Shown: positions 1-64,000 of the stretch, piece by piece | How positions within the stretch are numbered: the stretch's first letter is position 1 | Layout: every line of letters starts with the position of its first letter | Source of the DNA: Thermopolyspora flexuosa | Lineage (GTDB): Bacteria > Actinomycetota > Actinomycetes > Streptosporangiales > Streptosporangiaceae | NCBI RefSeq assembly: GCF_006716785.1 | Contig: NZ_VFPQ01000001.1 | Coordinates: forward strand, 2,418,001-2,482,000 | Length of the DNA: 64,000 nucleotides | Direction: 5' to 3' | Translations under genes and position numbers: made by a program | Notes under the pieces: generated by a model | What the model was told of the DNA's origin: nothing | Seen by the model: the letters and a program-made list of their open reading frames with translations, nothing else | The model's database searches: none

Positions 1-27
1 GGCGCGGCGTTGCAAGGGGATTGAAAC
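1..27. CRISPR. Possible terminal CRISPR repeat at the left edge
   Basis: The bases GTTGCAAGGGGATTGAAAC at 9-27, preceded by GGCGCGGC, have the ATTGAAAC 3' end typical of many type I and type III CRISPR repeats. Only one partial copy is inside the window and what follows (TTTACCGG...) does not repeat, so if this is an array it lies to the left and this is its last repeat. Orientation by the ATTGAAAC end would be left to right. A single copy is not proof. Confidence 0.45.
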
Positions 28-248
28 TTTACCGGTTAAGTGCTCTCATGGATCGCACGCCCCGAAAACCGGGCCCGGTTCGAGGGCGTCCGCCGAACGT
101 GCGCCGGCGACGGGCGCGCGGTCCGGCGTCCCGCGGAGGGACCGGCCGGCCGGTCACGGCGCGGCGTGGCCACGCCCGCCCGCGGCGCCCCGGACGTGCC
201 CACGATCACGCCGCCCGAATCCACGGCGCCCCGACCCATGGAGAGCCG

Positions 249-2693
249 ATGCGCCACCAGCGCCTGCCCCGCACCTGGACCCTTCGCCCGCTCACCGAGG
301 CCCCGGTCGACGGTCCGATACCGGCGACCGTCCCCGGCTGCGTGCACACCGACCTGCTCGCCGCCGGACTCATCCCCGACCCCTACCGCGACGACAACGA
401 GACGCGGCTCGGCTGGATCGGGCGCACCGACTGGGCGTACGAGGCCGTCTTCCACTGGGAGGACACCGGGGAGCGGCGGGTCGACCTCGTCTGCGACGGC
501 CTCGACACGATCGCCGACATCGAGCTGAACGGCGTGCCGGTCGGCTCGGCGCGCAACATGCACCGCCGCTACCGGTTCGACCTCGCCGGTGCGCTGCGGC
601 CCGGGGAGAACCGCATCACGGTGCGGTTCTCCGCCCCGTACGGCTACGCCGAGCACTGGCGTGCCGAGCTGGGCGACCGTCCCGGCGCGTACGACGAGCC
701 GTACCCGTTCATCCGCAAGATGGCCTGCAACTTCGGCTGGGACTGGGGGCCGACCCTGGTGACCAGCGGGATCTGGCGCCCGATCGGCCTGGCGGCCTGG
801 TCGGTCGCCCGCCTCGCCCGGGTGCGCCCGTTCGCCGGCGCCGCCGGGCGCGTCCGGGTGCACGTCGACGTCGAGCGGGAGCCGGGGCGGGACGGGCCGC
901 TCGAGGTGACGGCCGAGGTCGCCGGGGTCGCCGGAACCGCCGTGCTCGGCCCCGGCGAGAGCGCGGCCGTGGTCGAGCTGCGCGTGCCCCGCGCCCGCCC
1001 GTGGTGGCCGCGCGGGCACGGCGAGCAGCCCCGTTACGCGCTCACCGTCGCCCTGCGCGCCCCCGGCCCGGGCGCCGGGAGCGATGCCCGGCTCGACGTC
1101 TGGCGGGGGCGGATCGGCTTCCGTGACGTGCACCTCGACACCGGCGGCGGCGCGTTCACCCTCGTCGTCAACGACCGGCCGATCTTCGCCCGGGGCGTCA
1201 ACTGGATCCCCGACGACTGCTTCCCGCACCGGGTGGACCGCGCCCGGTACGCCGAGCGGCTCGGCCAGGCCGCCGGCGCCGGGGCCAACCTCGTGCGGGT
1301 GTGGGGCGGCGGCGTCTACGAGAGCGGTGACCTCTACGACGTCTGCGACGAGCTCGGGCTGCTCGTCTGGCAGGACTTCGCGTTCGCCTGCGCCGCCTAC
1401 CCCGAGGAGGGGCCGTTCACCGCCGAGGTCGAGGCGGAGGCCCGCGACAACGTCGCCCGGCTGGTGCACCACCCGAGCCTGGTGCTGTGGTGCGGCAACA
1501 ACGAGAACCTCGAGGGGTACCGCGACTGGGGCTGGCGGGAGCGCCTGCAGGGCCGCAGCTGGGGCGCCGGGTTCTACCACGACGTGCTGCCCAAGGTGGT
1601 CGCCGAGGTCGACCCGAGCCGGCCGTACTGGCCGGGCACGCCGTACTCGGGCGCGCCCGACCTGCCGCCGAACGACCCGGCGCGCGGCACGATCCACATC
1701 TGGGACGTGTGGAACCGGCGCGAGTACGGCCACTACCGCTCCTACCGGCCCCGGTTCGTCGCCGAGTTCGGCTTCCAGGCGCCGCCCGCGTACGCCACGC
1801 TGCGCCGGGCGCTCTCCGACGACCCGCTCACCCCGGACTCGCCCGGCATGCGCCACCACCAGAAGGCGATCGACGGCAACGCCAAGCTCGCCGCCGGGCT
1901 GCGGCCGTACCTGACGGTTCCGGAGGACTTCGACGACTGGCACTACCTGTGCCAGGTCAACCAGGCGCGCGCGATCCGCCTCGGCGTGGAGCACTTCCGC
2001 GCCCAGTGGCCGCGCTGCGCGGGCGCGATCGTCTGGCAGCTCAACGACTGCTGGCCGGTCACCTCCTGGTCGATGGTGGACGGCGACGCGCGGCGCAAGC
2101 CCGCCTGGTACGCGCTGCGCCGGGCGTTCGACCCGCGGCTGCTCACCGTCCAGCCGCGCGACACGGGACTCGTGCTCGTCGCGGTGAACGACACCGGCGA
2201 GCCGTGGCGCACCCCGGTGCGGGCGGCGCGGTGCGACTTCGGCGGGACGGTGCTCGCCGGGCACGGGCTCGAGCTGGGGGTGCCGCCGCGCGGGACCGCC
2301 GAGGTGGCCCTGCCCGCCGCGGTCGCCGATCCGGGCGACGCGCGCCGCGAGCTGCTCGCGGTGACCGCGGGCGACCGCCGCTGCCTGTGGTTCTTCGCCC
2401 CCGACAAGGACCTCGAGCTGCCCGCCCCGGACTTCGCGGCCGTCGCCGAGCCGGTGCCGGACGGCGCCAGGGTCACCGTGACCGCCCGCGGCCTCCTCGT
2501 CGACCTCGCGCTCTTCCCCGACCGGCTCGACCCGGCCGCCGAGGTCGACGAGCAGCTCGTCACGCTGCTGCCGGGCGAGAGCGTCACGTTCCTGGTGCGC
2601 TCGCCCGCGCCCCTCGACCCCGAGGCCCTCGTGGCGCGGCCCGTGCTGCGCTGCGTCAACGACGTGCTCGCACCCGGCGGGCCGCCGCGGTGA
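249..2693 (+). CDS. Beta-mannosidase, glycoside hydrolase family 2
   Basis: 814-aa enzyme expected to release terminal beta-D-mannose from manno-oligosaccharides (EC 3.2.1.25). The order is GH2: N-terminal jelly-roll sugar-binding domain (about 1-170), immunoglobulin-like domain, then a TIM barrel. The acid/base is E419 in WCGNNENLEGY and the nucleophile E506 in FVAEFGFQAPP; WQLNDCWPVTSW near 600 is typical of beta-mannosidases. The start at 249 is chosen because GGAGAG lies 5 bases upstream and homology begins there; the frame stays open further upstream but reads as arginine-rich non-protein sequence. No signal peptide, so probably intracellular, acting on imported oligosaccharides. It stands alone, with no transporter beside it. 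Beta-glucuronidase/galactosidase relatives are less likely given the motifs. Confidence 0.93.
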   Translation: MRHQRLPRTWTLRPLTEAPVDGPIPATVPGCVHTDLLAAGLIPDPYRDDNETRLGWIGRTDWAYEAVFHWEDTGERRVDLVCDGLDTIADIELNGVPVGSARNMHRRYRFDLAGALRPGENRITVRFSAPYGYAEHWRAELGDRPGAYDEPYPFIRKMACNFGWDWGPTLVTSGIWRPIGLAAWSVARLARVRPFAGAAGRVRVHVDVEREPGRDGPLEVTAEVAGVAGTAVLGPGESAAVVELRVPRARPWWPRGHGEQPRYALTVALRAPGPGAGSDARLDVWRGRIGFRDVHLDTGGGAFTLVVNDRPIFARGVNWIPDDCFPHRVDRARYAERLGQAAGAGANLVRVWGGGVYESGDLYDVCDELGLLVWQDFAFACAAYPEEGPFTAEVEAEARDNVARLVHHPSLVLWCGNNENLEGYRDWGWRERLQGRSWGAGFYHDVLPKVVAEVDPSRPYWPGTPYSGAPDLPPNDPARGTIHIWDVWNRREYGHYRSYRPRFVAEFGFQAPPAYATLRRALSDDPLTPDSPGMRHHQKAIDGNAKLAAGLRPYLTVPEDFDDWHYLCQVNQARAIRLGVEHFRAQWPRCAGAIVWQLNDCWPVTSWSMVDGDARRKPAWYALRRAFDPRLLTVQPRDTGLVLVAVNDTGEPWRTPVRAARCDFGGTVLAGHGLELGVPPRGTAEVALPAAVADPGDARRELLAVTAGDRRCLWFFAPDKDLELPAPDFAAVAEPVPDGARVTVTARGLLVDLALFPDRLDPAAEVDEQLVTLLPGESVTFLVRSPAPLDPEALVARPVLRCVNDVLAPGGPPR

Positions 2694-2760
2694 CCGTGGC
2701 GGCCGGACGGGCGGCCCGGGCCCGCGGTCCCGTCCGGGGCGCCGGGTGAGCGCGGCGGCG

Positions 2761-2781
2761 CCCGGCGGGAAGCCCGCCGGG
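2761..2781 (+). terminator. Hairpin after the beta-mannosidase gene
   Basis: Perfect inverted repeat CCCGGCGGG - AAG - CCCGCCGGG, 67 bases downstream of the beta-mannosidase stop and upstream of hisE. No U tract, as usual for GC-rich actinobacterial terminators. Confidence 0.5.
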
Positions 2782-2888
2782 GTGCCACCGGCGGGCGCGA
2801 CACACCGCCCCGGGGACGGGACCGCGGACTCATCGCGGGCCCGGGCGCACTATCCTGGTTGGGCACATCTGCCGAACCGAGAGAGACG

Positions 2889-3152
2889 ATGAAGACCTTC
2901 GAGGAGCTGTTCGCCGAGCTGTCGGAGAAGGCGCGTACCCGGCCCGAGGGGTCGGGCACCGTGGCCCTGCTGGACGCCGGCGTCCATGCCATCGGCAAGA
3001 AGGTCGTCGAGGAGGCCGCCGAGGCCTGGATGGCGGCCGAGTACGAGTCGGCCGACCGCGCCGCCGAGGAGATCTCGCAGCTCCTCTACCACGCGCAGGT
3101 GCTGATGCTGGCGCGCGGCATCGGTCTCGACGAGGTCTACAAGCATCTCTAG
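2889..3152 (+). CDS. hisE: Phosphoribosyl-ATP pyrophosphatase
   Basis: 87-aa all-alpha MazG-like enzyme that hydrolyses phosphoribosyl-ATP to phosphoribosyl-AMP, second step of histidine synthesis. The family pattern is visible: [12 protein letters not shown], then [18 protein letters not shown] with the metal-binding acidic residues, and [18 protein letters not shown]. The ATG at 2889 fits the family's usual length and has GAGAG just upstream; an in-frame start 30 bases earlier adds residues not seen in the family. hisG follows after 93 bases, the common actinobacterial hisE-hisG pair separate from the main his operon. Confidence 0.96.
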
Positions 3153-3245
3153 GCCGGGCGCGCGAGCCGGGCCCGGCCCGGCCCCCGTCCGGCCTGCCGA
3201 CGCCGTCCGACCTCGTCCGTACCGACCTGCTGGAGACCTGCCGCC

Positions 3246-4091
3246 ATGCTGCGTATCGCCGTACCGAACAAGGGGGCCCTGACCGAGGGGGCGCAGACGA
3301 TCCTCGCCGAGGCCGGCTACCGCCGCCGCAAGGACAGCAAGGAGCTCGTGGTCGTCGACCCGGAGAACTCCTGTGAGCTGTTCTTCCTGCGCCCGCGGGA
3401 CATCGCCGTGTACGTCGGGGAGGGCACCCTGGACGCCGGGATCACCGGCCGGGACATGCTCTACGACTCCGGCGCGCCCGCCGAGGAGGTGATCCCGCTC
3501 GGGTTCGGGCGGTCCACCTTCCGGTTCGCCGCGCCCCCCGGGGCGTTCAAGAGCGTGCACGACCTGCAGGGACAGCGGATCGCCACCTCGTACGCCGGGC
3601 TGCTCGGCAAGTACCTCGCGGACCAGGGCGTGGAGGCCCGGGTGATCAAGCTGGACGGCGCGGTGGAGACCGCGATCCGGCTCGGCGTGGCGGACGCGGT
3701 CGCCGACGTGGTGGAGACCGGCGCGACGCTGCGCAACGTCGGCCTGGAGGTGTTCGGCGAGCCGATCGCCGAGTCCGAGGCGGTCCTCATCAAGCGGGCC
3801 GGGGCGGCCGAGGACAACGGCTTCCGCCAGCTCATCCGGCGCCTGCAGGGCGTGATCGTCGCCCGCGACTACGTGATGATCGACTACGACATCCGGGTGG
3901 AGCGCATCGACGAGGCGATCGCGATCACGCCCGGCATGGAGGGGCCCACGGTCTCGCCGCTGCACCGCGAGGGCTGGGTCGCGGTCCGCGCCATGATCCC
4001 GCGCAAGGGCCACCAGCAGGTCATGGACGAGCTGTGGGAGATCGGCGCCCGGGCGATCCTCATCACCGACATCTACGCCTGCCGGCTCTGA
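3246..4091 (+). CDS. hisG: ATP phosphoribosyltransferase, long form
   Basis: 281-aa enzyme that condenses ATP with PRPP, the committed and feedback-inhibited step of histidine synthesis. MLRIAVPNKGALTEGAQTIL opens the catalytic domain; the PRPP loop is around DAVADVVETGATLRNVGLEV (about 155-175). Residues from about 210 on (GMEGPTVSPLHREGWVAVRAMIP...) form the ACT-like C-terminal regulatory domain, so this is the self-sufficient long form and needs no HisZ. GGAGACC upstream supports the ATG. The last 29 bases overlap the convergent EAL/CBS gene. Confidence 0.96.
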   Translation: MLRIAVPNKGALTEGAQTILAEAGYRRRKDSKELVVVDPENSCELFFLRPRDIAVYVGEGTLDAGITGRDMLYDSGAPAEEVIPLGFGRSTFRFAAPPGAFKSVHDLQGQRIATSYAGLLGKYLADQGVEARVIKLDGAVETAIRLGVADAVADVVETGATLRNVGLEVFGEPIAESEAVLIKRAGAAEDNGFRQLIRRLQGVIVARDYVMIDYDIRVERIDEAIAITPGMEGPTVSPLHREGWVAVRAMIPRKGHQQVMDELWEIGARAILITDIYACRL

Positions 4092-5619
4092 CCGGGCGCC
4101 TGCCGGCCCTGGTCAGGGGCCGGACAACGGAATCTACTTTTGTAAAGGGCGTGGCCGGGCGCGCCGCGGCCCCGGCGTCCGCGACGTACCGGATGAGGTC
4201 GCTGACGTGCACCACGCCCATGCAGCGGCCGACCTCGTCGACGACCACGAGGTCGTCGTAGACCCGGCCGTCGTCCCGCCCGGCCACGTGCATCGCGGTG
4301 AGCACCGGCGTGGTCCGGGGCACGACCCGGGGCGGATCGGCGAGCCGTACCGCGGGCTTCCTGGCGTACAGGGCGTGCCCGAACCGGGTCGCGATGGTGA
4401 GCAGGAAGCGGCCGCGGTCGACGGTGGCGCGGGGACGCTGGTACTCGTCGACGAGCACGACCCCGGTGATCGACGGCTCGGTGCCGAGCGCGTCGACGAC
4501 CTCCTCCGCCGTCACGTCCTCGGGCAGGGTCACCGCGGGCATGAGGAACTCCTGCACCCGCGGCCCGAGATCGACGGCGGCGGGCGGCTCCTCGGGCAGC
4601 GGGAGCGGCACCCGCGGCCTGCCGTGCGCGGGACGCCAGCCGGGCGGGGCGAGCAGCGGCCCCTGGGCGAGCCGTACGCCCCACCTGCGCAGGGCGGCGA
4701 GCTGCGCCTCCTCGCGCACGGCCGGCGCGACCAGGTGCGCGCCCACGCTGCGCGCGGTGGCGCCGAGCGCCTCCACCAGGCCGCTGCGCCGGTGGTCGTG
4801 CGGGATGCGGGTGATCAGGTCGGGGGAGAGCACGAGCACGTACGGCGAGGCGTCGGCGATCAGGTCGAGCGGCACGCCGGAGGCGCCGAAGTCGCCGAAC
4901 GCGATCAGGTAGCCGATGGCGCGCAGCCCGTCGACGCCGGTGAGCAGCGCGCGCCGGTCGGTCTCGTCGAACCCGCCGCGGATGACGAGCGTCACCTCGC
5001 CGGGCCGCCGCCCGGTGACCCGCAGCGCCTCGTGCAGCGGGGCGAGCGTGGCCGAGCCGCCGATGACCGCGGCGACCGGGATCGAGATCAGCAGCGGGAG
5101 CGGGGCCTCGGCGCGGGCCGCGCCGTGCACCGCGTCGACGGTGGCGCTGAGGCCGATGACGGTGACGTCCCCGGCGTCGGCCTCGACGGCGAGCACGCCG
5201 CCGGTGTCGAGGTCGACGACGGGCAGGAACGCGACGGAGCGGCGCGGGGAGGTGCCGGAGGCCGGCCTGCGTGACGGCGGCGGGGCGAACTCCGTGGTGC
5301 CGGACGCCGGGCGGGTGGCGGGCGCCGGGGTGCCGCCGTGGCCCGCGGCCCGCCACGCGGGCAGCGGAGGCGGCGGTACGGCGGGCGGCGGCACGGTGGG
5401 CGGACCCGAGGGCGCCGTGGCCGGGCCGGGGGAGGGAGGCCGCGGAGGCGCGCCGGGTGGCGCGGGCGCGGCCGGGGACGGCGGTACCGGGGCAGGCGTG
5501 GCCGCAGCGCCGGACGCGGTCGGGGCGTCCGCGGGCGGGGCGGAGAGCGGAGGAACGGGCGCCTGCGGGTGCGCGGGCGCGGCGTGGCGCGCCGGATCGG
5601 AGGCGGCGGAGGAAGTCAT
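4063..5619 (-). CDS. Degenerate EAL-domain protein with C-terminal CBS-like region
   Basis: 518-aa protein. Residues 1-130 are proline/alanine-rich and probably disordered. From about 140 an EAL-type phosphodiesterase fold is recognisable (FLPVVDLDTGGVLAVEAD; later GYLIAFGDFGASGVPLDLI), but the ExLxR signature reads AVEAD with the following segment shortened, and the metal-binding DDFG reads GDFG, so cyclic-di-GMP hydrolysis is unlikely. The C-terminal 160 residues (VTAEEVVDALGTEPSITGVVLVDE...DDLVVVDEVGRCMGVVHVSDLIRYV) resemble the CBS-like region that follows EAL domains in several actinobacteria. Probably a ligand-sensing or scaffold protein. The ATG at 5619 is chosen because the sequence before it is not protein-like. 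Convergent with hisG. Confidence 0.7.
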   Translation of the reverse strand: MTSSAASDPARHAAPAHPQAPVPPLSAPPADAPTASGAAATPAPVPPSPAAPAPPGAPPRPPSPGPATAPSGPPTVPPPAVPPPPLPAWRAAGHGGTPAPATRPASGTTEFAPPPSRRPASGTSPRRSVAFLPVVDLDTGGVLAVEADAGDVTVIGLSATVDAVHGAARAEAPLPLLISIPVAAVIGGSATLAPLHEALRVTGRRPGEVTLVIRGGFDETDRRALLTGVDGLRAIGYLIAFGDFGASGVPLDLIADASPYVLVLSPDLITRIPHDHRRSGLVEALGATARSVGAHLVAPAVREEAQLAALRRWGVRLAQGPLLAPPGWRPAHGRPRVPLPLPEEPPAAVDLGPRVQEFLMPAVTLPEDVTAEEVVDALGTEPSITGVVLVDEYQRPRATVDRGRFLLTIATRFGHALYARKPAVRLADPPRVVPRTTPVLTAMHVAGRDDGRVYDDLVVVDEVGRCMGVVHVSDLIRYVADAGAAARPATPFTKVDSVVRPLTRAGRRPVRAGRRRCR

Positions 5620-5927
5620 CGGCCTGTGACCTGGTCGGTGGGCTGGGGGAGAGCGGGCAATGTACCGACTGGCCCTGATTTTGCCGATCTGTGAACCGGT
5701 TTCCCGGTGCCGCATGAAGAATTCACGGACTGTTCGGAGACCCGCTCTCTTTCGTTTCCGCCGCGCCGTCCGGGCCGGTGTCCTCGCAGGTCGGCGACGT
5801 TCGGGCGGGACCTGCGGATACGTGCCGCGCGCCGCCGGGAGCGGGCCGGCGGGCCGCGCATCGGCCGTTCACCCGGGCACCGGGGGAGCGGACACGCGGC
5901 GTCGGCGGTCCGGCTAGCGTGATGGTC
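5620..5927. other. Divergent intergenic region
   Basis: About 300 bases between two divergent genes. The part from 5660 to 5760 is clearly less GC-rich (for example TTTTGCCGATCTGTGAACCGG and GAAGAATTCACGG) and presumably holds promoters. An 8-bp palindrome AACCGGTT lies around 5695. TAGCGT at 5915-5920 sits 7 bases before the ATG at 5928 and could be the -10 box of a leaderless transcript. No gene recognised. Confidence 0.4.
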
Positions 5928-6695
5928 ATGACCATGCGTCCGGCGGCCGGGGGAGGCCGGTGGGTGGAGGTGGCCCCGGCCCGGCTGCGTCGCTGGCTGG
6001 ACGGCTTCGCGCGGCGCCACGGCAGGCCCGAGGTCACCGCCGTCGGCGGGGGCACGATCGAGATGCTACGGCTCACCGCGCCCGACGGCGCCGTCGCCGA
6101 ATGCCACGTCCCGTTCCCACCCCTCGAACCCGCGCCGGAGGATGCCGGCGCGGCCGCCCCCGGAGCCGGCCACGCGCCTGCCGCACCCGGCGACGCCCCG
6201 GCGAGCCCGCCCCCGGCGGACGCGGGGCCCGGTGGCCCGGATCTCGTCGAGCGGCTGATCGCGCACGCCAACCGGCCCCGCCGGGTGGGCGTGCTCCTGG
6301 TACGGCTCGGCGGCTTCGCCGCGGGCGTCTTCGACGGCGAGCGGCTCGTGGCCTCGAAGGTGGGCGCCCGGCACGTGCAGGGCCGTACCGCCGCCGGTGG
6401 CTGGTCGCAGCAGCGGTTCGCCCGGCGCCGGGAGAAGCAGGCGAACGAGGCGCTGCGCGCGGCGGCCGACGTGGCCGCGCGGGTGCTCGCGCCCCGCCTG
6501 GCGGAGCTGCACGCCGTCGTGCTCGGCGGCGACCGGCGCGCGGTCGACGCGCTGCGCGGCGACCCGCGCCTCGCGGGCGTGTTCGCGCTCGCGGCCCCGC
6601 CGTTCCTCACCGTCCCCGACCCCAAGCTCGCCGTGCTGGAGTCCACCCCGGCGCTGTTCCGGGCGGTGCGCATCCGGGTGCTGGACCCGGACTGA
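5928..6695 (+). CDS. acVLRF1-family peptidyl-tRNA hydrolase (Vms1/eRF1-like release factor)
   Basis: 255-aa protein of the actinobacterial VLRF1 family, related to eukaryotic Vms1 and eRF1, which frees nascent chains from peptidyl-tRNA on stalled large ribosomal subunits. The diagnostic stretch is GRTAAGGWSQQRFARRREKQANEAL: the GGWSQQ loop (157-162) stands in for the eRF1 GGQ, with Q161/Q162 as the likely catalytic glutamine, followed by a basic helix. The C-terminal part (VLGGDRRAVDALRGDP) matches the RNase H-like fold of the family. A proline/alanine-rich insert lies around 70-105. Three in-frame ATGs are clustered at 5922, 5928 and 5934; 5928 is preferred because TAGCGT lies at leaderless distance. 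Confidence 0.82.
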   Translation: MTMRPAAGGGRWVEVAPARLRRWLDGFARRHGRPEVTAVGGGTIEMLRLTAPDGAVAECHVPFPPLEPAPEDAGAAAPGAGHAPAAPGDAPASPPPADAGPGGPDLVERLIAHANRPRRVGVLLVRLGGFAAGVFDGERLVASKVGARHVQGRTAAGGWSQQRFARRREKQANEALRAAADVAARVLAPRLAELHAVVLGGDRRAVDALRGDPRLAGVFALAAPPFLTVPDPKLAVLESTPALFRAVRIRVLDPD

Positions 6696-6770
6696 CCTGC
6701 GGTCACGGCCCCACGGCCGTCGGTGACGCGGGCCGTCGTCCCCGCCGCCGGAGTGAAACAGATCACCTGA

Positions 6771-6823
6771 TTATCCTAAAAACCAGTCTGGACAGTAGGA
6801 AAAGTAGGAATTATCGTCGAGGC
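6771..6823 (+). promoter_or_regulatory. AT-rich repeat region upstream of the sulfur-type operon
   Basis: This is the only AT-rich patch between the two genes. It contains TCCTA at 6774-6778 and its complement TAGGA twice, at 6796-6800 and 6805-6809, giving an inverted repeat plus a direct repeat just before the leader ORF. The second TAGGA runs into ATTAT and may form the -10 region. Seen directly; the role as a promoter or operator is inferred from position. Confidence 0.4.
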
Positions 6824-6889
6824 ATGACCTGCCACCCGCGCGTGGCCTGTTGTCCCACGCTCCCGGCACAGGCCCTCGACCGTCGCTGA
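6824..6889 (+). CDS. Cysteine-rich leader peptide (candidate attenuator)
   Basis: A 21-codon ORF, ATG at 6824 with GAGG just upstream, encodes MTCHPRVACCPTLPAQALDRR: three cysteines, two of them adjacent. It precedes a sulfonate-type transporter operon by 174 bases. Cysteine-rich upstream ORFs that sense cysteinyl-tRNA supply by ribosome pausing are known before sulfur genes in actinobacteria; that this one works the same way is inferred from its content and place. A GC-rich hairpin lies downstream at 6937-6963. It is far too short for homology to decide. Confidence 0.55.
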   Translation: MTCHPRVACCPTLPAQALDRR

Positions 6890-6936
6890 CCGGCGTCCCC
6901 GGCACCGCACCGGGACCCGCCGCCATTTCTCCCCGC

Positions 6937-6963
6937 GGACGCACAGGGTGGTGCGCCGCGTCC
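6937..6963 (+). promoter_or_regulatory. Hairpin between leader ORF and ssuC-like gene
   Basis: GGACGC at 6937-6942 pairs with GCGTCC at 6958-6963, and an inner GCAC/GTGC pair competes for part of the arm, so two alternative foldings exist. Placed 48 bases after the leader ORF stop, it could be an attenuator or a translation-control element; this is inference. Confidence 0.35.
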
Positions 6964-7063
6964 TCAGACCCCTGTCCTCAAGCCGCTTCGTGTGCCGTGC
7001 ACCCGGCCCGGTGCCCACCGGGCGGGCCGACCGGCCGTCCCTTCCGTCAAGGAGCCGTCCTCG

Positions 7064-7906
7064 ATGTCATCACCCGCCGTCACCTCCGGCGTGCCCGCCG
7101 ACCTGATCCGCGGGGCGCCGCCGACGTCACCGGCCCGGCTGCTCGCGGCCGCCGCCGCCCGCGGCCGCCGCCTCGTCGGCCTCGCCGTCCTGCTCGTCGC
7201 CTGGCAGGTCTGCGCCTCCCAGGGGCTGCTCGGCGCGGCCACCCCGCCGCCGAGCCAGGTGCTCGCCGCCGGCGCCGAGCTGATCCGGTCCGGGGAGCTC
7301 CCGGTGCACCTGCTCGCCTCGCTGGAACGGGTGGCGAAGGGGCTGTCGCTCGGGCTCACCGCCGGGCTCGTGCTCGGCCTCGCCGCCGGGCTGTTCCGGC
7401 TCGCCGAGGACGTGATCGACGCCCCGCTACAGGCGCTGCGCATGCTGCCGCACCTCGCGCTCGTCCCGGTGTTCATCATCTGGTTCGGCATCGGCGAGAC
7501 CGCCAAGGTCGCGCTCATCACGATCGGCCCGATCTTCCCGCTCTACATCAACGTCTTCCACGGCATCCGCGGCGTGGACGAGCGGCTGGTGGAGTCGGCC
7601 CGCTCCTGCGGGGTGACCGGGCTCGCGCTGGTCCGCAAGGTGATCCTGCCCGGCGCGCTGCCGCAGATCCTCGTCGGCCTGCGCCAGTCGCTCGGCATCG
7701 GCTGGCTGAGCCTCGTGGTCGCCGAGATGACCGCCACCACCTCGGGGATCGGCTTCCTCGTCACCGACGCCAAGGAGTTCCTCCGCACCGACGTGGTCTT
7801 CGTGGTGCTCGTCGTGTACGCCCTGCTCGGGCTCGCGACCGACCTGCTGGTACGGGCGATCGAGCGCAAGGCGCTCGCCTGGCGGCGGGGGCTGGTGGCC
7901 CGATGA
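7064..7906 (+). CDS. ssuC: Sulfonate/nitrate/taurine-type ABC transporter permease
   Basis: 280-aa membrane protein of the SsuC/TauC/NrtB permease family, moving a small organic sulfur anion (substrate inferred) across the membrane. About six membrane helices are visible, starting RRLVGLAVLLVAWQVCASQGLL. The ATPase-docking EAA loop is VESARSCGVTGLALVRKVILPGALPQILVGLRQSLGIGW. AAGGAG at 7049-7054 supports the ATG. First large gene of a five-gene unit; its stop overlaps the next start as ATGA. The cysteine leader ORF upstream suggests control by sulfur supply. Nitrate or thiamine-precursor transport are alternatives for this family, but the leader and redox partners favour sulfur. Confidence 0.85.
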   Translation: MSSPAVTSGVPADLIRGAPPTSPARLLAAAAARGRRLVGLAVLLVAWQVCASQGLLGAATPPPSQVLAAGAELIRSGELPVHLLASLERVAKGLSLGLTAGLVLGLAAGLFRLAEDVIDAPLQALRMLPHLALVPVFIIWFGIGETAKVALITIGPIFPLYINVFHGIRGVDERLVESARSCGVTGLALVRKVILPGALPQILVGLRQSLGIGWLSLVVAEMTATTSGIGFLVTDAKEFLRTDVVFVVLVVYALLGLATDLLVRAIERKALAWRRGLVAR

Positions 7907-8745
7907 CCGACACGACCGTCACGGTGCCGACGGCGGCCCCGCCCGCCACCGCGCGGGGCGTGCGGGTACGCGGCCTGCGGCGCGCGTTCGGCGACCGGGA
8001 GGTGCTGCGCGGCGTGGACCTCGACCTCGCGCCCGGCGAGTTCGTCGCGCTGCTCGGCGCGAGCGGCTCGGGCAAGAGCACCCTGCTGCGCGCCGTCGCG
8101 GGCCTGGACACCGAGGCCACCGGCGAGCTCGACGTGCCCGAGCGGCGGGCCGTGGTCTTCCAGGAGCACCGCCTGCTGCCGTGGACCCGGGTGTGGCGGA
8201 ACGTCACGCTCGGCCTGACCGGCCGCGACCTGCGGGCCCGCGCCCTGCAAGCCCTGGAGGAGGTCGGGCTCGCCGCCCGCGCGGACGCCTGGCCGAGCAC
8301 CCTGTCCGGCGGCGAGTCCCAGCGCGTCGCCCTCGCCCGGGCCCTCGTCCGCACCCCCGAGCTGCTCCTCCTCGACGAGCCGTTCGGCGCGCTCGACGCG
8401 CTCACCCGGCTCAAGGCGCAGGGCCTCGTCGCCCGCCTGTGGCAGCGCCACCGGCCCGCCGTACTGCTCGTCACCCACGACGTGGAGGAGGCGCTGCTGC
8501 TGGCCGACCGGGCGCTCGTGCTCGCCGACGGGCGCATCGCCGAGGAGTTCGCCGTCGACATCGAACGGCCCCGGCCGGTCGACCACCCCCGCTTCACCGC
8601 CCTGCGCCGCCGGCTGCTCGCCGCCCTCGGCGTCGGCCCCGACCTCGGCGACCCACAGGACCACGCATCCCACGCCCACACGATCCCGCACCACACCCCA
8701 CAGGACGACCCACAGGACGACGCCGCACGGCAGGAGACACGATGA
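7903..8745 (+). CDS. ssuB: Sulfonate-type ABC transporter ATPase
   Basis: 280-aa nucleotide-binding subunit that powers the importer. Walker A GASGSGKST at 52-60, Q-loop VVFQEHRLLPW, signature LSGGESQRVALARAL, Walker B LLLDEPFGALD and switch histidine in LLVTHDVEEALLLADRALVL are all intact. The last 40 residues form a histidine- and aspartate-rich tail (DPQDHASHAHTIPHHTPQDD) unlike usual SsuB ends, of unknown role, possibly metal-binding. Overlaps both neighbours by ATGA, so translational coupling is expected. Confidence 0.9.
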   Translation: MTDTTVTVPTAAPPATARGVRVRGLRRAFGDREVLRGVDLDLAPGEFVALLGASGSGKSTLLRAVAGLDTEATGELDVPERRAVVFQEHRLLPWTRVWRNVTLGLTGRDLRARALQALEEVGLAARADAWPSTLSGGESQRVALARALVRTPELLLLDEPFGALDALTRLKAQGLVARLWQRHRPAVLLVTHDVEEALLLADRALVLADGRIAEEFAVDIERPRPVDHPRFTALRRRLLAALGVGPDLGDPQDHASHAHTIPHHTPQDDPQDDAARQETR

Positions 8746-10394
8746 CCCGACCCCTGGAACTCACCACCGACGTCCTCGTCATCGGCGGCGGCCCCGCCGC
8801 CACCTGGGCCGCGCTGAAGGCCGCCCAGGCGGGGGCGGACGTCGTCCTCGCCGACAAGGGCTACTGCGGCACCAGCGGCGCGGCCGCCTCCGCCGGGACC
8901 GGCATCTGGTACGTCGAGCCGGACCCCGAGGCCCGGGAGAAGGCGATGGCCTCCCGCGAGGCGCTCGGCGGCTACCTCGCCGACCGGCGCTGGATGGTCC
9001 GGGTGCTCGACCAGACCTACGCGGGGGTCAACGAGCTCGCCACCGCCGGTCGCTACCCGTTCCCGATCGTGGACGGCCGCCCGCTGCGCCGCGGCGTGCA
9101 GGGGCCCGAGTACATGCGCCGGATGCGCATCCTGGTACGGCGGGCCGGGGTGCGCATACTCGACCACAGCCCGGTCACCGAGCTGCTGGTGGCCGCGGAC
9201 GGCTCGGTGGCGGGCGCGGCCGGGCACCGGCTGCAGACGGACGAGCCGTACCGGGTGCGCGCGGCCGCGGTGGTGCTCGCCACCGGCGGGTGCGCGTTCC
9301 TGTCCGGCACGCTCGGCTGCCACGTCAACACCGGGGACGGCCACCTGATGGCCGCCGAGCTCGGCGCCGAGCTGTCCGGCATGGAGTTCTCCAACGCCTA
9401 CGCGATCGCCCCCGAGTTCACCACGCTCACCAAGACCGCCTACTACTCGTTCGCCACCTTCTACCGCGAGGACGGCTCGGTGCTCGAGGGCGCGGGCAGC
9501 ACCCGCGGCCGCTCGGTGATCGCCCGCGCGCTGCTGCGCGAGAAGGTGTACTGCGTGCTCGACCGGGCCGACGCCGAGACCCAGGCGAAGATGCGGCTCG
9601 GCCAGCCGAACTTCTTCCTCACCTTCGACCGGCTCGGCATCGACCCGTTCACCCAGCGCTTCCCGATCACGCTGCTGCTCGAGGGCACGGTGCGCGGCAC
9701 CGGCGGCATCCGCGTGGTCTCCGAGGACTGCGCCACCTCGGTCCCCGGCCTGTACGTCGCGGGCGACGCGGCCACCCGCGAGCTGATCTGCGGCGGGTTC
9801 ACCGGCGGCGGCAGCCACAACGCGGCGTGGGCGATCGCCTCCGGCGCCTGGGCCGGCCAGGGCGCGGCCCGGTACGCCGCCTCGCTCGGCCCCGCCGCCA
9901 ACCGGCGGCCCGCGACCGGCGCGGGCGGGGCGGGGCTGCGGCCCACCGGCGCCCCGGACCGGAACCTCGGGCACCGCGACGTGGTCGCCGCGGTGCAGGC
10001 CGAGGTGCTGCCGTACGACAAGAACTACCTGCGGCACGGGGACCGGCTCACCCCGGCGCTGGAGGCGCTGCACGGCGTGTGGCGCGAGGTGCGCGCCGGC
10101 CTGCACGGCACGGGCGCCGACGCGGTGCGCACCCGCCAGGCCGCGGCGATGACCGCGCACGCCCGGTGGATGTACACCGCGGCGCTGGCCCGCACCGAGT
10201 CGCGCGGCATGCACAAGCGCGAGGACTACCCGGACCAGGACCCGGCCTGGCGGCACCGGCTGCTCGTCGGCGGGCTCGACGAGCCGTGGACCCGGCCGGA
10301 CGAGGTCGCCCCGGTGGGGCCGGAGGAGTTCGCCGCGCTCGGCTCGCCCGGCCTCGCCGGCACCTCCGGCGCGTACCTGCGGGCGGCGTCATGA
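8742..10394 (+). CDS. AprA-like FAD-dependent oxidoreductase
   Basis: 550-aa flavoprotein of the fumarate reductase/succinate dehydrogenase/adenylylsulfate reductase superfamily. The FAD site opens as VLVIGGGPAATWAALKAA (12-30) and closes with VPGLYVAGDAATRELICGGFTGGG near 335-355. The helical C-terminal region with LARTESRGMHKREDYPDQDPAW matches the RTESRG segment of this family, seen also in AprA. Its partner is the next gene, a dicluster ferredoxin, as AprA pairs with AprB. No signal peptide. Being sandwiched between transporter subunits and their binding protein, it probably transforms the imported compound; the reaction is unknown. A true APS reductase is less likely because no sulfate-reduction genes accompany it. 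Confidence 0.75.
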   Translation: MTRPLELTTDVLVIGGGPAATWAALKAAQAGADVVLADKGYCGTSGAAASAGTGIWYVEPDPEAREKAMASREALGGYLADRRWMVRVLDQTYAGVNELATAGRYPFPIVDGRPLRRGVQGPEYMRRMRILVRRAGVRILDHSPVTELLVAADGSVAGAAGHRLQTDEPYRVRAAAVVLATGGCAFLSGTLGCHVNTGDGHLMAAELGAELSGMEFSNAYAIAPEFTTLTKTAYYSFATFYREDGSVLEGAGSTRGRSVIARALLREKVYCVLDRADAETQAKMRLGQPNFFLTFDRLGIDPFTQRFPITLLLEGTVRGTGGIRVVSEDCATSVPGLYVAGDAATRELICGGFTGGGSHNAAWAIASGAWAGQGAARYAASLGPAANRRPATGAGGAGLRPTGAPDRNLGHRDVVAAVQAEVLPYDKNYLRHGDRLTPALEALHGVWREVRAGLHGTGADAVRTRQAAAMTAHARWMYTAALARTESRGMHKREDYPDQDPAWRHRLLVGGLDEPWTRPDEVAPVGPEEFAALGSPGLAGTSGAYLRAAS

Positions 10395-10810
10395 TCGAGA
10401 TCGTCTCCCGGGAGCGGTGCATCGCCTGCGACCGCTGCGTCGAGGTCTGCCCGCGGAACGTGTTCGATCGGGGCGCGGACGGCGTGCCGGTGATCGCCCG
10501 CCAGGCCGACTGCCAGACCTGCTTCATGTGCGAGGCCTACTGCCCGGCCGACGCGCTGTTCGTCGCACCGCTCGCGCACCCGGCGCGGCCGGACTCCCCG
10601 CTGCGCGACGAGGACCGCCTCGCCGCCGCAGGGCTGCTCGGCAGCTACCGCCGCGAGATCGGCTGGGGGCGGGGCCGTACCCCGGGCGCGAGGTTCGCGG
10701 TCGGGCCCGAGCTCCCGGCCACACCGCCGCCGATCGTCACCACGGTCACCACCCGGACCGAGATCGGCGAAGGAATCGGAGACACGATCAGCGAAGAGGT
10801 GACGAGATGA
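10391..10810 (+). CDS. AprB-like ferredoxin with two [4Fe-4S] clusters
   Basis: 139-aa protein. Two cluster motifs are complete: CIACDRCVEVCP at about 10-21 and CQTCFMCEAYCP at about 41-52, together binding two [4Fe-4S] centres. A cysteine-free tail of roughly 85 residues follows, comparable to the AprB tail that embraces AprA, so it is probably the electron-carrying subunit of the preceding flavoprotein. ATGA overlaps on both sides give tight coupling with the flavoprotein and the binding protein. The acceptor or donor beyond it is not evident in this window. Confidence 0.8.
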   Translation: MIEIVSRERCIACDRCVEVCPRNVFDRGADGVPVIARQADCQTCFMCEAYCPADALFVAPLAHPARPDSPLRDEDRLAAAGLLGSYRREIGWGRGRTPGARFAVGPELPATPPPIVTTVTTRTEIGEGIGDTISEEVTR

Positions 10811-11814
10811 GGCTCCGCCGATCCCCCGCCGCGGTCGCGGCGGCGGTCGCCGCCCTGGTGGTCGCGCTCGCCGGGACGCTCACCGGATGCGGCACGGGCG
10901 AGCGGGCCGCCGCCGACGGCGGGAATGAAAGATTCACGCTGCGGATCGGGGTGATCGGCAGCGGGAACCGGCTCACCGGCCCGGTCGGATACCTGCACGA
11001 CCGGAACGCGCTGGTACCGCTGCTCGCCGAGGCCGGGGTGGCGGACATCACGGTGCACACCTTCCCCAACGGGCCCGACCTCAACCAGGCGCTCGTCGCC
11101 GGTGAGCTCGACCTCGCCACGTACGGCGACACGCCCGCGCTCGTCGCCCGCGGCGCGGGACAGCCCACCCGGCTCATCGCCCAGGCCCAGGTCGGCATGG
11201 ACGCGGGCATCGTGGCCAAGAAGCAGGGCGGGCCGCGCTCGCTGCAGGAGCTCGCCGGGCGCCGGATCGCCACGCAGACCGGCTCGTACATGCACCGCTA
11301 CCTGCTCGGCGCGCTGTCCGACGCGAAGGTGACGCCGAAGGAGATCGTGCACATCTACAGCTCCGACGTGGAGGCGGCGCTGGAGCGCGGCGACGTGGAC
11401 GCGGCCGCGGTCCCGGCGGCGAACGTCGAGGCGCTGCGCGCCAAGGGCTACCCGGTGATCGACTCGCTCGCCGAGGACCACCCCGCCTACCGGGGCACCT
11501 CGGCCACCGTGGTCACCGACGCGTTCCTCGAGGCGCGGCCCGGCTTCGTCAAGGTCTGGCAGGCGGCCCAGGTCGAGGCCACCCGGCGGGCCAAGGCGAA
11601 CTGGGACGACTACCTGTCGTTCGCGGTCAAGGTCGGCGGCTTCCCGCCGGAGATCGTGCGCAGGACCACGCTGGCCGAGCAGCTGCCGGACACGCCGTTC
11701 ACCGAGGAGGGCCTGACCCTGCTCGAGGGCACCAAGCGGTTCCTCGTGGAGCAGGGGTTCGTGCGCAGGGACTTCGCCATCGACGACTGGATCGCCCCCG
11801 GCGCGCGCGGCTGA
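10807..11814 (+). CDS. ABC transporter substrate-binding lipoprotein, SsuA/TauA type
   Basis: 335-aa lipoprotein. The signal segment ends in a lipobox LTGC with C28 as the lipidated residue. The mature part (LRIGVIGSGNR..., GELDLATYGDTPALVARGAGQPTRLIAQ, SLQELAGRRIATQTGSYMHRYLLGAL) matches the periplasmic-binding fold of aliphatic sulfonate/taurine/nitrate receptors. It is the last gene of the unit, joined by ATGA to the ferredoxin gene; placing the receptor at the 3' end after two enzyme genes is unusual. A strong terminator follows 16 bases after the stop. Confidence 0.85.
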   Translation: MRLRRSPAAVAAAVAALVVALAGTLTGCGTGERAAADGGNERFTLRIGVIGSGNRLTGPVGYLHDRNALVPLLAEAGVADITVHTFPNGPDLNQALVAGELDLATYGDTPALVARGAGQPTRLIAQAQVGMDAGIVAKKQGGPRSLQELAGRRIATQTGSYMHRYLLGALSDAKVTPKEIVHIYSSDVEAALERGDVDAAAVPAANVEALRAKGYPVIDSLAEDHPAYRGTSATVVTDAFLEARPGFVKVWQAAQVEATRRAKANWDDYLSFAVKVGGFPPEIVRRTTLAEQLPDTPFTEEGLTLLEGTKRFLVEQGFVRRDFAIDDWIAPGARG

Positions 11815-11830
11815 CCGCGGGCGACCGGCC

Positions 11831-11866
11831 ACGACCCCGCGGGGACGGGCGTCCCCGCGGGGTCGT
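11831..11866 (+). terminator. Strong terminator of the sulfur-type operon
   Basis: Perfect 16-bp inverted repeat: ACGACCCCGCGGGGAC (11831-11846), loop GGGC, then its exact complement (11851-11866), 16 bases after the binding-protein stop. No U tract follows. Confidence 0.85.
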
Positions 11867-12050
11867 GCGCGTTCCTCCCCGGTGCCACCCCGCCCACCCG
11901 GCCGCGGAGGCCGCCGCGCGGCGCGCGCCGCTCGCGGTGCGTCCCGGGCCGTACACTGATCGGTATGCGCACTCCCGACTGACCGCCGGCGTCCCCTCGT
12001 CCCCCTATGCCGTCCCCGCCTTTTCCCCTCGCCCGGGAGTGTCCACCGTC

Positions 12051-13649
<1,599 letters not shown>

Positions 13650-13764
13650 TCTCGTTTTTATCGGGTACGGATCTTTTCCCGTCGAGTGGGTAGCCGATCC
13701 GGCTGAAATGACTGATCATGGGCGTGAGTAACGCTGCGGAAGTCCGGCACTACAGGAGGTACTC

Positions 13765-13986
13765 GTGGCCGAGACCCTGAAGAAAGGCACCCGGGTGACC
13801 GGTGCCGACCGCGAAAAGCTGGCCGCCGATCTGAAGAAGCGCTACGCCGCCGGCGAGTCGATCCGTGCCCTCGCCGCCTCTACCGGGCGGTCGTACGGGT
13901 TCATCCACCGCATCCTCAGCGAGTCGGGTGTCACCTTGCGGGGGCGCGGCGGGGCCACCCGGGGCAAGTCGAAGCAGCAGCGCTGA
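13765..13986 (+). CDS. Small helix-turn-helix DNA-binding protein
   Basis: 73-aa basic protein. Residues 32-57 (GESIRALAASTGRSYGFIHRILSESG) form a helix-turn-helix resembling a resolvase/Hin-type HTH; the C-terminus is glycine- and lysine-rich. This short protein is widespread in actinomycetes; its targets are not known to me. GTG start with an excellent Shine-Dalgarno sequence AGGAGGT at 13754-13760, suggesting high expression. It stands alone between the ABC-F gene and the crotonase gene. Confidence 0.85.
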   Translation: MAETLKKGTRVTGADREKLAADLKKRYAAGESIRALAASTGRSYGFIHRILSESGVTLRGRGGATRGKSKQQR

Positions 13987-14137
13987 CGCCGCAAGGCGCT
14001 ACCGCAGCAGCCCCTCCGTCCCGTCCACGCCGCACCGGCCAGGCCACTAGAACCTGATTCTGGTGAGCCGGTAGGCTCGGGCGCGACGAGGGTCCGATCG
14101 GGGGAGAAGCGGGACCCGGACACGGATGGAGCGGGCG

Positions 14138-14980
14138 ATGACGGAAGCGGATCTTGGGGGGAGCGCGGCGATCTCCGCGGACCGGCTCGCGGAGATCGGA
14201 CTGCGATACGAGATGGACGGCGAGATCGCGACGATCACGCTGAACCGCCCGGAGAAGCGGAACGCGCAGACGTTCGCGACCTGGGCGGGGCTGGCCGCGA
14301 TCGGAGAGAACCTGCCGGAGGGGATACGGGTCGTCGTGATCCGAGGTGAGGGGCCGTCCTTCTCAGCAGGCCTCGACCTGGCCATGTTGGGGGCACCACC
14401 GGGGGGTGATGACGGGGCGCGCACCGACGGACTGACGCTCGCCTCGGCCGCCACCCTCGACGACGCGACGCTCGAACGGCGCATCGCCGAGGCTCAACGC
14501 GGGTTCCTGTGGCTGCGGCGGCCCGAGATCGTCTCGATCGCCGCGGTTCAGGGGCATGCGATCGGCGCGGGCTTCCAGCTCGCCCTCGCGTGCGACATGC
14601 GAGTGCTCGCCGACGACGCCAAGCTGTGCATGAAGGAGCCCGCCCTGGGCCTGGTCCCCGACCTGACCGGCACCAAGCCGCTGGTGGACATCGTCGGGGT
14701 GTCGAGGGCGATCGAGCTGTGTCTCACCGCGCGCACCGTGGACGCGGCCGAGGCGGCCCGGCTCGGCCTCGCCGAGCGCGTCGTGCCGCGCGCCGAACTC
14801 GACAAGGCGGTCGCCGACCTTGCCGCGGCCGTGCTCGCCACCGACCGCGGCGCGGCGATCGCGACGAAGCGGCTGCTCCAGGGGGCGCCGGGGAGAACCC
14901 TCGAGGAACAGGCCGCGGCCGAACGCCGCGAGCAGGTCACCCGGCTGAGGACGCTGTTCGCGGCGCTGGGCTCCGGCTGA
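14138..14980 (+). CDS. Enoyl-CoA hydratase/isomerase family protein
   Basis: 280-aa crotonase-fold enzyme acting on an acyl-CoA, typically hydration of 2-trans-enoyl-CoA in fatty acid breakdown. The two oxyanion-hole segments are GEGPSFSAGLDL and QGHAIGAGFQLALACDMRVL. The usual catalytic glutamate positions read MKEPALGLVPDLTGT, with E before PALG matching the typical second glutamate. An insert (GAPPGGDDGARTDGL) precedes the second half. The ATG at 14138 is preferred over one at 14126 because GGAG lies 6 bases before it. The substrate cannot be assigned; no other fatty-acid degradation genes are adjacent. Confidence 0.85.
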   Translation: MTEADLGGSAAISADRLAEIGLRYEMDGEIATITLNRPEKRNAQTFATWAGLAAIGENLPEGIRVVVIRGEGPSFSAGLDLAMLGAPPGGDDGARTDGLTLASAATLDDATLERRIAEAQRGFLWLRRPEIVSIAAVQGHAIGAGFQLALACDMRVLADDAKLCMKEPALGLVPDLTGTKPLVDIVGVSRAIELCLTARTVDAAEAARLGLAERVVPRAELDKAVADLAAAVLATDRGAAIATKRLLQGAPGRTLEEQAAAERREQVTRLRTLFAALGSG

Positions 14981-15056
14981 GAGCGGGCCGTACCGTGACG
15001 CCCGGCGCGCCGCAGGCCGCCGGGCGGGGCCGGCATGTGCCCGTCACGGCCCGCTC
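14981..15056 (+). terminator. Long hairpin immediately after the crotonase gene
   Basis: GAGCGGGCC (14981-14989) pairs with GGCCCGCTC (15048-15056) and GTGACG (14995-15000) with CGTCAC (15042-15047), with a five-base bulge between them; inside, CCCGGCG (15001-15007) pairs with CGCCGGG (15018-15024). It begins at the base after the stop codon. Confidence 0.6.
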
Positions 15057-15425
15057 CCGACCTTTCCGCGAGCGGGTGTGCGCTGCCGATCCAGGGCGAT
15101 CCGGGGACGTTGCCGTGCCCGTCGACCGCCGCTCGACCGCCGCTCCACGGGCACTCGACCGCCGGTCGACCACCGATACGGCGGCGCTCCGGTTCGCGAC
15201 ACGCACCGCGCCCCGAGGGCGCGGTGCCGCGGCCCGGCCCGTGATCCGGCCGGGCGCGCCGCCGTGCGCCGGTGACCGCCGCCCGGCCTCCCGTGACCTG
15301 GGGGTCGCCCCCTCCGGATACCGTGGGCAGCGTCGGCGTGTTCGCCGTACCGTGGTCCGCCGCCCGAGGGCGGACGACCCGGACCGGCCGACGTCCTGCG
15401 ATCCGGTGGGGAGGAACGACCGCGA
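15057..15425. other. Intergenic region upstream of the ABC exporter
   Basis: No gene recognised. Bases 15119-15175 carry imperfect short direct repeats of the unit CTCGACCGCCG. GGAGG about 10 bases before 15426 is the ribosome binding site of the exporter gene. No clear promoter seen. Confidence 0.4.
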
Positions 15426-17324
15426 ATGGCGATGTTGGGGGAGGGCTTCAGCCCGAGGGTGATGCGCACGCTCCGGCGGGACAGTTCCGTGACCAAGGAG
15501 CGGCTCTCACCCGGCATCGTCCGCCGCATCGCCCGCTACGCCCGGCCGTACCGGTGGCAGATCGCGGCCTTCCTCGCGGTCGTCGTGCTCGACGCGATCG
15601 TGGTGATCGCCAACCCGCTGCTGCTGAAGGCGATCATCGACCAGGGCATCATCGCGGGCAGCGCCGGCGTGGTCATCGGGCTCTCCCTCGCCGTGGCCGC
15701 GCTCGCCGTGGTCGATGCCGCGCTGGGGATCGCCGACCGGTGGTTCTCCGCGCGCATCGGCGAGGGGCTCATCTACGACCTGCGCACCGAGGTGTTCGAC
15801 CACGTCCAGCGCATGCCGGTCGCGTTCTTCATGCGCACCCAGACCGGGGCGCTGGTCTCCCGGCTCAACACCGACGTGATCGGCGCCCAGCGCGCGCTCA
15901 CCACCACGCTCTCCTCGGTGGTCTCCAACGTGATCACCCTCGCCCTCGTGCTCGGCACGATGCTCGTGCTGTCCTGGCAGGTCACGCTGGTGGCGCTGGT
16001 GCTGCTGCCGATCTTCGTGCTGCCCGCCAAGTGGGTCGGGCGGCGCATGTCGCGGCTGAGCCGCGAGCAGATGGAGCTCGACGCCGAGATGAGCTCGGTG
16101 ATGACCGAGCGGTTCAACGTCTCCGGCGCGATGCTCGCCAAGCTGTACGGCCGGCCGGAGGACGAGGCCGCGCACTTCGCCGAGCGGGCCGCGCGGGTCC
16201 GCGACGTCGGCGTCGTCTACGGCATGTACGGCGCGTTCTTCCGCATCGCGCTCGGCCTGCTCGCCGCGCTCGCCACCGCCCTCGTCTACGGCGTGGGCGG
16301 GGTGCTCGTGGTGGACGGCGCGTTCCAGCTCGGCACCCTGGTCGCGCTCGCCGCCATGCTCATGCGGCTGTACGGCCCGCTCACCAGCCTGTCGAACGTG
16401 CACGTCGACGTGATGACCGCGCTGGTCAGCTTCGACCGGGTGTTCGAGGTGCTCGACCTGCAGCCGATGGTCGCCGAGCGGCCCGGGGCCCGGCCGGTGC
16501 CGGACGGGCCGGTCACGATCGAGTTCGACGGGGTGAGCTTCCGCTACCCGTCGGCCGAGGAGGTGTCGCTCGCCTCGCTGGAGGCGGTCGCCCGCCCCGG
16601 CACCGCCCCGAACCGCCAGGTGCTGCACGAGGTGTCGTTCACCGCCCGGCCGGGCGAGCTGGTCGCGCTCGTCGGGCACTCGGGCGCGGGCAAGACCACG
16701 ATCACCGCGCTGGTGTCCCGGCTGTACGACGTGACCGGCGGCGCGGTGCGGCTCAACGGCCTCGACGTGCGGGACGCCACCCTCGACTCGCTGCGCGAGA
16801 CGATCGGGGTGGTCACCCAGGACGCCCACCTGTTCCACGACACGATCCGGGCGAACCTGCGCTACGCCCGCCCCGGCGCCACCGAGGGGGAGATGTGGGA
16901 GGCGCTGCGCGCCGCGCAGATCGCCGACCTCGTCGCCGGGCTGCCGGACGGGCTCGACACCGTGGTCGGCGACCGCGGCCACCGCCTGTCCGGCGGCGAG
17001 AAGCAGCGCATCGCCCTCGCCCGGCTGCTGCTGAAGGCCCCCCGCGTGGTGGTGCTCGACGAGGCGACCGCGCACCTGGACTCCGAGTCCGAGGCCGCGG
17101 TGCAGAAGGCGCTCAAGACCGCGCTCGCCGGCCGTACCTCGATCGTGATCGCGCACCGGCTCTCCACGATCCGCGAGGCCGACCTCATCCTCGTGGTCGA
17201 GGAGGGCCGCGTCGTCGAGCGCGGCACGCACGAGGAGCTGCTCGCCAAGGGCGGCGCGTACGCCGAGCTGTACCGCACCCAGTTCGAGCAGCAGGGCCGC
17301 CCCGGCGGTCAGGCGGTCAGATAG
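15426..17324 (+). CDS. ABC exporter, fused membrane and ATPase domains
   Basis: 632-aa half-transporter that dimerises to pump a lipid, drug or peptide out of the cell. Residues 35-330 carry six membrane helices (IAAFLAVVVLDAIVVI through LGTLVALAAMLMRLYG). The ATPase domain follows: Walker A GHSGAGKTT, Q-loop GVVTQDAHLF, signature LSGGEKQRIALARLL, Walker B VVVLDEATAHLD, H-loop IVIAHRLSTI. A short insert (EEVSLASLEAVARPGTAPNRQ) sits before Walker A. GGAGG precedes the ATG. The substrate is unknown. Its 3' end overlaps the convergent sulfotransferase gene by 16 bases. Confidence 0.92.
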   Translation: MAMLGEGFSPRVMRTLRRDSSVTKERLSPGIVRRIARYARPYRWQIAAFLAVVVLDAIVVIANPLLLKAIIDQGIIAGSAGVVIGLSLAVAALAVVDAALGIADRWFSARIGEGLIYDLRTEVFDHVQRMPVAFFMRTQTGALVSRLNTDVIGAQRALTTTLSSVVSNVITLALVLGTMLVLSWQVTLVALVLLPIFVLPAKWVGRRMSRLSREQMELDAEMSSVMTERFNVSGAMLAKLYGRPEDEAAHFAERAARVRDVGVVYGMYGAFFRIALGLLAALATALVYGVGGVLVVDGAFQLGTLVALAAMLMRLYGPLTSLSNVHVDVMTALVSFDRVFEVLDLQPMVAERPGARPVPDGPVTIEFDGVSFRYPSAEEVSLASLEAVARPGTAPNRQVLHEVSFTARPGELVALVGHSGAGKTTITALVSRLYDVTGGAVRLNGLDVRDATLDSLRETIGVVTQDAHLFHDTIRANLRYARPGATEGEMWEALRAAQIADLVAGLPDGLDTVVGDRGHRLSGGEKQRIALARLLLKAPRVVVLDEATAHLDSESEAAVQKALKTALAGRTSIVIAHRLSTIREADLILVVEEGRVVERGTHEELLAKGGAYAELYRTQFEQQGRPGGQAVR

Positions 17325-18202
17325 CCGAGCCGGGTGAGCTCCTCGCGGGCCACCTTCTCCACGAGCCTGCGGTCGTCGGGCCGCAGCCGCCTGCGCCACG
17401 CCCCGACGCGCGGCTGCGTGCCGCCGAGCAGCGCCACCGCCGAGACCCGGGTCTCCAGGAACGCCGACAGCCGCTCGGCCGCCGCGTACGGCGAGGCCAC
17501 CATCTCCTCGTAGCGCAGGGTGAGCAGCTGGTCGGTGGACAGCTCGCGGCGCAGCCGGGCGCTGAGCCGTACCGCGCTGCGCCAGCGCAGCGCGCACTTG
17601 CCCGCCGCGGGCATCGCCTGCCAGCGGTCGCGGTTCCTGGCCGAGTTGATGCCGAAGAACGGGTTGGGGAACTCCGCCTCCTCACCGAGCATGCCGGGCT
17701 TGAACCAGGCCATGCACGCGGGGTCGGCGAGCATGTCGGCGACCACGTCGCGGCCGTCCCGGATCACCTGCACGAACCGGGCGTCCGGGAACGCCTGCAG
17801 CAGCACCGGGGCGCTGTAGATGAGGTCGGGGTTGGCGTCGCCGAACCGGGTCACCTCCTCCGGGGTGGCGCACAGCGTGGCCCCCACCAGCCCGCCCGCC
17901 TCCCGGCAGGCGGGGGAGCAGTCGGCGCACGCGCCCGGCACCATGCGCCACGCCTCGGCGAACACGTCGCGCAGCACCCGGGCCGGCCCGCCCGCCTGGC
18001 CGCGCATGATCGACGGCCGCCGCGCGAACGCGTACACCACCCGCGACACGTCGGGCCGCCCCATGGTGATGTGCATCCCCGGGGACCGCTTGAGGGCGCG
18101 CCCGATCAGGTCCGCGCCGGAGTGCGGGGCGGCGAGCACGAACACCGGGCGCTGGACCTTGATGCCGTTGACCACGAGGATGACGTGGGTCGGAGGTCGC
18201 AT
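17309..18202 (-). CDS. Sulfotransferase family protein
   Basis: 297-aa protein with the P-loop-like PAPS-binding elements of sulfotransferases: 5'-phosphosulfate loop PVFVLAAPHSGADLIGRAL (near 20) and 3'-phosphate motif RFVQVIRDGRDVVADML (near 150), so it probably moves sulfate from PAPS to an acceptor. LTLRYEEMVASPYAAAERLSAFL and the arginine-rich C-terminus are also typical. A cluster of cysteines (ACADCSPACREAGG) in the middle is unusual. The ATG at 18202 is where family similarity starts; upstream sequence overlaps the sirtuin gene. Divergent from the sirtuin with about 31 bases between starts. The acceptor is unknown. Confidence 0.8.
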   Translation of the reverse strand: MRPPTHVILVVNGIKVQRPVFVLAAPHSGADLIGRALKRSPGMHITMGRPDVSRVVYAFARRPSIMRGQAGGPARVLRDVFAEAWRMVPGACADCSPACREAGGLVGATLCATPEEVTRFGDANPDLIYSAPVLLQAFPDARFVQVIRDGRDVVADMLADPACMAWFKPGMLGEEAEFPNPFFGINSARNRDRWQAMPAAGKCALRWRSAVRLSARLRRELSTDQLLTLRYEEMVASPYAAAERLSAFLETRVSAVALLGGTQPRVGAWRRRLRPDDRRLVEKVAREELTRLGYLTA

Positions 18203-18233
18203 AAGTGAGGCCAAGTCTGACACCCTTTGCGAC

Positions 18234-18995
18234 GTGAGCGAACCGTCCACGCCACTCCCACCGTGGGTATCAAGCGTCACATCGGTAACGGTACTGACTG
18301 GAGCGGGCATTTCGACAGATTCGGGAATTCCGGACTTCAGGGGGCCGCAGGGGCTCTGGACGAAGGACCCGAGCGCCCAGGCGCTGTTCACCCTCGACAC
18401 CTATCTCGCCGACCCCGAGGTACGGCGCCGCGCCTGGCTCGCCCGCCGCGACCACCCGGCCTGGCACGCCGAGCCGAACGCGGCCCACCGGGCGCTGGTG
18501 GACCTGGAGCGCGCCGGGCGGCTGCGGGCGATCGTCACCCAGAACGTCGACGGGCTGCACCAGCGCGCCGGCTCGTCGCCCGGCAAGGTCATCGAGGTGC
18601 ACGGCACCATGTTCACGGTCGAGTGCCTCTCCTGCCAGGCGCACACGCCGATGCGCGAGGTGCTCGACCGGGTCGACGCGGGCGACCCGGACCCGCGGTG
18701 CACCGCGTGCGGCGGCATCCAGAAGGCCGCCACGATCGCGTTCGGCCAGGCGCTCAAGCCGGAGGTGCTGCGCGCCGCGGTCGACGCCGCCCGCGACTGC
18801 GAGCTGTTCGTCGCCGCCGGCACCTCGCTCAGCGTGCAGCCCGCCGCGGGGCTGTGCCTGGAGGCGGTGGAGGCGGGCGCCCGCCTGGCGATCCTCAACG
18901 CCGAGCCCACCCCCTACGACGCCTACGCCGACCTCGTGCTCAACGAGCCGGTCGGCACCTCGTTGCCGTGGCTGGTCGCGGAGCTGTGCCGGTGA
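18234..18995 (+). CDS. NAD-dependent protein deacylase, sirtuin
   Basis: 253-aa Sir2 enzyme that removes acyl groups from lysine using NAD. NAD-binding GAGIS at 23-27 with DSGIPDFRG, the TQNVDGLHQRAG segment, catalytic H123 in VIEVHGTM, and a structural zinc site C131-x2-C134 ... C156-x2-C159 are all present. The substrate loop reads FGQALKPEV, without the Y-x2-R pair of SIRT5-type desuccinylases, so deacetylation is more likely. GTG start at 18234 chosen because similarity starts at once after it. Its last codons overlap the next gene as GTGA. The first 30 codons are unusually AT-rich compared with the rest. Confidence 0.9.
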   Translation: MSEPSTPLPPWVSSVTSVTVLTGAGISTDSGIPDFRGPQGLWTKDPSAQALFTLDTYLADPEVRRRAWLARRDHPAWHAEPNAAHRALVDLERAGRLRAIVTQNVDGLHQRAGSSPGKVIEVHGTMFTVECLSCQAHTPMREVLDRVDAGDPDPRCTACGGIQKAATIAFGQALKPEVLRAAVDAARDCELFVAAGTSLSVQPAAGLCLEAVEAGARLAILNAEPTPYDAYADLVLNEPVGTSLPWLVAELCR

Positions 18996-19936
18996 CGCCC
19001 CGCCCCACGGCGCCGCCCGCCCCCGCCCGCGTGCCGCGCCGGCTGCGCCCCGGCGACACCGTCGCCGTGGTCGCCCCCTGCGGCCCGGTCGACCCGGATC
19101 GGCTCGCCCGCGGCGTGCGCGTGCTGGAAGGGCTCGGCCTCGAGGTGCGCACCGGCCCCGGGGTGCTGCGCCGCCGCGGCTACCTCGCCGGAACCGACGC
19201 CGAGCGCGCCGCCGACCTGACCTGGGCGTGGTGCGACCCGGACGTGCGCGCGGTGCTGTGCGCCCGCGGCGGGTACGGCGCGACCCGGCTGCTCGACCTG
19301 CTCGACTGGGCGGAGCTGCGGGCCGCCGAGCCGAGGATCCTGCTCGGCTCGAGCGACGTCACCGCCCTGCACCGGGCGTTCGCCGAGCGGCTCGGCGTGG
19401 CGACCTGCTTCGGCCCGATGCCCGCCTGCGCCACGATCTCCGATCCGGAGGGGCCCGAGCCGCGCTCGCTCGCCGCGCTGCGGGCCGCGCTGTTCGCGGG
19501 CGGGGCGCCCGAGCCGATCACCGGCACCGAGGTGCTCGTGCCGGGCCGGGCGCGCGGGCCGCTCACCGGCGGCAACCTCGCCCTGCTCGCCGCGCTGTGC
19601 GGCACGCCGTACGCGATGCGGGCGGAGGGGCACATCGTGCTGCTCGAGGACATCCGCGAGCACCCGTACCGCATCGACCGCATGCTCACCCAGCTCCTGC
19701 AGGCGGGCTGCCTCGACGGCGCGGCGGGGATCGCGCTCGGCTCGTGGGTGGAGTGCGGAGACGCGCTGCCGGTGCTCGCCGAGCGGCTCGCCCCGCTCGG
19801 CGTGCCGGTGATCGCGGGGCTGCCGATCGGCCACGGCACGCCGCAGCTCACTGTGTGGTTTGGGACTGAAGCGACGATTGATGCTGAATCGTGCTCACTG
19901 ATTCCTCTGTTCCGCGACCCGGTCACGGCACGCTAG
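18992..19936 (+). CDS. LD-carboxypeptidase, peptidase S66 family
   Basis: 314-aa serine peptidase that trims the terminal D-alanine from muropeptide tetrapeptides during cell-wall recycling, or acts on related peptides. Family features: LRPGDTVAVVAPCGPVDP at the start, ARGGYGATRLLDLLDW, the nucleophile serine in LLGSSDVTALH (about 121), the glutamate in LLEDIREHPYRIDRMLTQL and the histidine in GLPIGHGTPQLT. GTG start overlapping the sirtuin stop (GTGA), so the two are co-translated. No signal peptide: cytoplasmic. The final 25 codons (19850-19915) are AT-rich. Confidence 0.88.
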   Translation: MTPRPTAPPAPARVPRRLRPGDTVAVVAPCGPVDPDRLARGVRVLEGLGLEVRTGPGVLRRRGYLAGTDAERAADLTWAWCDPDVRAVLCARGGYGATRLLDLLDWAELRAAEPRILLGSSDVTALHRAFAERLGVATCFGPMPACATISDPEGPEPRSLAALRAALFAGGAPEPITGTEVLVPGRARGPLTGGNLALLAALCGTPYAMRAEGHIVLLEDIREHPYRIDRMLTQLLQAGCLDGAAGIALGSWVECGDALPVLAERLAPLGVPVIAGLPIGHGTPQLTVWFGTEATIDAESCSLIPLFRDPVTAR

Positions 19937-19994
19937 GTGAGTGACCGGTCGCGGGCCCGCCGGGGCCCGACACGACGAACGGGGGGAGAGGAAC

Positions 19995-20927
19995 GTGCGG
20001 TTGTTCCGGCGGCTCGACGAGCGACGCCGCGCGCGTCGGCGCGCGGAGGACGCCGACCTCGACGCGCTGCTCGCGCTCGTCGCCGAGAGCCTCGGCTACG
20101 CCCCCGTCTTCTCCCGCGACGGCTCGGCGATGCTGCTCACCGGTCCCCGCACCGTGACGGTACGGCTCGCCGGGCTGCGCCGCGAGGCCGCGCGGCGGCC
20201 GCGCGAGGACTGGCCGGCGCTCGCCTCCGAGCACCTGTCCCGCACCCTCGCGGGCGTCGCCGAGGCCCTGGACGTGTGCGACTTCGCCCAGGCCCGCCCG
20301 CTGCTGCGCACCCGGGTGCTGCTCGCCGCCGACCTCGCCGCGGCCGGGATCCCCGACCCGAGCCGGGTGGTCGGGCGGTACCTCAACGACGAGCTCGTCG
20401 AGCTGCTCACCGTGGGCTACGGCGCCCGGGTCCGCCCGGTGCGGCCCGAGGAGGTGTTCTGCTGGCCGGTCACGCCCGGCGAGGCCCTCGACATCGCGGT
20501 CGGCAACGCGCTCGCCGACGAGCGGCTCACCCCCGCGCCGCTCGACCTCGGCGGCGTCACGGTCACCAAGCTGACCGGCTACACCGCGAGCGCCGCCGCC
20601 CACCTGCGCGGCCTCGACTCCTACCTGGCGGTGCCGCGCGACGGCGTGCTGGTCGCCCTGCCGTACCCGGGCCAGCTCGTGGCGTACCCGGTCGACGGGC
20701 TCAACGTGGTGCGCGCCATCGAGCGCATGCGGCTGTACGCCCACCGGGTCTACACCGACCACCCCGAGGGGCTCAGCCCGCAGGTCTACTGGTGGCGGTC
20801 CGGCCGCCTGGTCCGCATCCCCGCCGAGTTCGCCCGCACCGGCGAGCGGCGGGTGAAGCTCGTGGTCTCCCCGCCGCCGGAGTTCGCCCGGCTGCTCTCC
20901 GCCATGGCGAACCGCCGGTCCGCCTGA
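19995..20927 (+). CDS. Uncharacterised protein, distant DUF1444-like
   Basis: 310-aa soluble protein without a signal peptide. I see weak similarity to the DUF1444 (YtpQ) family in the stretch RYLNDELVELLTVGYGARVRPVRPEEVFCWPVTPGEALDIAVGNAL, where that family has a conserved run followed by a helix. The C-terminal part ends VYWWRSGRLVRIPAEFARTGERRVKLVVSPPPEF. The function is unknown. GTG at 19995 with GGGGAGAGG upstream is a better start than one further 5' that lacks a site. It follows ldcA by 58 bases and may share its transcript. Confidence 0.6.
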   Translation: MRLFRRLDERRRARRRAEDADLDALLALVAESLGYAPVFSRDGSAMLLTGPRTVTVRLAGLRREAARRPREDWPALASEHLSRTLAGVAEALDVCDFAQARPLLRTRVLLAADLAAAGIPDPSRVVGRYLNDELVELLTVGYGARVRPVRPEEVFCWPVTPGEALDIAVGNALADERLTPAPLDLGGVTVTKLTGYTASAAAHLRGLDSYLAVPRDGVLVALPYPGQLVAYPVDGLNVVRAIERMRLYAHRVYTDHPEGLSPQVYWWRSGRLVRIPAEFARTGERRVKLVVSPPPEFARLLSAMANRRSA

Positions 20928-20959
20928 GCGCCGCGCCACAGGCCGGACGGGCATGAGAA

Positions 20960-20987
20960 ACGCCCGGCCGAACCTCCGGCCGGGCGT
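20960..20987. terminator. Bidirectional terminator between convergent genes
   Basis: ACGCCCGGCCG (20960-20970) pairs perfectly with CGGCCGGGCGT (20977-20987), loop of six. It lies between the end of the DUF1444-like gene and the end of the minus-strand secreted protein gene, and can serve both. Confidence 0.75.
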
Positions 20988-21032
20988 CCGCGATGACGGT
21001 GCCGCGGGAGACGCGAGGCGGTGCCGCCGGCG

Positions 21033-21695
21033 TCAGGAGCGCACGCGTGGGCGGCTCTTGGGCGCCTGCGCCTTCCGCGCGTCCTTCTGCGCGTTCTTGA
21101 CCCCCTTGCGGAGCTTGGCCGCGTCGGCGGGCGGCGTGCAGCGCACCCGCGGGTTCCACGGCTCGAACAGGCCCTTGGGGTTGTGCTCGAACAGCCACAC
21201 GTGCAGCGAGTAGTGCACCGGCTGGCCGCTCGAGGTCGGCGCGAACGGGCCGTCGAAGTCCTTGCCGAACAGCCGGGGCCGGTCGTCGGTCGTGGAGATC
21301 AGCCCGTCGGAGTCGTACCGGAGGTACTCGACCCCGGCGAGCACCCGCCTGCCGTCCTTGCCCGGCACGTAGAGGAGGATCTCCGGCTTGAAGGGATCGA
21401 TCGTCGGGTCGGCGGCGAGCTTCTTGTTGACGTAGTGGTAGCCCATCGCGCCGAGGTATTCGCCGCCCGGCCCGGTGTGCGCGGCCTGCGAGCACACGTC
21501 GGTCCGCTCGTAGCCGTGCCGCTCGGCGACCTTCGGGTCGCGGAACCGCTGCAGCGCGATGCGCAGCTGGTCGAGGTCGTCGTCCTGCACGACGGCGGGC
21601 ACGGGCGGATTCGCGTGCGCGGAGGCGGTCGGAATCGACCCGGTCAGCGCCATTCCACAGGCCGCGGCGAGAAGTCCGGCAGTGATAACTCTCAT
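21033..21695 (-). CDS. Secreted protein of unknown function
   Basis: 220-aa protein with a cleavable signal peptide (MRVITAGLLAAACGMALTGSIPTASA, cleavage after ASA). The mature part is acidic then basic, with KPEILLYVPGKDGRRVLAGVEYLRYDSD, SLHVWLFEHNPKGLFEPWNPRVRC and a lysine/arginine-rich tail. It resembles hypothetical secreted actinobacterial proteins; no catalytic motif is recognised. Two cysteines in the mature part could form a disulfide. It has no ribosome binding site of normal strength. The neighbouring gene upstream on the same strand is also secreted but is separated by a strong terminator. Confidence 0.75.
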   Translation of the reverse strand: MRVITAGLLAAACGMALTGSIPTASAHANPPVPAVVQDDDLDQLRIALQRFRDPKVAERHGYERTDVCSQAAHTGPGGEYLGAMGYHYVNKKLAADPTIDPFKPEILLYVPGKDGRRVLAGVEYLRYDSDGLISTTDDRPRLFGKDFDGPFAPTSSGQPVHYSLHVWLFEHNPKGLFEPWNPRVRCTPPADAAKLRKGVKNAQKDARKAQAPKSRPRVRS

Positions 21696-21816
21696 GGCCG
21701 TAGATTTTTCGAGGGTCGTCCGGGCCGAGCGGCCGGCAAACCGCCGCGCCTAACCGTGTCATGTGCGGAAAATGACCCTTCATTTAGTGCATGCGCCGGT
21801 TTCCGGCGGCGGCGCG

Positions 21817-21846
21817 AAAAAATGGGCCCCGGACGTGCCGGGGCCC
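21817..21846 (-). terminator. Intrinsic terminator with U tract for the minus-strand peptidase gene
   Basis: On the minus strand GGGCCCCGG - CACGT - CCGGGGCCC is followed by ATTTTTT, a textbook intrinsic terminator. It ends 17 bases beyond the stop of the tripeptidyl aminopeptidase-like gene. Confidence 0.9.
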
Positions 21847-21862
21847 GTGTTCCGCCGGGGCC

Positions 21863-23443
21863 TCAGCGGCGGATGCGCACCTCGGGGATCTCCGGGGTGG
21901 TCGGCTGCGCCGACCGGGCGGCGACGTTCACCGACAGCGGCTCGGGCTCGGGCAGCGGGGCGCACAGCGCGTCCGGGCCGGGCCGGCTCGGCGGCACGGT
22001 CCCGTCCCTCAGGTACGCCGCCAGGTGGTTGTCGACGCACTCGTTGCCGAAGAGCGTGATGCCGTGGTTGCCGCCGCCGTTCTCGACGATGAGGCGGGAC
22101 GAGGGCAGCAGCCGGTGCATCTCGACCGCGCCCGAGTACGGCGTGGCCGCGTCCTTGGTCGACTGGAACAGCAGCACCGGGGGCAGGCCGTGGCCGGTGA
22201 TGCGCGGCGGCGTCTTGCCCTTCACCTGCCAGAACAGGCACGGCGCGTTGAACCAGGTGTTCGGCCAGGTGGCGAACGGCGCGGTGCGGTGCAGGGCGAT
22301 CGCGTCACGGCGCCAGACGTTCCAGCTGGCCGGCCACCGGTTGTCGGTGCACTCGGTGGCGAGGTAGAGCGCGTGGTCGCTGTCGTCCTCGGCGTGGGCG
22401 AGCGCCTCGTACAGCGTGACGAGGAAGGAGCCGTTGCCGTTCGCGGCGAGGGAGAGGCCGAGGGCGAGGTACGGCCACAGCGAGTCGGTGTACCCGGCGG
22501 GGAGGAAGGTGTCGTCGTACTCGCTCGGCCCCACGAGCCCGCCGGCGGGGTTCGCCTTCAGCGCGGCGCGCACCTCGTAGTAGCGGCGCTCCACGTCGGC
22601 GGCGGTGGCGCCGAGGCCGTAGTCCGCGTTGTGCCGCGCGATCCAGGCGAAGAAGTCCTTCGCCCGGACCTCGAAGGCGCGGTTCTGGTCGAGGTTGTTC
22701 TCGTACCAGACCCCGCTCGGCCGTACCACGCTGTCGAGCACCATGCGCCGCACCCGGTGCGGGTAGAGCGTGGCGTAGGTGGCGCCGAGGTAGGTGCCCC
22801 AGGAGTAGCCGAGGAAGTTGATCTTGTCGACGCCCAGCGCCTTCCGGATGGCCTCCAGGTCGTGGGCGTGGTCGACGGTGGTCATGTGCGGCAGCAGCCG
22901 GGGGAGGGCCTTGGCGCACTTGCGGGCGAAGTCCTTGGCCCGGTCCAGCCAGGTCTTCTCCTCGGCGGGATTCGCCGGCACGTGGTCGGGACGGACGGGG
23001 GCGTTGTAGCCGGAGCCGCACACGAGGCGGGGCTCACTCGCCCCGACGCCCCGCGGGTCGAATCCGATCAGGTCGTAGGCGGCGGCCTCGTCCTCCACGC
23101 TGGTCCCCGCGAACCACAGCGGCCCGCCGCGGCCGCTGCCGCCGGGCCCGCCGGGGTTGAGCAGCAGCACGCCCTGGTACCGGTGGTCGGGCACGGTGTG
23201 CTTCTTACGGGTCAGCGCGATCTTGATCTGCTCGCCCCAGGGCCGCTTGTGGTCGAGCGGTACGGAGACCGTGGCGCATTCGAGCCCTTCCAGGTCGGGG
23301 TCGGTGCAGGGCGCCCACCGCACCGTGCCGGTGGGGGGAGGGGTGGGTTTCCGGTCCTGCGCCGCCGCGCTCGCGGGCAGGCCCTGCAGCAGCAGCGTGA
23401 GACCGGCACCGGCGGCCGCCAGTGCGACGACGGTCTTCCTCAT
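21863..23443 (-). CDS. Secreted alpha/beta hydrolase, tripeptidyl aminopeptidase-like (S33)
   Basis: 526-aa exported serine peptidase-like protein; the signal peptide ends near LPASAAAQ. It has the alpha/beta hydrolase layout of Streptomyces tripeptidyl aminopeptidases: oxyanion segment LLNPGGPGGSGR, nucleophile S214 in GYSWGTYLG, acid in the STKDAATPYSG region, histidine in NGGGNHGITLFGNEC. The TAP-like C-terminal domain (GNECVDNHLAAYLRDGTVP) is present. It probably removes tripeptides from the N-termini of extracellular peptides. GAAGGGA 7 bases before the ATG supports the start. Terminated by the hairpin at 21817-21846. Confidence 0.88.
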   Translation of the reverse strand: MRKTVVALAAAGAGLTLLLQGLPASAAAQDRKPTPPPTGTVRWAPCTDPDLEGLECATVSVPLDHKRPWGEQIKIALTRKKHTVPDHRYQGVLLLNPGGPGGSGRGGPLWFAGTSVEDEAAAYDLIGFDPRGVGASEPRLVCGSGYNAPVRPDHVPANPAEEKTWLDRAKDFARKCAKALPRLLPHMTTVDHAHDLEAIRKALGVDKINFLGYSWGTYLGATYATLYPHRVRRMVLDSVVRPSGVWYENNLDQNRAFEVRAKDFFAWIARHNADYGLGATAADVERRYYEVRAALKANPAGGLVGPSEYDDTFLPAGYTDSLWPYLALGLSLAANGNGSFLVTLYEALAHAEDDSDHALYLATECTDNRWPASWNVWRRDAIALHRTAPFATWPNTWFNAPCLFWQVKGKTPPRITGHGLPPVLLFQSTKDAATPYSGAVEMHRLLPSSRLIVENGGGNHGITLFGNECVDNHLAAYLRDGTVPPSRPGPDALCAPLPEPEPLSVNVAARSAQPTTPEIPEVRIRR

Positions 23444-23903
23444 GTGAGTCCCTTCGGTGCTGGGGGATTCGCGTCGGGGCGACGTGTCGCCCCGACGCGA
23501 TCATCAAAGGAGGAGAGGGATAAATCCTGTGACACCTGGCGACGTTGTAAATACGTTGTCAAACCGCAATGCGAGTTGTCCCAAATAGGGGATTAAGCGC
23601 TCAAAACAGCGTTAAGTGGATGACCGTTAAGGGTGTCCGGTATGCGGCACGTGAAACGGGGTGTGCGATCCGCAGCCGGGACGGCGGGGCGAGGGCGACC
23701 GGAACGTTCCGGCGCGCCGGAACGCCGCCCGCGGCCCGGTGGCCGCACCGGCGTCCGGGACGTACCGGAAACCGCCCACACGCCCGGGCGGGCGGGGCGC
23801 GGGCCACACCACCGGCGCGGGCGCGAAATGATAGAGATCCGTGGCGGCCGGGCATGCGTGCCCGGTCGCCCCGCATGACGAGTCCGGAGTGAGGAAACCA
23901 AGC
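23444..23903. other. Divergent intergenic region, promoters likely
   Basis: 460 bases between divergent genes. The middle (23510-23640) is far less GC-rich than the surroundings and probably carries the promoters of both genes. It includes two copies of ACGTTGT at about 23543 and 23554, separated by AAAT. No coding region recognised; the small ORFs here have no binding sites. Confidence 0.4.
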
Positions 23904-25613
23904 ATGATCCCCAACGCGGCCGACGACGCCCTCGGCTTCGCCGATCTGGGACTGCGGCCCGAGCTGGTGCGCGCCATCGCGGGCCTCGGCTACGAGGAGC
24001 CCACCCCGATCCAGCGCGAGGCGATCCCGCCGCTGCTCGAGGGCCGCGACCTGCTCGGCCAGGCGGCGACCGGCACCGGCAAGACGGCCGCGTTCGCGCT
24101 CCCGCTGCTCGAGCGGCTCGCCGGGGGCGACGCCGGCGGGGACGCCGCGGCCGACGGCGGCGTCCCGCGCGCGCTGGTGCTCGTGCCGACCCGCGAGCTC
24201 GCCATCCAGGTCTCCGAGGCGGTGCACAGGTACGGCCGCGACCTGCCGGTCCGGGTGCTGCCGATCTACGGCGGCCAGCCGATCGGCCGCCAGCTGCGCG
24301 CCCTGGAGCGCGGCGTGGACGTGGTGGTCGCCACCCCCGGCCGGGCCCTCGACCACCTCAGCCGCGGCACCCTCGATCTGTCCCGGCTCGAGGCCGTGGT
24401 GCTCGACGAGGCCGACGAGATGCTCGACATGGGGTTCGCCGAGGACATCGAGGCGATCCTCGACGAGACCCCGGCGGAGCGGCAGACCGTGCTGTTCTCC
24501 GCCACCATGCCGCCGCGCATCGAGGGGATCGCCCGCCGCCACCTGCGCGACCCGGTCCGCATCCGCATCGGCGGCGGGCCGGAGGCCGCCCCCGGCGAGA
24601 CCCCGCGCATCCGGGAGAGCGCCTACCTGGTCGCCCGGTCGTACAAGCCGGCCGCGCTCGGCCGCATCCTCGACGTGGAGGCGCCCACCGCCGCCCTGGT
24701 GTTCTGCCGCACCCGGGAGGAGGTCGACGCGCTCACCGAGACCCTCAACGGCCGCGGCTACCGCGCCGAGGCCCTGCACGGCGGCATGAGCCAGGAGCAG
24801 CGCGACCGGGTGATGGGCCGGCTGCGCTCCGGCGTGGCCGACCTGCTCGTCGCCACCGACGTGGCCGCGCGCGGCCTCGACGTCGAGCACCTCAGCCACG
24901 TGGTCAACTACAACGTGCCGTCCGCGCCCGAGGCGTACGTGCACCGGGTGGGCCGGGTGGGCCGGGCCGGCCGCGAGGGCGTGGCGATCACCCTCGCCGA
25001 GCCGCGCGAGCACCGCATGCTCAAGACGATCGAGCGGGTCACCGGGCGCCGCATCCCGGTGGAGAAGGTGCCGACCGTCGCCGACCTGCGCGCCCGGCGG
25101 CTGGAGCTCACCCGCGCCGCGCTCGAGGAGATCCTGCTCGAGGGCGACCTGGAGGGCTACCGCGTGGTGGTGGAGACCCTCGCCGACGAGTTCGACGTGA
25201 TGGAGGTGGCGCTCGCCGCGGTCAAGCTCGCCCACGAGGCGGGCGGCGGGATCGAGGACGAGGAGGAGATCCCCCAGATCGAGCTGCGCCCCGAGCGGGA
25301 CGGCGACCAGCGCCGGGGCCGGGAGCGGCGGGGCGAGCGGCCCGGGGAGCGCCGCCGGGCCCGCTCCCGCGGCGACGGCATGACCCGCCTGTTCATCGGG
25401 GCGGGCCGCAGCGCCCACATCCGGCCGCAGGACCTCGTCGGGGCGATCGCCGGGGAGACCGGGCTGAGCGGCCGGGACATCGGCGCGATCGAGATCGCCG
25501 ACCGGTTCTCCCTCGTCGAGGTACCCGAGGAGGCCGCGAACGAGGTGATCACCGCGCTGCGCAACACCACCATCAAGGGCCGCAAGGTGAACGTCCGCCG
25601 CGAACGCTTCTGA
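23904..25613 (+). CDS. deaD: DEAD-box ATP-dependent RNA helicase, DeaD/CsdA-like
   Basis: 569-aa RNA helicase. All motifs are present: Q-motif [31 protein letters not shown], Walker [18 protein letters not shown] in [17 protein letters not shown] in LFSATMP, and [13 protein letters not shown]. After a basic linker (about 465-500, [20 protein letters not shown]) comes a DbpA-type RNA-binding domain ([29 protein letters not shown]...VNVRRERF), as in CsdA/DeaD proteins for ribosome assembly and cold adaptation. The ATG at 23904 has GAGG upstream; homology starts directly. Stands alone with a long upstream region. Confidence 0.93.
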
Positions 25614-25688
25614 GCCCTCACGCCGCCCGCCGCCCCGCCAGGCGTGAAACCCGCACGCCGGGGAAGTGGGCGCGACACGCCGGATCAC

Positions 25689-25708
25689 GGCCGCCATCCG
25701 GGGCGGCC
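25689..25708 (+). terminator. Hairpin between deaD and glpF
   Basis: GGCCGCC (25689-25695), loop ATCCGG, GGCGGCC (25702-25708), 75 bases after the helicase stop and 73 before glpF. It probably ends the helicase transcript. Confidence 0.4.
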
Positions 25709-25781
25709 TTCGGCACGGGCACGGCCGCGGCTCCGCCGTACCGGGGACCGCGCGGGCCCCAGATGCGGCGAGGAGGACGGC

Positions 25782-26705
25782 ATGGGTGGTGGCAGACACC
25801 CGGACGGCGCGGGCCCCGGCCACGCGGCGGCCGCGCACCGGCACGGAGCCGGGCCGCCGAACCCGCTGCGGGCACTCCTGCACCGCCCCGGCCCGCAGCT
25901 GCTCGGCGAGCTCGCCGCCGAGTTCGCGGGCACGATGATCCTCATCCTGTTCGGCGTGGGCGTGGTGGCCCAGGTGGTCGCCGGCGGCCTCGGCGACCAC
26001 GACAGCATCGCCTGGGGCTGGGGACTCGGCGTCACCCTCGGCGTCTACGTCGCCGCCCGGATGAGCGGGGCGCACATCAACCCGGCGGTCACCGTCGCGC
26101 TCGCCGCCACCCGCGGCTTCCCCTGGCGCAAGGTGCTGCCGTACTCGCTCGCCCAGACCCTGGGCGCGTTCGTCGCCGCCCTGCTCGTGCGGTGGAACTA
26201 CAACGAGGTGATCACCGCCGTCGACCCCGGGCTCACCCTCAAGACCCAGGTCGTCTTCTCCACCCTGCCCGGCAACGGCGAGCTGCCCGTCGGCACCTGG
26301 GGCGCGTTCCGCGACCAGGTGATCGGCACCGCGATCCTGCTCCTGCTCATCCTCGCGCTCACCGACCTGCGCAACACGCCGCCGGCCGCGAACCTCGCCC
26401 CGTTCGTCATCGGCCTGGTCGTGGTGGCGATCGGCATGGCCTGGGGCACCAACGCGGGCTACGCGATCAACCCGGCCCGCGACCTCGGGCCGCGGCTCGC
26501 CTCGTTCCTCACCGGCTACGCCACGGCCTGGCGGGACCAGTACGGCCGGCTCTACTTCTGGGTGCCGATCCTCGGCCCGCTCATCGGCGGCGTGCTCGGG
26601 GCCGCGCTCTACCAGGCGCTGGTGGGCCGGTTCCTGCCGCGGGAAGGGGAACCCGAAGCGGGGCGGGTACCCTCCGCCAAGGACGATCACGTCCGCAGCC
26701 GCTGA
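25782..26705 (+). CDS. glpF: Glycerol uptake facilitator (aquaglyceroporin)
   Basis: 307-aa membrane channel of the MIP family with six helices and two half-helix loops. The two NPA boxes are [12 protein letters not shown] and [13 protein letters not shown]; the aspartate after NPAR marks a glycerol-conducting member rather than a water channel. The N-terminal 35 residues are a histidine/glycine-rich extension. AGGAGG upstream of 25782 supports this start. glpK starts 17 bases after the stop, so glycerol entry and phosphorylation are encoded together. Confidence 0.92.
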
Positions 26706-26722
26706 CCGGTGAGGAGGGGAGC

Positions 26723-28240
26723 ATGGCCGACTTCGTCGGAGCCGTCGACCAGGGCACCACGAGCACCCGCTTCATGATCTTCGACCACGGGGGCAACGAG
26801 GTCGCCCGCTACCAGCTCGAGCACGAGCAGATCCTGCCGCGGGCCGGGTGGGTCGAGCACAACCCGGTGGAGATCTGGGAGCGCACCCGCGCGGTGATCG
26901 AGACCACGCTCAACCACGCCGGGCTCACCCACGCCGACCTCGCCGCGCTCGGCATCACCAACCAGCGCGAGACCACCGTGGTCTGGGACAAGGTCACCGG
27001 CCGGCCGTACTACAACGCGATCGTCTGGCAGGACACCCGCACCGACCGCATCGCGGCGGCGCTCGAGCGCGACGGCCGCGGCGACGTGATCCGCCGCAAG
27101 GCCGGGCTGCCCCCGGCGACGTACTTCTCCGCGGGCAAGATCCAGTGGATCCTGGAGAACGTCGACGGGGTGCGCCGGGCCGCCGAGGAGGGCCGCGCGC
27201 TGTTCGGCACCACCGACACCTGGCTGCTGTGGAACCTCACCGGCGGGGTGGACGGCGGCGTGCACGTCACCGACCCGACGAACGCCAGCCGCACCATGCT
27301 CATGGACCTGGAGACCCTCGACTGGGACGACGAGCTGCTGTCGTTCTTCGGCATCCCCCGGCGGATGCTGCCGGAGATCCAGCCCTCGGCGAACCCCGCG
27401 CTGTACGGCGTGACGCGGCGCGGCGGGCCGCTCGGCGGGGAGGTGCCGCTCGCCGGGGTGCTCGGCGACCAGCAGGCGGCGACCGTGGGCCAGGTGTGCT
27501 TCGCGCCCGGGGAGGCGAAGAACACCTACGGCACCGGCAACTTCCTCCTGCTCAACACCGGCCACGAGGCGGTCCGGTCGCGCAGCGGGCTGCTCACCAC
27601 GGTGTGCTACCGGTTCGGCGACGACAAGCCGGTGTACGCCCTGGAGGGGTCGATCGCGGTGACCGGCTCGGCCGTGCAGTGGCTGCGCGACCAGCTCGGC
27701 ATCATCTCCAGCGCGCCGCAGGTGGAGATCCTCGCCCGCCAGGTCGAGGACAACGGCGGCGTCTACTTCGTGCCCGCGTTCTCCGGGCTGTTCGCCCCGT
27801 ACTGGCGCAGCGACGCCCGCGGCGTGATCGTGGGCCTGTCCCGGTACAACACCGCGGCGCACATCGCCCGGGCCACCCTCGAGTCGATCTGCTACCAGAC
27901 CCGGGACGTGGTGGAGGCGATGCGCCAGGACTCCGGGGTCGACATCGACGTGCTGCGGGTGGACGGCGGGGTGACCGCGAACGAGCTGTGCATGCAGCTG
28001 CAGTCGGACATCCTCGGCGTGCCGGTGTCCCGGCCGGTGGTCGCCGAGACCACCGCCCTCGGCGCCGCCTACGCCGCCGGCCTCGCCGTGGGCTTCTGGC
28101 GGTCCACCGACGAGCTGCGGCAGAACTGGAACGAGGACCGCCGGTGGACGCCGACCTGGTCCGCCGAGCGGCGGGAGGAGGAGTACGCCCGCTGGAAGAA
28201 GGCGGTGACCCGCACCTTCGACTGGGTCGACATCGGCTAG
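26723..28240 (+). CDS. glpK: Glycerol kinase
   Basis: 505-aa kinase converting glycerol to glycerol 3-phosphate with ATP, trapping glycerol brought in by GlpF. FGGY family signatures are clear: [15 protein letters not shown] at the start, [62 protein letters not shown] and [19 protein letters not shown]. Length is typical. GAGGAGGGGAGC precedes the ATG. No glpD dehydrogenase is adjacent. The gene ends 38 bases from the convergent MFS gene. Confidence 0.95.
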
Positions 28241-28278
28241 CGCGGCCTGCCGCCGGGCGGCGAACTGACCCCGCCGCG

Positions 28279-29370
28279 TCACGACCGGCCGAACCGGCGT
28301 GCCAGCGCGAGCAGCAGGTACGGCACGGCCGCCGCGGCGAACAGCGGCCCGGGGTCGGCCCACGCCGAGCCCAGGGCGTAGGAGCCGAACACGGCCAGGG
28401 CGGCGATCTCGGAGGCGAAGCCCGTCATCGACGCCACCGTCGCCCTCGCCTCGTCGCCCACCCGTGCCTGCAGCCGGGCCTCGGCCGCCGTGATCGCCCA
28501 CCGGAACACCCCGAACGCGGCCGCGACGAGCACCATCGCCGCCGGGGTGCCGAGCAGCGAGCCCGCCGCCAGGCAGGCCGCCGCGACGGCGAGGGCGAGC
28601 GCCTCCCACCGCTCGCCGCGCCCGGCGAGCCAGCCGCCGACCGCGTCGCCCGTGGTGAACAGCAGCACCAGCAGCGGCACCGCGGGCTCGGCGACGCCGG
28701 TCGCCAGCGCGAGCAGGGGAAGGTACTCGTCGAGCGCGTTGAGGCCCATCAGCACGGCCGCGTAGGCGAGGGCCCGCCGTACCGGCGCGGTCGTGCGCAC
28801 CTCGGCCAGGCCGGTGCGCAGCACCCGCAGGTACGCCGCGACGGCCGTCTCGCCGTCGGCCACGGCGCGGCGATCCCGGCCGCGCGCTCCGGACTCGGGG
28901 AAGGACCGGCCGATCGCGGCGGCGACGAGGAGCGTGGCGACGCTCGCCACGCCGAGCGCCGGGTAGCCGCCCGCCGTCAGCACCGGGCCCGCCAGCGCGC
29001 TCGCCACCATGACGGCGGTGGTGCGCACGGCGGTGGCGCGCCCCAGCACCCGCGCGTACGACGCGGCCGCGCCGGCGCGCTCCAGCTCCTCGTAGACCAG
29101 CGCCTCCAGCGCGCCGGAGATCAGCGCCTGGCCGAGCCCCCACAGCACGAAGCCCGCCGCGAACGCGGGATAGGAGGGGGTGACGATCCACAGCGTGAAC
29201 CCCGCGGCGGTCACGAGCGGCCCCGCGACGATCAGCCGACGCCGGGAGAACGTGTCCGCCCACACCCCGCTCGGCAGCTCGGCGGCGAACGCGGTGAGCG
29301 ACCACACCGCGAACAGTGAGGAGATCTCCGCCGGTGACAGCCCGGTCCTGGTGAACAGCACCGTGTACAC
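28279..29370 (-). CDS. MFS transporter with disturbed 5' end
   Basis: Major facilitator with about twelve membrane helices (LWIVTPSYPAFAAGFVLWGLGQAL, TTAVMVASALAGPVLTAGG, ALAVAAACLAAGSLLG and so on); substrate unknown, drug efflux type likely. The annotated GTG at 29370 has no ribosome binding site and cuts the first helix: in the same frame upstream the sequence reads ITRRLYAYAFFAEFVLLYP, clearly part of the protein. Further up, a perfect GGAGGT precedes ATG at 29463, but that frame meets TGA at 29446-29448 after five codons. Removing one base would let a GTG at 29458 read VATLTRSESGITRRLYAY. So this is either a frameshifted gene, a sequencing error, or a start that is not obvious. Confidence 0.7.
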   Translation of the reverse strand: MYTVLFTRTGLSPAEISSLFAVWSLTAFAAELPSGVWADTFSRRRLIVAGPLVTAAGFTLWIVTPSYPAFAAGFVLWGLGQALISGALEALVYEELERAGAAASYARVLGRATAVRTTAVMVASALAGPVLTAGGYPALGVASVATLLVAAAIGRSFPESGARGRDRRAVADGETAVAAYLRVLRTGLAEVRTTAPVRRALAYAAVLMGLNALDEYLPLLALATGVAEPAVPLLVLLFTTGDAVGGWLAGRGERWEALALAVAAACLAAGSLLGTPAAMVLVAAAFGVFRWAITAAEARLQARVGDEARATVASMTGFASEIAALAVFGSYALGSAWADPGPLFAAAAVPYLLLALARRFGRS

Positions 29371-29463
29371 CGGGTAGAGGAGAACGAACTCCGCGAAGAA
29401 CGCGTAGGCGTAGAGCCTGCGCGTTATCCCGGACTCAGGAGCGGGTCAATGTCGCCACGTCAT

Positions 29464-29811
29464 CGGATACCTCCGCGACCCCCGCTCCGGCGCGGGGGAG
29501 ATCGTATCGCCCATGCTAACCCCGCCTTCCCCGCTCCGCAGCACTTGATGTGACGAGAGTATGGCGGAAGGTGATGGCGGCCGGTCGCGGCGCCCACCGG
29601 CGCTCCGGGCTCCGGCCGGACCCGGCGGAGGGTTTCGGCCCGGTGGAATCATGGTGGTCTCCACCTTGTTGCGTCTGTTAAGCCCTTTTGGGAGGGTCGT
29701 CGGCGGATGTGGTGGGATTGCTGCGACAGGCCGGGCGGGCTCGGCCCTGTCGACCCGGGATCGAGGCCGGACTACGCTGGCTTCGGGAATTGAACTCTGG
29801 AGGGTGCGCCG
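29464..29811. other. Intergenic region upstream of moaA
   Basis: About 350 bases between divergent genes. A run from 29650 to 29700 (TTGTTGCGTCTGTTAAGCCC and following) is less GC-rich and likely contains a promoter for moaA. GGTGGA at 29640-29645 can pair with TCCACC at 29658-29663. GGAGGG before 29812 is the moaA ribosome binding site. I see no molybdenum cofactor riboswitch fold. Confidence 0.4.
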
Positions 29812-30801
29812 GTGCTGAAGGACTCGTTCGGCCGGGTGGCGACTGATCTGCGCGTCTCGCTGACGGACCGGTGCAACCTGCGCTGCACGTACTGCATGCC
29901 GCCGGAGGGCCTGGAGTGGCTGCCCAAGCCCGAGCTGCTCACCGCCGACGAGATCGTGCGGCTGGTGCGGATCGGGGTGGAGCGGCTCGGCATCACCGAG
30001 GTGCGGTACACCGGCGGGGAGCCGCTGCTGCGCCGCGAGCTCGTGGACATCGTGGCGCGCACCGCGGCGCTCACCCCGCGGCCGCAGATCTCACTCACCA
30101 CCAACGGCATCGGGCTCGACCGGCTCGCCGCCCCGCTCGCCGCCGCCGGGCTGGACCGGGTCAACGTCTCGCTCGACACCCTCGACCGCGACGTGTTCGC
30201 CCGCCTCGCCCACCGCGACCGGCTCGACGACGTGCTCGCCGGGCTGAAGGCCGCCCGCGACGCCGGGCTCACCCCGGTGAAGGTGAACGCGGTGCTGATG
30301 CGCGGCATCAACGACCACGAGGCCGCCGACCTGCTCGCGTTCTGCATGGACAACGGCTACCAGGCGCGGTTCATCGAGCAGATGCCGCTTGACGCCCAGC
30401 ACGGCTGGCGGCGCGAGAACATGGTCACCGCCGACGAGATCCTCCGCATGCTCGGCGAGCGCTTCAGCCTCGAGCCCGCCGACCCCAATGAGCGGGGCAG
30501 CGCCCCGGCCGAGCTCTTCCTCGTCAACGGCGGCCCGCACACCGTCGGGGTGATCGGCTCGGTGACCCGGCCGTTCTGCGGCGCCTGCGACCGGGTACGG
30601 CTCACCGCCGACGGCCAGGTCCGCAACTGCCTGTTCGCCCGCGAGGAGACCGACCTGCGCACGGCGCTGCGCTCGGGCGCCTCGGACGACGAGATCGTCG
30701 AGCTGTGGCAGGCAGCGGTGCGCGGCAAGCGCGCCGGCCACGGCATCGACGACCCGTCGTTCCTGCAGCCCGCCCGCCCCATGTCGGCGATCGGCGGCTG
30801 A
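29812..30801 (+). CDS. moaA: GTP 3',8-cyclase, molybdenum cofactor biosynthesis
   Basis: 329-aa radical SAM enzyme that turns GTP into 3',8-cyclo-GTP, first step of molybdopterin synthesis. N-terminal cluster cysteines C21, C25 and C28 in TDRCNLRCTYCMP; the C-terminal [4Fe-4S] site is FCGACDRVRLTADGQVRNCLF. TNGIGL, SLDTLDRDVF and RFIEQMPLD are also typical. The protein ends in a GG-containing tail (SAIGG), as MoaA proteins do. GTG start with GGAGGG. The cofactor is required by the nitrate reductase encoded at 47083. Confidence 0.95.
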   Translation: MLKDSFGRVATDLRVSLTDRCNLRCTYCMPPEGLEWLPKPELLTADEIVRLVRIGVERLGITEVRYTGGEPLLRRELVDIVARTAALTPRPQISLTTNGIGLDRLAAPLAAAGLDRVNVSLDTLDRDVFARLAHRDRLDDVLAGLKAARDAGLTPVKVNAVLMRGINDHEAADLLAFCMDNGYQARFIEQMPLDAQHGWRRENMVTADEILRMLGERFSLEPADPNERGSAPAELFLVNGGPHTVGVIGSVTRPFCGACDRVRLTADGQVRNCLFAREETDLRTALRSGASDDEIVELWQAAVRGKRAGHGIDDPSFLQPARPMSAIGG

Positions 30802-30912
30802 CGGCGTCGTCCTTTCGCCGACCGGGTACGGCACGGCCGCGGGGCCTCCCGAGCGCGCGCGGCCGGGCCCCCTATGATCGCTTCGAGATCGCGACGAGCA
30901 TTGGAGCCGCAG

Positions 30913-31170
30913 GTGAACGTGCTGGAGGAGTGGACCGCGCTGGTCTGCAAGGAACTGGGCATCGACCCCGCGCGGGTGGATCGCAACCTGATCCTCGACC
31001 TCACCAAGGACGTCGCCCACGGCGTCGCCCGCCCGGCCGCGCCCCTCACCGCCTACCTGCTCGGCCTCGCGCAGGGCGCCGGGACCGCCCCGGAGGACGC
31101 CGTCGCCCGGCTGCGCCGGATGGCGGGCAACTGGGGCACGGCGACCAAGGAGACGATGGACGACCGCTGA
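30913..31170 (+). CDS. DUF6457 domain protein
   Basis: 85-aa small helical protein (LEEWTALVCKELGIDPARVDRNLILDLTKDVAHGVARPAAPLTAYLLGLAQG). This domain is often found next to, or fused to, the MobA molybdenum-cofactor guanylyltransferase in actinobacteria, and here it follows moaA by 111 bases. Its function is not established. GTG at 30913 with GGAG 6 bases upstream; TATGAT at 30871-30876 could be the -10 box. Confidence 0.75.
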   Translation: MNVLEEWTALVCKELGIDPARVDRNLILDLTKDVAHGVARPAAPLTAYLLGLAQGAGTAPEDAVARLRRMAGNWGTATKETMDDR

Positions 31171-31277
31171 CCGGCGACCGCCGGCGAGGGCCACAGGCAC
31201 GTGCGGCCGTCCCGCCCGGGCACCCGGGGCGGGGCGGCCGCGCCGCATTTCCCGGAGCGTTCCGGCGCCGCCGCTCG

Positions 31278-31550
31278 TCACCCGGCGGCGGACCGGGCGG
31301 CGCGGCGGGCGCGGGCGCGGCGCCGGGCGAGGGCGGCGATCCCGATGCCGATCCAGGCCACGTTGAGCATCGCCGAGGGCCACGCGTGGTGGTAGGCGGT
31401 GTTCACGGTGAGGAAGACCGCGCCGAGCAGGTTGAGCACCTGGAAGACGACGCCGTCGCCGGGGATGCGCCCGGTCGAGGTGAGCCCGTAGGCGGCCAGC
31501 AGCAGGGCCGCGCCCACCCAGCCGACCACGTCGACGAGCAGCCCGATCAT
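31278..31550 (-). CDS. Small membrane protein, CBU_0592 family
   Basis: 90-aa protein with three predicted membrane helices (LLVDVVGWVGAALLLAAYGLTSTG, VVFQVLNLLGAVFLTVNTAYHHA, AMLNVAWIGIGIAALA) and an arginine/alanine-rich tail. It matches the pattern of the CBU_0592 family of short uncharacterised membrane proteins. The ATG at 31550 overlaps the stop of the upstream cyclase gene as ATGA, so the two are translated together. Confidence 0.72.
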   Translation of the reverse strand: MIGLLVDVVGWVGAALLLAAYGLTSTGRIPGDGVVFQVLNLLGAVFLTVNTAYHHAWPSAMLNVAWIGIGIAALARRRARARRAARSAAG

Positions 31551-32245
31551 GGCCCGTCCACGACCGCGTACGCGCGCACCGGGAAGGTGCCCATGCCGCA
31601 CACCGCCGGCGGGACCGCGTGGAACCGGAAGCCCTCCACCGGCAGCGCGTCGAGCCCGCGCAGGTGCTCGACGATCGGGATGCCCGCGGCGAGCAGCGTG
31701 CTGTGCGCCGGGCGGGATCCGTCGGCGGTGTCGTCGATGTTGAGCGAGTCGATGCCGACGAGGGCCGCGCCCTGCTCGGCGAGCCAGGCCGCCGCGTCCG
31801 CGGTGAGGTACGGGTGGCCGGCGCCGTACGCGGCGGTGCCGAAGTGCCGGTCCCAGCCGGTGTGCACGAGCACGGCCCGCCCGGCCACGCGGTGGGACAG
31901 GAACGCCGACCTGCCGATCGCCCGGGACTCCGCCCCGGTCACCCGGATCACGATCCCGTCGAGGTCGGCCATCCGGGACAGCGGGAGGGCGGCGAGGTCG
32001 GCGCCGTCGCCGTACCGGTGGAACGGGCTGTCGAGGTAGGTGCTCGTGTTCCCCACCATCGTGATCCGGTCGATGGCGAACTCGGTGCCCGGCGCGTAGT
32101 GGGCGCGTGACTCCTCCCGGGAGAGGTGCACGCCGATCTCGGGGCCCGGCAGGCCCGGATAGGTGATCATCCCGTGCCGGATGGGATGGCTGAGGTCGAT
32201 CACCCGTCGCGCGGCCCGGTCACGCCGCTGGTCGCTCTCACACAT
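31547..32245 (-). CDS. Cyclase family protein (kynurenine formamidase-like fold)
   Basis: 232-aa metal-dependent hydrolase-like protein. It starts VIDLSHPIRHGMITYPGLPGPEI, typical of the PF04199 cyclase family. The metal motif, usually HxGTHxDxPxH, reads MVGNTSTYLDSPFHRY, so the first two histidines are replaced, as in a recognisable subgroup of the family; activity is uncertain. GIDSLNIDD and HSTLLAAGIPIVEHLRGL match later family blocks. The ATG at 32245 is chosen over an in-frame GTG at 32278 because GATCAT lies six bases upstream, with TTGTGT 17 bases further, which fits a leaderless promoter. Confidence 0.72.
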   Translation of the reverse strand: MCESDQRRDRAARRVIDLSHPIRHGMITYPGLPGPEIGVHLSREESRAHYAPGTEFAIDRITMVGNTSTYLDSPFHRYGDGADLAALPLSRMADLDGIVIRVTGAESRAIGRSAFLSHRVAGRAVLVHTGWDRHFGTAAYGAGHPYLTADAAAWLAEQGAALVGIDSLNIDDTADGSRPAHSTLLAAGIPIVEHLRGLDALPVEGFRFHAVPPAVCGMGTFPVRAYAVVDGP

Positions 32246-32280
32246 AGGGCAATGATCGGGACACCGGTGCCGGGACACAA

Positions 32281-32321
32281 TCGCGTCCCGCTCCGGGCGA
32301 ACACGCCCAGGCCGGACGCGA
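32281..32321. repeat. Composite hairpin upstream of the cyclase gene
   Basis: TCGCGTCC (32281-32288) pairs with GGACGCGA (32314-32321); within it GGGCG-AACA-CGCCC forms a second stem. It lies between the candidate sRNA and the cyclase gene. Confidence 0.5.
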
Positions 32322-32325
32322 CCGG

Positions 32326-32447
32326 GCGAAAACGAAAGGCGGCGCCGGGTGGTTACGGGGGCAAACCACCCGGCGCCGCATCATCGGTGTTCCGACGGGG
32401 GCCCGGAACACCGGCACCAGCGCTCCGACGGGGGACCAGAGCGCTTG
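32326..32447 (-). ncRNA. Candidate small RNA with three C-rich-loop hairpins
   Basis: Three perfect stems follow one another: 32419-32425/32439-32445 (7 bp), 32385-32394/32404-32413 (10 bp) and 32339-32354/32364-32379 (16 bp). Read on the minus strand, each loop carries the same word CCCCCGT (loops TGGTCCCCCGTCG, GGCCCCCGT, TGCCCCCGT). The last, longest stem is followed on the minus strand by CTTTCGTTTTCG, a terminator-like tail, and a promoter-like pair lies just upstream at 32453-32484. The actinobacterial 6C RNA family also displays C-rich hairpin loops; membership is possible but I cannot confirm it. Alternatively these are tandem terminators of the DUF3099 gene. Confidence 0.5.
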
Positions 32448-32452
32448 GCTAA

Positions 32453-32484
32453 ACTGTACACCTCTTACCCATGGGTTGCGTCAA
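32453..32484 (-). promoter_or_regulatory. Promoter-like sequence for the candidate sRNA
   Basis: Minus strand: TTGACG (32484-32479), an 18-base spacer, then TGTACA (32460-32455); TACAGT two bases further is another -10 candidate. The predicted start would be a few bases before the first hairpin. Confidence 0.45.
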
Positions 32485-32491
32485 GACTTAG

Positions 32492-32815
32492 TCACGACCC
32501 GATCTCGCGTCGGTGGCGTGGTATCTCGTTTTGGTTAGTCTCCGCCTTATCAAAAGCCGTAAGACGGGACTCTCTCCCCTCCTCGCGTCCAGCGTTCGCC
32601 CCGACCACGGCAAAGTACGGCAAAAAAACCGCGCCGGCGACGAAGAGCGCCCTGATGGGCCAGGGGGCGTCGACGAGGACGGCGAGGATGAGGCAGATGG
32701 TGCGGATGCCCATCTGGATGAGGTATCGCTTCTCTCTCCGCCCGATGTCCTCCGACAGGGAGGGTTTGGCGTCCGTGATCTCGTGGACGACCCGGCGGCC
32801 ACGCCATGCCTTCAC
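32492..32815 (-). CDS. DUF3099 domain membrane protein
   Basis: 107-aa protein with two membrane helices (MGIRTICLILAVLVDAPWPIRALFVAGAVFLPYFAVVGANAG), preceded by VVHEITDAKPSLSEDIGRREKRYL, the typical DUF3099 entry block widespread in actinomycetes. Function unknown. The GTG at 32815 fits the family's usual N-terminus; in-frame starts at 32881 and 32902 would add a stretch without similarity. The C-terminal 25 residues are polar with AT-richer codons than usual here. Divergent from the dodecin gene. Confidence 0.75.
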   Translation of the reverse strand: MKAWRGRRVVHEITDAKPSLSEDIGRREKRYLIQMGIRTICLILAVLVDAPWPIRALFVAGAVFLPYFAVVGANAGREEGRESRLTAFDKAETNQNEIPRHRREIGS

Positions 32816-32913
32816 CCTTCCACCGTAAACCTCTGGCGCGGTGCTCGTTTCGCGTCCCTCCCCGGTCAGGGGCCCTGGCATACGATCCCGGCGGGGGAGC
32901 AAGGGAGGGCCCG

Positions 32914-33126
32914 ATGACAGACCGCACCTACCGCGTCACCGAGATCGTCGGCACGTCGCCGGAGAGCGTGGACCAGGCCATCCGCAACGGCATCCGCCGC
33001 GCGGCGCAGACCCTGCGCCACCTCGACTGGTTCGAGGTCACCGAGATCCGCGGCCAGCTCGCCGACGGCCAGGTCGCGCACATCCAGGTCGGTCTGAAGG
33101 TCGGTTTCCGGCTCGAGGACGCCTGA
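32914..33126 (+). CDS. Dodecin (flavin-binding protein)
   Basis: 70-aa protein of the dodecin family, which forms hollow dodecamers storing flavins. The fold blocks are complete: YRVTEIVGTSPESVDQAIRNGIRRAAQTLRHLDWFEVTEIRGQLADGQVAHIQVGLKVGFRLED. The conserved tryptophan (HLDWFEV) that stacks on flavin is present. AGGGAGG upstream of the ATG. Single-gene unit divergent from DUF3099. Confidence 0.93.
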   Translation: MTDRTYRVTEIVGTSPESVDQAIRNGIRRAAQTLRHLDWFEVTEIRGQLADGQVAHIQVGLKVGFRLEDA

Positions 33127-33244
33127 GCGTCCGGCCCGGGCCGCGGGGGCAGCCGCCGCGGCCCGGGCCACCGAGCGGCACGAGGGGGAGCAGGCGGCCG
33201 GCGGCACGGTTCCGGGGCCGGCGGCCGCGGGGAGCGGGCGGCGG

Positions 33245-33568
33245 ATGAGCGACCGAACCGACGGCATCGCCGAGCTCGGCGGCCGATCCACGGAAAACGC
33301 GGGCCTCGGGCTCGACCCGGGGCGCATCGAGGAGGCGCTGCGGGAGCTCGTGGCCCAGGCGGACGTGCACGGCGAGCTGCTGCCCGCGCCGCTGCGCGGG
33401 CACGTGGAGACGATCCTCGAGGAGGTGGAGGCGGGCCGGGGCAATGGCCCGGAGACGGCCCGCCGCCTCGCCGCGGTCCGGCGCGTCGCCGTGCCCGGCA
33501 CCCCGTTCGCCCCGCTCGGCCGGGCCGCCGAGGCGCTCGCCGCCGCGCTCGGGCTCACCGCCGGCTGA
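33245..33568 (+). CDS. Hypothetical protein
   Basis: 107-aa acidic, mostly helical protein (RIEEALRELVAQADVHGELLPAPLRGHVETILEEVEAGRGNGPETARRLAAVRRVAVP...). Not recognised. It has GGAG seven bases before the ATG and normal codon use. It lies 118 bases after dodecin and is convergent with tldE. No membrane segment or signal peptide. Confidence 0.55.
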   Translation: MSDRTDGIAELGGRSTENAGLGLDPGRIEEALRELVAQADVHGELLPAPLRGHVETILEEVEAGRGNGPETARRLAAVRRVAVPGTPFAPLGRAAEALAAALGLTAG

Positions 33569-33662
33569 CGGGTACGGCCCGGCCGCACACCGACCGACCC
33601 CGCGGCATGCCGTACCGGGGAGGTCGCGTATCCAACGGCCGCACGCAGCCCACGGAACACGA

Positions 33663-33703
33663 GACGCCCGCCCACCGGCGGTCCGCCGATGGACGGGCGC
33701 GTC
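33663..33703. terminator. Terminator-like structure between convergent genes
   Basis: An outer imperfect pairing of GACGCCCG (33663) with CGGGCGCGTC (to 33703) encloses CGGCG-GTC-CGCCG. It sits between the ends of the hypothetical gene and tldE, where a bidirectional terminator is expected. Confidence 0.45.
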
Positions 33704-33709
33704 CGTGCG

Positions 33710-35080
33710 TCAGCTCGCCTGGCTGACCGTCGACATGTTGAAGTCCGGAACCCGGATCGGCGGCATGACCGTGCGGGTGAACCAGTCGTTCCACTCGCGC
33801 GGCAGCGTGGGCACGCTGCCGCCGACCTCGGTGAGGCGGGCGAGCAGGTCGACCGGGCTCTCGTTGAACCGGAAGTTGTTCACCTCGCCGACCACCTCGC
33901 CGTTCTCCACCAGGTAGACCCCGTCCCGGGTGAGCCCGGTGAGCAGCAGCGTCTGCGGGTCCACCTCGCGGATGTACCACAGGCAGGTGACGAGCAGGCC
34001 GCGCCGGGTCGAGGCGATCATGTCCTCCAGGGACACGCCGCCGTCCGGCCCCTCCATGAGCAGGTTGTCGATCGCCGGGGTGACCGGCAGGCCGGAGAGG
34101 TCGGCCGAGTGGCGGGTCTGCCGCAGCGCGGCGAGCCGGCCCTCCTCGATCCACGTGGTACGGCCCAGCGGCAGCCCGTTGTCGAACACCGACTGCTCCC
34201 GGCTGGAGGCGTGCGCCACCACGAACGGGGCGCACTCCACGCCCGCGGCGCCCGGGTCGCTGTAGATCCGCACCGGCGTGCGGGACAGCGTCTCCCCGAC
34301 CCGGGTGCCGCCGCCGGGCTTGGAGAACACCGAGCGGCCGTCGAGCGCGTCCCGCGCACCGGCCGACCAGTACATGTAGATCATCAGGTCGGCCACGGCG
34401 GTCGGCGGCAGCAGCGTCTCGTAGCGGCCCGCGGGCAGCTCGATCCGCTTGCTCGCCCAGGCGAGGCGCTGGGCGAGGCTCGCGTCGAGCGCGGCCACGT
34501 CCACGTCGGTGAAGTCCCGCGTCGCCACCCCGGTCCACGCCGAGCGGGTCATGTCGGCCGACTTGGCGTTGAGCTCCAGGCGGCCGGTGGGCTGGTCGTG
34601 CCGCAGCCGCAGGCCGCGCGAGGAGCCGAGGAACGTGGTGGTGAGGATGTGCTCGGCGAAGCCGTACAGCCGCCGCCCGGCCGCCTCGGCCGCGGCGAAC
34701 GTCTCGCCGAGCGCGGGGGCGAGGCCGCGGAACACGTCGATCGTCGTCGGCTCCACCGGGTCGTCCCAGCCGGGGCCGGGCGCGGTGCCCTCCACCAGCG
34801 GCCGGGCGTCCTCGGCGGGCGCCGCGTCGCGGGCCGCCGCGTCCGCGGCGGCGACCACGTCGGCGAGCTGGTCGTCGCGGACCGCGGCCCGGGAGACCAC
34901 CCCGACCCCCGGCCCGGCGATGGAGATCACCGTGAGCCGGGCGGAGCGGGTGACGCCGTTCGTGGTGAGGGTGTTCCCGGCGAAGCGCAGGTTCGCCGTG
35001 GAGGTCTCGTCCGCGATCACGATGCAGTCGTCGGCGCGGGACAGCTCCAGCGCCCGCTCGACCATCTCCTGGGGCCTCAC
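33710..35080 (-). CDS. tldE: TldE/PmbA-type metallopeptidase partner subunit
   Basis: 456-aa protein of the TldD/PmbA family, the subunit without the metal site that pairs with TldD in the TldD/E peptide-degrading complex, known for processing of ribosomal peptides such as microcin B17 and for clearing unfolded peptides. Typical blocks: [49 protein letters not shown], and [35 protein letters not shown] start overlapping the tldD stop (GTGA). No peptide precursor gene is visible beside the pair. Confidence 0.9.
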
Positions 35081-36579
35081 CTGCCACCCTCCTGAACGGT
35101 GTTGAGAACGCGGACGCCGCGGAACAGCGCGGCCGGGCAGCCGTGGCTCACCGGGGCCACCTGCCCGGGCTGGCCCTTGCCGCAGTTGAACGCGCCGCCG
35201 AGCACGTAGGTCTGGGGGCCGCCGACGGCCTCCATCGAGCGCCAGAAGTCGGTGGTGGTGGCCTGGTAGGCGACGTCGCGGACCTGGCCGGCGAGCCGGC
35301 CGTTCTTGATGAGATAGAAGCGCTGGCCGGTGAACTGGAAGTTGTAGCGCTGCATGTCGATCGACCAGCTCTTGTCGCCGACGATGTAGATGCCGCGCTC
35401 GACCCCGGCGATCAGGTCGTCGACCGACGGGCCGTCCGGCGCGGGCTGCAGCGACACGTTCGCCATGCGCTGCATCGGCACGTGCGCGGGGGAGTCGGCG
35501 AACGCGCAGCCGTTCGACCGGCCCAGGCCCTTCAGGTGCGCCATGCGCCGGTCGAGCTGGTAGCCGACGAGCACGCCGTCGCGCACGATGTCGAACGACT
35601 GGGCGGCCACGCCCTCGTCGTCCCAGCCGATCGTGGCCAGGCCGTGCTCGGCGGTGCGGTCCCCGGTCACGTTCATCACCGGCGAGCCGTACTGCAGCGT
35701 GCCGAGCTTGTCGAAGGTGGCGAACGAGGTGCCCGCGTAGGCCGCCTCGTAGCCGAGCGCGCGGTCCAGCTCGGTGGCGTGCCCGATCGACTCGTGGATG
35801 GTGAGCCACAGGTTCGACGGGTCGATCACCAGGTCGTACGTCCCGGCCTCCACCGAGGGCGCGGCGAGCTTCTCGGCCAGGTACTCGGGGATGCGCTCCA
35901 GCTCGGCGGGGAAGTCCCAGCCGGTGCCGGTGAGGTACTCGTACCCCCGCCCGGTCGGCGGCGCGAGCGTGCGCATGTCGTCGAACCGGCCGTCCGGCAG
36001 CGTCTTCATCGCGGTGAGCGACGGGTGGAGGCGGATCCGCTGCTGGGTGGTGACGGTGCCCGCGGTGTCGGCGTAGAACTTCTGCTCCTTGACCTGCATG
36101 AGCGAGGCCTGGACGTGGTCGACCCGGTCGTCGGCGAGCAGCTGGCCCGACCACTCGGCGAGCAGCTCGGTCTTCTCCTTGAGCGGGACGGTGAACGGGT
36201 CGACCTCGTAGGAGGAGACCCAGGTGACGTCGGAGTAGACCGGCTCGGGGGCCAGCTCGACCGGCTCCCGGTTCACCGCCGCGCTCACCTTGGCCACCCG
36301 CACCGCCTGCTCGGCGGTCGCCGCGGCCGCCTCCGGGGTGAGCTCGATGCCCGCGGCGAACCCCCAGGTGCCGTCCACGATCACCCGTACGGCGTAGCCG
36401 AGGTCGTCGGCGTCCATCGCGCCCTCCAGCCGCGCGTCGAACAGGCGCAGCGTCTCGGCGCGGATGCGCTCCATGCGGAAGTCGGCGTGTCGCGCACCGA
36501 GGTCGCGGGCGCGCTGCAGCGCGGCGTCCGCGAGCCGCCGTAGCGGCAGCGCGAGGAAGTCGGAGTCGATCTGGCGCAT
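35077..36579 (-). CDS. tldD: TldD metalloprotease subunit
   Basis: 500-aa catalytic subunit of the TldD/E protease. The zinc motif HExxxH is H262-E263...H267 in TIHESIGHATELDRALGYEAAYAG. Other family blocks are ARHADFRMERIRAETLRLFDARLEG, GWDDEGVAAQSFDIVRDGVLVGY and the C-terminal GGAFNCGKGQPGQVAPVSHGCPAALFRGVRVLN. The ATG at 36579 is used; a GTG two codons earlier is possible. Divergent from fabG, with 77 bases between starts holding two inverted repeats. tldE follows with a 4-base overlap. Confidence 0.92.
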   Translation of the reverse strand: MRQIDSDFLALPLRRLADAALQRARDLGARHADFRMERIRAETLRLFDARLEGAMDADDLGYAVRVIVDGTWGFAAGIELTPEAAAATAEQAVRVAKVSAAVNREPVELAPEPVYSDVTWVSSYEVDPFTVPLKEKTELLAEWSGQLLADDRVDHVQASLMQVKEQKFYADTAGTVTTQQRIRLHPSLTAMKTLPDGRFDDMRTLAPPTGRGYEYLTGTGWDFPAELERIPEYLAEKLAAPSVEAGTYDLVIDPSNLWLTIHESIGHATELDRALGYEAAYAGTSFATFDKLGTLQYGSPVMNVTGDRTAEHGLATIGWDDEGVAAQSFDIVRDGVLVGYQLDRRMAHLKGLGRSNGCAFADSPAHVPMQRMANVSLQPAPDGPSVDDLIAGVERGIYIVGDKSWSIDMQRYNFQFTGQRFYLIKNGRLAGQVRDVAYQATTTDFWRSMEAVGGPQTYVLGGAFNCGKGQPGQVAPVSHGCPAALFRGVRVLNTVQEGGR

Positions 36580-36593
36580 GTCCACGATCCTAA

Positions 36594-37361
<768 letters not shown>

Positions 37362-37362
37362 G

Positions 37363-38130
37363 ATGGGACTTCTCGACGGCAAGCGGCTGCTCATCACCGG
37401 CGTGCTCACCGAGTCGTCCTTCGCGTTCTCGGTGGCCCGGCTCGCCCAGGAGGAGGGCGCGCGCATCGTGCTCACCGGGTACGGCCGGCTCAGCCTCGTC
37501 GAGCGCATCGCCAAGCGGCTGCCCGAGCCGCCCCCGGTGATCGAGCTCGACGTGACCGACCAGGAGCACCTCGACACGCTCGCCGACCGGGTCGGCGAGC
37601 ACCTCGACGGGCTCGACGGCGTGGTGCACTCGATCGCGTTCGCCCCGCAGTCCGCCCTCGGCGGCAACTTCCTCAACACCCCGTGGGAGGACGTGGCGAC
37701 CGCGGTGCACGTGTCCACCTACTCCTACAAGGCGCTCGCGGTCGCCTGCCTGCCGCTGATGAAGGAGGGCGGCGGCTCGATCGTCGGCCTCGACTTCGAC
37801 GCGAGCAAGGCCTGGCCGGTCTACGACTGGATGGGCGTGGCGAAGGCCGGCCTGGAGTCCACCAACCGCTACCTCGCCCGGCACCTCGGCCCGCACGGCA
37901 TCCGGGTCAACCTCGTCGCGGCCGGCCCGGTGCGGACCATGGCCGCGCGCAGCATCCCGGGCTTCGAGGAGTTCGAGGAGATGTGGACCACCCGGGCGCC
38001 GCTCGGCTGGGACCTGACCGACCCGGTGCCCGCGGCCAAGGCGTGCGTCGCCCTGCTGTCGGACTGGTTCCCCGCCACCACGGGCGAGATCATCCACGTC
38101 GACGGCGGCGTGCACGCCATGGGGGCATGA
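37363..38130 (+). CDS. fabI: Enoyl-ACP reductase (NADH), InhA-type
   Basis: 255-aa reductase for the last step of fatty acid elongation. MGLLDGKRLLITGVLTESSFAFSVARLAQEEGA is the FabI/InhA nucleotide-binding start; HSIAFAPQSALGGNFL and the catalytic Y-x6-K in YDWMGVAKAGLESTNRYLARHLG follow. The motif is as in InhA of mycobacteria, the isoniazid/triclosan target class. It starts one base after the fabG stop. A 14-bp hairpin at 38150-38179 ends the unit. Confidence 0.94.
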   Translation: MGLLDGKRLLITGVLTESSFAFSVARLAQEEGARIVLTGYGRLSLVERIAKRLPEPPPVIELDVTDQEHLDTLADRVGEHLDGLDGVVHSIAFAPQSALGGNFLNTPWEDVATAVHVSTYSYKALAVACLPLMKEGGGSIVGLDFDASKAWPVYDWMGVAKAGLESTNRYLARHLGPHGIRVNLVAAGPVRTMAARSIPGFEEFEEMWTTRAPLGWDLTDPVPAAKACVALLSDWFPATTGEIIHVDGGVHAMGA

Positions 38131-38149
38131 GCCTCACCTGAGCGTTACG

Positions 38150-38179
38150 GGCGCCCGGCCGCGTTCGCGGCCGGGCGCC
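38150..38179. terminator. Terminator of fabGI
   Basis: GGCGCCCGGCCGCG (38150-38163), loop TT, perfect complement to 38179; 20 bases after the fabI stop and before the end of the convergent minus-strand gene. Confidence 0.8.
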
Positions 38180-38200
38180 GTCGTGTCCCGGGCGGGCGGC

Positions 38201-39157
38201 TCAGGCGAGCCGGTGGCGGCTGCCGCGCGCGGCGGCCGGCTCCAGCGGGATCGTCGCGGGGCGCTCCTGGCGGGCGTTGCGGATCGACACCACGCGCGCG
38301 GCGACCACCGCCGACAGCAGCAGCGCCGCGGTGAGCGCGGTGCCCATCACGTCGTCCTGCGGCTTGCGCGGCGTCACCACCCGCCCGTCGCCGCCCGGCG
38401 CGATCGGCGGCAGCGTCGGCACCGGCCACAGCAGCGACAGGTCGGCCTTGTCCACGTCGGCACGCCGCGGCCGCTCGGTCGGCGTCGGCTTGGGGCGCGG
38501 GCGCCGCCGGGCGTGGCCGGCGTCCTCGCCGGCGGGCCGTACCGGCCGGGTGACGCCGACCTGGGTGCGCTCGCGGCGCCGTACGGCCTCGTCCTCGCCG
38601 CCGGGCGTGCGGCGGGACTCGGCGCGGCGCCCGTCCCGATCGCCGCCCCGCGCGTCGTCGGCGCCGGCGCGCTTCTCGCGCCGGTCGGCGCACCCGCTCC
38701 CCGTGCAGCGGTCGTCCGCGCCGCCCTGCGCCGCCTGGTCGCCGGTGACGCCCTCGCCCGTGCCGATGTGCCGGTCCGGGCGCGCGGGGGCCTCGGCGGA
38801 CGCGCTGGGGGATGGGACGGCCTCGGTGTTCCCCGGGTTCCCCGCGTCGCCGCCCGCCGCGTCGTCGCCGGATTCGTCGCCGGCGGGGTCGTCGAAGTCG
38901 GCGAGGTCCTCGTCCGCCGTGTCGTCGACGCGCTGGCGCCCGGTGAGCGCCGCGCCCACGCTGCCGACCGTGTCGAGCAGGCCGCCCACCACCCGGCAGA
39001 GCCCATTGGTCACCCCCGCCAGCGGGCCGTTTGCGGCGCAGTCCTGAGCGCGCGCCGCGGCGGTCGCGGTCGTGGGCGGCAGCAGCCACATCCCCCCGCC
39101 GATCGCCAGCGTCACCGCGCAGGCGTAGAACGCGGACGTGCCACGTCCGAATCGCAT
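38201..39157 (-). CDS. Secreted, membrane-anchored protein of unknown function
   Basis: 318-aa protein. An N-terminal signal segment (RFGRGTSAFYACAVTLAIGGGMWLLPPTTATAAA) is followed by CAANGPLAGVTNGLCRVVGGLLDTVGSV with two cysteines, then a long charged, low-complexity middle (about 75-240) rich in D, R, G and P, and a C-terminal membrane helix MGTALTAALLLSAVVAARVVSI with a basic tail. This looks like a cell-surface protein tethered by its C-terminus. Not otherwise recognised. GTGGAGG five bases before the ATG at 39157 makes the start secure. Confidence 0.7.
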   Translation of the reverse strand: MRFGRGTSAFYACAVTLAIGGGMWLLPPTTATAAARAQDCAANGPLAGVTNGLCRVVGGLLDTVGSVGAALTGRQRVDDTADEDLADFDDPAGDESGDDAAGGDAGNPGNTEAVPSPSASAEAPARPDRHIGTGEGVTGDQAAQGGADDRCTGSGCADRREKRAGADDARGGDRDGRRAESRRTPGGEDEAVRRRERTQVGVTRPVRPAGEDAGHARRRPRPKPTPTERPRRADVDKADLSLLWPVPTLPPIAPGGDGRVVTPRKPQDDVMGTALTAALLLSAVVAARVVSIRNARQERPATIPLEPAAARGSRHRLA

Positions 39158-39297
39158 GAATCCTCCACGGCGTCGAGTCCCCCACATTCCCGGCCCACCC
39201 CACCAACCCGGTCTTGGGTCAGTTTTTCGCCGCAGGAACGGTGGAACTCCAGGTAAGGGGATGATCGGTATGGAGGTGTAATACGCGAAACGCGCTC

Positions 39298-40245
39298 TTA
39301 TTCCATCGCGGAAACGTCGTCGAGCGCCTGCCGGATCTCCGGCGGCAGGGTGAGCGCGTCGGCCCGCAGCACCCCGGTGAGCTGCGCGTGGGTGCGCGCC
39401 CCGGCGATCACCGCGGCGACGCCCGGCTGGTCGCGCACCCAGGAGAGCGCGACCGCGAGCGGGGAGACGCCGAGCCCCTCGGCCGCGGTGGTGACCGACT
39501 CGACGATCCGGCGGCTGCGGTCGTTCAGGTAGGGGCGGACGAACTCGGCGAAGTGCGGGGTCGCGGCCCGCGAGTCGGCGGGGATGCCGGTGCGGTACTT
39601 GCCGGTGAGCACGCCGCGGCCGAGCGGCGACCCGGCGAGGATCCCGACCCCGACGTGCTCGGCCGCGGGCAGCAGCTCGCGCTCGGCGTCCCGGGCGAGC
39701 AGCGAGTACTCCACCTGCGCCGAGACGATCGGCGCCCGGCCCGGCACCGCCTGCTGCCAGACCGCGGCCGCGGCGAGCTGCCAGCCGGTGTAGTTGCACA
39801 CCCCGGCGTACGCGGTGCGGCCGGAGGTGACCGCGGTGTCGACCGCGGCGAGGGTCTCGTCGAGCGGCACCTCGGGGTCGAAGGCGTGCAGCTGCCACAG
39901 GTCGACCTCGTCGAGCCCCAGCCGCGCCAGGGAGGCGTCGAGCGCGGCGATGAGGTGCCGCCGGGAGGCGTCGCGGGACCGCGGCCCGCGCGGGGTGAGC
40001 GCGGACTTGGTGGCGATGACGAGGTCGGAGCGCGGCACCACGTCGCGCACCAGCCGCCCGAGCAGCACCTCCGCGTCGCCGCCGCCGTACACGTCGGCGG
40101 TGTCGATCAGCGTGCCGCCCGCGTCGACGAACGCCTTGATCTGTGCGGCGGCCTCCTCGGCGTCGGTGTCCCGCCCCCAGGTCATCGTGCCGAGCCCGAT
40201 GCGGGAGACGGACAAGCCGCTACGCCCGACGAAACGCTGGTCCAT
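39298..40245 (-). CDS. Aldo/keto reductase
   Basis: 315-aa NADPH-dependent oxidoreductase with the (beta/alpha)8 fold. Catalytic tetrad members: D48 and Y53 in DTADVYGGG, the lysine in VIATKSAL, the histidine in LWQLHAFDP. The NADP-binding C-terminal part contains SWVRDQPGVAAVIAGARTHAQL. It resembles the YghZ/Kv-beta-like group of aldo/keto reductases; substrate unknown. The ATG has weak upstream sequence. Single gene, divergent from the phosphomutase operon. Confidence 0.9.
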   Translation of the reverse strand: MDQRFVGRSGLSVSRIGLGTMTWGRDTDAEEAAAQIKAFVDAGGTLIDTADVYGGGDAEVLLGRLVRDVVPRSDLVIATKSALTPRGPRSRDASRRHLIAALDASLARLGLDEVDLWQLHAFDPEVPLDETLAAVDTAVTSGRTAYAGVCNYTGWQLAAAAVWQQAVPGRAPIVSAQVEYSLLARDAERELLPAAEHVGVGILAGSPLGRGVLTGKYRTGIPADSRAATPHFAEFVRPYLNDRSRRIVESVTTAAEGLGVSPLAVALSWVRDQPGVAAVIAGARTHAQLTGVLRADALTLPPEIRQALDDVSAME

Positions 40246-40367
40246 GGTCGGCTCAGAGTACTAAACGGCCCGCGCCCGGGTCCCGGCGCCTGCGGGAACG
40301 CGCGGCCGATCCGGATGTTCGCCCACAGCGGGGAGCGCGGGGGGTGATCGAAGCGCGGCGGGGGCCA

Positions 40368-40373
40368 TAAGCT
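40368..40373 (+). promoter_or_regulatory. -10 box of a leaderless transcript
   Basis: TAAGCT occupies -12 to -7 relative to the GTG at 40380, as expected when transcription starts at the start codon. Confidence 0.4.
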
Positions 40374-40379
40374 GAGGGC

Positions 40380-41090
40380 GTGACGACGCTCCTGCTGGTC
40401 CGGCACGGCCTCACGGATCTGACCGGCTCGGTCCTCGCCGGGTGGACCCCCGGGGTCTCGCTCAGCGAGCGCGGCCGTACCCAGGTCGAGGAGCTGGCCG
40501 GGCGGCTGCGCGACCTCCCCCTCGACGCGATCGTGAGCAGCCCGCTCGAGCGGTGCCGCGAGACCGCCGAGGCGGTCGCGCGGGGGCGCGACCTGCGCGT
40601 GGCGGTGGACGAGCGCTTCGGCGAGGTCGGGTACGGCGAGTGGACCGGCCAGAGGCTGGAGGACCTCGCCAAGGAGCCGCTGTGGCGGGTGGTGCAGACC
40701 CACCCCAGCGCGGCCGCGTTCCCCGGCGGGGAGTCGCTCGCCGCGATGCAGCACCGCGCGGTCGCGGCGGTGCGGGACTGGAACGCCCGCCTCGGGGAGA
40801 AGGCGGTCTACCTGGTCTGCAGCCACGGGGACGTGATCAAGGCGATCGTCGCGGACGCGCTCGGGCTCCACCTCGACCAGTTCCAACGCATCACCGCCGA
40901 TCCTGCTTCGCTCACCGTTATCCGATATACCCCCTTGCGTCCCTTCGTCATCAGGATGAACGACGTAGGTGGAGAAATGCGAAATATCCTCCCGTCGGAG
41001 TCCACAAACGGCGGTTCGGTGGACCAAGATGGGGGAGGAAACATCACCGAGAGCGATGCCGCGGTCGGCGGCGGAGCCGGGACCACGTAA
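40380..41090 (+). CDS. Histidine phosphatase, MSMEG_4193-type phosphomutase family
   Basis: 236-aa protein of the phosphoglycerate mutase-like superfamily. The phosphohistidine motif LLLVRHGLTD, SSPLERCRETAEAV, the acid in FGEVGYGEWTGQRLEDL and the second histidine in LVCSHGDVIKAIV are complete. The last 40 residues are a disordered tail with AT-richer codons. This gene, DUF3090 and the SCO1664-type gene form a trio that stays together in many actinobacteria; substrate unknown. The GTG start has TAAGCT at -12 to -7 and no strong binding site, so translation may be leaderless. Confidence 0.85.
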   Translation: MTTLLLVRHGLTDLTGSVLAGWTPGVSLSERGRTQVEELAGRLRDLPLDAIVSSPLERCRETAEAVARGRDLRVAVDERFGEVGYGEWTGQRLEDLAKEPLWRVVQTHPSAAAFPGGESLAAMQHRAVAAVRDWNARLGEKAVYLVCSHGDVIKAIVADALGLHLDQFQRITADPASLTVIRYTPLRPFVIRMNDVGGEMRNILPSESTNGGSVDQDGGGNITESDAAVGGGAGTT

Positions 41091-41100
41091 GGTCTGGGTT

Positions 41101-41658
41101 ATGCCGGTCTTCGACTACGATCCGCCAGAGAGGTTCGTGGCCGGTGCCGTCGGGCAGCCGGGCTCACGCGCCTTCTACCTGCAGGCCCGGGGTGCGGGTC
41201 GGATCACCACCGTCGGCCTGGAGAAGTTCCAGGTGGCCGTGCTCGCCGACCGGCTCGAGGAGCTTCTCGACGAGGTGCTGCGCAAGAGCGGCGGGCGCGC
41301 CCCGGTACCGGCGGTCGCGCCGGCCGAGCTGACCGACACCGATCCGCTCGACATGCCGATCGAGGAGGAGTTCCGCGTCGGCACGCTCGCCCTCGCCTGG
41401 GATCCGGAGACCTCGAAGGTGGTCATCGAGGCCCAGGAGATGACCGACGACGAGGACGAGGAGTTCCCCGGCGAGGACCGGGAACCCGCCGTGCTCCGGG
41501 TACGGATCAGCCCCGGCATGGCCCGCGCGTTCAGCAAGCGGGCCCTGGAGGTCGTGGCCGCCGGGCGCCCGCCGTGCCCGCTGTGCGGCCAGCCCATCGA
41601 CCCCGACGGTCACATCTGCGTACGGCTCAACGGTCACCGTCCGCTGCAGATCCGGTGA
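41101..41658 (+). CDS. DUF3090 family protein
   Basis: 185-aa conserved actinobacterial protein of unknown function, middle member of the trio. It begins MPVFDYDPPERFVAGAVGQPGSRAFYLQARG, as the family does, and ends with a short zinc-knuckle-like segment CPLCGQPIDPDGHIC. An acidic stretch (MTDDEDEEFPGEDREP) lies in the middle. It starts 10 bases after the phosphatase stop and ends 7 bases before the next gene, so the three are one operon. Confidence 0.88.
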   Translation: MPVFDYDPPERFVAGAVGQPGSRAFYLQARGAGRITTVGLEKFQVAVLADRLEELLDEVLRKSGGRAPVPAVAPAELTDTDPLDMPIEEEFRVGTLALAWDPETSKVVIEAQEMTDDEDEEFPGEDREPAVLRVRISPGMARAFSKRALEVVAAGRPPCPLCGQPIDPDGHICVRLNGHRPLQIR

Positions 41659-41665
41659 GGGCCAG

Positions 41666-42436
41666 GTGAGCGCCGAAAGCGACCCCATGCCGAGCCACCC
41701 CCAAGGCACCCCGCCCCGTGAGCTCGACGACACCACCGCGATGCGCCTGCTCCGCGAGGGCAGGCTCGAGGTGGCGGGCCGCCTCGTCGAGGCCACCAAC
41801 CTGACCCTCTACTGCACCGTGCAGCTCGGCGACCTCGTCGCCGCCTGCGTGTACAAGCCGGTCCGCGGCGAGCGCCCGCTGTGGGACTTCCCCGACGGCA
41901 CCCTCGCCGCCCGCGAGGTCGCCGCGTACGAGGTGTCGGCCGCCACCGGCTGGCGCATCGTGCCCCCGACCGTCTACCGCGACGGACCGTTCGGCGACGG
42001 CATGGTGCAGCTGTGGATCGACGGCGACGCCGAGATCGACCTCATGACGCTCATGCGCAGCCGCAACCCCGCGCTGCGCCGCCTCGCCGTCTTCGACGCG
42101 ATCGTCAACAACGCCGACCGCAAGGGCGGCCACCTCATCCCGCTGTCCGACGGGCACTTCTACGGCGTCGACCACGGGGTGTGCTTCTCCACCGAGGACA
42201 AGCTGCGCACCGTGCTGTGGCAGTGGCAGGGCAAGCCGCTGACCCGGGAGGCGGTGCAGGTGCTCGCCCGCATCGAGCGGGAGATGGAGCGCGGCCGGCT
42301 CGGGCGGCGGCTGCGCGAGCTGCTGTCCCGCGAGGAGGTCGAGGCGACCTGGGAGCGGGTGCGCCGCCTGCTCGACACCGGCATCCACCCCTACCCCTCG
42401 CGGAACTGGCCCGCGATCCCCTGGCCGCCGGTCTGA
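41666..42436 (+). CDS. SCO1664 family protein (PI3/4-kinase-like fold)
   Basis: 256-aa third member of the trio. The pattern ACVYKPVRGERPLWDFPDGTLAAREVAAYEVSAATGWRIVPPTV followed by VFDAIVNNADRKGGHLI and YGVDHGVCF matches a lipid-kinase-like ATP-binding fold, with lysine in YKP, NNADRKGGH as catalytic loop and VDHG as metal motif. It may phosphorylate a small molecule; the substrate is unknown. GTG start. mshC lies 0.9 kb downstream, which hints at a link with mycothiol metabolism but does not prove it. Confidence 0.85.
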   Translation: MSAESDPMPSHPQGTPPRELDDTTAMRLLREGRLEVAGRLVEATNLTLYCTVQLGDLVAACVYKPVRGERPLWDFPDGTLAAREVAAYEVSAATGWRIVPPTVYRDGPFGDGMVQLWIDGDAEIDLMTLMRSRNPALRRLAVFDAIVNNADRKGGHLIPLSDGHFYGVDHGVCFSTEDKLRTVLWQWQGKPLTREAVQVLARIEREMERGRLGRRLRELLSREEVEATWERVRRLLDTGIHPYPSRNWPAIPWPPV

Positions 42437-42515
42437 TCCCCGGCCGCCCGCCACGCCGCAGGCGGGCGTAGGCTTACCGCACGGCCCGTCTCTACCGAAG
42501 CCGGAGGGAACAGGC

Positions 42516-43259
42516 GTGTGCACGGTGATCGTCGGATTTGCGCAGGACGCGGACGTCCCGGTGATGCTCGCGGGCGTCCGCGACGAGTTCCTCGCGCGGC
42601 CCTGGCTGCCGCCGGACCGCCACTGGCCCGACCGGCCCGGCCTGGTCGGCGGGCTCGACCTGCAGGCGGGCGGCACCTGGCTCGCCGTCGACCCGGAGAC
42701 GTCCCGGGCGGCCGCGCTGCTCAACGGCCGCGGCGTGCTCGCCCGTGACGAGGTACGCCGGTCCCGCGGCGAGCTGCCGCTGCTCGCCCTCACCACCGGG
42801 GAGCCGCCGGCCGAGCCGGACCTGGCCTGCTACGACCCCTTCCACCTCGTGCTCGCCGAGGTGGGCGGGGTGCGGCTGTGGAGCTGGGACGGGCGGCGCC
42901 TCACCGAGGACAAGCCGCCCGAGGGCGTGCACGTGATCGTGAACGGCGGCCGGGCGCGCGGCGACGGCAACCCGCGCGCCGCCCACTTCCGCCCGCTGTT
43001 CGCCGCGGCCGAGGCCGGGGGCACAGGGCCCGCGGCGGAGGCGGGGGAGCGGCGCTGGCGCGCCTGGCGGGAGCTCGCCTCCGGCGCCGGGCTCGCCGCC
43101 GACGACCCGCGGGCGCTGATCGTCCGCCGCGACCTCGGCGAGCGGGGCGCGTGGGGCAGCTCCTCGGTCACGCTGCTCGGCCTGTCGCCGCACGGCGTGC
43201 GCTACGAGTTCTGCCCGCGCCCCGGCGACCCGGGCGCCTGGTACCGCGTGCTCGGCTGA
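42516..43259 (+). CDS. NRDE/TANGO2 family protein
   Basis: 247-aa protein starting MCTVIVGF, with cysteine directly after the initiator as in the Ntn-hydrolase-like NRDE family (TANGO2 relatives, implicated in haem or lipid handling). It continues RDEFLARPWLPPDRHW...GGLDLQAGGTWLAVDPETSRAAALLNG, the typical family block. The catalytic role of C2 after methionine removal is inferred. GTG start with GGAGGG. Substrate unknown. Confidence 0.8.
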   Translation: MCTVIVGFAQDADVPVMLAGVRDEFLARPWLPPDRHWPDRPGLVGGLDLQAGGTWLAVDPETSRAAALLNGRGVLARDEVRRSRGELPLLALTTGEPPAEPDLACYDPFHLVLAEVGGVRLWSWDGRRLTEDKPPEGVHVIVNGGRARGDGNPRAAHFRPLFAAAEAGGTGPAAEAGERRWRAWRELASGAGLAADDPRALIVRRDLGERGAWGSSSVTLLGLSPHGVRYEFCPRPGDPGAWYRVLG

Positions 43260-43353
43260 CGGCCGCGCCTCCGATATTGGCTCCGGGTGAAACGGTGAAA
43301 ACGGACACCCCAGGCTGATCGGGATCGAGCCGGGCGCATATAGGCTCTGGCAT

Positions 43354-44577
43354 ATGCGTTCGTGGTCCGCTCCAGAGCTTCCCCGCCTGCCCGGGTCGGG
43401 GCACCGTCTGCGCCTGTACGACACCGCCGCCCGCGAGGTCCGGGAGGTGGGCCCGGCAGGGGAGAGCCCGGGGGAGGCGCGCATGTACGTCTGCGGCGTC
43501 ACCCCGTACGACGCCACCCACCTCGGGCATGCCAACACCTACGTGGCCTTCGACATGGTGAACCGCGTGTGGCGGGACGCCGGGCACCGCGTGCACTACG
43601 TGCAGAACGCCACCGACGTGGACGATCCGCTGCTGGAGCGGGCCGAGGCGATCGGGGCGGACTGGCGGGAGCTGGCCGCCTCCGAGATCGACAAGTACCG
43701 GGGGGACATGGCCGCGCTGCGGGTGCTCCCGCCGCGCGATTACGTCGCGGTCACCGAGGTGATCGACGAGATCGCCGAGACCGTGGTACGGCTGCGCGAG
43801 AAGGGCGTCGCCTACGAGCTCGACGGCGACGTGTACTTCTCGGTCGCCGCCGCGCCCAAGTTCGGCGCGGTCTCCGGCTGCACCGAGGCCGAGATGCTCG
43901 AGCTGTTCGGCGAGCGGGGCGGCGACCCCGGCCGCCCCGGCAAGCGGAACCGCCTCGACTGGCTGCTGTGGCGCGCCGAGCGCCCCGGCGAGCCGTCCTG
44001 GCCCTCGCCGCTCGGCCGCGGCCGCCCCGGCTGGCACATCGAGTGCACCACGATCGCGCTCGCCAACCTCGGCCCCGGCTTCGACCTCATGGGCGGCGGC
44101 AGCGACCTGGTCTTCCCGCACCACGAGATGGGCGCGAGCGAGGGCCACATCGCGACCGGGGAGTGGCCGTTCGCCAGGAGCGTGGTGCACAGCGGCATGG
44201 TCGCCCTCGACGGCGAGAAGATGTCCAAGTCGCGCGGGAACCTGGTGTTCGTCTCCGAGCTGCGGCGCGAGCTCGACCCGATGGCGATCCGGCTCGCGCT
44301 GCTCGCCAACCACTACCGCGCCGACTGGGAGTGGACGCCCGCGCTCGGCCGGGCCGCCGCCGAGCGGCTGGCGCGCTGGCGGGCCGCCGTCGCCCGGGAC
44401 CGCGGCCCCGACGCCCGTCCGGTGCTCGCACAGGTGCGCGAGCGCCTCGCCGACGACCTCGACACGCCCGGCGCGCTCGCCGCGGTCGACGCCTGGGCCG
44501 CCGCCGAGGGCGACGACCCGGACGCCCCGGGTCTCGTGCGCGACCTCGCCGACGCCCTGCTCGGCGTCGCGCTGTGA
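43354..44577 (+). CDS. mshC: Cysteine-glucosamine-inositol ligase of mycothiol biosynthesis
   Basis: 407-aa cysteinyl-tRNA synthetase paralogue that joins cysteine to GlcN-inositol with ATP, the step before acetylation to mycothiol. The HIGH motif is HLGH in [16 protein letters not shown] and KMSKS is at 289-293. Zinc ligands are in [20 protein letters not shown] and FPHHEMGAS. It lacks the long anticodon-binding region of real CysRS, and its length is typical of MshC. TAGGCT lies at -13 to -8 of the ATG and no clear binding site is seen, so it may be leaderless. It proves a mycothiol-producing actinobacterium. Confidence 0.94.
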
Positions 44578-44612
44578 CCTCACGGCCGTGACCCGGCCGT
44601 AACGCCGCGTGG

Positions 44613-45167
44613 TCAGCGCTCCGGCGTGGCCGCTCCGGGTTCGGCCGCGCCGGACCCGGACAGCTCGGCGAACGCGGCGAAGAAGCGCTCCCGGTCCTGC
44701 GGCGCGAGGTGGTCGGTGAACAGCACGCCGTCGAGGTGGTCCACCTCGTGCTGCAGGACCCGCGCGAGCATGCCGATCGCGCGGACCGTCTGCGGCCTGC
44801 CGTACATGTCCCGGCCCCGCGCCACCACCGCGAACGACCGCTCCACCGGGAACCACAGCCCCGGCGCGGACAGGCACGCCTCGTCGGCGGCCACCCGCCG
44901 CCCGGACGGCTCCAGCCGCGGGTTCACCAGATGCCCGCTGCGCCCGTCCACGTCGAACGCGATCACGCGTAGCGGCACGCCGAGCTGCGGCGCGGCGAGA
45001 CCGGCGCGCCCCGGCCCCGCGCGCATCACCTGGTGCAGGGACTTGACCAGCTCGCGTACCGAACGATCGAACGTGACGACCGGCTCGCTCGGGACCCGTA
45101 ACGCCGGATCGTCGAAAAGCCGGATCCGGTGCCTGGCGGCACCTCCGGCCTGCCCTCGCCTGGCCAC
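44613..45167 (-). CDS. def: Peptide deformylase
   Basis: 184-aa metalloenzyme that removes formyl groups from new proteins. The three motifs are GLAAPQLG, EACLSAPG (normally EGCLS, so glycine is alanine here) and QHEVDHLDG with the metal histidines and catalytic glutamate. The alanine in motif 2 is a mild deviation that may mark a secondary deformylase. The GTG at 45167 is preferred because GGGGGGAG lies five bases upstream. Convergent with mshC, 35 bases between stops. Confidence 0.88.
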   Translation of the reverse strand: MARRGQAGGAARHRIRLFDDPALRVPSEPVVTFDRSVRELVKSLHQVMRAGPGRAGLAAPQLGVPLRVIAFDVDGRSGHLVNPRLEPSGRRVAADEACLSAPGLWFPVERSFAVVARGRDMYGRPQTVRAIGMLARVLQHEVDHLDGVLFTDHLAPQDRERFFAAFAELSGSGAAEPGAATPER

Positions 45168-45501
45168 GTGCACTCCCCCCGGGGGTGACGACACCGGAGG
45201 AAGGGGTTCCCCCTTCCGCCGCCGCCCAACCGTAGCGCCCGATCACCGCGGTCCCGCGCCCGGCCCGCCGTACGCTCTCGGCGGGACCTCCCGCCGCCCG
45301 CCGCAACACCCCGTGACGGGGCGTGCGCAGGCCCGGGTTTCCGCGATGTTGCCCGGGTGAAACGTGTGGATTGCACGTTACGCCGGTGCGTTACATGTAA
45401 CCGGCGCACCGTCACCGAACGTCGTCGTGCGTAATCCGGCCCACCTAGCTTCGGTTCCCGGAAAATCCCCTGGCCGAAGCGGAACGCACGCGGGAGGAAC
45501 G
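45168..45501. other. Divergent region between def and the nitrate transporter
   Basis: No gene seen. Around 45360-45420 the sequence is less GC-rich and contains GTTAC at 45377-45381 and the 12-bp palindrome GTTACATGTAAC at 45390-45401. The region should hold the nitrate operon promoter. Confidence 0.4.
45377..45401 (+). promoter_or_regulatory. Candidate nitrogen-regulator site
   Basis: GTTAC repeated at 13-base distance, the second copy within the palindrome GTTACATGTAAC, about 100 bases before the nitrate transporter gene. GlnR sites contain GTnAC elements, but the spacing here does not match the usual 11-base period, so this is only a candidate. Confidence 0.3.
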
Positions 45502-46878
45502 ATGACGGTGGCCGGCACGGCCCGCGCCGGGCAGGCGGCAGGGCGGCCCAAGGGGCGCTGGATCGGCGACTGGCGCCCGGACGACCCGGTGTTCTGGGAG
45601 ACCACCGGCAAGAAGGTCGCCCGCCGGAACCTGATCTGGTCCATCCTCGCCGAGCACCTCGGCTTCACGCTGTGGACGATCTGGAGCATCGTCACGGTAC
45701 GGCTCGGCGCCTACGAGTTCACCACCGACCAGCTCTTCTGGCTCGTGGCGCTGCCCAACCTGGTCGGCTCCACGCTGCGCCTGCCGTACACCTTCGCCCC
45801 GGCGAGGTTCGGCGGCCGCAACTGGACCGCGGTCAGCGCCGCGCTGCTGCTCATCCCCGCCGTGCTGCTCGCGGTGGCGGTGAGCGACCCGGACACGCCG
45901 TACTGGGTGTTCCTGCTGATCGCCGCGACGGCCGGGTTCGGCGGCGGCAACTTCGCCTCCAGCATGGCGAACATCACCTACTTCTACCCGGAGAACCGGC
46001 AGGGCTGGGCGCTCGGCCTCAACGCCGCCGGCGGCAACATCGGCGTCAGCTCGGTCCAGCTCGTCATGCCGCCGGTGATCACCGCGTTCGGCCTCGCCGC
46101 GGCCGGCCTGGTGTGGGTGCCGCTCATCGTCGTCGCCACCGTCGGCGCCTGGCTGTTCATGGACAACCTCACCACCGCCAAGGCCGACCCGCGCGACCAG
46201 CTCCGGGTCGCCGGCCGGGCCCAGACGTGGATCATGTCCTTCCTCTACATCGGCACCTTCGGCTCGTTCATCGGCTACACCACGGCGTTCCCGCTGCTCA
46301 TCACCAGCCAGTTCCCCGAGCACGGCGGCCTGGTCGGCCTCGCCTTCCTCGGCGCGCTGGTCGGCTCGCTGATCCGGCCCGTCGGCGGCCGGCTCGCCGA
46401 CCGGCTCGGCGGCGCCCGGGTGACGCTGTGGAACTTCGCCGCCATGATCGGCGCCGTCGGCCTCGTCGGGCTCGGCCTGTCCGCCCGCAACGTGTGGCTG
46501 TTCTTCGGCGCCTACATGCTGCTCGTCACCACCACCGGCATCGGCAACGGCTCCACCTACCGCATGATCCCGGCGATCTTCCGGGCGAAGGCCGTCGAGG
46601 GCGTCGACCCCGCCGACGAGAAGCGGTACGCCGAGGCGCTGCTCGCCGGCAAGCGCAACAGCTCGGCCGCGATCGGCCTGATCTCCGCGATCGGCGCGTA
46701 CGGCGGGTTCTTCATCAACCGCGGCTTCGGCACCTCGATCGCCGCCACCGGCGGCGCCACCTCGGCCCTGGTCGCCTTCGCCGCCTTCTACGCGGTCTGC
46801 CTCGCCGTCACCTGGTGGTGCTACCTGCGCACCGTCGGCGTCCGGTTCGTGCCCAGCCTCGCCTCGGCGCGGGTCTGA
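45502..46878 (+). CDS. narK: Nitrate/nitrite transporter, NarK/NasA family
   Basis: 458-aa major facilitator carrying nitrate into the cell or nitrite out. About twelve helices; family signatures include GFGGGNFASSMANITYFYPENRQGWALGLNAAGGNIG (nitrate signature 1) and the second in YRMIPAIFRAKA with GNGSTYRM. GGGAGGAACG precedes the ATG. It heads the assimilation island: reductase genes follow on the same strand after 204 bases, so uptake and reduction are likely co-regulated. Confidence 0.92.
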   Translation: MTVAGTARAGQAAGRPKGRWIGDWRPDDPVFWETTGKKVARRNLIWSILAEHLGFTLWTIWSIVTVRLGAYEFTTDQLFWLVALPNLVGSTLRLPYTFAPARFGGRNWTAVSAALLLIPAVLLAVAVSDPDTPYWVFLLIAATAGFGGGNFASSMANITYFYPENRQGWALGLNAAGGNIGVSSVQLVMPPVITAFGLAAAGLVWVPLIVVATVGAWLFMDNLTTAKADPRDQLRVAGRAQTWIMSFLYIGTFGSFIGYTTAFPLLITSQFPEHGGLVGLAFLGALVGSLIRPVGGRLADRLGGARVTLWNFAAMIGAVGLVGLGLSARNVWLFFGAYMLLVTTTGIGNGSTYRMIPAIFRAKAVEGVDPADEKRYAEALLAGKRNSSAAIGLISAIGAYGGFFINRGFGTSIAATGGATSALVAFAAFYAVCLAVTWWCYLRTVGVRFVPSLASARV

Positions 46879-47082
46879 CCCGGGCCGGCCCCCACCGGCG
46901 CGCGACCGGCTCCCCATCCTCCGTTCCTCGCGGGCGCGGCCCCGGACCGGCGGCGCCCGCGTCCCCATGCGGGCGGCCTCACCGCCCGGGATCCGCACCG
47001 TGGGCCCCGCTCACAGCGAGGAAACGGCGGCGTGAAAGCGGTTGGCGCCTTGTAGCACAGCGGTAACAGGAGGGACCCAACG

Positions 47083-49262
<2,180 letters not shown>

Positions 49263-49266
<4 letters not shown>

Positions 49267-50756
49267 GCGTGCTGTCGCTGAACGGCCACCGCCGCCGGGG
49301 CCGTGCCCGTGCCTCGCGCCTGGTCGTCGTGGGCAACGGCATGTCCGGCTCCCGCCTCGTCACCGAGGTGCGCGCCCGCGACCCCGAGATCCGCATCACC
49401 GTGTTCGGCGCCGAGCCCCGCCCGCCGTACAACCGGGTGCTGCTGTCGAACGTCGTCGCCGGCACCTCCCGGCCCGAGCAGGTATGGCTGCTCGACCCCG
49501 CCTGGTACGGCGAGCACGACGTGACCGCCCGCCTCGGGGTCCCGGTCACCGCGATCGACCGGGAGACCAGGACCGTCATCGCCGCCGACGGCACCCGCGA
49601 GCCGTACGACGTGCTCGTGCTCGCCCTCGGCTCCGAGCCGGTGGTGCCGCCGGTCGAGGGCGCGGACCGGGCCGTGGCCTTCCGCACCCTCGACGACTGC
49701 GAGCGCATCCTCGCGCGGGCCCGCACCGCCCGCCACGCGGTCGTGATCGGCGGAGGGCTGCTCGGCGTCGAGGCCGCCCGCGGGCTCGCCGGCCGCGGCC
49801 TGCCGGTCACCCTCGTGCACCTCGCCGAGCACCTCATGGAGCGCCAGCTCGACGCCGAGGCCGGGCTGGTGCTGGGCCGTACCCTCGCCCGGCTCGGCGT
49901 GGCGGTCCGCACCGGGGCCACGGTCACCGCGATCCGGCCCGACGGCGAGGGCCACCGGGTGGAGCTCGCCGGCGGCGAGGCGATCGCGACCGACCTGGTG
50001 GTGCTCGCCTGCGGGGTGCGCCCGGTCACCGGGCTCGCCCGCGCCGCCGGGCTCGAGGTCGACCAGGGCATCGTCGTCGACGACGAGATGCGCACCGACG
50101 ACCCGGCGATCCACGCGATCGGCGAGTGCTGCCAGCACGCCGGGACCGTGTACGGCCTGGTCGCCCCGGCCTGGGAGCAGGCGGCCGTGGTCGCCGACCT
50201 GATCACCGGGGCCGACCCCGGCGCCCGGTACACCGGCTCGCGCACCGTCACCCGGCTCAAGGCCGCCGGGGTCGAGCTCGCCGCGATGGGGGAGACCCGG
50301 CTCACCGAGGACGACGCCGAGGTGGTCCGGTTCAGCCACCACCGCGACGGGACCTACCGCAAGCTCGTCATCCGCGACGACCGCCTCGTCGGGGCGATCC
50401 TGCTCGGCGACAGCCCGGCGGTCGGCACCCTCACCCAGCTCTACGACCGGGGCGCGCCGCTGCCCCGCGACCGGGCCGGGCTGCTGTTCCCCGGCCTCGC
50501 CGGCGCGGACGGCACGGCCGGCGACCCCGGCCGCGTCCCCGACGCGGCGACCGTGTGCCGCTGCAACAACGTGACCGCGGGCCGCATCCGGGCCTGCTGG
50601 GCCGCCGGGGCCCGCGACGTCGCCGCCGTGGCCGCCGCCACCCGGGCCACCACCGGGTGCGGAAGCTGCCGCGCGGACGTCGAGGCCATCGTCGCCGGGC
50701 TGCGCGCCCGGGACGCGCATCAGCGAGACCAGGAACGAGAGGAGGTGCCGGCGTGA
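49263..50756 (+). CDS. FAD/NAD(P)-dependent oxidoreductase with BFD-like [2Fe-2S] domain
   Basis: 497-aa electron-transfer partner of the nitrate reductase (NasB/NirB N-terminal type). FAD-binding VVVGNGMSGSRLVTEV, NAD(P)-binding VVIGGGLLGVEAARGLAGRG, and FAD-closing AIHAIGECCQH. At the C-terminus CRCNNVTAGRIR...TGCGSC holds four cysteines of a BFD-type [2Fe-2S] domain. It ends before the sulfite/nitrite reductase part that NirB has. It overlaps nasC and nirB by ATGA and GTGA. It looks like a duplicate of the first half of NirB, the next gene. Confidence 0.85.
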
Positions 50757-53248
50757 GCACCGCGACCGCCGGCCGGGAGCGCGGCACGGCGACGCGCGTC
50801 GTCGTCGCCGGGTACGGCCCGGCCGCCCACCGGTTCATCGAGCGGCTCGGCGAGCTCGGCTTCGGCGGCTCGATCACCGTGCTCGGCGAGGAGCCGAGGC
50901 CCGCCTACGACCGGGTCGCGCTCACCTCCTACCTCGGCGGCAAGACCGCCGAGGACCTCACCTACCCGGTGCCCGAGGGCGTGACCGTCCGCCTCGGCGA
51001 CCCGGTGGTCGCCATCGACCGCGAGGCCCGGCGGGTGCGCACCGCCTCCGGGCACGCCGAGCCGTACGACGTGCTCGTGCTCGCCACCGGGTCCCGGCCG
51101 TTCGTGCCGCCGGTGCCCGGGCGCGACCTGCCCGGCTGCCACGTCTACCGCACCATCGACGACCTGGACGCGATCCGGGAGCGCGCCGGGCACGTCACCT
51201 CGGGGGTCGTGGTCGGCGGCGGCCTGCTCGGCCTCGAGGCCGCCGACGCGCTGCGCGGCCTCGGCCTCGCCACCCACGTGGTGGAGGTGGCCGACCGGCT
51301 CATGCCCCGCCAGGTCGACGAGGGCGGCGGCGCGGTGCTGCGCCGCCACATCGAGGCGCTCGGCCTTTCCGTGCACACCGGCGTCGCCGTGGAGCGCATC
51401 GAGGCCGGACCCGACGGCGCCGTCGCCCGGGTCGTGCTCTCCGGCGGACAGGTGATCGAGACCGGGCTCGTGGTGTTCTCCGCCGGGGTACGGCCCCGCG
51501 ACGAGCTGGCCCGCGAGGCGGGCCTGCCGGTCGGCGAGCGCGGCGGCATCGTGGTCGACGAGGGCATGCGCACCGCCGACCCGGCGATCTACGCGATCGG
51601 CGAGTGCGCGCTCGCCGGCGGCACGGTGCACGGCCTGGTCGGCCCCTGCCTCACCATGGCCGAGGTGGCCGCCGACCGCATCTGCGGCGGCATCGCCGCG
51701 TTCACCGGCGCGGACACCTCGACCAAGCTCAAGCTGCTCGGCGTCGACGTGGCGAGCTTCGGCGACATCACCGGCGAGGGCACGCTCGACGTCACCTACC
51801 TCGACCCGGTCGGGGGCGTCTACCACCGGCTGTTCGTCAGCGACGACGCCCGCACCCTGCTCGGCGGCATCTGCGTCGGCGACGCCACGGCGTACCAGAC
51901 GCTGCGCCCGCTGGTCGGCCGCGAGCTGCCCGGCAGCCCCACCGAGCTGCTGTTCGGCGGCACCGCCGGGGTCGCCGTCGACCTGCCCGACGACGCGCAG
52001 GTCTGCTCGTGCAACAACGTGACCGCCGGGCGCATCCGCGCCGCGATCGCCGGCGAGGGCTGCACCGACATCGCCGCGATCAAGGGCTGCACCCGGGCCG
52101 GCACCGCCTGCGGCAGCTGCGTGCCGATGCTCAAGCGACTCCTCGAGCAGTCCGGGGTGCGGCAGAGCAAGGCGATGTGCGAGCACTTCGCCTACAGCCG
52201 GGCCGAGCTGTTCGACATCGTGCGGGTGCGCGGCATCAACTCCTTCTCCCGGCTCATCGCCGAGTACGGCACCGGCCGCGGCTGCGACATCTGCAAGCCC
52301 GCCGTCGCCTCCATCCTCGCCTCGCTCGGCAACGGCCACATTCTCGACGGCGAGCAGGCCGCGCTGCAGGACACCAACGACCACTTCCTCGCCAACATCC
52401 AGAGGAACGGCACCTACTCGGTGGTGCCGCGCATCCCCGGCGGCGAGATCACCCCGGAGAAGCTCATCGTCATCGGCGAGGTCGCCCGCGACTTCGGCCT
52501 CTACACCAAGATCACCGGGGCGCAGCGCATCGACCTGCTCGGCGCCCGCGTCGAGCAGCTCCCCAGGATCTGGAAGCGGCTCGTCGACGCCGGCTTCGAG
52601 TCCGGCCACGCGTACGGCAAGGCCGTACGGACCGTCAAGTCCTGCGTCGGCTCCACCTGGTGCCGGTACGGCGTGCAGGACTCGGTCGGCATGGCGATCG
52701 CGCTCGAGCTGCGCTACCGGGGCCTGCGCGCGCCTCACAAGATCAAGGCGGCGGTGTCCGGCTGCGCCCGCGAGTGCGCCGAGGCGCGCGGCAAGGACTT
52801 CGGCGTCATCGCCACCGAGCGCGGCTGGAACCTCTACGTCGGCGGCAACGGCGGCTTCCGCCCCCGGCACGCCGACCTGCTCGCCTCCGACCTGTCCGAC
52901 GAGGAGCTGGTGCGCACCATCGACCGGTTCCTCATGTACTACATCCGCACCGCGGACCGGCTGCAGCGCACCTCCGACTGGCTGGAGAACCTCGAGGGCG
53001 GCCTCGACCGCCTCCGCGAGGTGATCATCGAGGACTCCCTCGGCATCTGCGCCGAGCTCGACGCGCAGATGGAGCGGCACGTCGCCGGCTACGTCGACGA
53101 GTGGCGCGCCACCCTGGAGGACCCGGAGAAGCTGCGCAGGTTCGTCAGCTTCATCAACGCGCCCGACACGCCCGACCCCTCGATCTCCTTCGAGATCGAA
53201 CGCGACCAGATCAAGCCCGTGATGATCCCGCTGGAGGCGGTTCGATGA
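50753..53248 (+). CDS. nirB: Nitrite reductase (NADH) large subunit
   Basis: 831-aa enzyme for six-electron reduction of nitrite to ammonium. In order: FAD/NAD(P) domains (VVVAGYGPAAHRF, VVVGGGLLGLEAADALRG), BFD [2Fe-2S] domain CSCNNVTAGRIR...ACGSC, then the sulfite/nitrite reductase ferredoxin-like domain and the [4Fe-4S]-sirohaem site: CVGSTWC and GCARECAEARG. GAGAGGAGG precedes the GTG. It shares a 4-base overlap with both neighbours, so nasC, the FAD gene, nirB and nirD are translated in series. The sirohaem it needs can be completed by the CbiX-type gene downstream. Confidence 0.95.
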   Translation: MSTATAGRERGTATRVVVAGYGPAAHRFIERLGELGFGGSITVLGEEPRPAYDRVALTSYLGGKTAEDLTYPVPEGVTVRLGDPVVAIDREARRVRTASGHAEPYDVLVLATGSRPFVPPVPGRDLPGCHVYRTIDDLDAIRERAGHVTSGVVVGGGLLGLEAADALRGLGLATHVVEVADRLMPRQVDEGGGAVLRRHIEALGLSVHTGVAVERIEAGPDGAVARVVLSGGQVIETGLVVFSAGVRPRDELAREAGLPVGERGGIVVDEGMRTADPAIYAIGECALAGGTVHGLVGPCLTMAEVAADRICGGIAAFTGADTSTKLKLLGVDVASFGDITGEGTLDVTYLDPVGGVYHRLFVSDDARTLLGGICVGDATAYQTLRPLVGRELPGSPTELLFGGTAGVAVDLPDDAQVCSCNNVTAGRIRAAIAGEGCTDIAAIKGCTRAGTACGSCVPMLKRLLEQSGVRQSKAMCEHFAYSRAELFDIVRVRGINSFSRLIAEYGTGRGCDICKPAVASILASLGNGHILDGEQAALQDTNDHFLANIQRNGTYSVVPRIPGGEITPEKLIVIGEVARDFGLYTKITGAQRIDLLGARVEQLPRIWKRLVDAGFESGHAYGKAVRTVKSCVGSTWCRYGVQDSVGMAIALELRYRGLRAPHKIKAAVSGCARECAEARGKDFGVIATERGWNLYVGGNGGFRPRHADLLASDLSDEELVRTIDRFLMYYIRTADRLQRTSDWLENLEGGLDRLREVIIEDSLGICAELDAQMERHVAGYVDEWRATLEDPEKLRRFVSFINAPDTPDPSISFEIERDQIKPVMIPLEAVR

Positions 53249-53658
53249 CGCTGTCCCATCTCGAGGCGTCCGGCCTCGTCACCCTGCCCACGCCCCAGGC
53301 CACCACCCGGATCGCCGCCGCCGTCCGCGGCCGGGCGCGGACCTGGACCCCGGTCTGCGCCTACACCGACCTGCTGCCCGAGCGCGGCGCCTGCGCGCTC
53401 GTCGACGGCCACCAGATCGCGATCTTCCGCACCTTCGACGGCGCGCTGTACGCGATCGGCAACCGCGACCCGTTCAGCGGGGCCCACGTGCTCTCCCGCG
53501 GCATCGTCGGCACCCGCAACGGCGAGCCCACCGTGGCCTCGCCCATGTACAAGCAGGTGTTCTCGCTGGTCACCGGGGTGTGCCTGGACGACCCGGACGT
53601 CTCGGTGCCGGTGTACGCGATCCGCCTCAACGACAACGTGGTGGAGGTCGGCCGGTGA
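53245..53658 (+). CDS. nirD: Nitrite reductase small subunit
   Basis: 137-aa Rieske-fold protein that partners NirB. The fold blocks WTPVCAYTDLLPERGACALVDGHQIAIFRTFDGALYAIGNRDPFSGAHVLSRGIVG and ASPMYKQVFSLVTGVC are present, but the CxH...CxxH cluster ligands of true Rieske proteins are absent, as is normal for NirD. Its ATG overlaps the nirB stop. Confidence 0.93.
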   Translation: MTLSHLEASGLVTLPTPQATTRIAAAVRGRARTWTPVCAYTDLLPERGACALVDGHQIAIFRTFDGALYAIGNRDPFSGAHVLSRGIVGTRNGEPTVASPMYKQVFSLVTGVCLDDPDVSVPVYAIRLNDNVVEVGR

Positions 53659-53776
53659 GGCCGCCGGCCGGGCGCGTCGCGGGCCCGCCGTACCCAGCAC
53701 GTCCAGGACATCGACGGGACAGGTGAAGGCCGATCCCCGGGCCGCGCCCGGGGATCCCACCCACGAGGGAGTTGCC

Positions 53777-53875
53777 ATGACGCACTGCAGGCACGGGCTC
53801 GTCCGGCCCGCCGCCCGGCCGGACGACGGCCCGCGCGCCGGACGGACCCGCGAGCCGGGGGAGGAGGGCCGATGA
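53777..53875 (+). CDS. Small ORF coupled to the nnaR-type gene
   Basis: 32-codon ORF (MTHCRHGLVRPAARPDDG...) with GGGAG five bases before its ATG and a TGA that overlaps the start of the next gene (ATGA). It lies 118 bases after nirD. It may be a short regulatory or coupling ORF; the peptide is basic and arginine-rich and not recognised. Confidence 0.4.
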   Translation: MTHCRHGLVRPAARPDDGPRAGRTREPGEEGR

Positions 53876-55068
53876 CGGCGCTGCTGGAGGGAGCCGTGGT
53901 TCCGCCGCAGACCCCGTCCGTGGCGGAGACCTCGCCGGAGACCGCGCCCGACGCCCTCGCCGGGTTCACCATCGGGGTGACCGCCACCCGGCGCCGGGAG
54001 GAGTTCGCCGCCCTGCTGGAACGGCGCGGCGCCCGCGTGGTCCGCGCCCCCGCCATCCGGCTGGTGCCGCTGTCGGAGGACGCCGACCTGCTCGCCGCCA
54101 CCCGCGAGTGCCTCGCCGCGCCGATCGACGACGTGGTGGTCACCACCGGCGTCGGCTTCCGCGGCTGGATGGCCGCCGCCGAGGGCTGGGGCCTCGGCGC
54201 GGAGCTCGCCGAGCACCTCGGCAAGGCGCGGGTGCTCACCCGCGGCCCCAAGGCGCGCGGCGCGGTGCGCGCGGCCGGGCTCAACGACCACTGGACCCCC
54301 GAGTCGGAGTCCTGCGAGGAGATGAAGGACCACCTCCTCGCCCAGGGCGTCGCCGGGCGGCGCATCGCGGTGCAGCTGCACGGCGAGCCGCTCACCGAGT
54401 TCATCGCCGCGCTGCGCGAGGCGGGCGCCGAGGTGATCGAGGTGCCGGTGTACCGCTGGCTGCCCTACCGCGACCCCTCGCCGCTGCGCCGCCTGGTCTC
54501 CCAGACGATCTCCGGCGCGGTCGACGCGGTCGCGTTCACCAGCGCCCCGGCCGTGCTCGCCATGCTCAACGCGGCCCGCGCCGAGGGCCTGGAGGAGGCG
54601 CTGCTCGAGGCGTTCTCCACCCGGGTGGTGTGCGCCTGCGTCGGGCCGATCACCGCGGGGCCGCTCGTCTCCCGCGGCGTGCCGGTGATCCAGCCCGACC
54701 GCTCCCGGCTCGGCGCGCTCGCCCGCCTGCTCGCCCGGCACCTGCCCGAGCACGGCGTCACCCGCCTGGTGGCCGGCGGGCACCGGCTGGAGATCCGCGG
54801 CCACGCGGTCGTGGTCGACGGCGAGCTCAAGCCGCTGCCGCCCGCCCCGATGGCGGTGCTCAAGCGGCTCGCCGAGAAGCCCGGCCACGTGGTCTCCCGG
54901 GCCGACCTGCGCCTGGTGCTGCCCGGCGGCCCCACCCGGGACTCGGCCGAGCACGCCGTGGAGATGGCGATCACGCGGCTGCGCCGGGCGCTCGGCCCCT
55001 CCGGCATCGTGGAGACCGTGGTCAAGCGCGGCTACCGGCTCGCCTGCGACCGGGACGGACTGCGGTGA
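53872..55068 (+). CDS. nnaR: HemD-like transcriptional regulator of nitrate assimilation
   Basis: 398-aa protein with two parts: residues about 30-290 have the uroporphyrinogen-III synthase fold (FTIGVTATRRREEFAALLERRGARVVRAPAIRLVPL...AVAFTSAPAVLAML...VCACVGPITAGPL), and 310-395 form an OmpR/PhoB-type winged helix (MAVLKRLAEKPGHVVSRADLRLVLPGG...VEMAITRLRRALGPSGIVETVVKRGYRL). This architecture is that of NnaR, which works with GlnR to activate nitrate and nitrite genes in actinobacteria; the position after nirBD supports this. A role in haem synthesis alone is less likely. GGAGGAGGG precedes the ATG; its end overlaps the next GTG. Confidence 0.85.
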   Translation: MTALLEGAVVPPQTPSVAETSPETAPDALAGFTIGVTATRRREEFAALLERRGARVVRAPAIRLVPLSEDADLLAATRECLAAPIDDVVVTTGVGFRGWMAAAEGWGLGAELAEHLGKARVLTRGPKARGAVRAAGLNDHWTPESESCEEMKDHLLAQGVAGRRIAVQLHGEPLTEFIAALREAGAEVIEVPVYRWLPYRDPSPLRRLVSQTISGAVDAVAFTSAPAVLAMLNAARAEGLEEALLEAFSTRVVCACVGPITAGPLVSRGVPVIQPDRSRLGALARLLARHLPEHGVTRLVAGGHRLEIRGHAVVVDGELKPLPPAPMAVLKRLAEKPGHVVSRADLRLVLPGGPTRDSAEHAVEMAITRLRRALGPSGIVETVVKRGYRLACDRDGLR

Positions 55069-55916
55069 CGGGCCCGCGGACGGCACCGCCGTACCCGCGC
55101 CTGGCCCTCGCCGCCCCCCGGGCCGCGGCGGCCCGGTACGGCACCGGGCGGGTCCGGGGGCCCGGCGACGTGGGGCCGGGCCGGGCCTCCGGCACCCTGG
55201 TGCTCGTGGCGCACGGCACCCGTGACCCGGCGGGCGAGGCGGTGCTCGCCGCGCTCGCCGCCCGGGTGCGCGCCGAGCGCCCCGGGCACCGGGTGGAGCT
55301 CGCCTTCCTGGAGATCAGCTCGCCGCTGCTCGCGGACCTGCCCGCCCGGCTCCCCGAGCCGGTGGTCGTGGTGCCGCTGCTGCTCGCCGCCGGGTACCAC
55401 GTGCGCGTCGACCTGCCGGGCGTGCTCGCCCGCACCCGCCCCGGCGCGGTGGTCGCCCGCGCGCTCGGCCCGCACCCGCTGCTCGCCTCGGCCCTGGCCC
55501 GGCGGCTCGCCGCGGCCGGGCTGCGCACCGCCGACGCGGTGATCCTCGGCGCGGCCGGCTCCTCCGACCCGCGCGCCCGCGAGGACGTGCGGGCCGCCGC
55601 CCGGCTGCTGTCGCTGCGGCTCGCCCGGCCGGTCACGGCCGCGTTCCTCTCGGCGGGGGAGCCCACCGTGGCCGACGCGGTCGAGGCGCTGCGCCGCGGC
55701 CCCGCGCCCCGCGTCGCGGTCGCCTCCTACCTGCTCGCGCCCGGCCACTTCCAGCGGCGCCTGGAGGCGTGCGGCGCCGACCTGGTGAGCGGGCCGCTCG
55801 GCGCGGACCGCGACGTCGCCGCGCTGGTGTGGGCGCGGCACGACGAGGCCCTCGTCGCGGCCGGCGTGCTGAAGCCCGGCGAGGCGGCCGCGGGCGCGGT
55901 GCCGCGCTCCGCCTGA
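55065..55916 (+). CDS. Sirohydrochlorin chelatase, CbiX/SirB type
   Basis: 283-aa enzyme expected to insert iron (or cobalt) into sirohydrochlorin. Two repeated half domains are visible, the first from LVLVAHGTRDPAGEAVLAALAARV, the second near VTAAFLSAGEPTVADAVEALRRG with VASYLLAPGHFQRRL. The histidines in VAHGT and APGHF are metal ligands. The N-terminal 40 residues are a proline/glycine-rich extension. GTG overlaps the nnaR stop. In this setting it most likely makes the sirohaem for NirB. No uroporphyrinogen methyltransferase is in the window. Confidence 0.85.
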   Translation: MTGPRTAPPYPRLALAAPRAAAARYGTGRVRGPGDVGPGRASGTLVLVAHGTRDPAGEAVLAALAARVRAERPGHRVELAFLEISSPLLADLPARLPEPVVVVPLLLAAGYHVRVDLPGVLARTRPGAVVARALGPHPLLASALARRLAAAGLRTADAVILGAAGSSDPRAREDVRAAARLLSLRLARPVTAAFLSAGEPTVADAVEALRRGPAPRVAVASYLLAPGHFQRRLEACGADLVSGPLGADRDVAALVWARHDEALVAAGVLKPGEAAAGAVPRSA

Positions 55917-56004
55917 CCCCGCCGCGGGCCTTCCCCGCCGCCCCTCGCGCACCTTCGGCCGCCGCGCCGCCCGGCCCTCCCGCCCGGCGACGCCCGGCGC
56001 CGGC

Positions 56005-56859
56005 CTAGTGCTCGGCGCCGCCGTCGCGGCGGCGCAGGTAGCGCTCGAACTCGGCGGCGATCGCCTCGCCGGTCGCCTCGGGCAGCTCGGTGGCGTCCTT
56101 GCGCTGCTCCAGCTCCCGCACGTACTCGGCGACCTCCGCGTCCTGGGCGGCGAGCTCGTCCACGCCGCGCTCCCAGGCCCGCGCCTCCTCGGGCAGGTCG
56201 CCGAGCGGCACCGGGAACTCCAGCAGGTCCTCCACCCGGCGGAGCAGCGCGAGCGTCGCCTTGGGGTTCGGCGGCTGGGCCACGTAGTGCGGCACCGACG
56301 CCCACAGCGACACCGTCTCCAGCCCGGCCGCGGTGAGCGCCTGCTGCAGCACGCCCACGATGCCGGTCGGGCCCTCGTACCGGCTCAGCTCGATGTGGAG
56401 CTGCCGCGCCAGGCCCGGGTCGCTCACCGTGCCCACCACCGGCACCGGCCGGGTGTGCGGCGAGTCGTTGAGCAGGGCGCCGAGCAGGATCGCCCGCTCC
56501 ACGCCGAGCTCCTGGCAGATCGCGATGATCTCGCGGCAGAAGGTGCGCCACCGGAAGTTCGGCTCGATCCCGCGCAGCAGCACGATGTCCCGCTCGCCGC
56601 CGGGCGGACGGGCGTGCAACAGCCGCGTCGTGGGCCAGATGATCGATCGTGTCAGGCCCTCGCCGAGCTCCACGATCGGGCGGGTGACCTGGAAGTCGTA
56701 GTAGTCCTCGGGGTCCAGCTCCAGCAAGGGGCCGGCCTTCCACTCCGTCTCCAGGTGCGCGATCGCGCCGCTGGCCGCCTCACCCGCGTCGTTCCAGCCT
56801 TCGAACGCGGCGATGAGCACCGGATCGACGAGCTCGGGGAGCCCTTCGAACTCGATCAC
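56005..56859 (-). CDS. PAC2 family protein
   Basis: 284-aa protein of the PAC2 (proteasome-assembly-chaperone-like) family found across actinobacteria. It starts with FEGLPELVDPVLIAAFEGWNDAGEAASGAIAHLETEW and contains GVERAILLGALLNDSPHTRPVPVVGTVSD and VSLWASVPHYVAQPPNPKATLALLRRVEDLL. The C-terminus is a charged helix (ELEQRKDATELPEATGEAIAAEFERYLRRRD). Its partner is unknown; the Pup-proteasome is a possibility by family name only. GTG start at 56859 with AGGAGG upstream. Confidence 0.88.
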   Translation of the reverse strand: MIEFEGLPELVDPVLIAAFEGWNDAGEAASGAIAHLETEWKAGPLLELDPEDYYDFQVTRPIVELGEGLTRSIIWPTTRLLHARPPGGERDIVLLRGIEPNFRWRTFCREIIAICQELGVERAILLGALLNDSPHTRPVPVVGTVSDPGLARQLHIELSRYEGPTGIVGVLQQALTAAGLETVSLWASVPHYVAQPPNPKATLALLRRVEDLLEFPVPLGDLPEEARAWERGVDELAAQDAEVAEYVRELEQRKDATELPEATGEAIAAEFERYLRRRDGGAEH

Positions 56860-57062
56860 TTGCGCCGCCTCCTCCTTCGCCCGGCCGCCGGGACGCGGCC
56901 TTCCGGCTAAGACTATTCGCTGGGCGCCCGGAAAAGCGACGGCAACCCCCTCCCGTATCGGGTGAAACCACCTCGTCGCGGTCGATCGAGGCGCGAACCA
57001 CGTGCGGAACGACGGTTCGGACGGCCTCCGCGATGGCCCGGACCCGGCATCACGGGCACCGC

Positions 57063-57068
57063 TAGACT
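57063..57068 (+). promoter_or_regulatory. -10 box of a leaderless metH transcript
   Basis: TAGACT lies at -12 to -7 of the metH ATG, which has no Shine-Dalgarno sequence. Confidence 0.45.
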
Positions 57069-57074
57069 TACCGC

Positions 57075-60545
<3,471 letters not shown>

Positions 60546-60558
60546 CCGGCGTACGGCA

Positions 60559-60586
60559 CGGCCGGGCGGCTCCGGTCGCCCGGCCG
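60559..60586 (+). terminator. Hairpin after metH
   Basis: CGGCCGGGCG (60559-60568), loop of eight, CGCCCGGCCG (60577-60586), 14 bases after the metH stop. Confidence 0.7.
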
Positions 60587-60713
60587 CCGGCGTGCCCGGG
60601 CCACCCGGACCGGACAAGGCCGCCAAGCCCGGACGAAGGCGGCATGGCAGAATCACGGGGGGCGCCGTCGCGGGTGCGCCCGCACGAGAGCGAACCTGTA
60701 CGGGGGTGGTGGG

Positions 60714-61361
60714 GTGGAGGCGGTCCTGTTCGACATGGACGGCCTGCTCATCGATTCCGAGCAGCTCTGGTACGAGGTGGAGACCGAGGTCGCAGAGCGG
60801 CTCGGCGGCACCTGGGGGAGGGCGCACCAGAAGCGGCTCGTGGGCGGCTCGATGCGCTCCACGGTGAGCTACATCCTCGAGGTGACCGGGGCGGACGTCG
60901 CCCCCGAGGTGGTCGCGGGCTGGATGCTCGAGGGCATGCGGTCCCGGCTCGCCGAGGGGATCGAGCTCATGCCCGGCGCCGACGAGCTGCTCACCGAGGT
61001 GCGTGCGGCGGGCCTGCGCACCGGGCTGGTCACCTCCTCCGGCCGGGTGCTCGCCGACGCGGTGCTCGGCGTGGTGGGCGCCGACCGGTTCGACGTGGTG
61101 GTCACCGGGGACGACGTCACCCGGCACAAGCCCGACCCCGAGCCGTACCTGCGGGCGGCGCGGCTGCTGGGCCTGCCGCCCGGGCGCTGCGTGGCGCTGG
61201 AGGACTCGCCGAACGGGGTCGCCGCGGCGACCGCCGCGGGCTGCCGCGTGGTGGCCGTGCCGAGCGTGCTGCCGGTCGAGGAGGCGCCGGGCCGCCTCGT
61301 CGTCGGCTCCCTCAAGGAGCTCTCCGTGTACCGGCTGCGCGGCCTGTTCCCCGAACCCTGA
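60714..61361 (+). CDS. HAD family phosphatase (beta-phosphoglucomutase-like)
   Basis: 215-aa haloacid-dehalogenase phosphatase. Motif I DMDGLLIDSE with the nucleophile aspartate, motif II TSSGR, motif III lysine in RHKPDPEPYL, motif IV LEDSPNGVAAATAAG. The helical cap lies between motifs I and II, as in beta-phosphoglucomutase and 2-deoxyglucose-6-phosphatase-like enzymes. The substrate is unknown. A GTG start is used. It follows metH by 169 bases beyond the terminator. Confidence 0.85.
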   Translation: MEAVLFDMDGLLIDSEQLWYEVETEVAERLGGTWGRAHQKRLVGGSMRSTVSYILEVTGADVAPEVVAGWMLEGMRSRLAEGIELMPGADELLTEVRAAGLRTGLVTSSGRVLADAVLGVVGADRFDVVVTGDDVTRHKPDPEPYLRAARLLGLPPGRCVALEDSPNGVAAATAAGCRVVAVPSVLPVEEAPGRLVVGSLKELSVYRLRGLFPEP

Positions 61362-61472
61362 TCACCCCTGTCGCGTCCCCCTAGGGGAGGGACCCTCCTT
61401 GCGGAGGAGCCCGCCCGGTCGCGTCGCGTGTCAGGATGGAGGGGCAGGCGATGTCGACGGGGTGAGGCGGAT

Positions 61473-61973
61473 ATGTCCTTTGATCAGATCGCGTGGTTGC
61501 CGCTGTGCGCCGGGCTCACCGCGGCCGGCCTGGTGCTCGCCTTCCTGGCGTTCCGGCGGCGCGGGGCCGCCTCGGGGCTGCGGGTGACCGCCTGGGCGCT
61601 GCTGCCGATGGCCGCCTACCTGACCGGCGCGCTGCAGACGCTGTGGCAGATCGGCACGGCGGCGGTGCGGTTCGTCACCGGGCTGGTGCTCTCGCCGATG
61701 GTGTGGGCCGGGGTGATCCTCACCGGCCTGTCGGTGCTGCTGTTCCTCGTCTCCGGCATCCTGCGCAGGCGCGGCGGCGGTGGCCGGCGCCAGGCCGAGC
61801 GGGCGGCCGGCGGCGACGCGGCGGGCACGGCGGCGCCGGGCGGCGGCGCGCGGCGCCGGGACGTGACGGGGAGCGAGCCCACCCGGCCGCTGCCGCGTCC
61901 GGGCCGGCAGGCGCCCGCGGACGACGATTTCTCCGAGATCGAGGAGATTCTCAAACGGCGCGGGATTGCTTAA
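61473..61973 (+). CDS. Membrane protein of unknown function
   Basis: 166-aa protein with three hydrophobic segments (LPLCAGLTAAGLVLAFLAF, VTAWALLPMAAYLTGALQTLW, MVWAGVILTGLSVLLFLVSGILR), then a charged, glycine-rich cytoplasmic tail ending ADDDFSEIEEILKRRGIA. Similar proteins are found in actinomycetes without known role. GAGG six bases before the ATG at 61473 decides the start over one 45 bases upstream. Confidence 0.68.
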   Translation: MSFDQIAWLPLCAGLTAAGLVLAFLAFRRRGAASGLRVTAWALLPMAAYLTGALQTLWQIGTAAVRFVTGLVLSPMVWAGVILTGLSVLLFLVSGILRRRGGGGRRQAERAAGGDAAGTAAPGGGARRRDVTGSEPTRPLPRPGRQAPADDDFSEIEEILKRRGIA

Positions 61974-62277
61974 CGGAATCGTCCCGGCGGGTTTTTCGAG
62001 CCCGATTGCGGGTAAAAAAATGTCCCTGTTTTATCTTGGTATGTCACGGTTTTGAGACATAACCATGACACCTCCAGGACATACCTCCGAAGATCAACAC
62101 AGATGAGTTTCGCCTGAATCACAGTTGAGCCACATCGTTCGTTCACGTACTGGTCAGCGCAGCTCAGGGCATAGATTCTGCCTCCTGGGACGACGGTTAG
62201 GGTGGTCGTCCTAGCCGCGCTGTCGACCGACAGTCGGCGCGTTGGTTTTGTCGTCTGTGATCCAGGGGGCCGACAGT
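61974..62277. other. AT-rich regulatory region before the peptide-type importer
   Basis: About 300 bases, the most AT-rich stretch of the window. TAGATT near 62172 is a -10 candidate. GGACGAC and GTCGTCC around 62189-62211 can pair in the 5' leader. It also contains the GGTATGTC/GACATACC repeat described separately. No ORF recognised. Confidence 0.5.
62038..62085. repeat. Interrupted inverted repeat GGTATGTC ... GACATACC
   Basis: GGTATGTC (62038-62045) and its perfect complement GACATACC (62078-62085) flank a third partial copy GACATAACC at about 62056-62064. Three half-sites in 48 bases suggest a regulator binding region. Confidence 0.4.
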
Positions 62278-63279
62278 ATGAGCGCGCCGCTCGACGTGCC
62301 GGGCAGTACCGCCGAGGCGCAGCCCGAGGCCGTACTCGAGGGTGCGAGCGGAAAGGCGATCCAGGGCCGATCACTCGGCCAGATCGCCTGGAATCGCCTC
62401 AAGCGCGACAAGGTCGCGATGTCCGGTGCGTTCGTCGTGATCTTCCTGATCCTGGTCGCGATCTTCGCCCCGGTCGTGGTGCGGCTGTTCGGGCATCCGC
62501 CCCTCGAGTTCCACCAGGAGATGATCGACCCGGTCACCCAGATCCCCAAGGGCGGGTCGGGCATCAGCAGCGAGTTCCTGTTCGGCGTCGAGCCGCAGAC
62601 CGGCCGCGACCTGTTCAGCCGCGTGGTGTACGGCTCGCGCATCTCGCTGCTGATCGCGTTCTGCGCCACCCTGCTCTCGGTGCTGATCGGCACGATCATG
62701 GGCATCGTGGCCGGCTACTTCGGCGGCTGGGTGGACTACATCATCAGCCGCCTGATGGACGTCTTCCTCGCCTTCCCCCTGCTCGTCTTCGCCCTCGCCC
62801 TCGTCGGCGTGCTGGCGCAGTTCGAGCAGCAGCTCGGGATCAAGGGGGACTCCCTCCGCATCGCGCTGCTCATCTTCGTGATCGGGTTCTTCAACTGGCC
62901 GTACATCGGCCGCATCATCCGCGGCCAGACGCTCTCGCTGCGCGAGCGCGAGTTCGTCGACGCCGCCCGGAGCCTTGGGGCGCGCGGGCCGTACATCCTG
63001 TTCCGGGAGATCCTGCCGAACCTGATCGCCCCGATCCTCATCTACGCCACGCTGCTCATCCCCTCGAACGTGCTGTTCGAGGCCGCGCTCTCGTTCCTCG
63101 GCGTCGGCGTCCAGGCGCCCACGCCCACCTGGGGCGGGCTGCTGTCGGAGGCGGTGAAGTACTACACCGTGCCGCACTTCATGTTCTTCCCGGGCATGGC
63201 GATCTTCATCACGGTCCTCGCCTTCAACCTGTTCGGTGACGGCCTGCGCGACGCGCTCGACCCCAAGTCCTCCCGCTGA
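62278..63279 (+). CDS. Peptide/nickel-type ABC transporter permease, DppC/OppC family
   Basis: 333-aa membrane protein. An N-terminal OppC_N-type segment (SLGQIAWNRLKRDKVAMSGAFVVIFLILVAIFAPVV) is followed by the permease domain with five more helices; the EAA loop is EFVDAARSLGARGPYILFREILPNLIAPILIYATLLI. FGVEPQTGRDLFSRVVYGSRISLLIAF is typical of DppC. The ATG at 62278 is favoured, with a weak G-rich site. The partner DppB permease does not precede it, which is unusual; it may lie further downstream. Confidence 0.9.
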   Translation: MSAPLDVPGSTAEAQPEAVLEGASGKAIQGRSLGQIAWNRLKRDKVAMSGAFVVIFLILVAIFAPVVVRLFGHPPLEFHQEMIDPVTQIPKGGSGISSEFLFGVEPQTGRDLFSRVVYGSRISLLIAFCATLLSVLIGTIMGIVAGYFGGWVDYIISRLMDVFLAFPLLVFALALVGVLAQFEQQLGIKGDSLRIALLIFVIGFFNWPYIGRIIRGQTLSLREREFVDAARSLGARGPYILFREILPNLIAPILIYATLLIPSNVLFEAALSFLGVGVQAPTPTWGGLLSEAVKYYTVPHFMFFPGMAIFITVLAFNLFGDGLRDALDPKSSR

Positions 63280-63325
63280 CCAGCGATCTTCCATCCCCGT
63301 TTCCGACCACCAAGGGGTGCAACGC

Positions 63326-64000
63326 ATGAAGAAGAAGTCCGCACTGGCGTTCACCGCCGTGGGGGCGGCCCTCGCCCTGGGCCTGTCCGCCTGCGGCGGG
63401 GGCGGCGCACAGTCGTCGGGTGGGGGCGGCGAGTCCGCAGCCGCCAAGCACACCATGAACGCCGCTCTTGAGAACGTGTTCAACCCTTCCGACAAGAAGG
63501 GCGGCACGCTCAAGATGGCGATCTCCGAGGACTGGGACTCGATCGACCCCGCCGACACCTACTACGCCCTGTCCTGGAACCTCATCCGGATCTACGGCCG
63601 GCCGCTGGTCACCTACAACCCGGCGCCGGGCGCCAAGGGCCGTGAGCTCGTGCCGGACCTCGCCGAGAGCCTCGGCACCCCGAGTGACGGCGGCAAGACC
63701 TGGACCTACAAGCTCCGCGAGGGCGTCAAGTTCGAGGACGGCACGCCGATCACGTCCAAGGACGTCAAGTACGCGGTGCTGCGGTCGCTCGACAAGGAGA
63801 CCTTCCCGAACGGCCCGACGTACTTCAACGACTGGCTCGACCTGCCCAAGGAGTTCAAGAGCGTCTACAAGACGCCGGACGTGAACACCGACCAGGCGAT
63901 CGAGACCCCGGACGACCGGACGATCGTCTTCCACCTGAAGAAGCCCTACGGTGGCTTCGACAACTTCGCCGCGCTGCCGGCCACCATCCCGGTGCCGAAG
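63326..64000 (+). CDS. Peptide-type ABC transporter substrate-binding lipoprotein (partial)
   Basis: First 225 codons of a family 5 binding protein; the gene runs off the window. The signal ends in the lipobox LSAC with C23 lipidated, then a glycine/serine linker. GGTLKMAISEDWDSIDPADTYYALSWNLIRIYGRPLVTYNP and LAESLGTPSDGGKTWTYKLREGVKFEDGTPITSKDVKYAV are standard for peptide/oligosaccharide receptors of this family. AAGGGG precedes the ATG. It starts 46 bases after the permease gene and should belong to the same importer. Confidence 0.9.
   Translation, partial: MKKKSALAFTAVGAALALGLSACGGGGAQSSGGGGESAAAKHTMNAALENVFNPSDKKGGTLKMAISEDWDSIDPADTYYALSWNLIRIYGRPLVTYNPAPGAKGRELVPDLAESLGTPSDGGKTWTYKLREGVKFEDGTPITSKDVKYAVLRSLDKETFPNGPTYFNDWLDLPKEFKSVYKTPDVNTDQAIETPDDRTIVFHLKKPYGGFDNFAALPATIPVPK

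Follow-up and report, generated by a model that had tools for sequence, protein, structure and literature searches.

The locus at positions 7064 to 11814 of the Thermopolyspora flexuosa DNA analysed here (a stretch of 64,000 nucleotides, in the following the window) raises the question of what a flavoprotein and a ferredoxin do inside the operon of a sulfonate-type ABC importer. Five genes on the + strand were confirmed, which are joined by four ATGA overlaps at 7903, 8742, 10391, and 10807 (four bases in the case of asfA and asfB):

7064–7906, + strand: SsuC-like ABC permease (NCBIfam NF008470, 231 bits, cut-off 347; Pfam PF00528)
7903–8745, + strand: SsuB-like ABC ATPase (NF008420, 247 bits, cut-off 395; PF00005), ATGA overlap with the permease gene
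8742–10394, + strand: AsfA, a complex II superfamily flavoprotein (62% identity over 516 amino acids to AsfA of strain CH34; tree; fold)
10391–10810, + strand: AsfB, 2x[4Fe-4S] ferredoxin extended at its C-terminus (57% identity over 95 amino acids to AsfB of CH34; Pfam Fer4)
10807–11814, + strand: SsuA/NMT1-type lipoprotein receptor (TIGR01728, 126 bits, cut-off 163.5; PF09084; lipobox)

This order with its four overlaps had been described exactly by an earlier sequence-only reading. The same reading had noted the lack of an SsuD or TauD oxygenase in the operon, and neither was seen within the five genes by ORF reading or with NCBIfam and Pfam profiles. It had also tied an importer of a sulfur compound to a redox pair, which agrees with the SsuBC-like importer, the AsfAB orthologues, and the accessible portion of the literature, where asfA is linked to aromatic sulfonates in Pseudomonas putida. 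The letters further reveal two CxxCxxCxxxCP motifs in the ferredoxin and an LTGC lipobox in the receptor. A strict SsuABC identity was rejected, as the scores of both SsuB and SsuC remained under the equivalog cut-offs. No LysR-type activator was found among the scanned neighbours, i.e., HisG, acVLRF1, ABC-F, and an enoyl-CoA hydratase-like protein, and we therefore filed the locus as an AsfAB module and not as a copy of the asfRABC cluster of P. putida S-313. The window also contains tandem repeats, which are irrelevant to the operon.

Judged by sequence, the flavoprotein is an orthologue of AsfA and the ferredoxin one of AsfB. The operon thus belongs, as an unexceptional example, to the known Asf systems, by which soil bacteria obtain sulfur from sulfonates, i.e., organic acids that contain sulfur, under sulfate shortage. 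Both were matched to the megaplasmid of Cupriavidus metallidurans CH34 (319/516 and 54/95 identical residues, respectively), on which the CH34 genome paper names AsfA and AsfB. As the megaplasmid record is unannotated, the matched ORF, the sole AsfA match there, was assigned to Rmet_4334 by replicon and uniqueness. AsfA of Rhodococcus, Williamsia, Cupriavidus, and the window formed one family tree (86 of 125 rows, with SH-aLRT as the sole support measure), in which the window AsfA lies inside an actinobacterial clade (50 rows, SH-aLRT 98) together with Rhodococcus and Williamsia. Left out were two SdhA-like outgroup rows, the genome-repeating loci L129, L132, L133, and L136, and 30 thinned loci; a first tree that still held the outgroup rows was discarded, as these joined long branches. 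The tree contains no AprA row, and AprA was compared by profile score and fold. A grouping with an enzyme of non-sulfur function, which had been considered beforehand, did not appear; the flavoprotein groups with AsfA. C. metallidurans CH34 is an aromatic-sulfonate user, and the accessible part of the literature lists Rhodococcus and Williamsia as users that carry asfA. In P. putida S-313, asfA transposon mutants lost the use of aromatic sulfonates and kept that of aliphatic ones (accessible text of PMC4267179), which is the sole asfA mutant phenotype found in the literature, as far as its text was available; by analogy, asfA may be required on aromatic sulfonates in T. flexuosa.

How often the five-gene order recurs had been raised as a question by the sequence-only reading. 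We found the order permease-ATPase-asfA-asfB-receptor in 16 of 80 related loci, and because these share the same order, it is not a matter of chance. In nine of these 16, asfAB is present as two pairs, whereas the window lacks a second one. The pair keeps the company of sulfur genes: asfB adjoins asfA in 77 of the 80 loci, and some part of an Ssu-type transporter is present in 64. An NtaA/DmoA, TauD, or SsuD gene lies near asfAB in 42/80 loci compared to 0/20 control stretches. These neighbour counts were obtained by targeted BLAST; clustering of all neighbouring ORFs was dropped, since spurious high-GC ORFs swamped it.

Oxygenases are also encoded elsewhere in the T. flexuosa genome. Outside the operon, we identified two SsuD-like genes, SfnG, an SfnB/DszC-like gene, two NtaA/DmoA genes, and one TauD gene. 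The SsuD-like genes are located on the same contig, approximately 0.4 and 1.9 Mb from the operon. In a set of 200 genomes from the family, both SsuD and NtaA/DmoA were encoded by 16 of 19 genomes with AsfA and by 88 of 181 without (Fisher p = 0.003, kinship ignored), while at least one of the two was present in 18/19 and 138/181, respectively, a difference that is not significant (p = 0.08, kinship likewise ignored). SsuD was absent from five of at least 53 distinct AsfA-containing genomes (best matches 60–68 bits), including those of Nonomuraea glycinis, Planobispora siamensis, Smaragdicoccus niigatensis, and Anabaena lutea, and SsuD can thus not be the sole partner. NtaA/DmoA monooxygenases were found in four of these five; the fifth genome, a fragmented draft, lacked them as well. 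The oxygen-independent handling that the sequence-only reading had suggested is not borne out: suitable oxygenases exist elsewhere in the genome, asfAB loci often lie near oxygenases, and the desulfurisation pathway is described as oxygenase-based in the accessible text of PMC4267179. According to the available part of the cited literature, ssu genes are additionally needed for this pathway.

Upstream of the operon, two further features were identified:

6789–6817, + strand: promoter-like site TGGACA-17-TATCGT, the sole such match in 6690–12060 (shuffles 0.0 ± 0.2)
6824–6889, + strand: leaderless-looking leader ORF of 21 codons, MTCHPRVACCPTLPAQALDRR, with three Cys in translation, its start 7 bases downstream of the −10-like hexamer

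At the promoter-like site, the sequence TGGACAGTAGG...GG(A)ATTA is conserved across L047, L128, L063, L069, and L134, five related loci. Searched genome-wide, the promoter pattern occurred at this site alone, so that no wider regulon is seen. The cysteine leader named by the sequence-only reading exists in so far as a three-Cys short ORF precedes the operon, but its cysteines are poorly conserved: the same-length ORF of the closest relative, L047, contains one, and the leader of L128 none. A canonical Cys leader lies ahead of 10 of 21 related operons. The window leader matched neither of the NCBIfam leader models NF042934 and NF042936, while the leader of one relative reached 27.1 bits (cut-off 27) and 40.9 bits (cut-off 45), respectively. 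The leader RNA showed no unusual folding (z = 0.46), no terminator, and no Rfam family above the gathering score. On actinobacterial asf expression, nothing usable was found in the literature.

The explanation that we lean towards, at slightly better than even confidence, is an Asf-type module for sulfonate scavenging, in which importer and AsfAB electron pair serve an oxygen-dependent C–S cleavage by a separately encoded monooxygenase. The lipoprotein receptor, permease, and ATPase would import a sulfonate, most likely an aromatic one or one otherwise unserved by the other systems of the genome. AsfA with its FAD and AsfB with its two 4Fe-4S clusters would form a soluble electron-transfer pair and, in the presumed direction of electron flow, support a flavin monooxygenase encoded elsewhere, possibly of the SsuD or NtaA/DmoA type. 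Cleavage would yield sulfite for cysteine synthesis. The short Cys-containing leader probably permits readout of the operon by attenuation when cysteine is short.

It is unlikely, though worth weighing, that the same module naturally serves another organosulfur compound than an aromatic sulfonate, e.g., an alkylsulfonate, sulfone, sulfinate, or sulfate ester. The receptor score under the SsuA-family cut-off, the sulfone genes SfnG and SfnB, which sit with one SsuD-like gene in the window genome, and the NtaA/DmoA-type genes near AsfA in 32/80 loci fit such a substrate. However, the P. putida phenotype is loss of aromatic with retention of aliphatic sulfonate use, and the close match of the window AsfA is that of an aromatic-sulfonate user.

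Less probable still is that AsfAB cleaves the C–S bond itself, with the sulfonate bound at the AsfA flavin, electrons supplied by AsfB, and sulfite released reductively, independent of oxygen and of any partner oxygenase. This would suit an operon devoid of an oxygenase, the 38/80 loci with none of the three oxygenase types nearby, and the genomes lacking SsuD. It would also suit the distinct and highly conserved pocket of AsfA, whose residues Y220, K231, R257, T354, and H359 are invariant in 38 sequences and which does not resemble that of a mere carrier, and an architecture in common with a reductase of a sulfur substrate, the methanogen PAPS reductase (8a8o). Against it stand the oxygenase pathway with its extra ssu requirement in the available literature, the oxygenase genes that accompany asfAB, and the SsuD-less genomes themselves, four of which carry NtaA/DmoA while the fifth is a fragmented draft. 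We are correspondingly doubtful that AsfAB is a self-sufficient desulfonase built of FAD and iron–sulfur clusters, with the present operon as its minimal form of importer plus enzyme; if so, the tandem AsfAB of relatives would represent another enzyme that differs in its range of substrates.

An AprAB- or PAPS-reductase-type enzyme acting on activated sulfate or sulfite instead of an organic sulfonate is very improbable. The alpha subunit of the methanogen PAPS reductase aligns with the AsfA profile along its entire length (68 bits, 3–500) and the beta subunit is among the best AsfB matches, but a sulfonate-type importer is built into the operon, and SdhA, FrdA, and NadB are as near to AsfA as AprA or nearer by sequence and fold (complex II fold; AprA 41 bits and Z 30, SdhA 92 bits). 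The APS reductase alpha model NF005331 scored 45 bits on the window AsfA (cut-off 557). AprAB membership was rejected on the grounds that AprA is not the nearest relative; of the earlier label "AprAB-like", the architecture of flavoprotein and dicluster ferredoxin stands and the kinship does not. That an unusual operon here houses a dicarboxylate enzyme, i.e., a succinate dehydrogenase, fumarate reductase, or L-aspartate oxidase, can practically be dismissed. In its favour are weak best matches to the TfrA, L-aspartate oxidase, and SdhA models (84–101 bits, cut-offs 639–819). Against it, AsfA keeps only T254 and R286 of six residues that are catalytic in E. coli SdhA (H242, T254, E255, R286, H354, and R399), and no His occurs within residues 39–56, the region of covalent FAD binding in SdhA. 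H242 is replaced by Y220, E255 by K231, and R399 by F353, and H354 falls in a gap; an SdhA/FrdA-type enzyme was rejected for the two of six substrate-binding residues kept.

The accessible literature uses asfA as a marker gene for aromatic sulfonate use, yet no account of AsfAB chemistry was found in searches of the open-access literature. Sulfonates, aliphatic and aromatic together, make up 30–70% of soil sulfur (accessible part of PMC10441942). With a compact single-pair operon and the four named SsuD-less species, hosts are available for asking directly whether SsuD is required.

Compared to known systems, the locus shares with the asf clusters of P. putida S-313 and CH34 the orthologous flavoprotein and dicluster ferredoxin, the overlap of the asfB start with asfA, and a linked sulfonate-type ABC importer with receptor. 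It differs in that the importer genes precede asfAB in one overlapped unit with the receptor last, whereas those of CH34 run the opposite way, and in that a Cys-containing short leader takes the place of a LysR activator gene alongside. With the SsuABC/SsuD alkanesulfonate system it has the importer family in common, but the operon lacks SsuD and SsuE and its importer scores under the equivalog cut-offs. AprAB and the methanogen PAPS reductase likewise combine a complex II-type flavoprotein with a dicluster ferredoxin, but are not the nearest relatives of AsfAB in sequence. The leader resembles the polycysteine leaderless ORFs (Canestrari 2020, as far as related in the accessible part of PMC9094748), i.e., short ORFs with Cys codons directly after a promoter; the window ORF directly follows a promoter-like site and related operons carry the canonical form, whereas the window leader itself falls outside families NF042934 and NF042936 and shows little conservation of its Cys codons.

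All five genes of the operon predicted in the sequence-only reading, and the four ATGA overlaps joining them, were confirmed. Family scans identified an SsuC-like permease, an SsuB-like ATPase, a FAD-binding complex II-type flavoprotein (AsfA), a dicluster ferredoxin (AsfB), and an SsuA/NMT1-type receptor, with every top NCBIfam match below its curated cut-off. The operon is real and of an already known kind. The features of this region are:

4063-5715, minus strand: large ORF resembling an EAL-type plus CBS-like protein, judged by eye
6789-6817: sole promoter-like site in 6690-12060, followed 7 bases downstream by the ATG of a 21-codon leader
7064-11814, plus strand: the five-gene operon
12051-13649: ABC-F protein, at 378.8 bits slightly under the 380-bit cut-off for ribosomal protection

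An AlphaFold2 model of AsfA (38 sequences, mean pLDDT 82, pTM 0.86) was compared with known structures, giving Z-scores of up to 39 for fumarate reductase, 36 for both L-aspartate oxidase and methanogen PAPS reductase, and 30 for AprA. Scores of the AsfA profile were 92 bits for SdhA, 74 for FrdA, 68 for PAPS reductase alpha, 61 for L-aspartate oxidase, and 41 for AprA. At what we take to be the six catalytic positions of SdhA, four are altered or gapped in AsfA, and the substitutes at three of them are invariant across the 38 sequences. AsfA therefore forms its own branch of the complex II-type superfamily and either has another substrate or lacks one altogether.

AsfA was detected (E ≤ 1e-60) in two of 296 genomes sampled from the phylum and in 19 of 200 genomes of the family, the window's own counted in each. 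In a midpoint-rooted tree of 86 rows with SH-aLRT support, the window AsfA groups with Nonomuraea, Spongiactinospora, Microbispora, and genome G466 within an actinobacterial clade (50 rows, support 98) that includes Rhodococcus and Williamsia. AsfA of Cupriavidus metallidurans CH34 falls into a separate clade with Paenibacillus, alphaproteobacterial, and cyanobacterial rows (13 rows, support 97), and second AsfA copies of actinobacteria lie outside both. A second asfAB pair is present in the nearest relatives and absent from the window and the related locus L047; the whole window genome holds a single AsfA. Loss in the window/L047 lineage is the simplest reading. Loci L063, L069, L071, L076, L096, L109, L119, L123, and L125, and also L128, L130, and L131, carry a diverged second asfA-asfB pair directly 3' of the receptor gene, its AsfA falling outside that of the AsfA1 proteins in the tree. 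A comparable arrangement of two pairs is seen in Paenibacillus (L008). AsfA also occurs in cyanobacteria (L101, L104, L117, L113, and L114 (Nostoc)), some of which have an additional copy next to which no asfB was found.

A pattern scan of genome contigs yielded at least 549 relatives among at least 597 matches listed, and neighborhoods were counted in the best 80, i.e., near relatives only. There, asfB adjoins asfA in 77 loci, and the five-gene order permease-ATPase-asfA-asfB-receptor, whose recurrence the earlier reading had proposed surveying, recurs in 16, nine of them with a second asfA-asfB pair 3' of the receptor. Genes for NtaA/DmoA (32 of 80), TauD-like proteins (31), or SsuD (6) lie nearby, at least one of them in 42 loci; the 20 control stretches (17.5 kb each, unmatched for genus), which came from seven genomes of the window's family, contained none of the three. 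Receptor-ATPase-permease-NtaA/DmoA beside AsfAB is another recurrent asf neighborhood, seen in L007 and in many Streptomyces/Nocardia loci; TauD is frequently present too, and some of these loci have an MFS gene.

The window's own genome encodes two SsuD-like proteins, at C1:2004165 (442 bits) and C1:530274 (438 bits), both against a cut-off of 518, two NtaA/DmoA proteins above cut-off, and one TauD. Near the first SsuD-like gene lie SfnG (628 bits, above cut-off) and an SfnB/DszC-like protein, and one NtaA/DmoA protein above cut-off is encoded within 8 kb of the second. The SfnG, SfnB/DszC-like, and SsuD-like genes are grouped at L143:6285-8806 and 10166-11245 (C1 near 2000 kb), which is a sulfone/sulfonate scavenging locus. 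Oxygenase counts across the 200 family genomes are given below.

Oxygenases in family genomes with and without AsfA (p-values from a test that ignores kinship)
SsuD: 17/19 with AsfA vs 112/181 without
NtaA/DmoA: 17/19 vs 114/181
SsuD and NtaA/DmoA together: 16/19 vs 88/181, p 0.003
SsuD or NtaA/DmoA: 18/19 vs 138/181, p 0.08

SsuD (1e-60) was found in 49 of 55 AsfA-positive genome entries, two pairs of which are apparently one genome each. Five of the at least 53 distinct genomes lacked SsuD (top residual matches 60-68 bits); four of these have NtaA/DmoA, and the fifth, G363, a 960-contig draft of 95% completeness, lacked NtaA/DmoA as well. The oxygen-independent route suggested earlier is unsupported.

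The 7-base spacing between promoter and ATG is compatible with leaderless translation. The promoter stretch is conserved in five related loci, and the short ORF after it, read by eye, contains three Cys codons in the window and L063, one in L047, L069, and L134, and none in L128. A canonical leader, ...LVARRH(I/V)DLLRVCSA(S/G/R)C, takes the place of this ORF upstream of 10 of 21 distinct related operons; the 21 include the window's and are 25 loci with a permease match minus four same-genome repeats (L135 had no permease match, and L111 and L134 had fewer than 600 bases upstream). A peptide of this kind was matched by two NCBIfam leader families, exceeding the cut-off of one and staying below that of the other. 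Such Cys ORFs act as cysteine-responsive attenuators in mycobacteria, according to the title under which PMC9094748 cites Canestrari 2020. Cysteine control of the window operon would be plausible.

That the operon concerns a sulfur compound, as first proposed, proved right. Using tblastn, the flavoprotein was matched at ≥80% coverage in 59 plasmid records, including the CH34 megaplasmid, where a single place matched with 62% identity; the next ORF, overlapping by 4 bases, encodes a ferredoxin 57% identical to that of the window. As the PLSDB record is unannotated there, the ORFs were assigned to Rmet_4334/5 by replicon and uniqueness. In the CH34 genome paper, asfRAB is located on the megaplasmid, Rmet_4334/5 are called "reductase-ferredoxin AsfA/AsfB", and CH34 is described as a user of aromatic sulfonates. 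According to PMC4267179, P. putida S-313 with a mutated asfA can no longer use aromatic sulfonates but still uses aliphatic ones, and the asf cluster of this strain comprises a receptor, an ABC transporter, the reductase/ferredoxin, and a LysR regulator.

Follow-up and report, generated by a model that had tools for sequence, protein, structure and literature searches.

Small RNAs (sRNAs) that display C-rich loops on hairpins have been described in several groups of bacteria. The 6C RNA (6C/B11, RF01066) is a short actinobacterial RNA with rigid hairpins and C-rich loops, and it is defined by two stem-loops, each with at least six cytosines (quoted in PMC8388888). The loops of the mycobacterial 6C/B11 pair with G-tracts at ribosome-binding sites, and either loop suffices (PMC10470900). 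The repression of eccB4 by Mycobacterium abscessus B11 is lost when both loops are mutated and returns with compensatory changes (PMC10470900).

Xanthomonas sX13 is an RNA of ~115 nt with three stable stems and three apical C-rich loops (PMC3771888). It represses mRNAs that have G-runs near the start codon, and this repression is Hfq-independent (PMC3771888). Two Streptomyces sRNAs, scr5583 and scr1434, are conserved and strongly expressed, and each of them has one C-rich loop (PMC3765725). Tandem hairpins with C-rich loops also occur in the alphaproteobacterial ar7 (RF02342) and in ncS035 of Burkholderia (RF02870).

The current work deals with a locus in a 64 kb stretch of actinobacterial DNA, called “the window” in this text (i.e., the whole stretch that was analyzed). 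The locus almost certainly encodes a real, conserved actinobacterial sRNA gene that is outside Rfam. Comparison of sequences was sufficient to establish the gene with its structure, strand, promoter, loop invariance and distribution. Since its three hairpins have the same run of five cytosines, the RNA probably silences mRNAs having matching G-runs.

Structure of the predicted RNA

The features of the locus are collected in Table 1. The start of the transcript was placed by inference 6–8 nt past the -10 box.

Table 1. Features of the sRNA locus and its conserved neighbors (window coordinates)
Feature	Positions	Strand	Basis or details
Dodecin gene, divergent from DUF3099 (start provisional)	32896..33126	+	PF07311, E = 7e-28; synteny
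DUF3099 protein gene (start provisional)	32492..32902	-	PF11298, E = 5e-25
Conserved element before -35 (GAGATC..TCGTgAc..gTC)	32485..32506	-	Column conservation
-35 box TTGACG (TCTTGAC conserved)	32479..32484	-	TTGAC then GTGTA in 138/143 copies
-10 region GTG-TANNNT (GTGTACAGT)	32453..32461	-	Column identity across copies
Predicted sRNA transcript, ~119 nt	32328..32446	-	Promoter spacing and terminator position; unit conserved
Hairpin 1, 10 bp (two pairs U-G or G-U near the loop), loop UCCCCCG at 32429-32435	32419..32445	-	
Hairpin 2, 11 bp, loop GCCCCCG at 32396-32402	32385..32413	-	
Hairpin 3 / terminator, 16 bp, loop UGCCCCCGU at 32355-32363	32339..32379	-	
U-rich tail CUUUCGUUUUC	32328..32338	-	
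moaA, convergent conserved neighbor	29812..30801	+	PF04055 and PF06463; synteny

The initial annotation had proposed three minus-strand hairpins of 7, 10 and 16 bp, each with the word CCCCCGT in its loop. All three were located, with the words at 32428-32434, 32395-32401 and 32355-32361, and the stretch folds strongly (-77 kcal/mol, z = -7.0), better than any of 200 shuffles. The proposed stem lengths are correct for perfect pairs and become 10, 11 and 16 bp when G-U pairs are counted. As for the loops, CCCCCG lies wholly inside all three of them (exactly five C, then G), but the T of CCCCCGT, which hairpin 3 has in its loop, is able to close the loops of hairpins 1 and 2 as a G-U pair. The U-rich tail that had been described after the last stem is present, but the sequence past hairpin 3, CUUUCGUUUU, is only moderately U-rich; across copies the 12 nt after this hairpin usually include 4–6 T. 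Hairpin 3 is the only one of the three with such a tail. In the whole window CCCCCGT occurs 11 times versus 27 expected by chance; being rarer than chance and yet present three times within 80 nt, the word is not a part of the background here.

Conservation in relatives

Using blastn, we found the sRNA stretch in 40 of 60 relatives. Long matches were obtained in 34 of the 36 same-family genomes (G001–G036) and in one genome of the same order. One of the two remaining same-family genomes, G011 (99% complete), has neither a blastn nor a covariance-model match, and the other has a weak covariance-model match only. No further copies were found in a search of the genome from which the window is taken.

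Alignment A1 includes 30 sequences that were chosen by blastn and not by loop words. All three CCCCCG words are invariant in 30/30 sequences. Standard pairs make up 98.1% of the stem cells, both partners are altered in 14 of 39 pairs, and none of the shuffled or slid controls reaches similar values. The 37 core pairs comprise 992 Watson-Crick, 111 G-U and no A-C cells. A G-U pair on the minus strand is an A-C mismatch on the other strand, so this bias indicates selection on a minus-strand RNA. The loops of hairpins 1 and 2 have a near-constant size of 7 nt. The loop-to-loop distances differ by single bases among copies, which argues against a coding region. Lack of conservation of the stems and loops in relatives had been named beforehand as an observation that would refute the sRNA; the candidate withstood this test, as the loops are invariant, the stems covary, the promoter is invariant and the locus is conserved.

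Promoter and genomic context

To examine the flanks we used 143 distinct three-hairpin copies; they had been picked by the loop pattern and were therefore used for flanks only. Of these, 138 have TTGAC together with GTGTANNNT, 136 of them at identical spacing, and thus the pattern TTGAC-N18-GTGTANNNT is invariant in ~96% of copies. GTGTA and the final T of the -10 region are identical in all 138 copies having the TTGAC box. Based on these columns, the -10 element is TANNNT after GTG, 20 nt from the -35 hexamer; in the window copy the hexamer is TACAGT (32458-32453, minus strand). The promoter-like pair TTGACG...TGTACA suggested initially is thus there and conserved, and its -35 part stands, but TGTACA should be replaced with the above invariant -10 element. 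A MerR-like dyad in the 20-nt promoter spacer was unconvincing (mean 4.6 matches vs 4.0 in shuffles).

The promoter lies directly behind the stop codon of the DUF3099 gene on the minus strand; the earlier naming of this gene was borne out by Pfam (Table 1). Here the conserved element before the -35 box also serves as the last codons of DUF3099, but where DUF3099 stops further upstream it is retained as non-coding DNA. In the presumed Streptomyces loci (L193, L194, L198–L200) a conserved direct repeat, AAGCTCA-N-AAGCTCAGATCAAT, is found ~80–110 nt before hairpin A, upstream of the sRNA promoter; it is a possible activator site.

The conserved order of the locus is dodecin / DUF3099, then the sRNA, then moaA. 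In the window other genes, one of them cyclase-like, are located between the sRNA and moaA; in some families the end of moaA is 10–50 nt away. In several families the interval between the sRNA and moaA encodes a small protein that is conserved (PICSAKGC..., without a Pfam family), e.g., at 1682-1915 of L199.

Distribution and modular composition

Among the matches listed in a scan of named genomes there are 80 loci, all from Streptosporangiales or actinobacterial MAGs. The genera among these matches include Nonomuraea, Actinomadura, Nocardiopsis, Streptosporangium, Microbispora, Planobispora, Actinoallomurus, Thermomonospora and others, all of which we take to belong to Streptosporangiales. 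The covariance model R1 was run over 395 genomes of the class. It scored above 100 bits in every same-family genome among the matches listed and gave weaker matches in about ten other families. Most of the weaker matches are real homologues with two hairpins, CCCCCGU loops and the same locus; three (L204, L205 and L213) lack either the loops or the locus and were rejected as spurious.

The two-hairpin form is thus found outside Streptosporangiales, and its largest family (f20) is very probably Streptomyces. In the alignment of this form (A2) 14 of 22 pairs are altered on both sides, i.e., covariation is strong; matches of a second covariance model are confined to the class. Of all parts of the sRNA family, the terminator hairpin and its CCCCCGU loop are conserved most deeply, and the C-run of the first hairpin is lost in some families (L208, L210). 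In the three-hairpin form the consensus sequences of hairpins 1 and 2 are identical at 21 of 25 positions, which points to tandem duplication of one module.

The most unexpected observation of the analysis concerns family f16 (L332–L342), in which DUF3099 was not detected. Its first hairpin is replaced by another one, ~31 nt ahead of the terminator hairpin, and 9 of 11 sequences display CGGGGG there, which is complementary to the terminator loop CCCCCG. This suggests that CCCCCG:CGGGGG pairing itself is used, possibly within one molecule. A tentative reading, which we consider possible but rather doubtful, is a modular antisense RNA family that evolves through gain or loss of identical C-loop modules: a constant terminator loop is combined with zero, one or two further C-loop modules, and one actinobacterial family swaps a module for CGGGGG. 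If this modular reading is true, the RNA could close on itself by loop-loop kissing, which would serve as a built-in switch or as a self-titrating seed.

Search for targets

We counted words at positions -30 to -2 of 801 predicted genes in 1.26 Mb of the genome. GGGGG is present in 10% of these initiation regions vs 2–3% inside genes, and CGGGGG in 4.6% vs 1–2%; ordinary Shine-Dalgarno purines partly account for these G-runs. The abundance of G-rich sites at starts that had been supposed is therefore real in terms of G-runs, but the exact complement ACGGGGG has no special enrichment in initiation regions (rank 28 of 42 words of the same composition).

The search for targets revealed no conserved target among the neighboring genes, where the G-run is not conserved, or in the best candidate of the window. 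This candidate is a HAD-type gene (GTG at 60714) whose leader has two ACGGGGG words 45 nt apart (60655-60706, plus strand). It was rejected: the nearer word is kept in the same genus only, and the farther one in the window genome only.

Relation to known RNAs and alternative explanations

No family of Rfam 15 matches the window or the homologues at gathering thresholds, and relaxed thresholds give nothing credible. The best look-alikes of the window sRNA are ar7 (20.9 vs a cut-off of 60) and ncS035 (18.2 vs 79), and it is a member of neither. A search against RF01066 in particular had been advised, and this family is absent for the window up to E = 10. A divergent paralogue within the 6C family could nevertheless account for two-hairpin homologues with C-rich loops, one of which, the presumed Streptomyces homologue, reaches 27.6 bits against RF01066. 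This is below the gathering cut-off of 47 bits. Moreover, 6C has a gene of its own in this genome (61 bits; C1:4816009-4816085; L001 1501-1577), which is unlinked to the sRNA at C1:2450324 and not orthologous to it, and a separate 6C gene over the cut-off is also present in 7 of 13 other genomes checked. Instead of two stem-loops with six or more cytosines, the window sRNA has three hairpins with five C and a G. Membership in 6C is thus already disfavored, with a small chance of being right, and the contrast with the usual two hairpins of 6C that was drawn initially is upheld. With no Rfam match and a separate canonical 6C gene in the genome, we assign the sRNA to another family, one that probably acts in the manner of 6C or sX13. 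The hairpins might also be nothing but a strong terminator array, serving DUF3099 or shared with the convergent moaA, with no regulatory RNA involved; tandem DUF3099 terminators were the fallback reading of the initial annotation. Their position directly behind DUF3099, the tail of the last hairpin and the proximity of moaA in some families fit this. Terminators, however, need no invariant loops, no repeated loop word and no invariant promoter in front, and tandem intrinsic terminators are not what is found here, as loops and promoter are invariant and two of the three hairpins have no U-rich tail. The G-U bias towards one strand (111 vs 0) also means that the array was not selected as a moaA terminator. 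Leaving the identical loops and the conserved promoter unexplained, a mere array is very unlikely.

Two other explanations accept the RNA and differ in what its loops bind. The loops could be decoys, i.e., identical CCCCCG heptaloop sites sequestering a protein or another G-rich RNA, in the way that CsrB sequesters through its GGA loops. Repeated binding sites would explain equally well the two or three identical words on rigid stems, the duplicated module and the near-constant 7-nt loops of hairpins 1 and 2. On the other hand, we know of no actinobacterial protein that binds CCCCCG loops, the complement-carrying variant of f16 better matches base pairing, and the closest studied analogues (6C/B11, sX13) act on mRNAs; a decoy is rather improbable. 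Finally, the loops could act on the ribosome, given that 12 nt of hairpin 2 are perfectly antisense to the universally conserved segment GACGGGGGCCCG of 16S rRNA (L227 position 2406). But this complementarity is broken in 3 of the 30 copies of A1, the extra Gs are stem bases, and the 16S segment is buried in the mature 30S subunit. We consider action on the ribosome hardly credible, and the complementarity is probably due to chance.

Discussion

We favor a trans-acting mechanism in which the C-rich loops repress several mRNAs by pairing with G-runs close to their start codons, and estimate its probability at about two in three. The estimate is not higher because ACGGGGG is not enriched, Shine-Dalgarno purines contribute to the G-runs and two tests of targets failed. 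According to this mechanism, a stand-alone gene would be transcribed from a promoter of its own directly behind DUF3099 up to an intrinsic terminator that also belongs to it, giving an RNA of ~119 nt. The RNA would fold into three rigid stems, each displaying single-stranded (U/G)CCCCCG. The loops would act in trans as redundant antisense seeds for CGGGGG-like runs near start codons, and their pairing would block translation, as for mycobacterial 6C/B11 and Xanthomonas sX13. By analogy with these RNAs, pairing with G-rich ribosome-binding sites is plausible. The predicted RNA shares with the class of trans-acting sRNAs with C-rich loops its stable stems, C-runs in apical loops and conservation of the loops.

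In architecture the predicted RNA is nearly the same as sX13. However, sX13 is proteobacterial, its loops have 4, 4 and 5 C, and there is no sign of common descent; in the window sRNA the loops share one longer word and one hairpin is duplicated. The Streptomyces scr5583 and scr1434, which were compared by description, are named after other loci and have a single C-rich loop each. A limited literature search on DUF3099, scr182x and moaA-linked sRNAs in Streptomyces, which covered the article texts, yielded no description of the sRNA.

Thus, we have apparently found an undescribed, deeply conserved sRNA family across Streptosporangiales, including Nonomuraea, Actinomadura, Nocardiopsis, Microbispora and others. 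A two-hairpin form extends it to a large family, probably Streptomyces, and to other actinobacteria. Few sRNAs are understood in such antibiotic-producing bacteria. The fixed DUF3099 locus, the invariant promoter and the graded number of modules make the mechanism and the regulon of this RNA directly testable.
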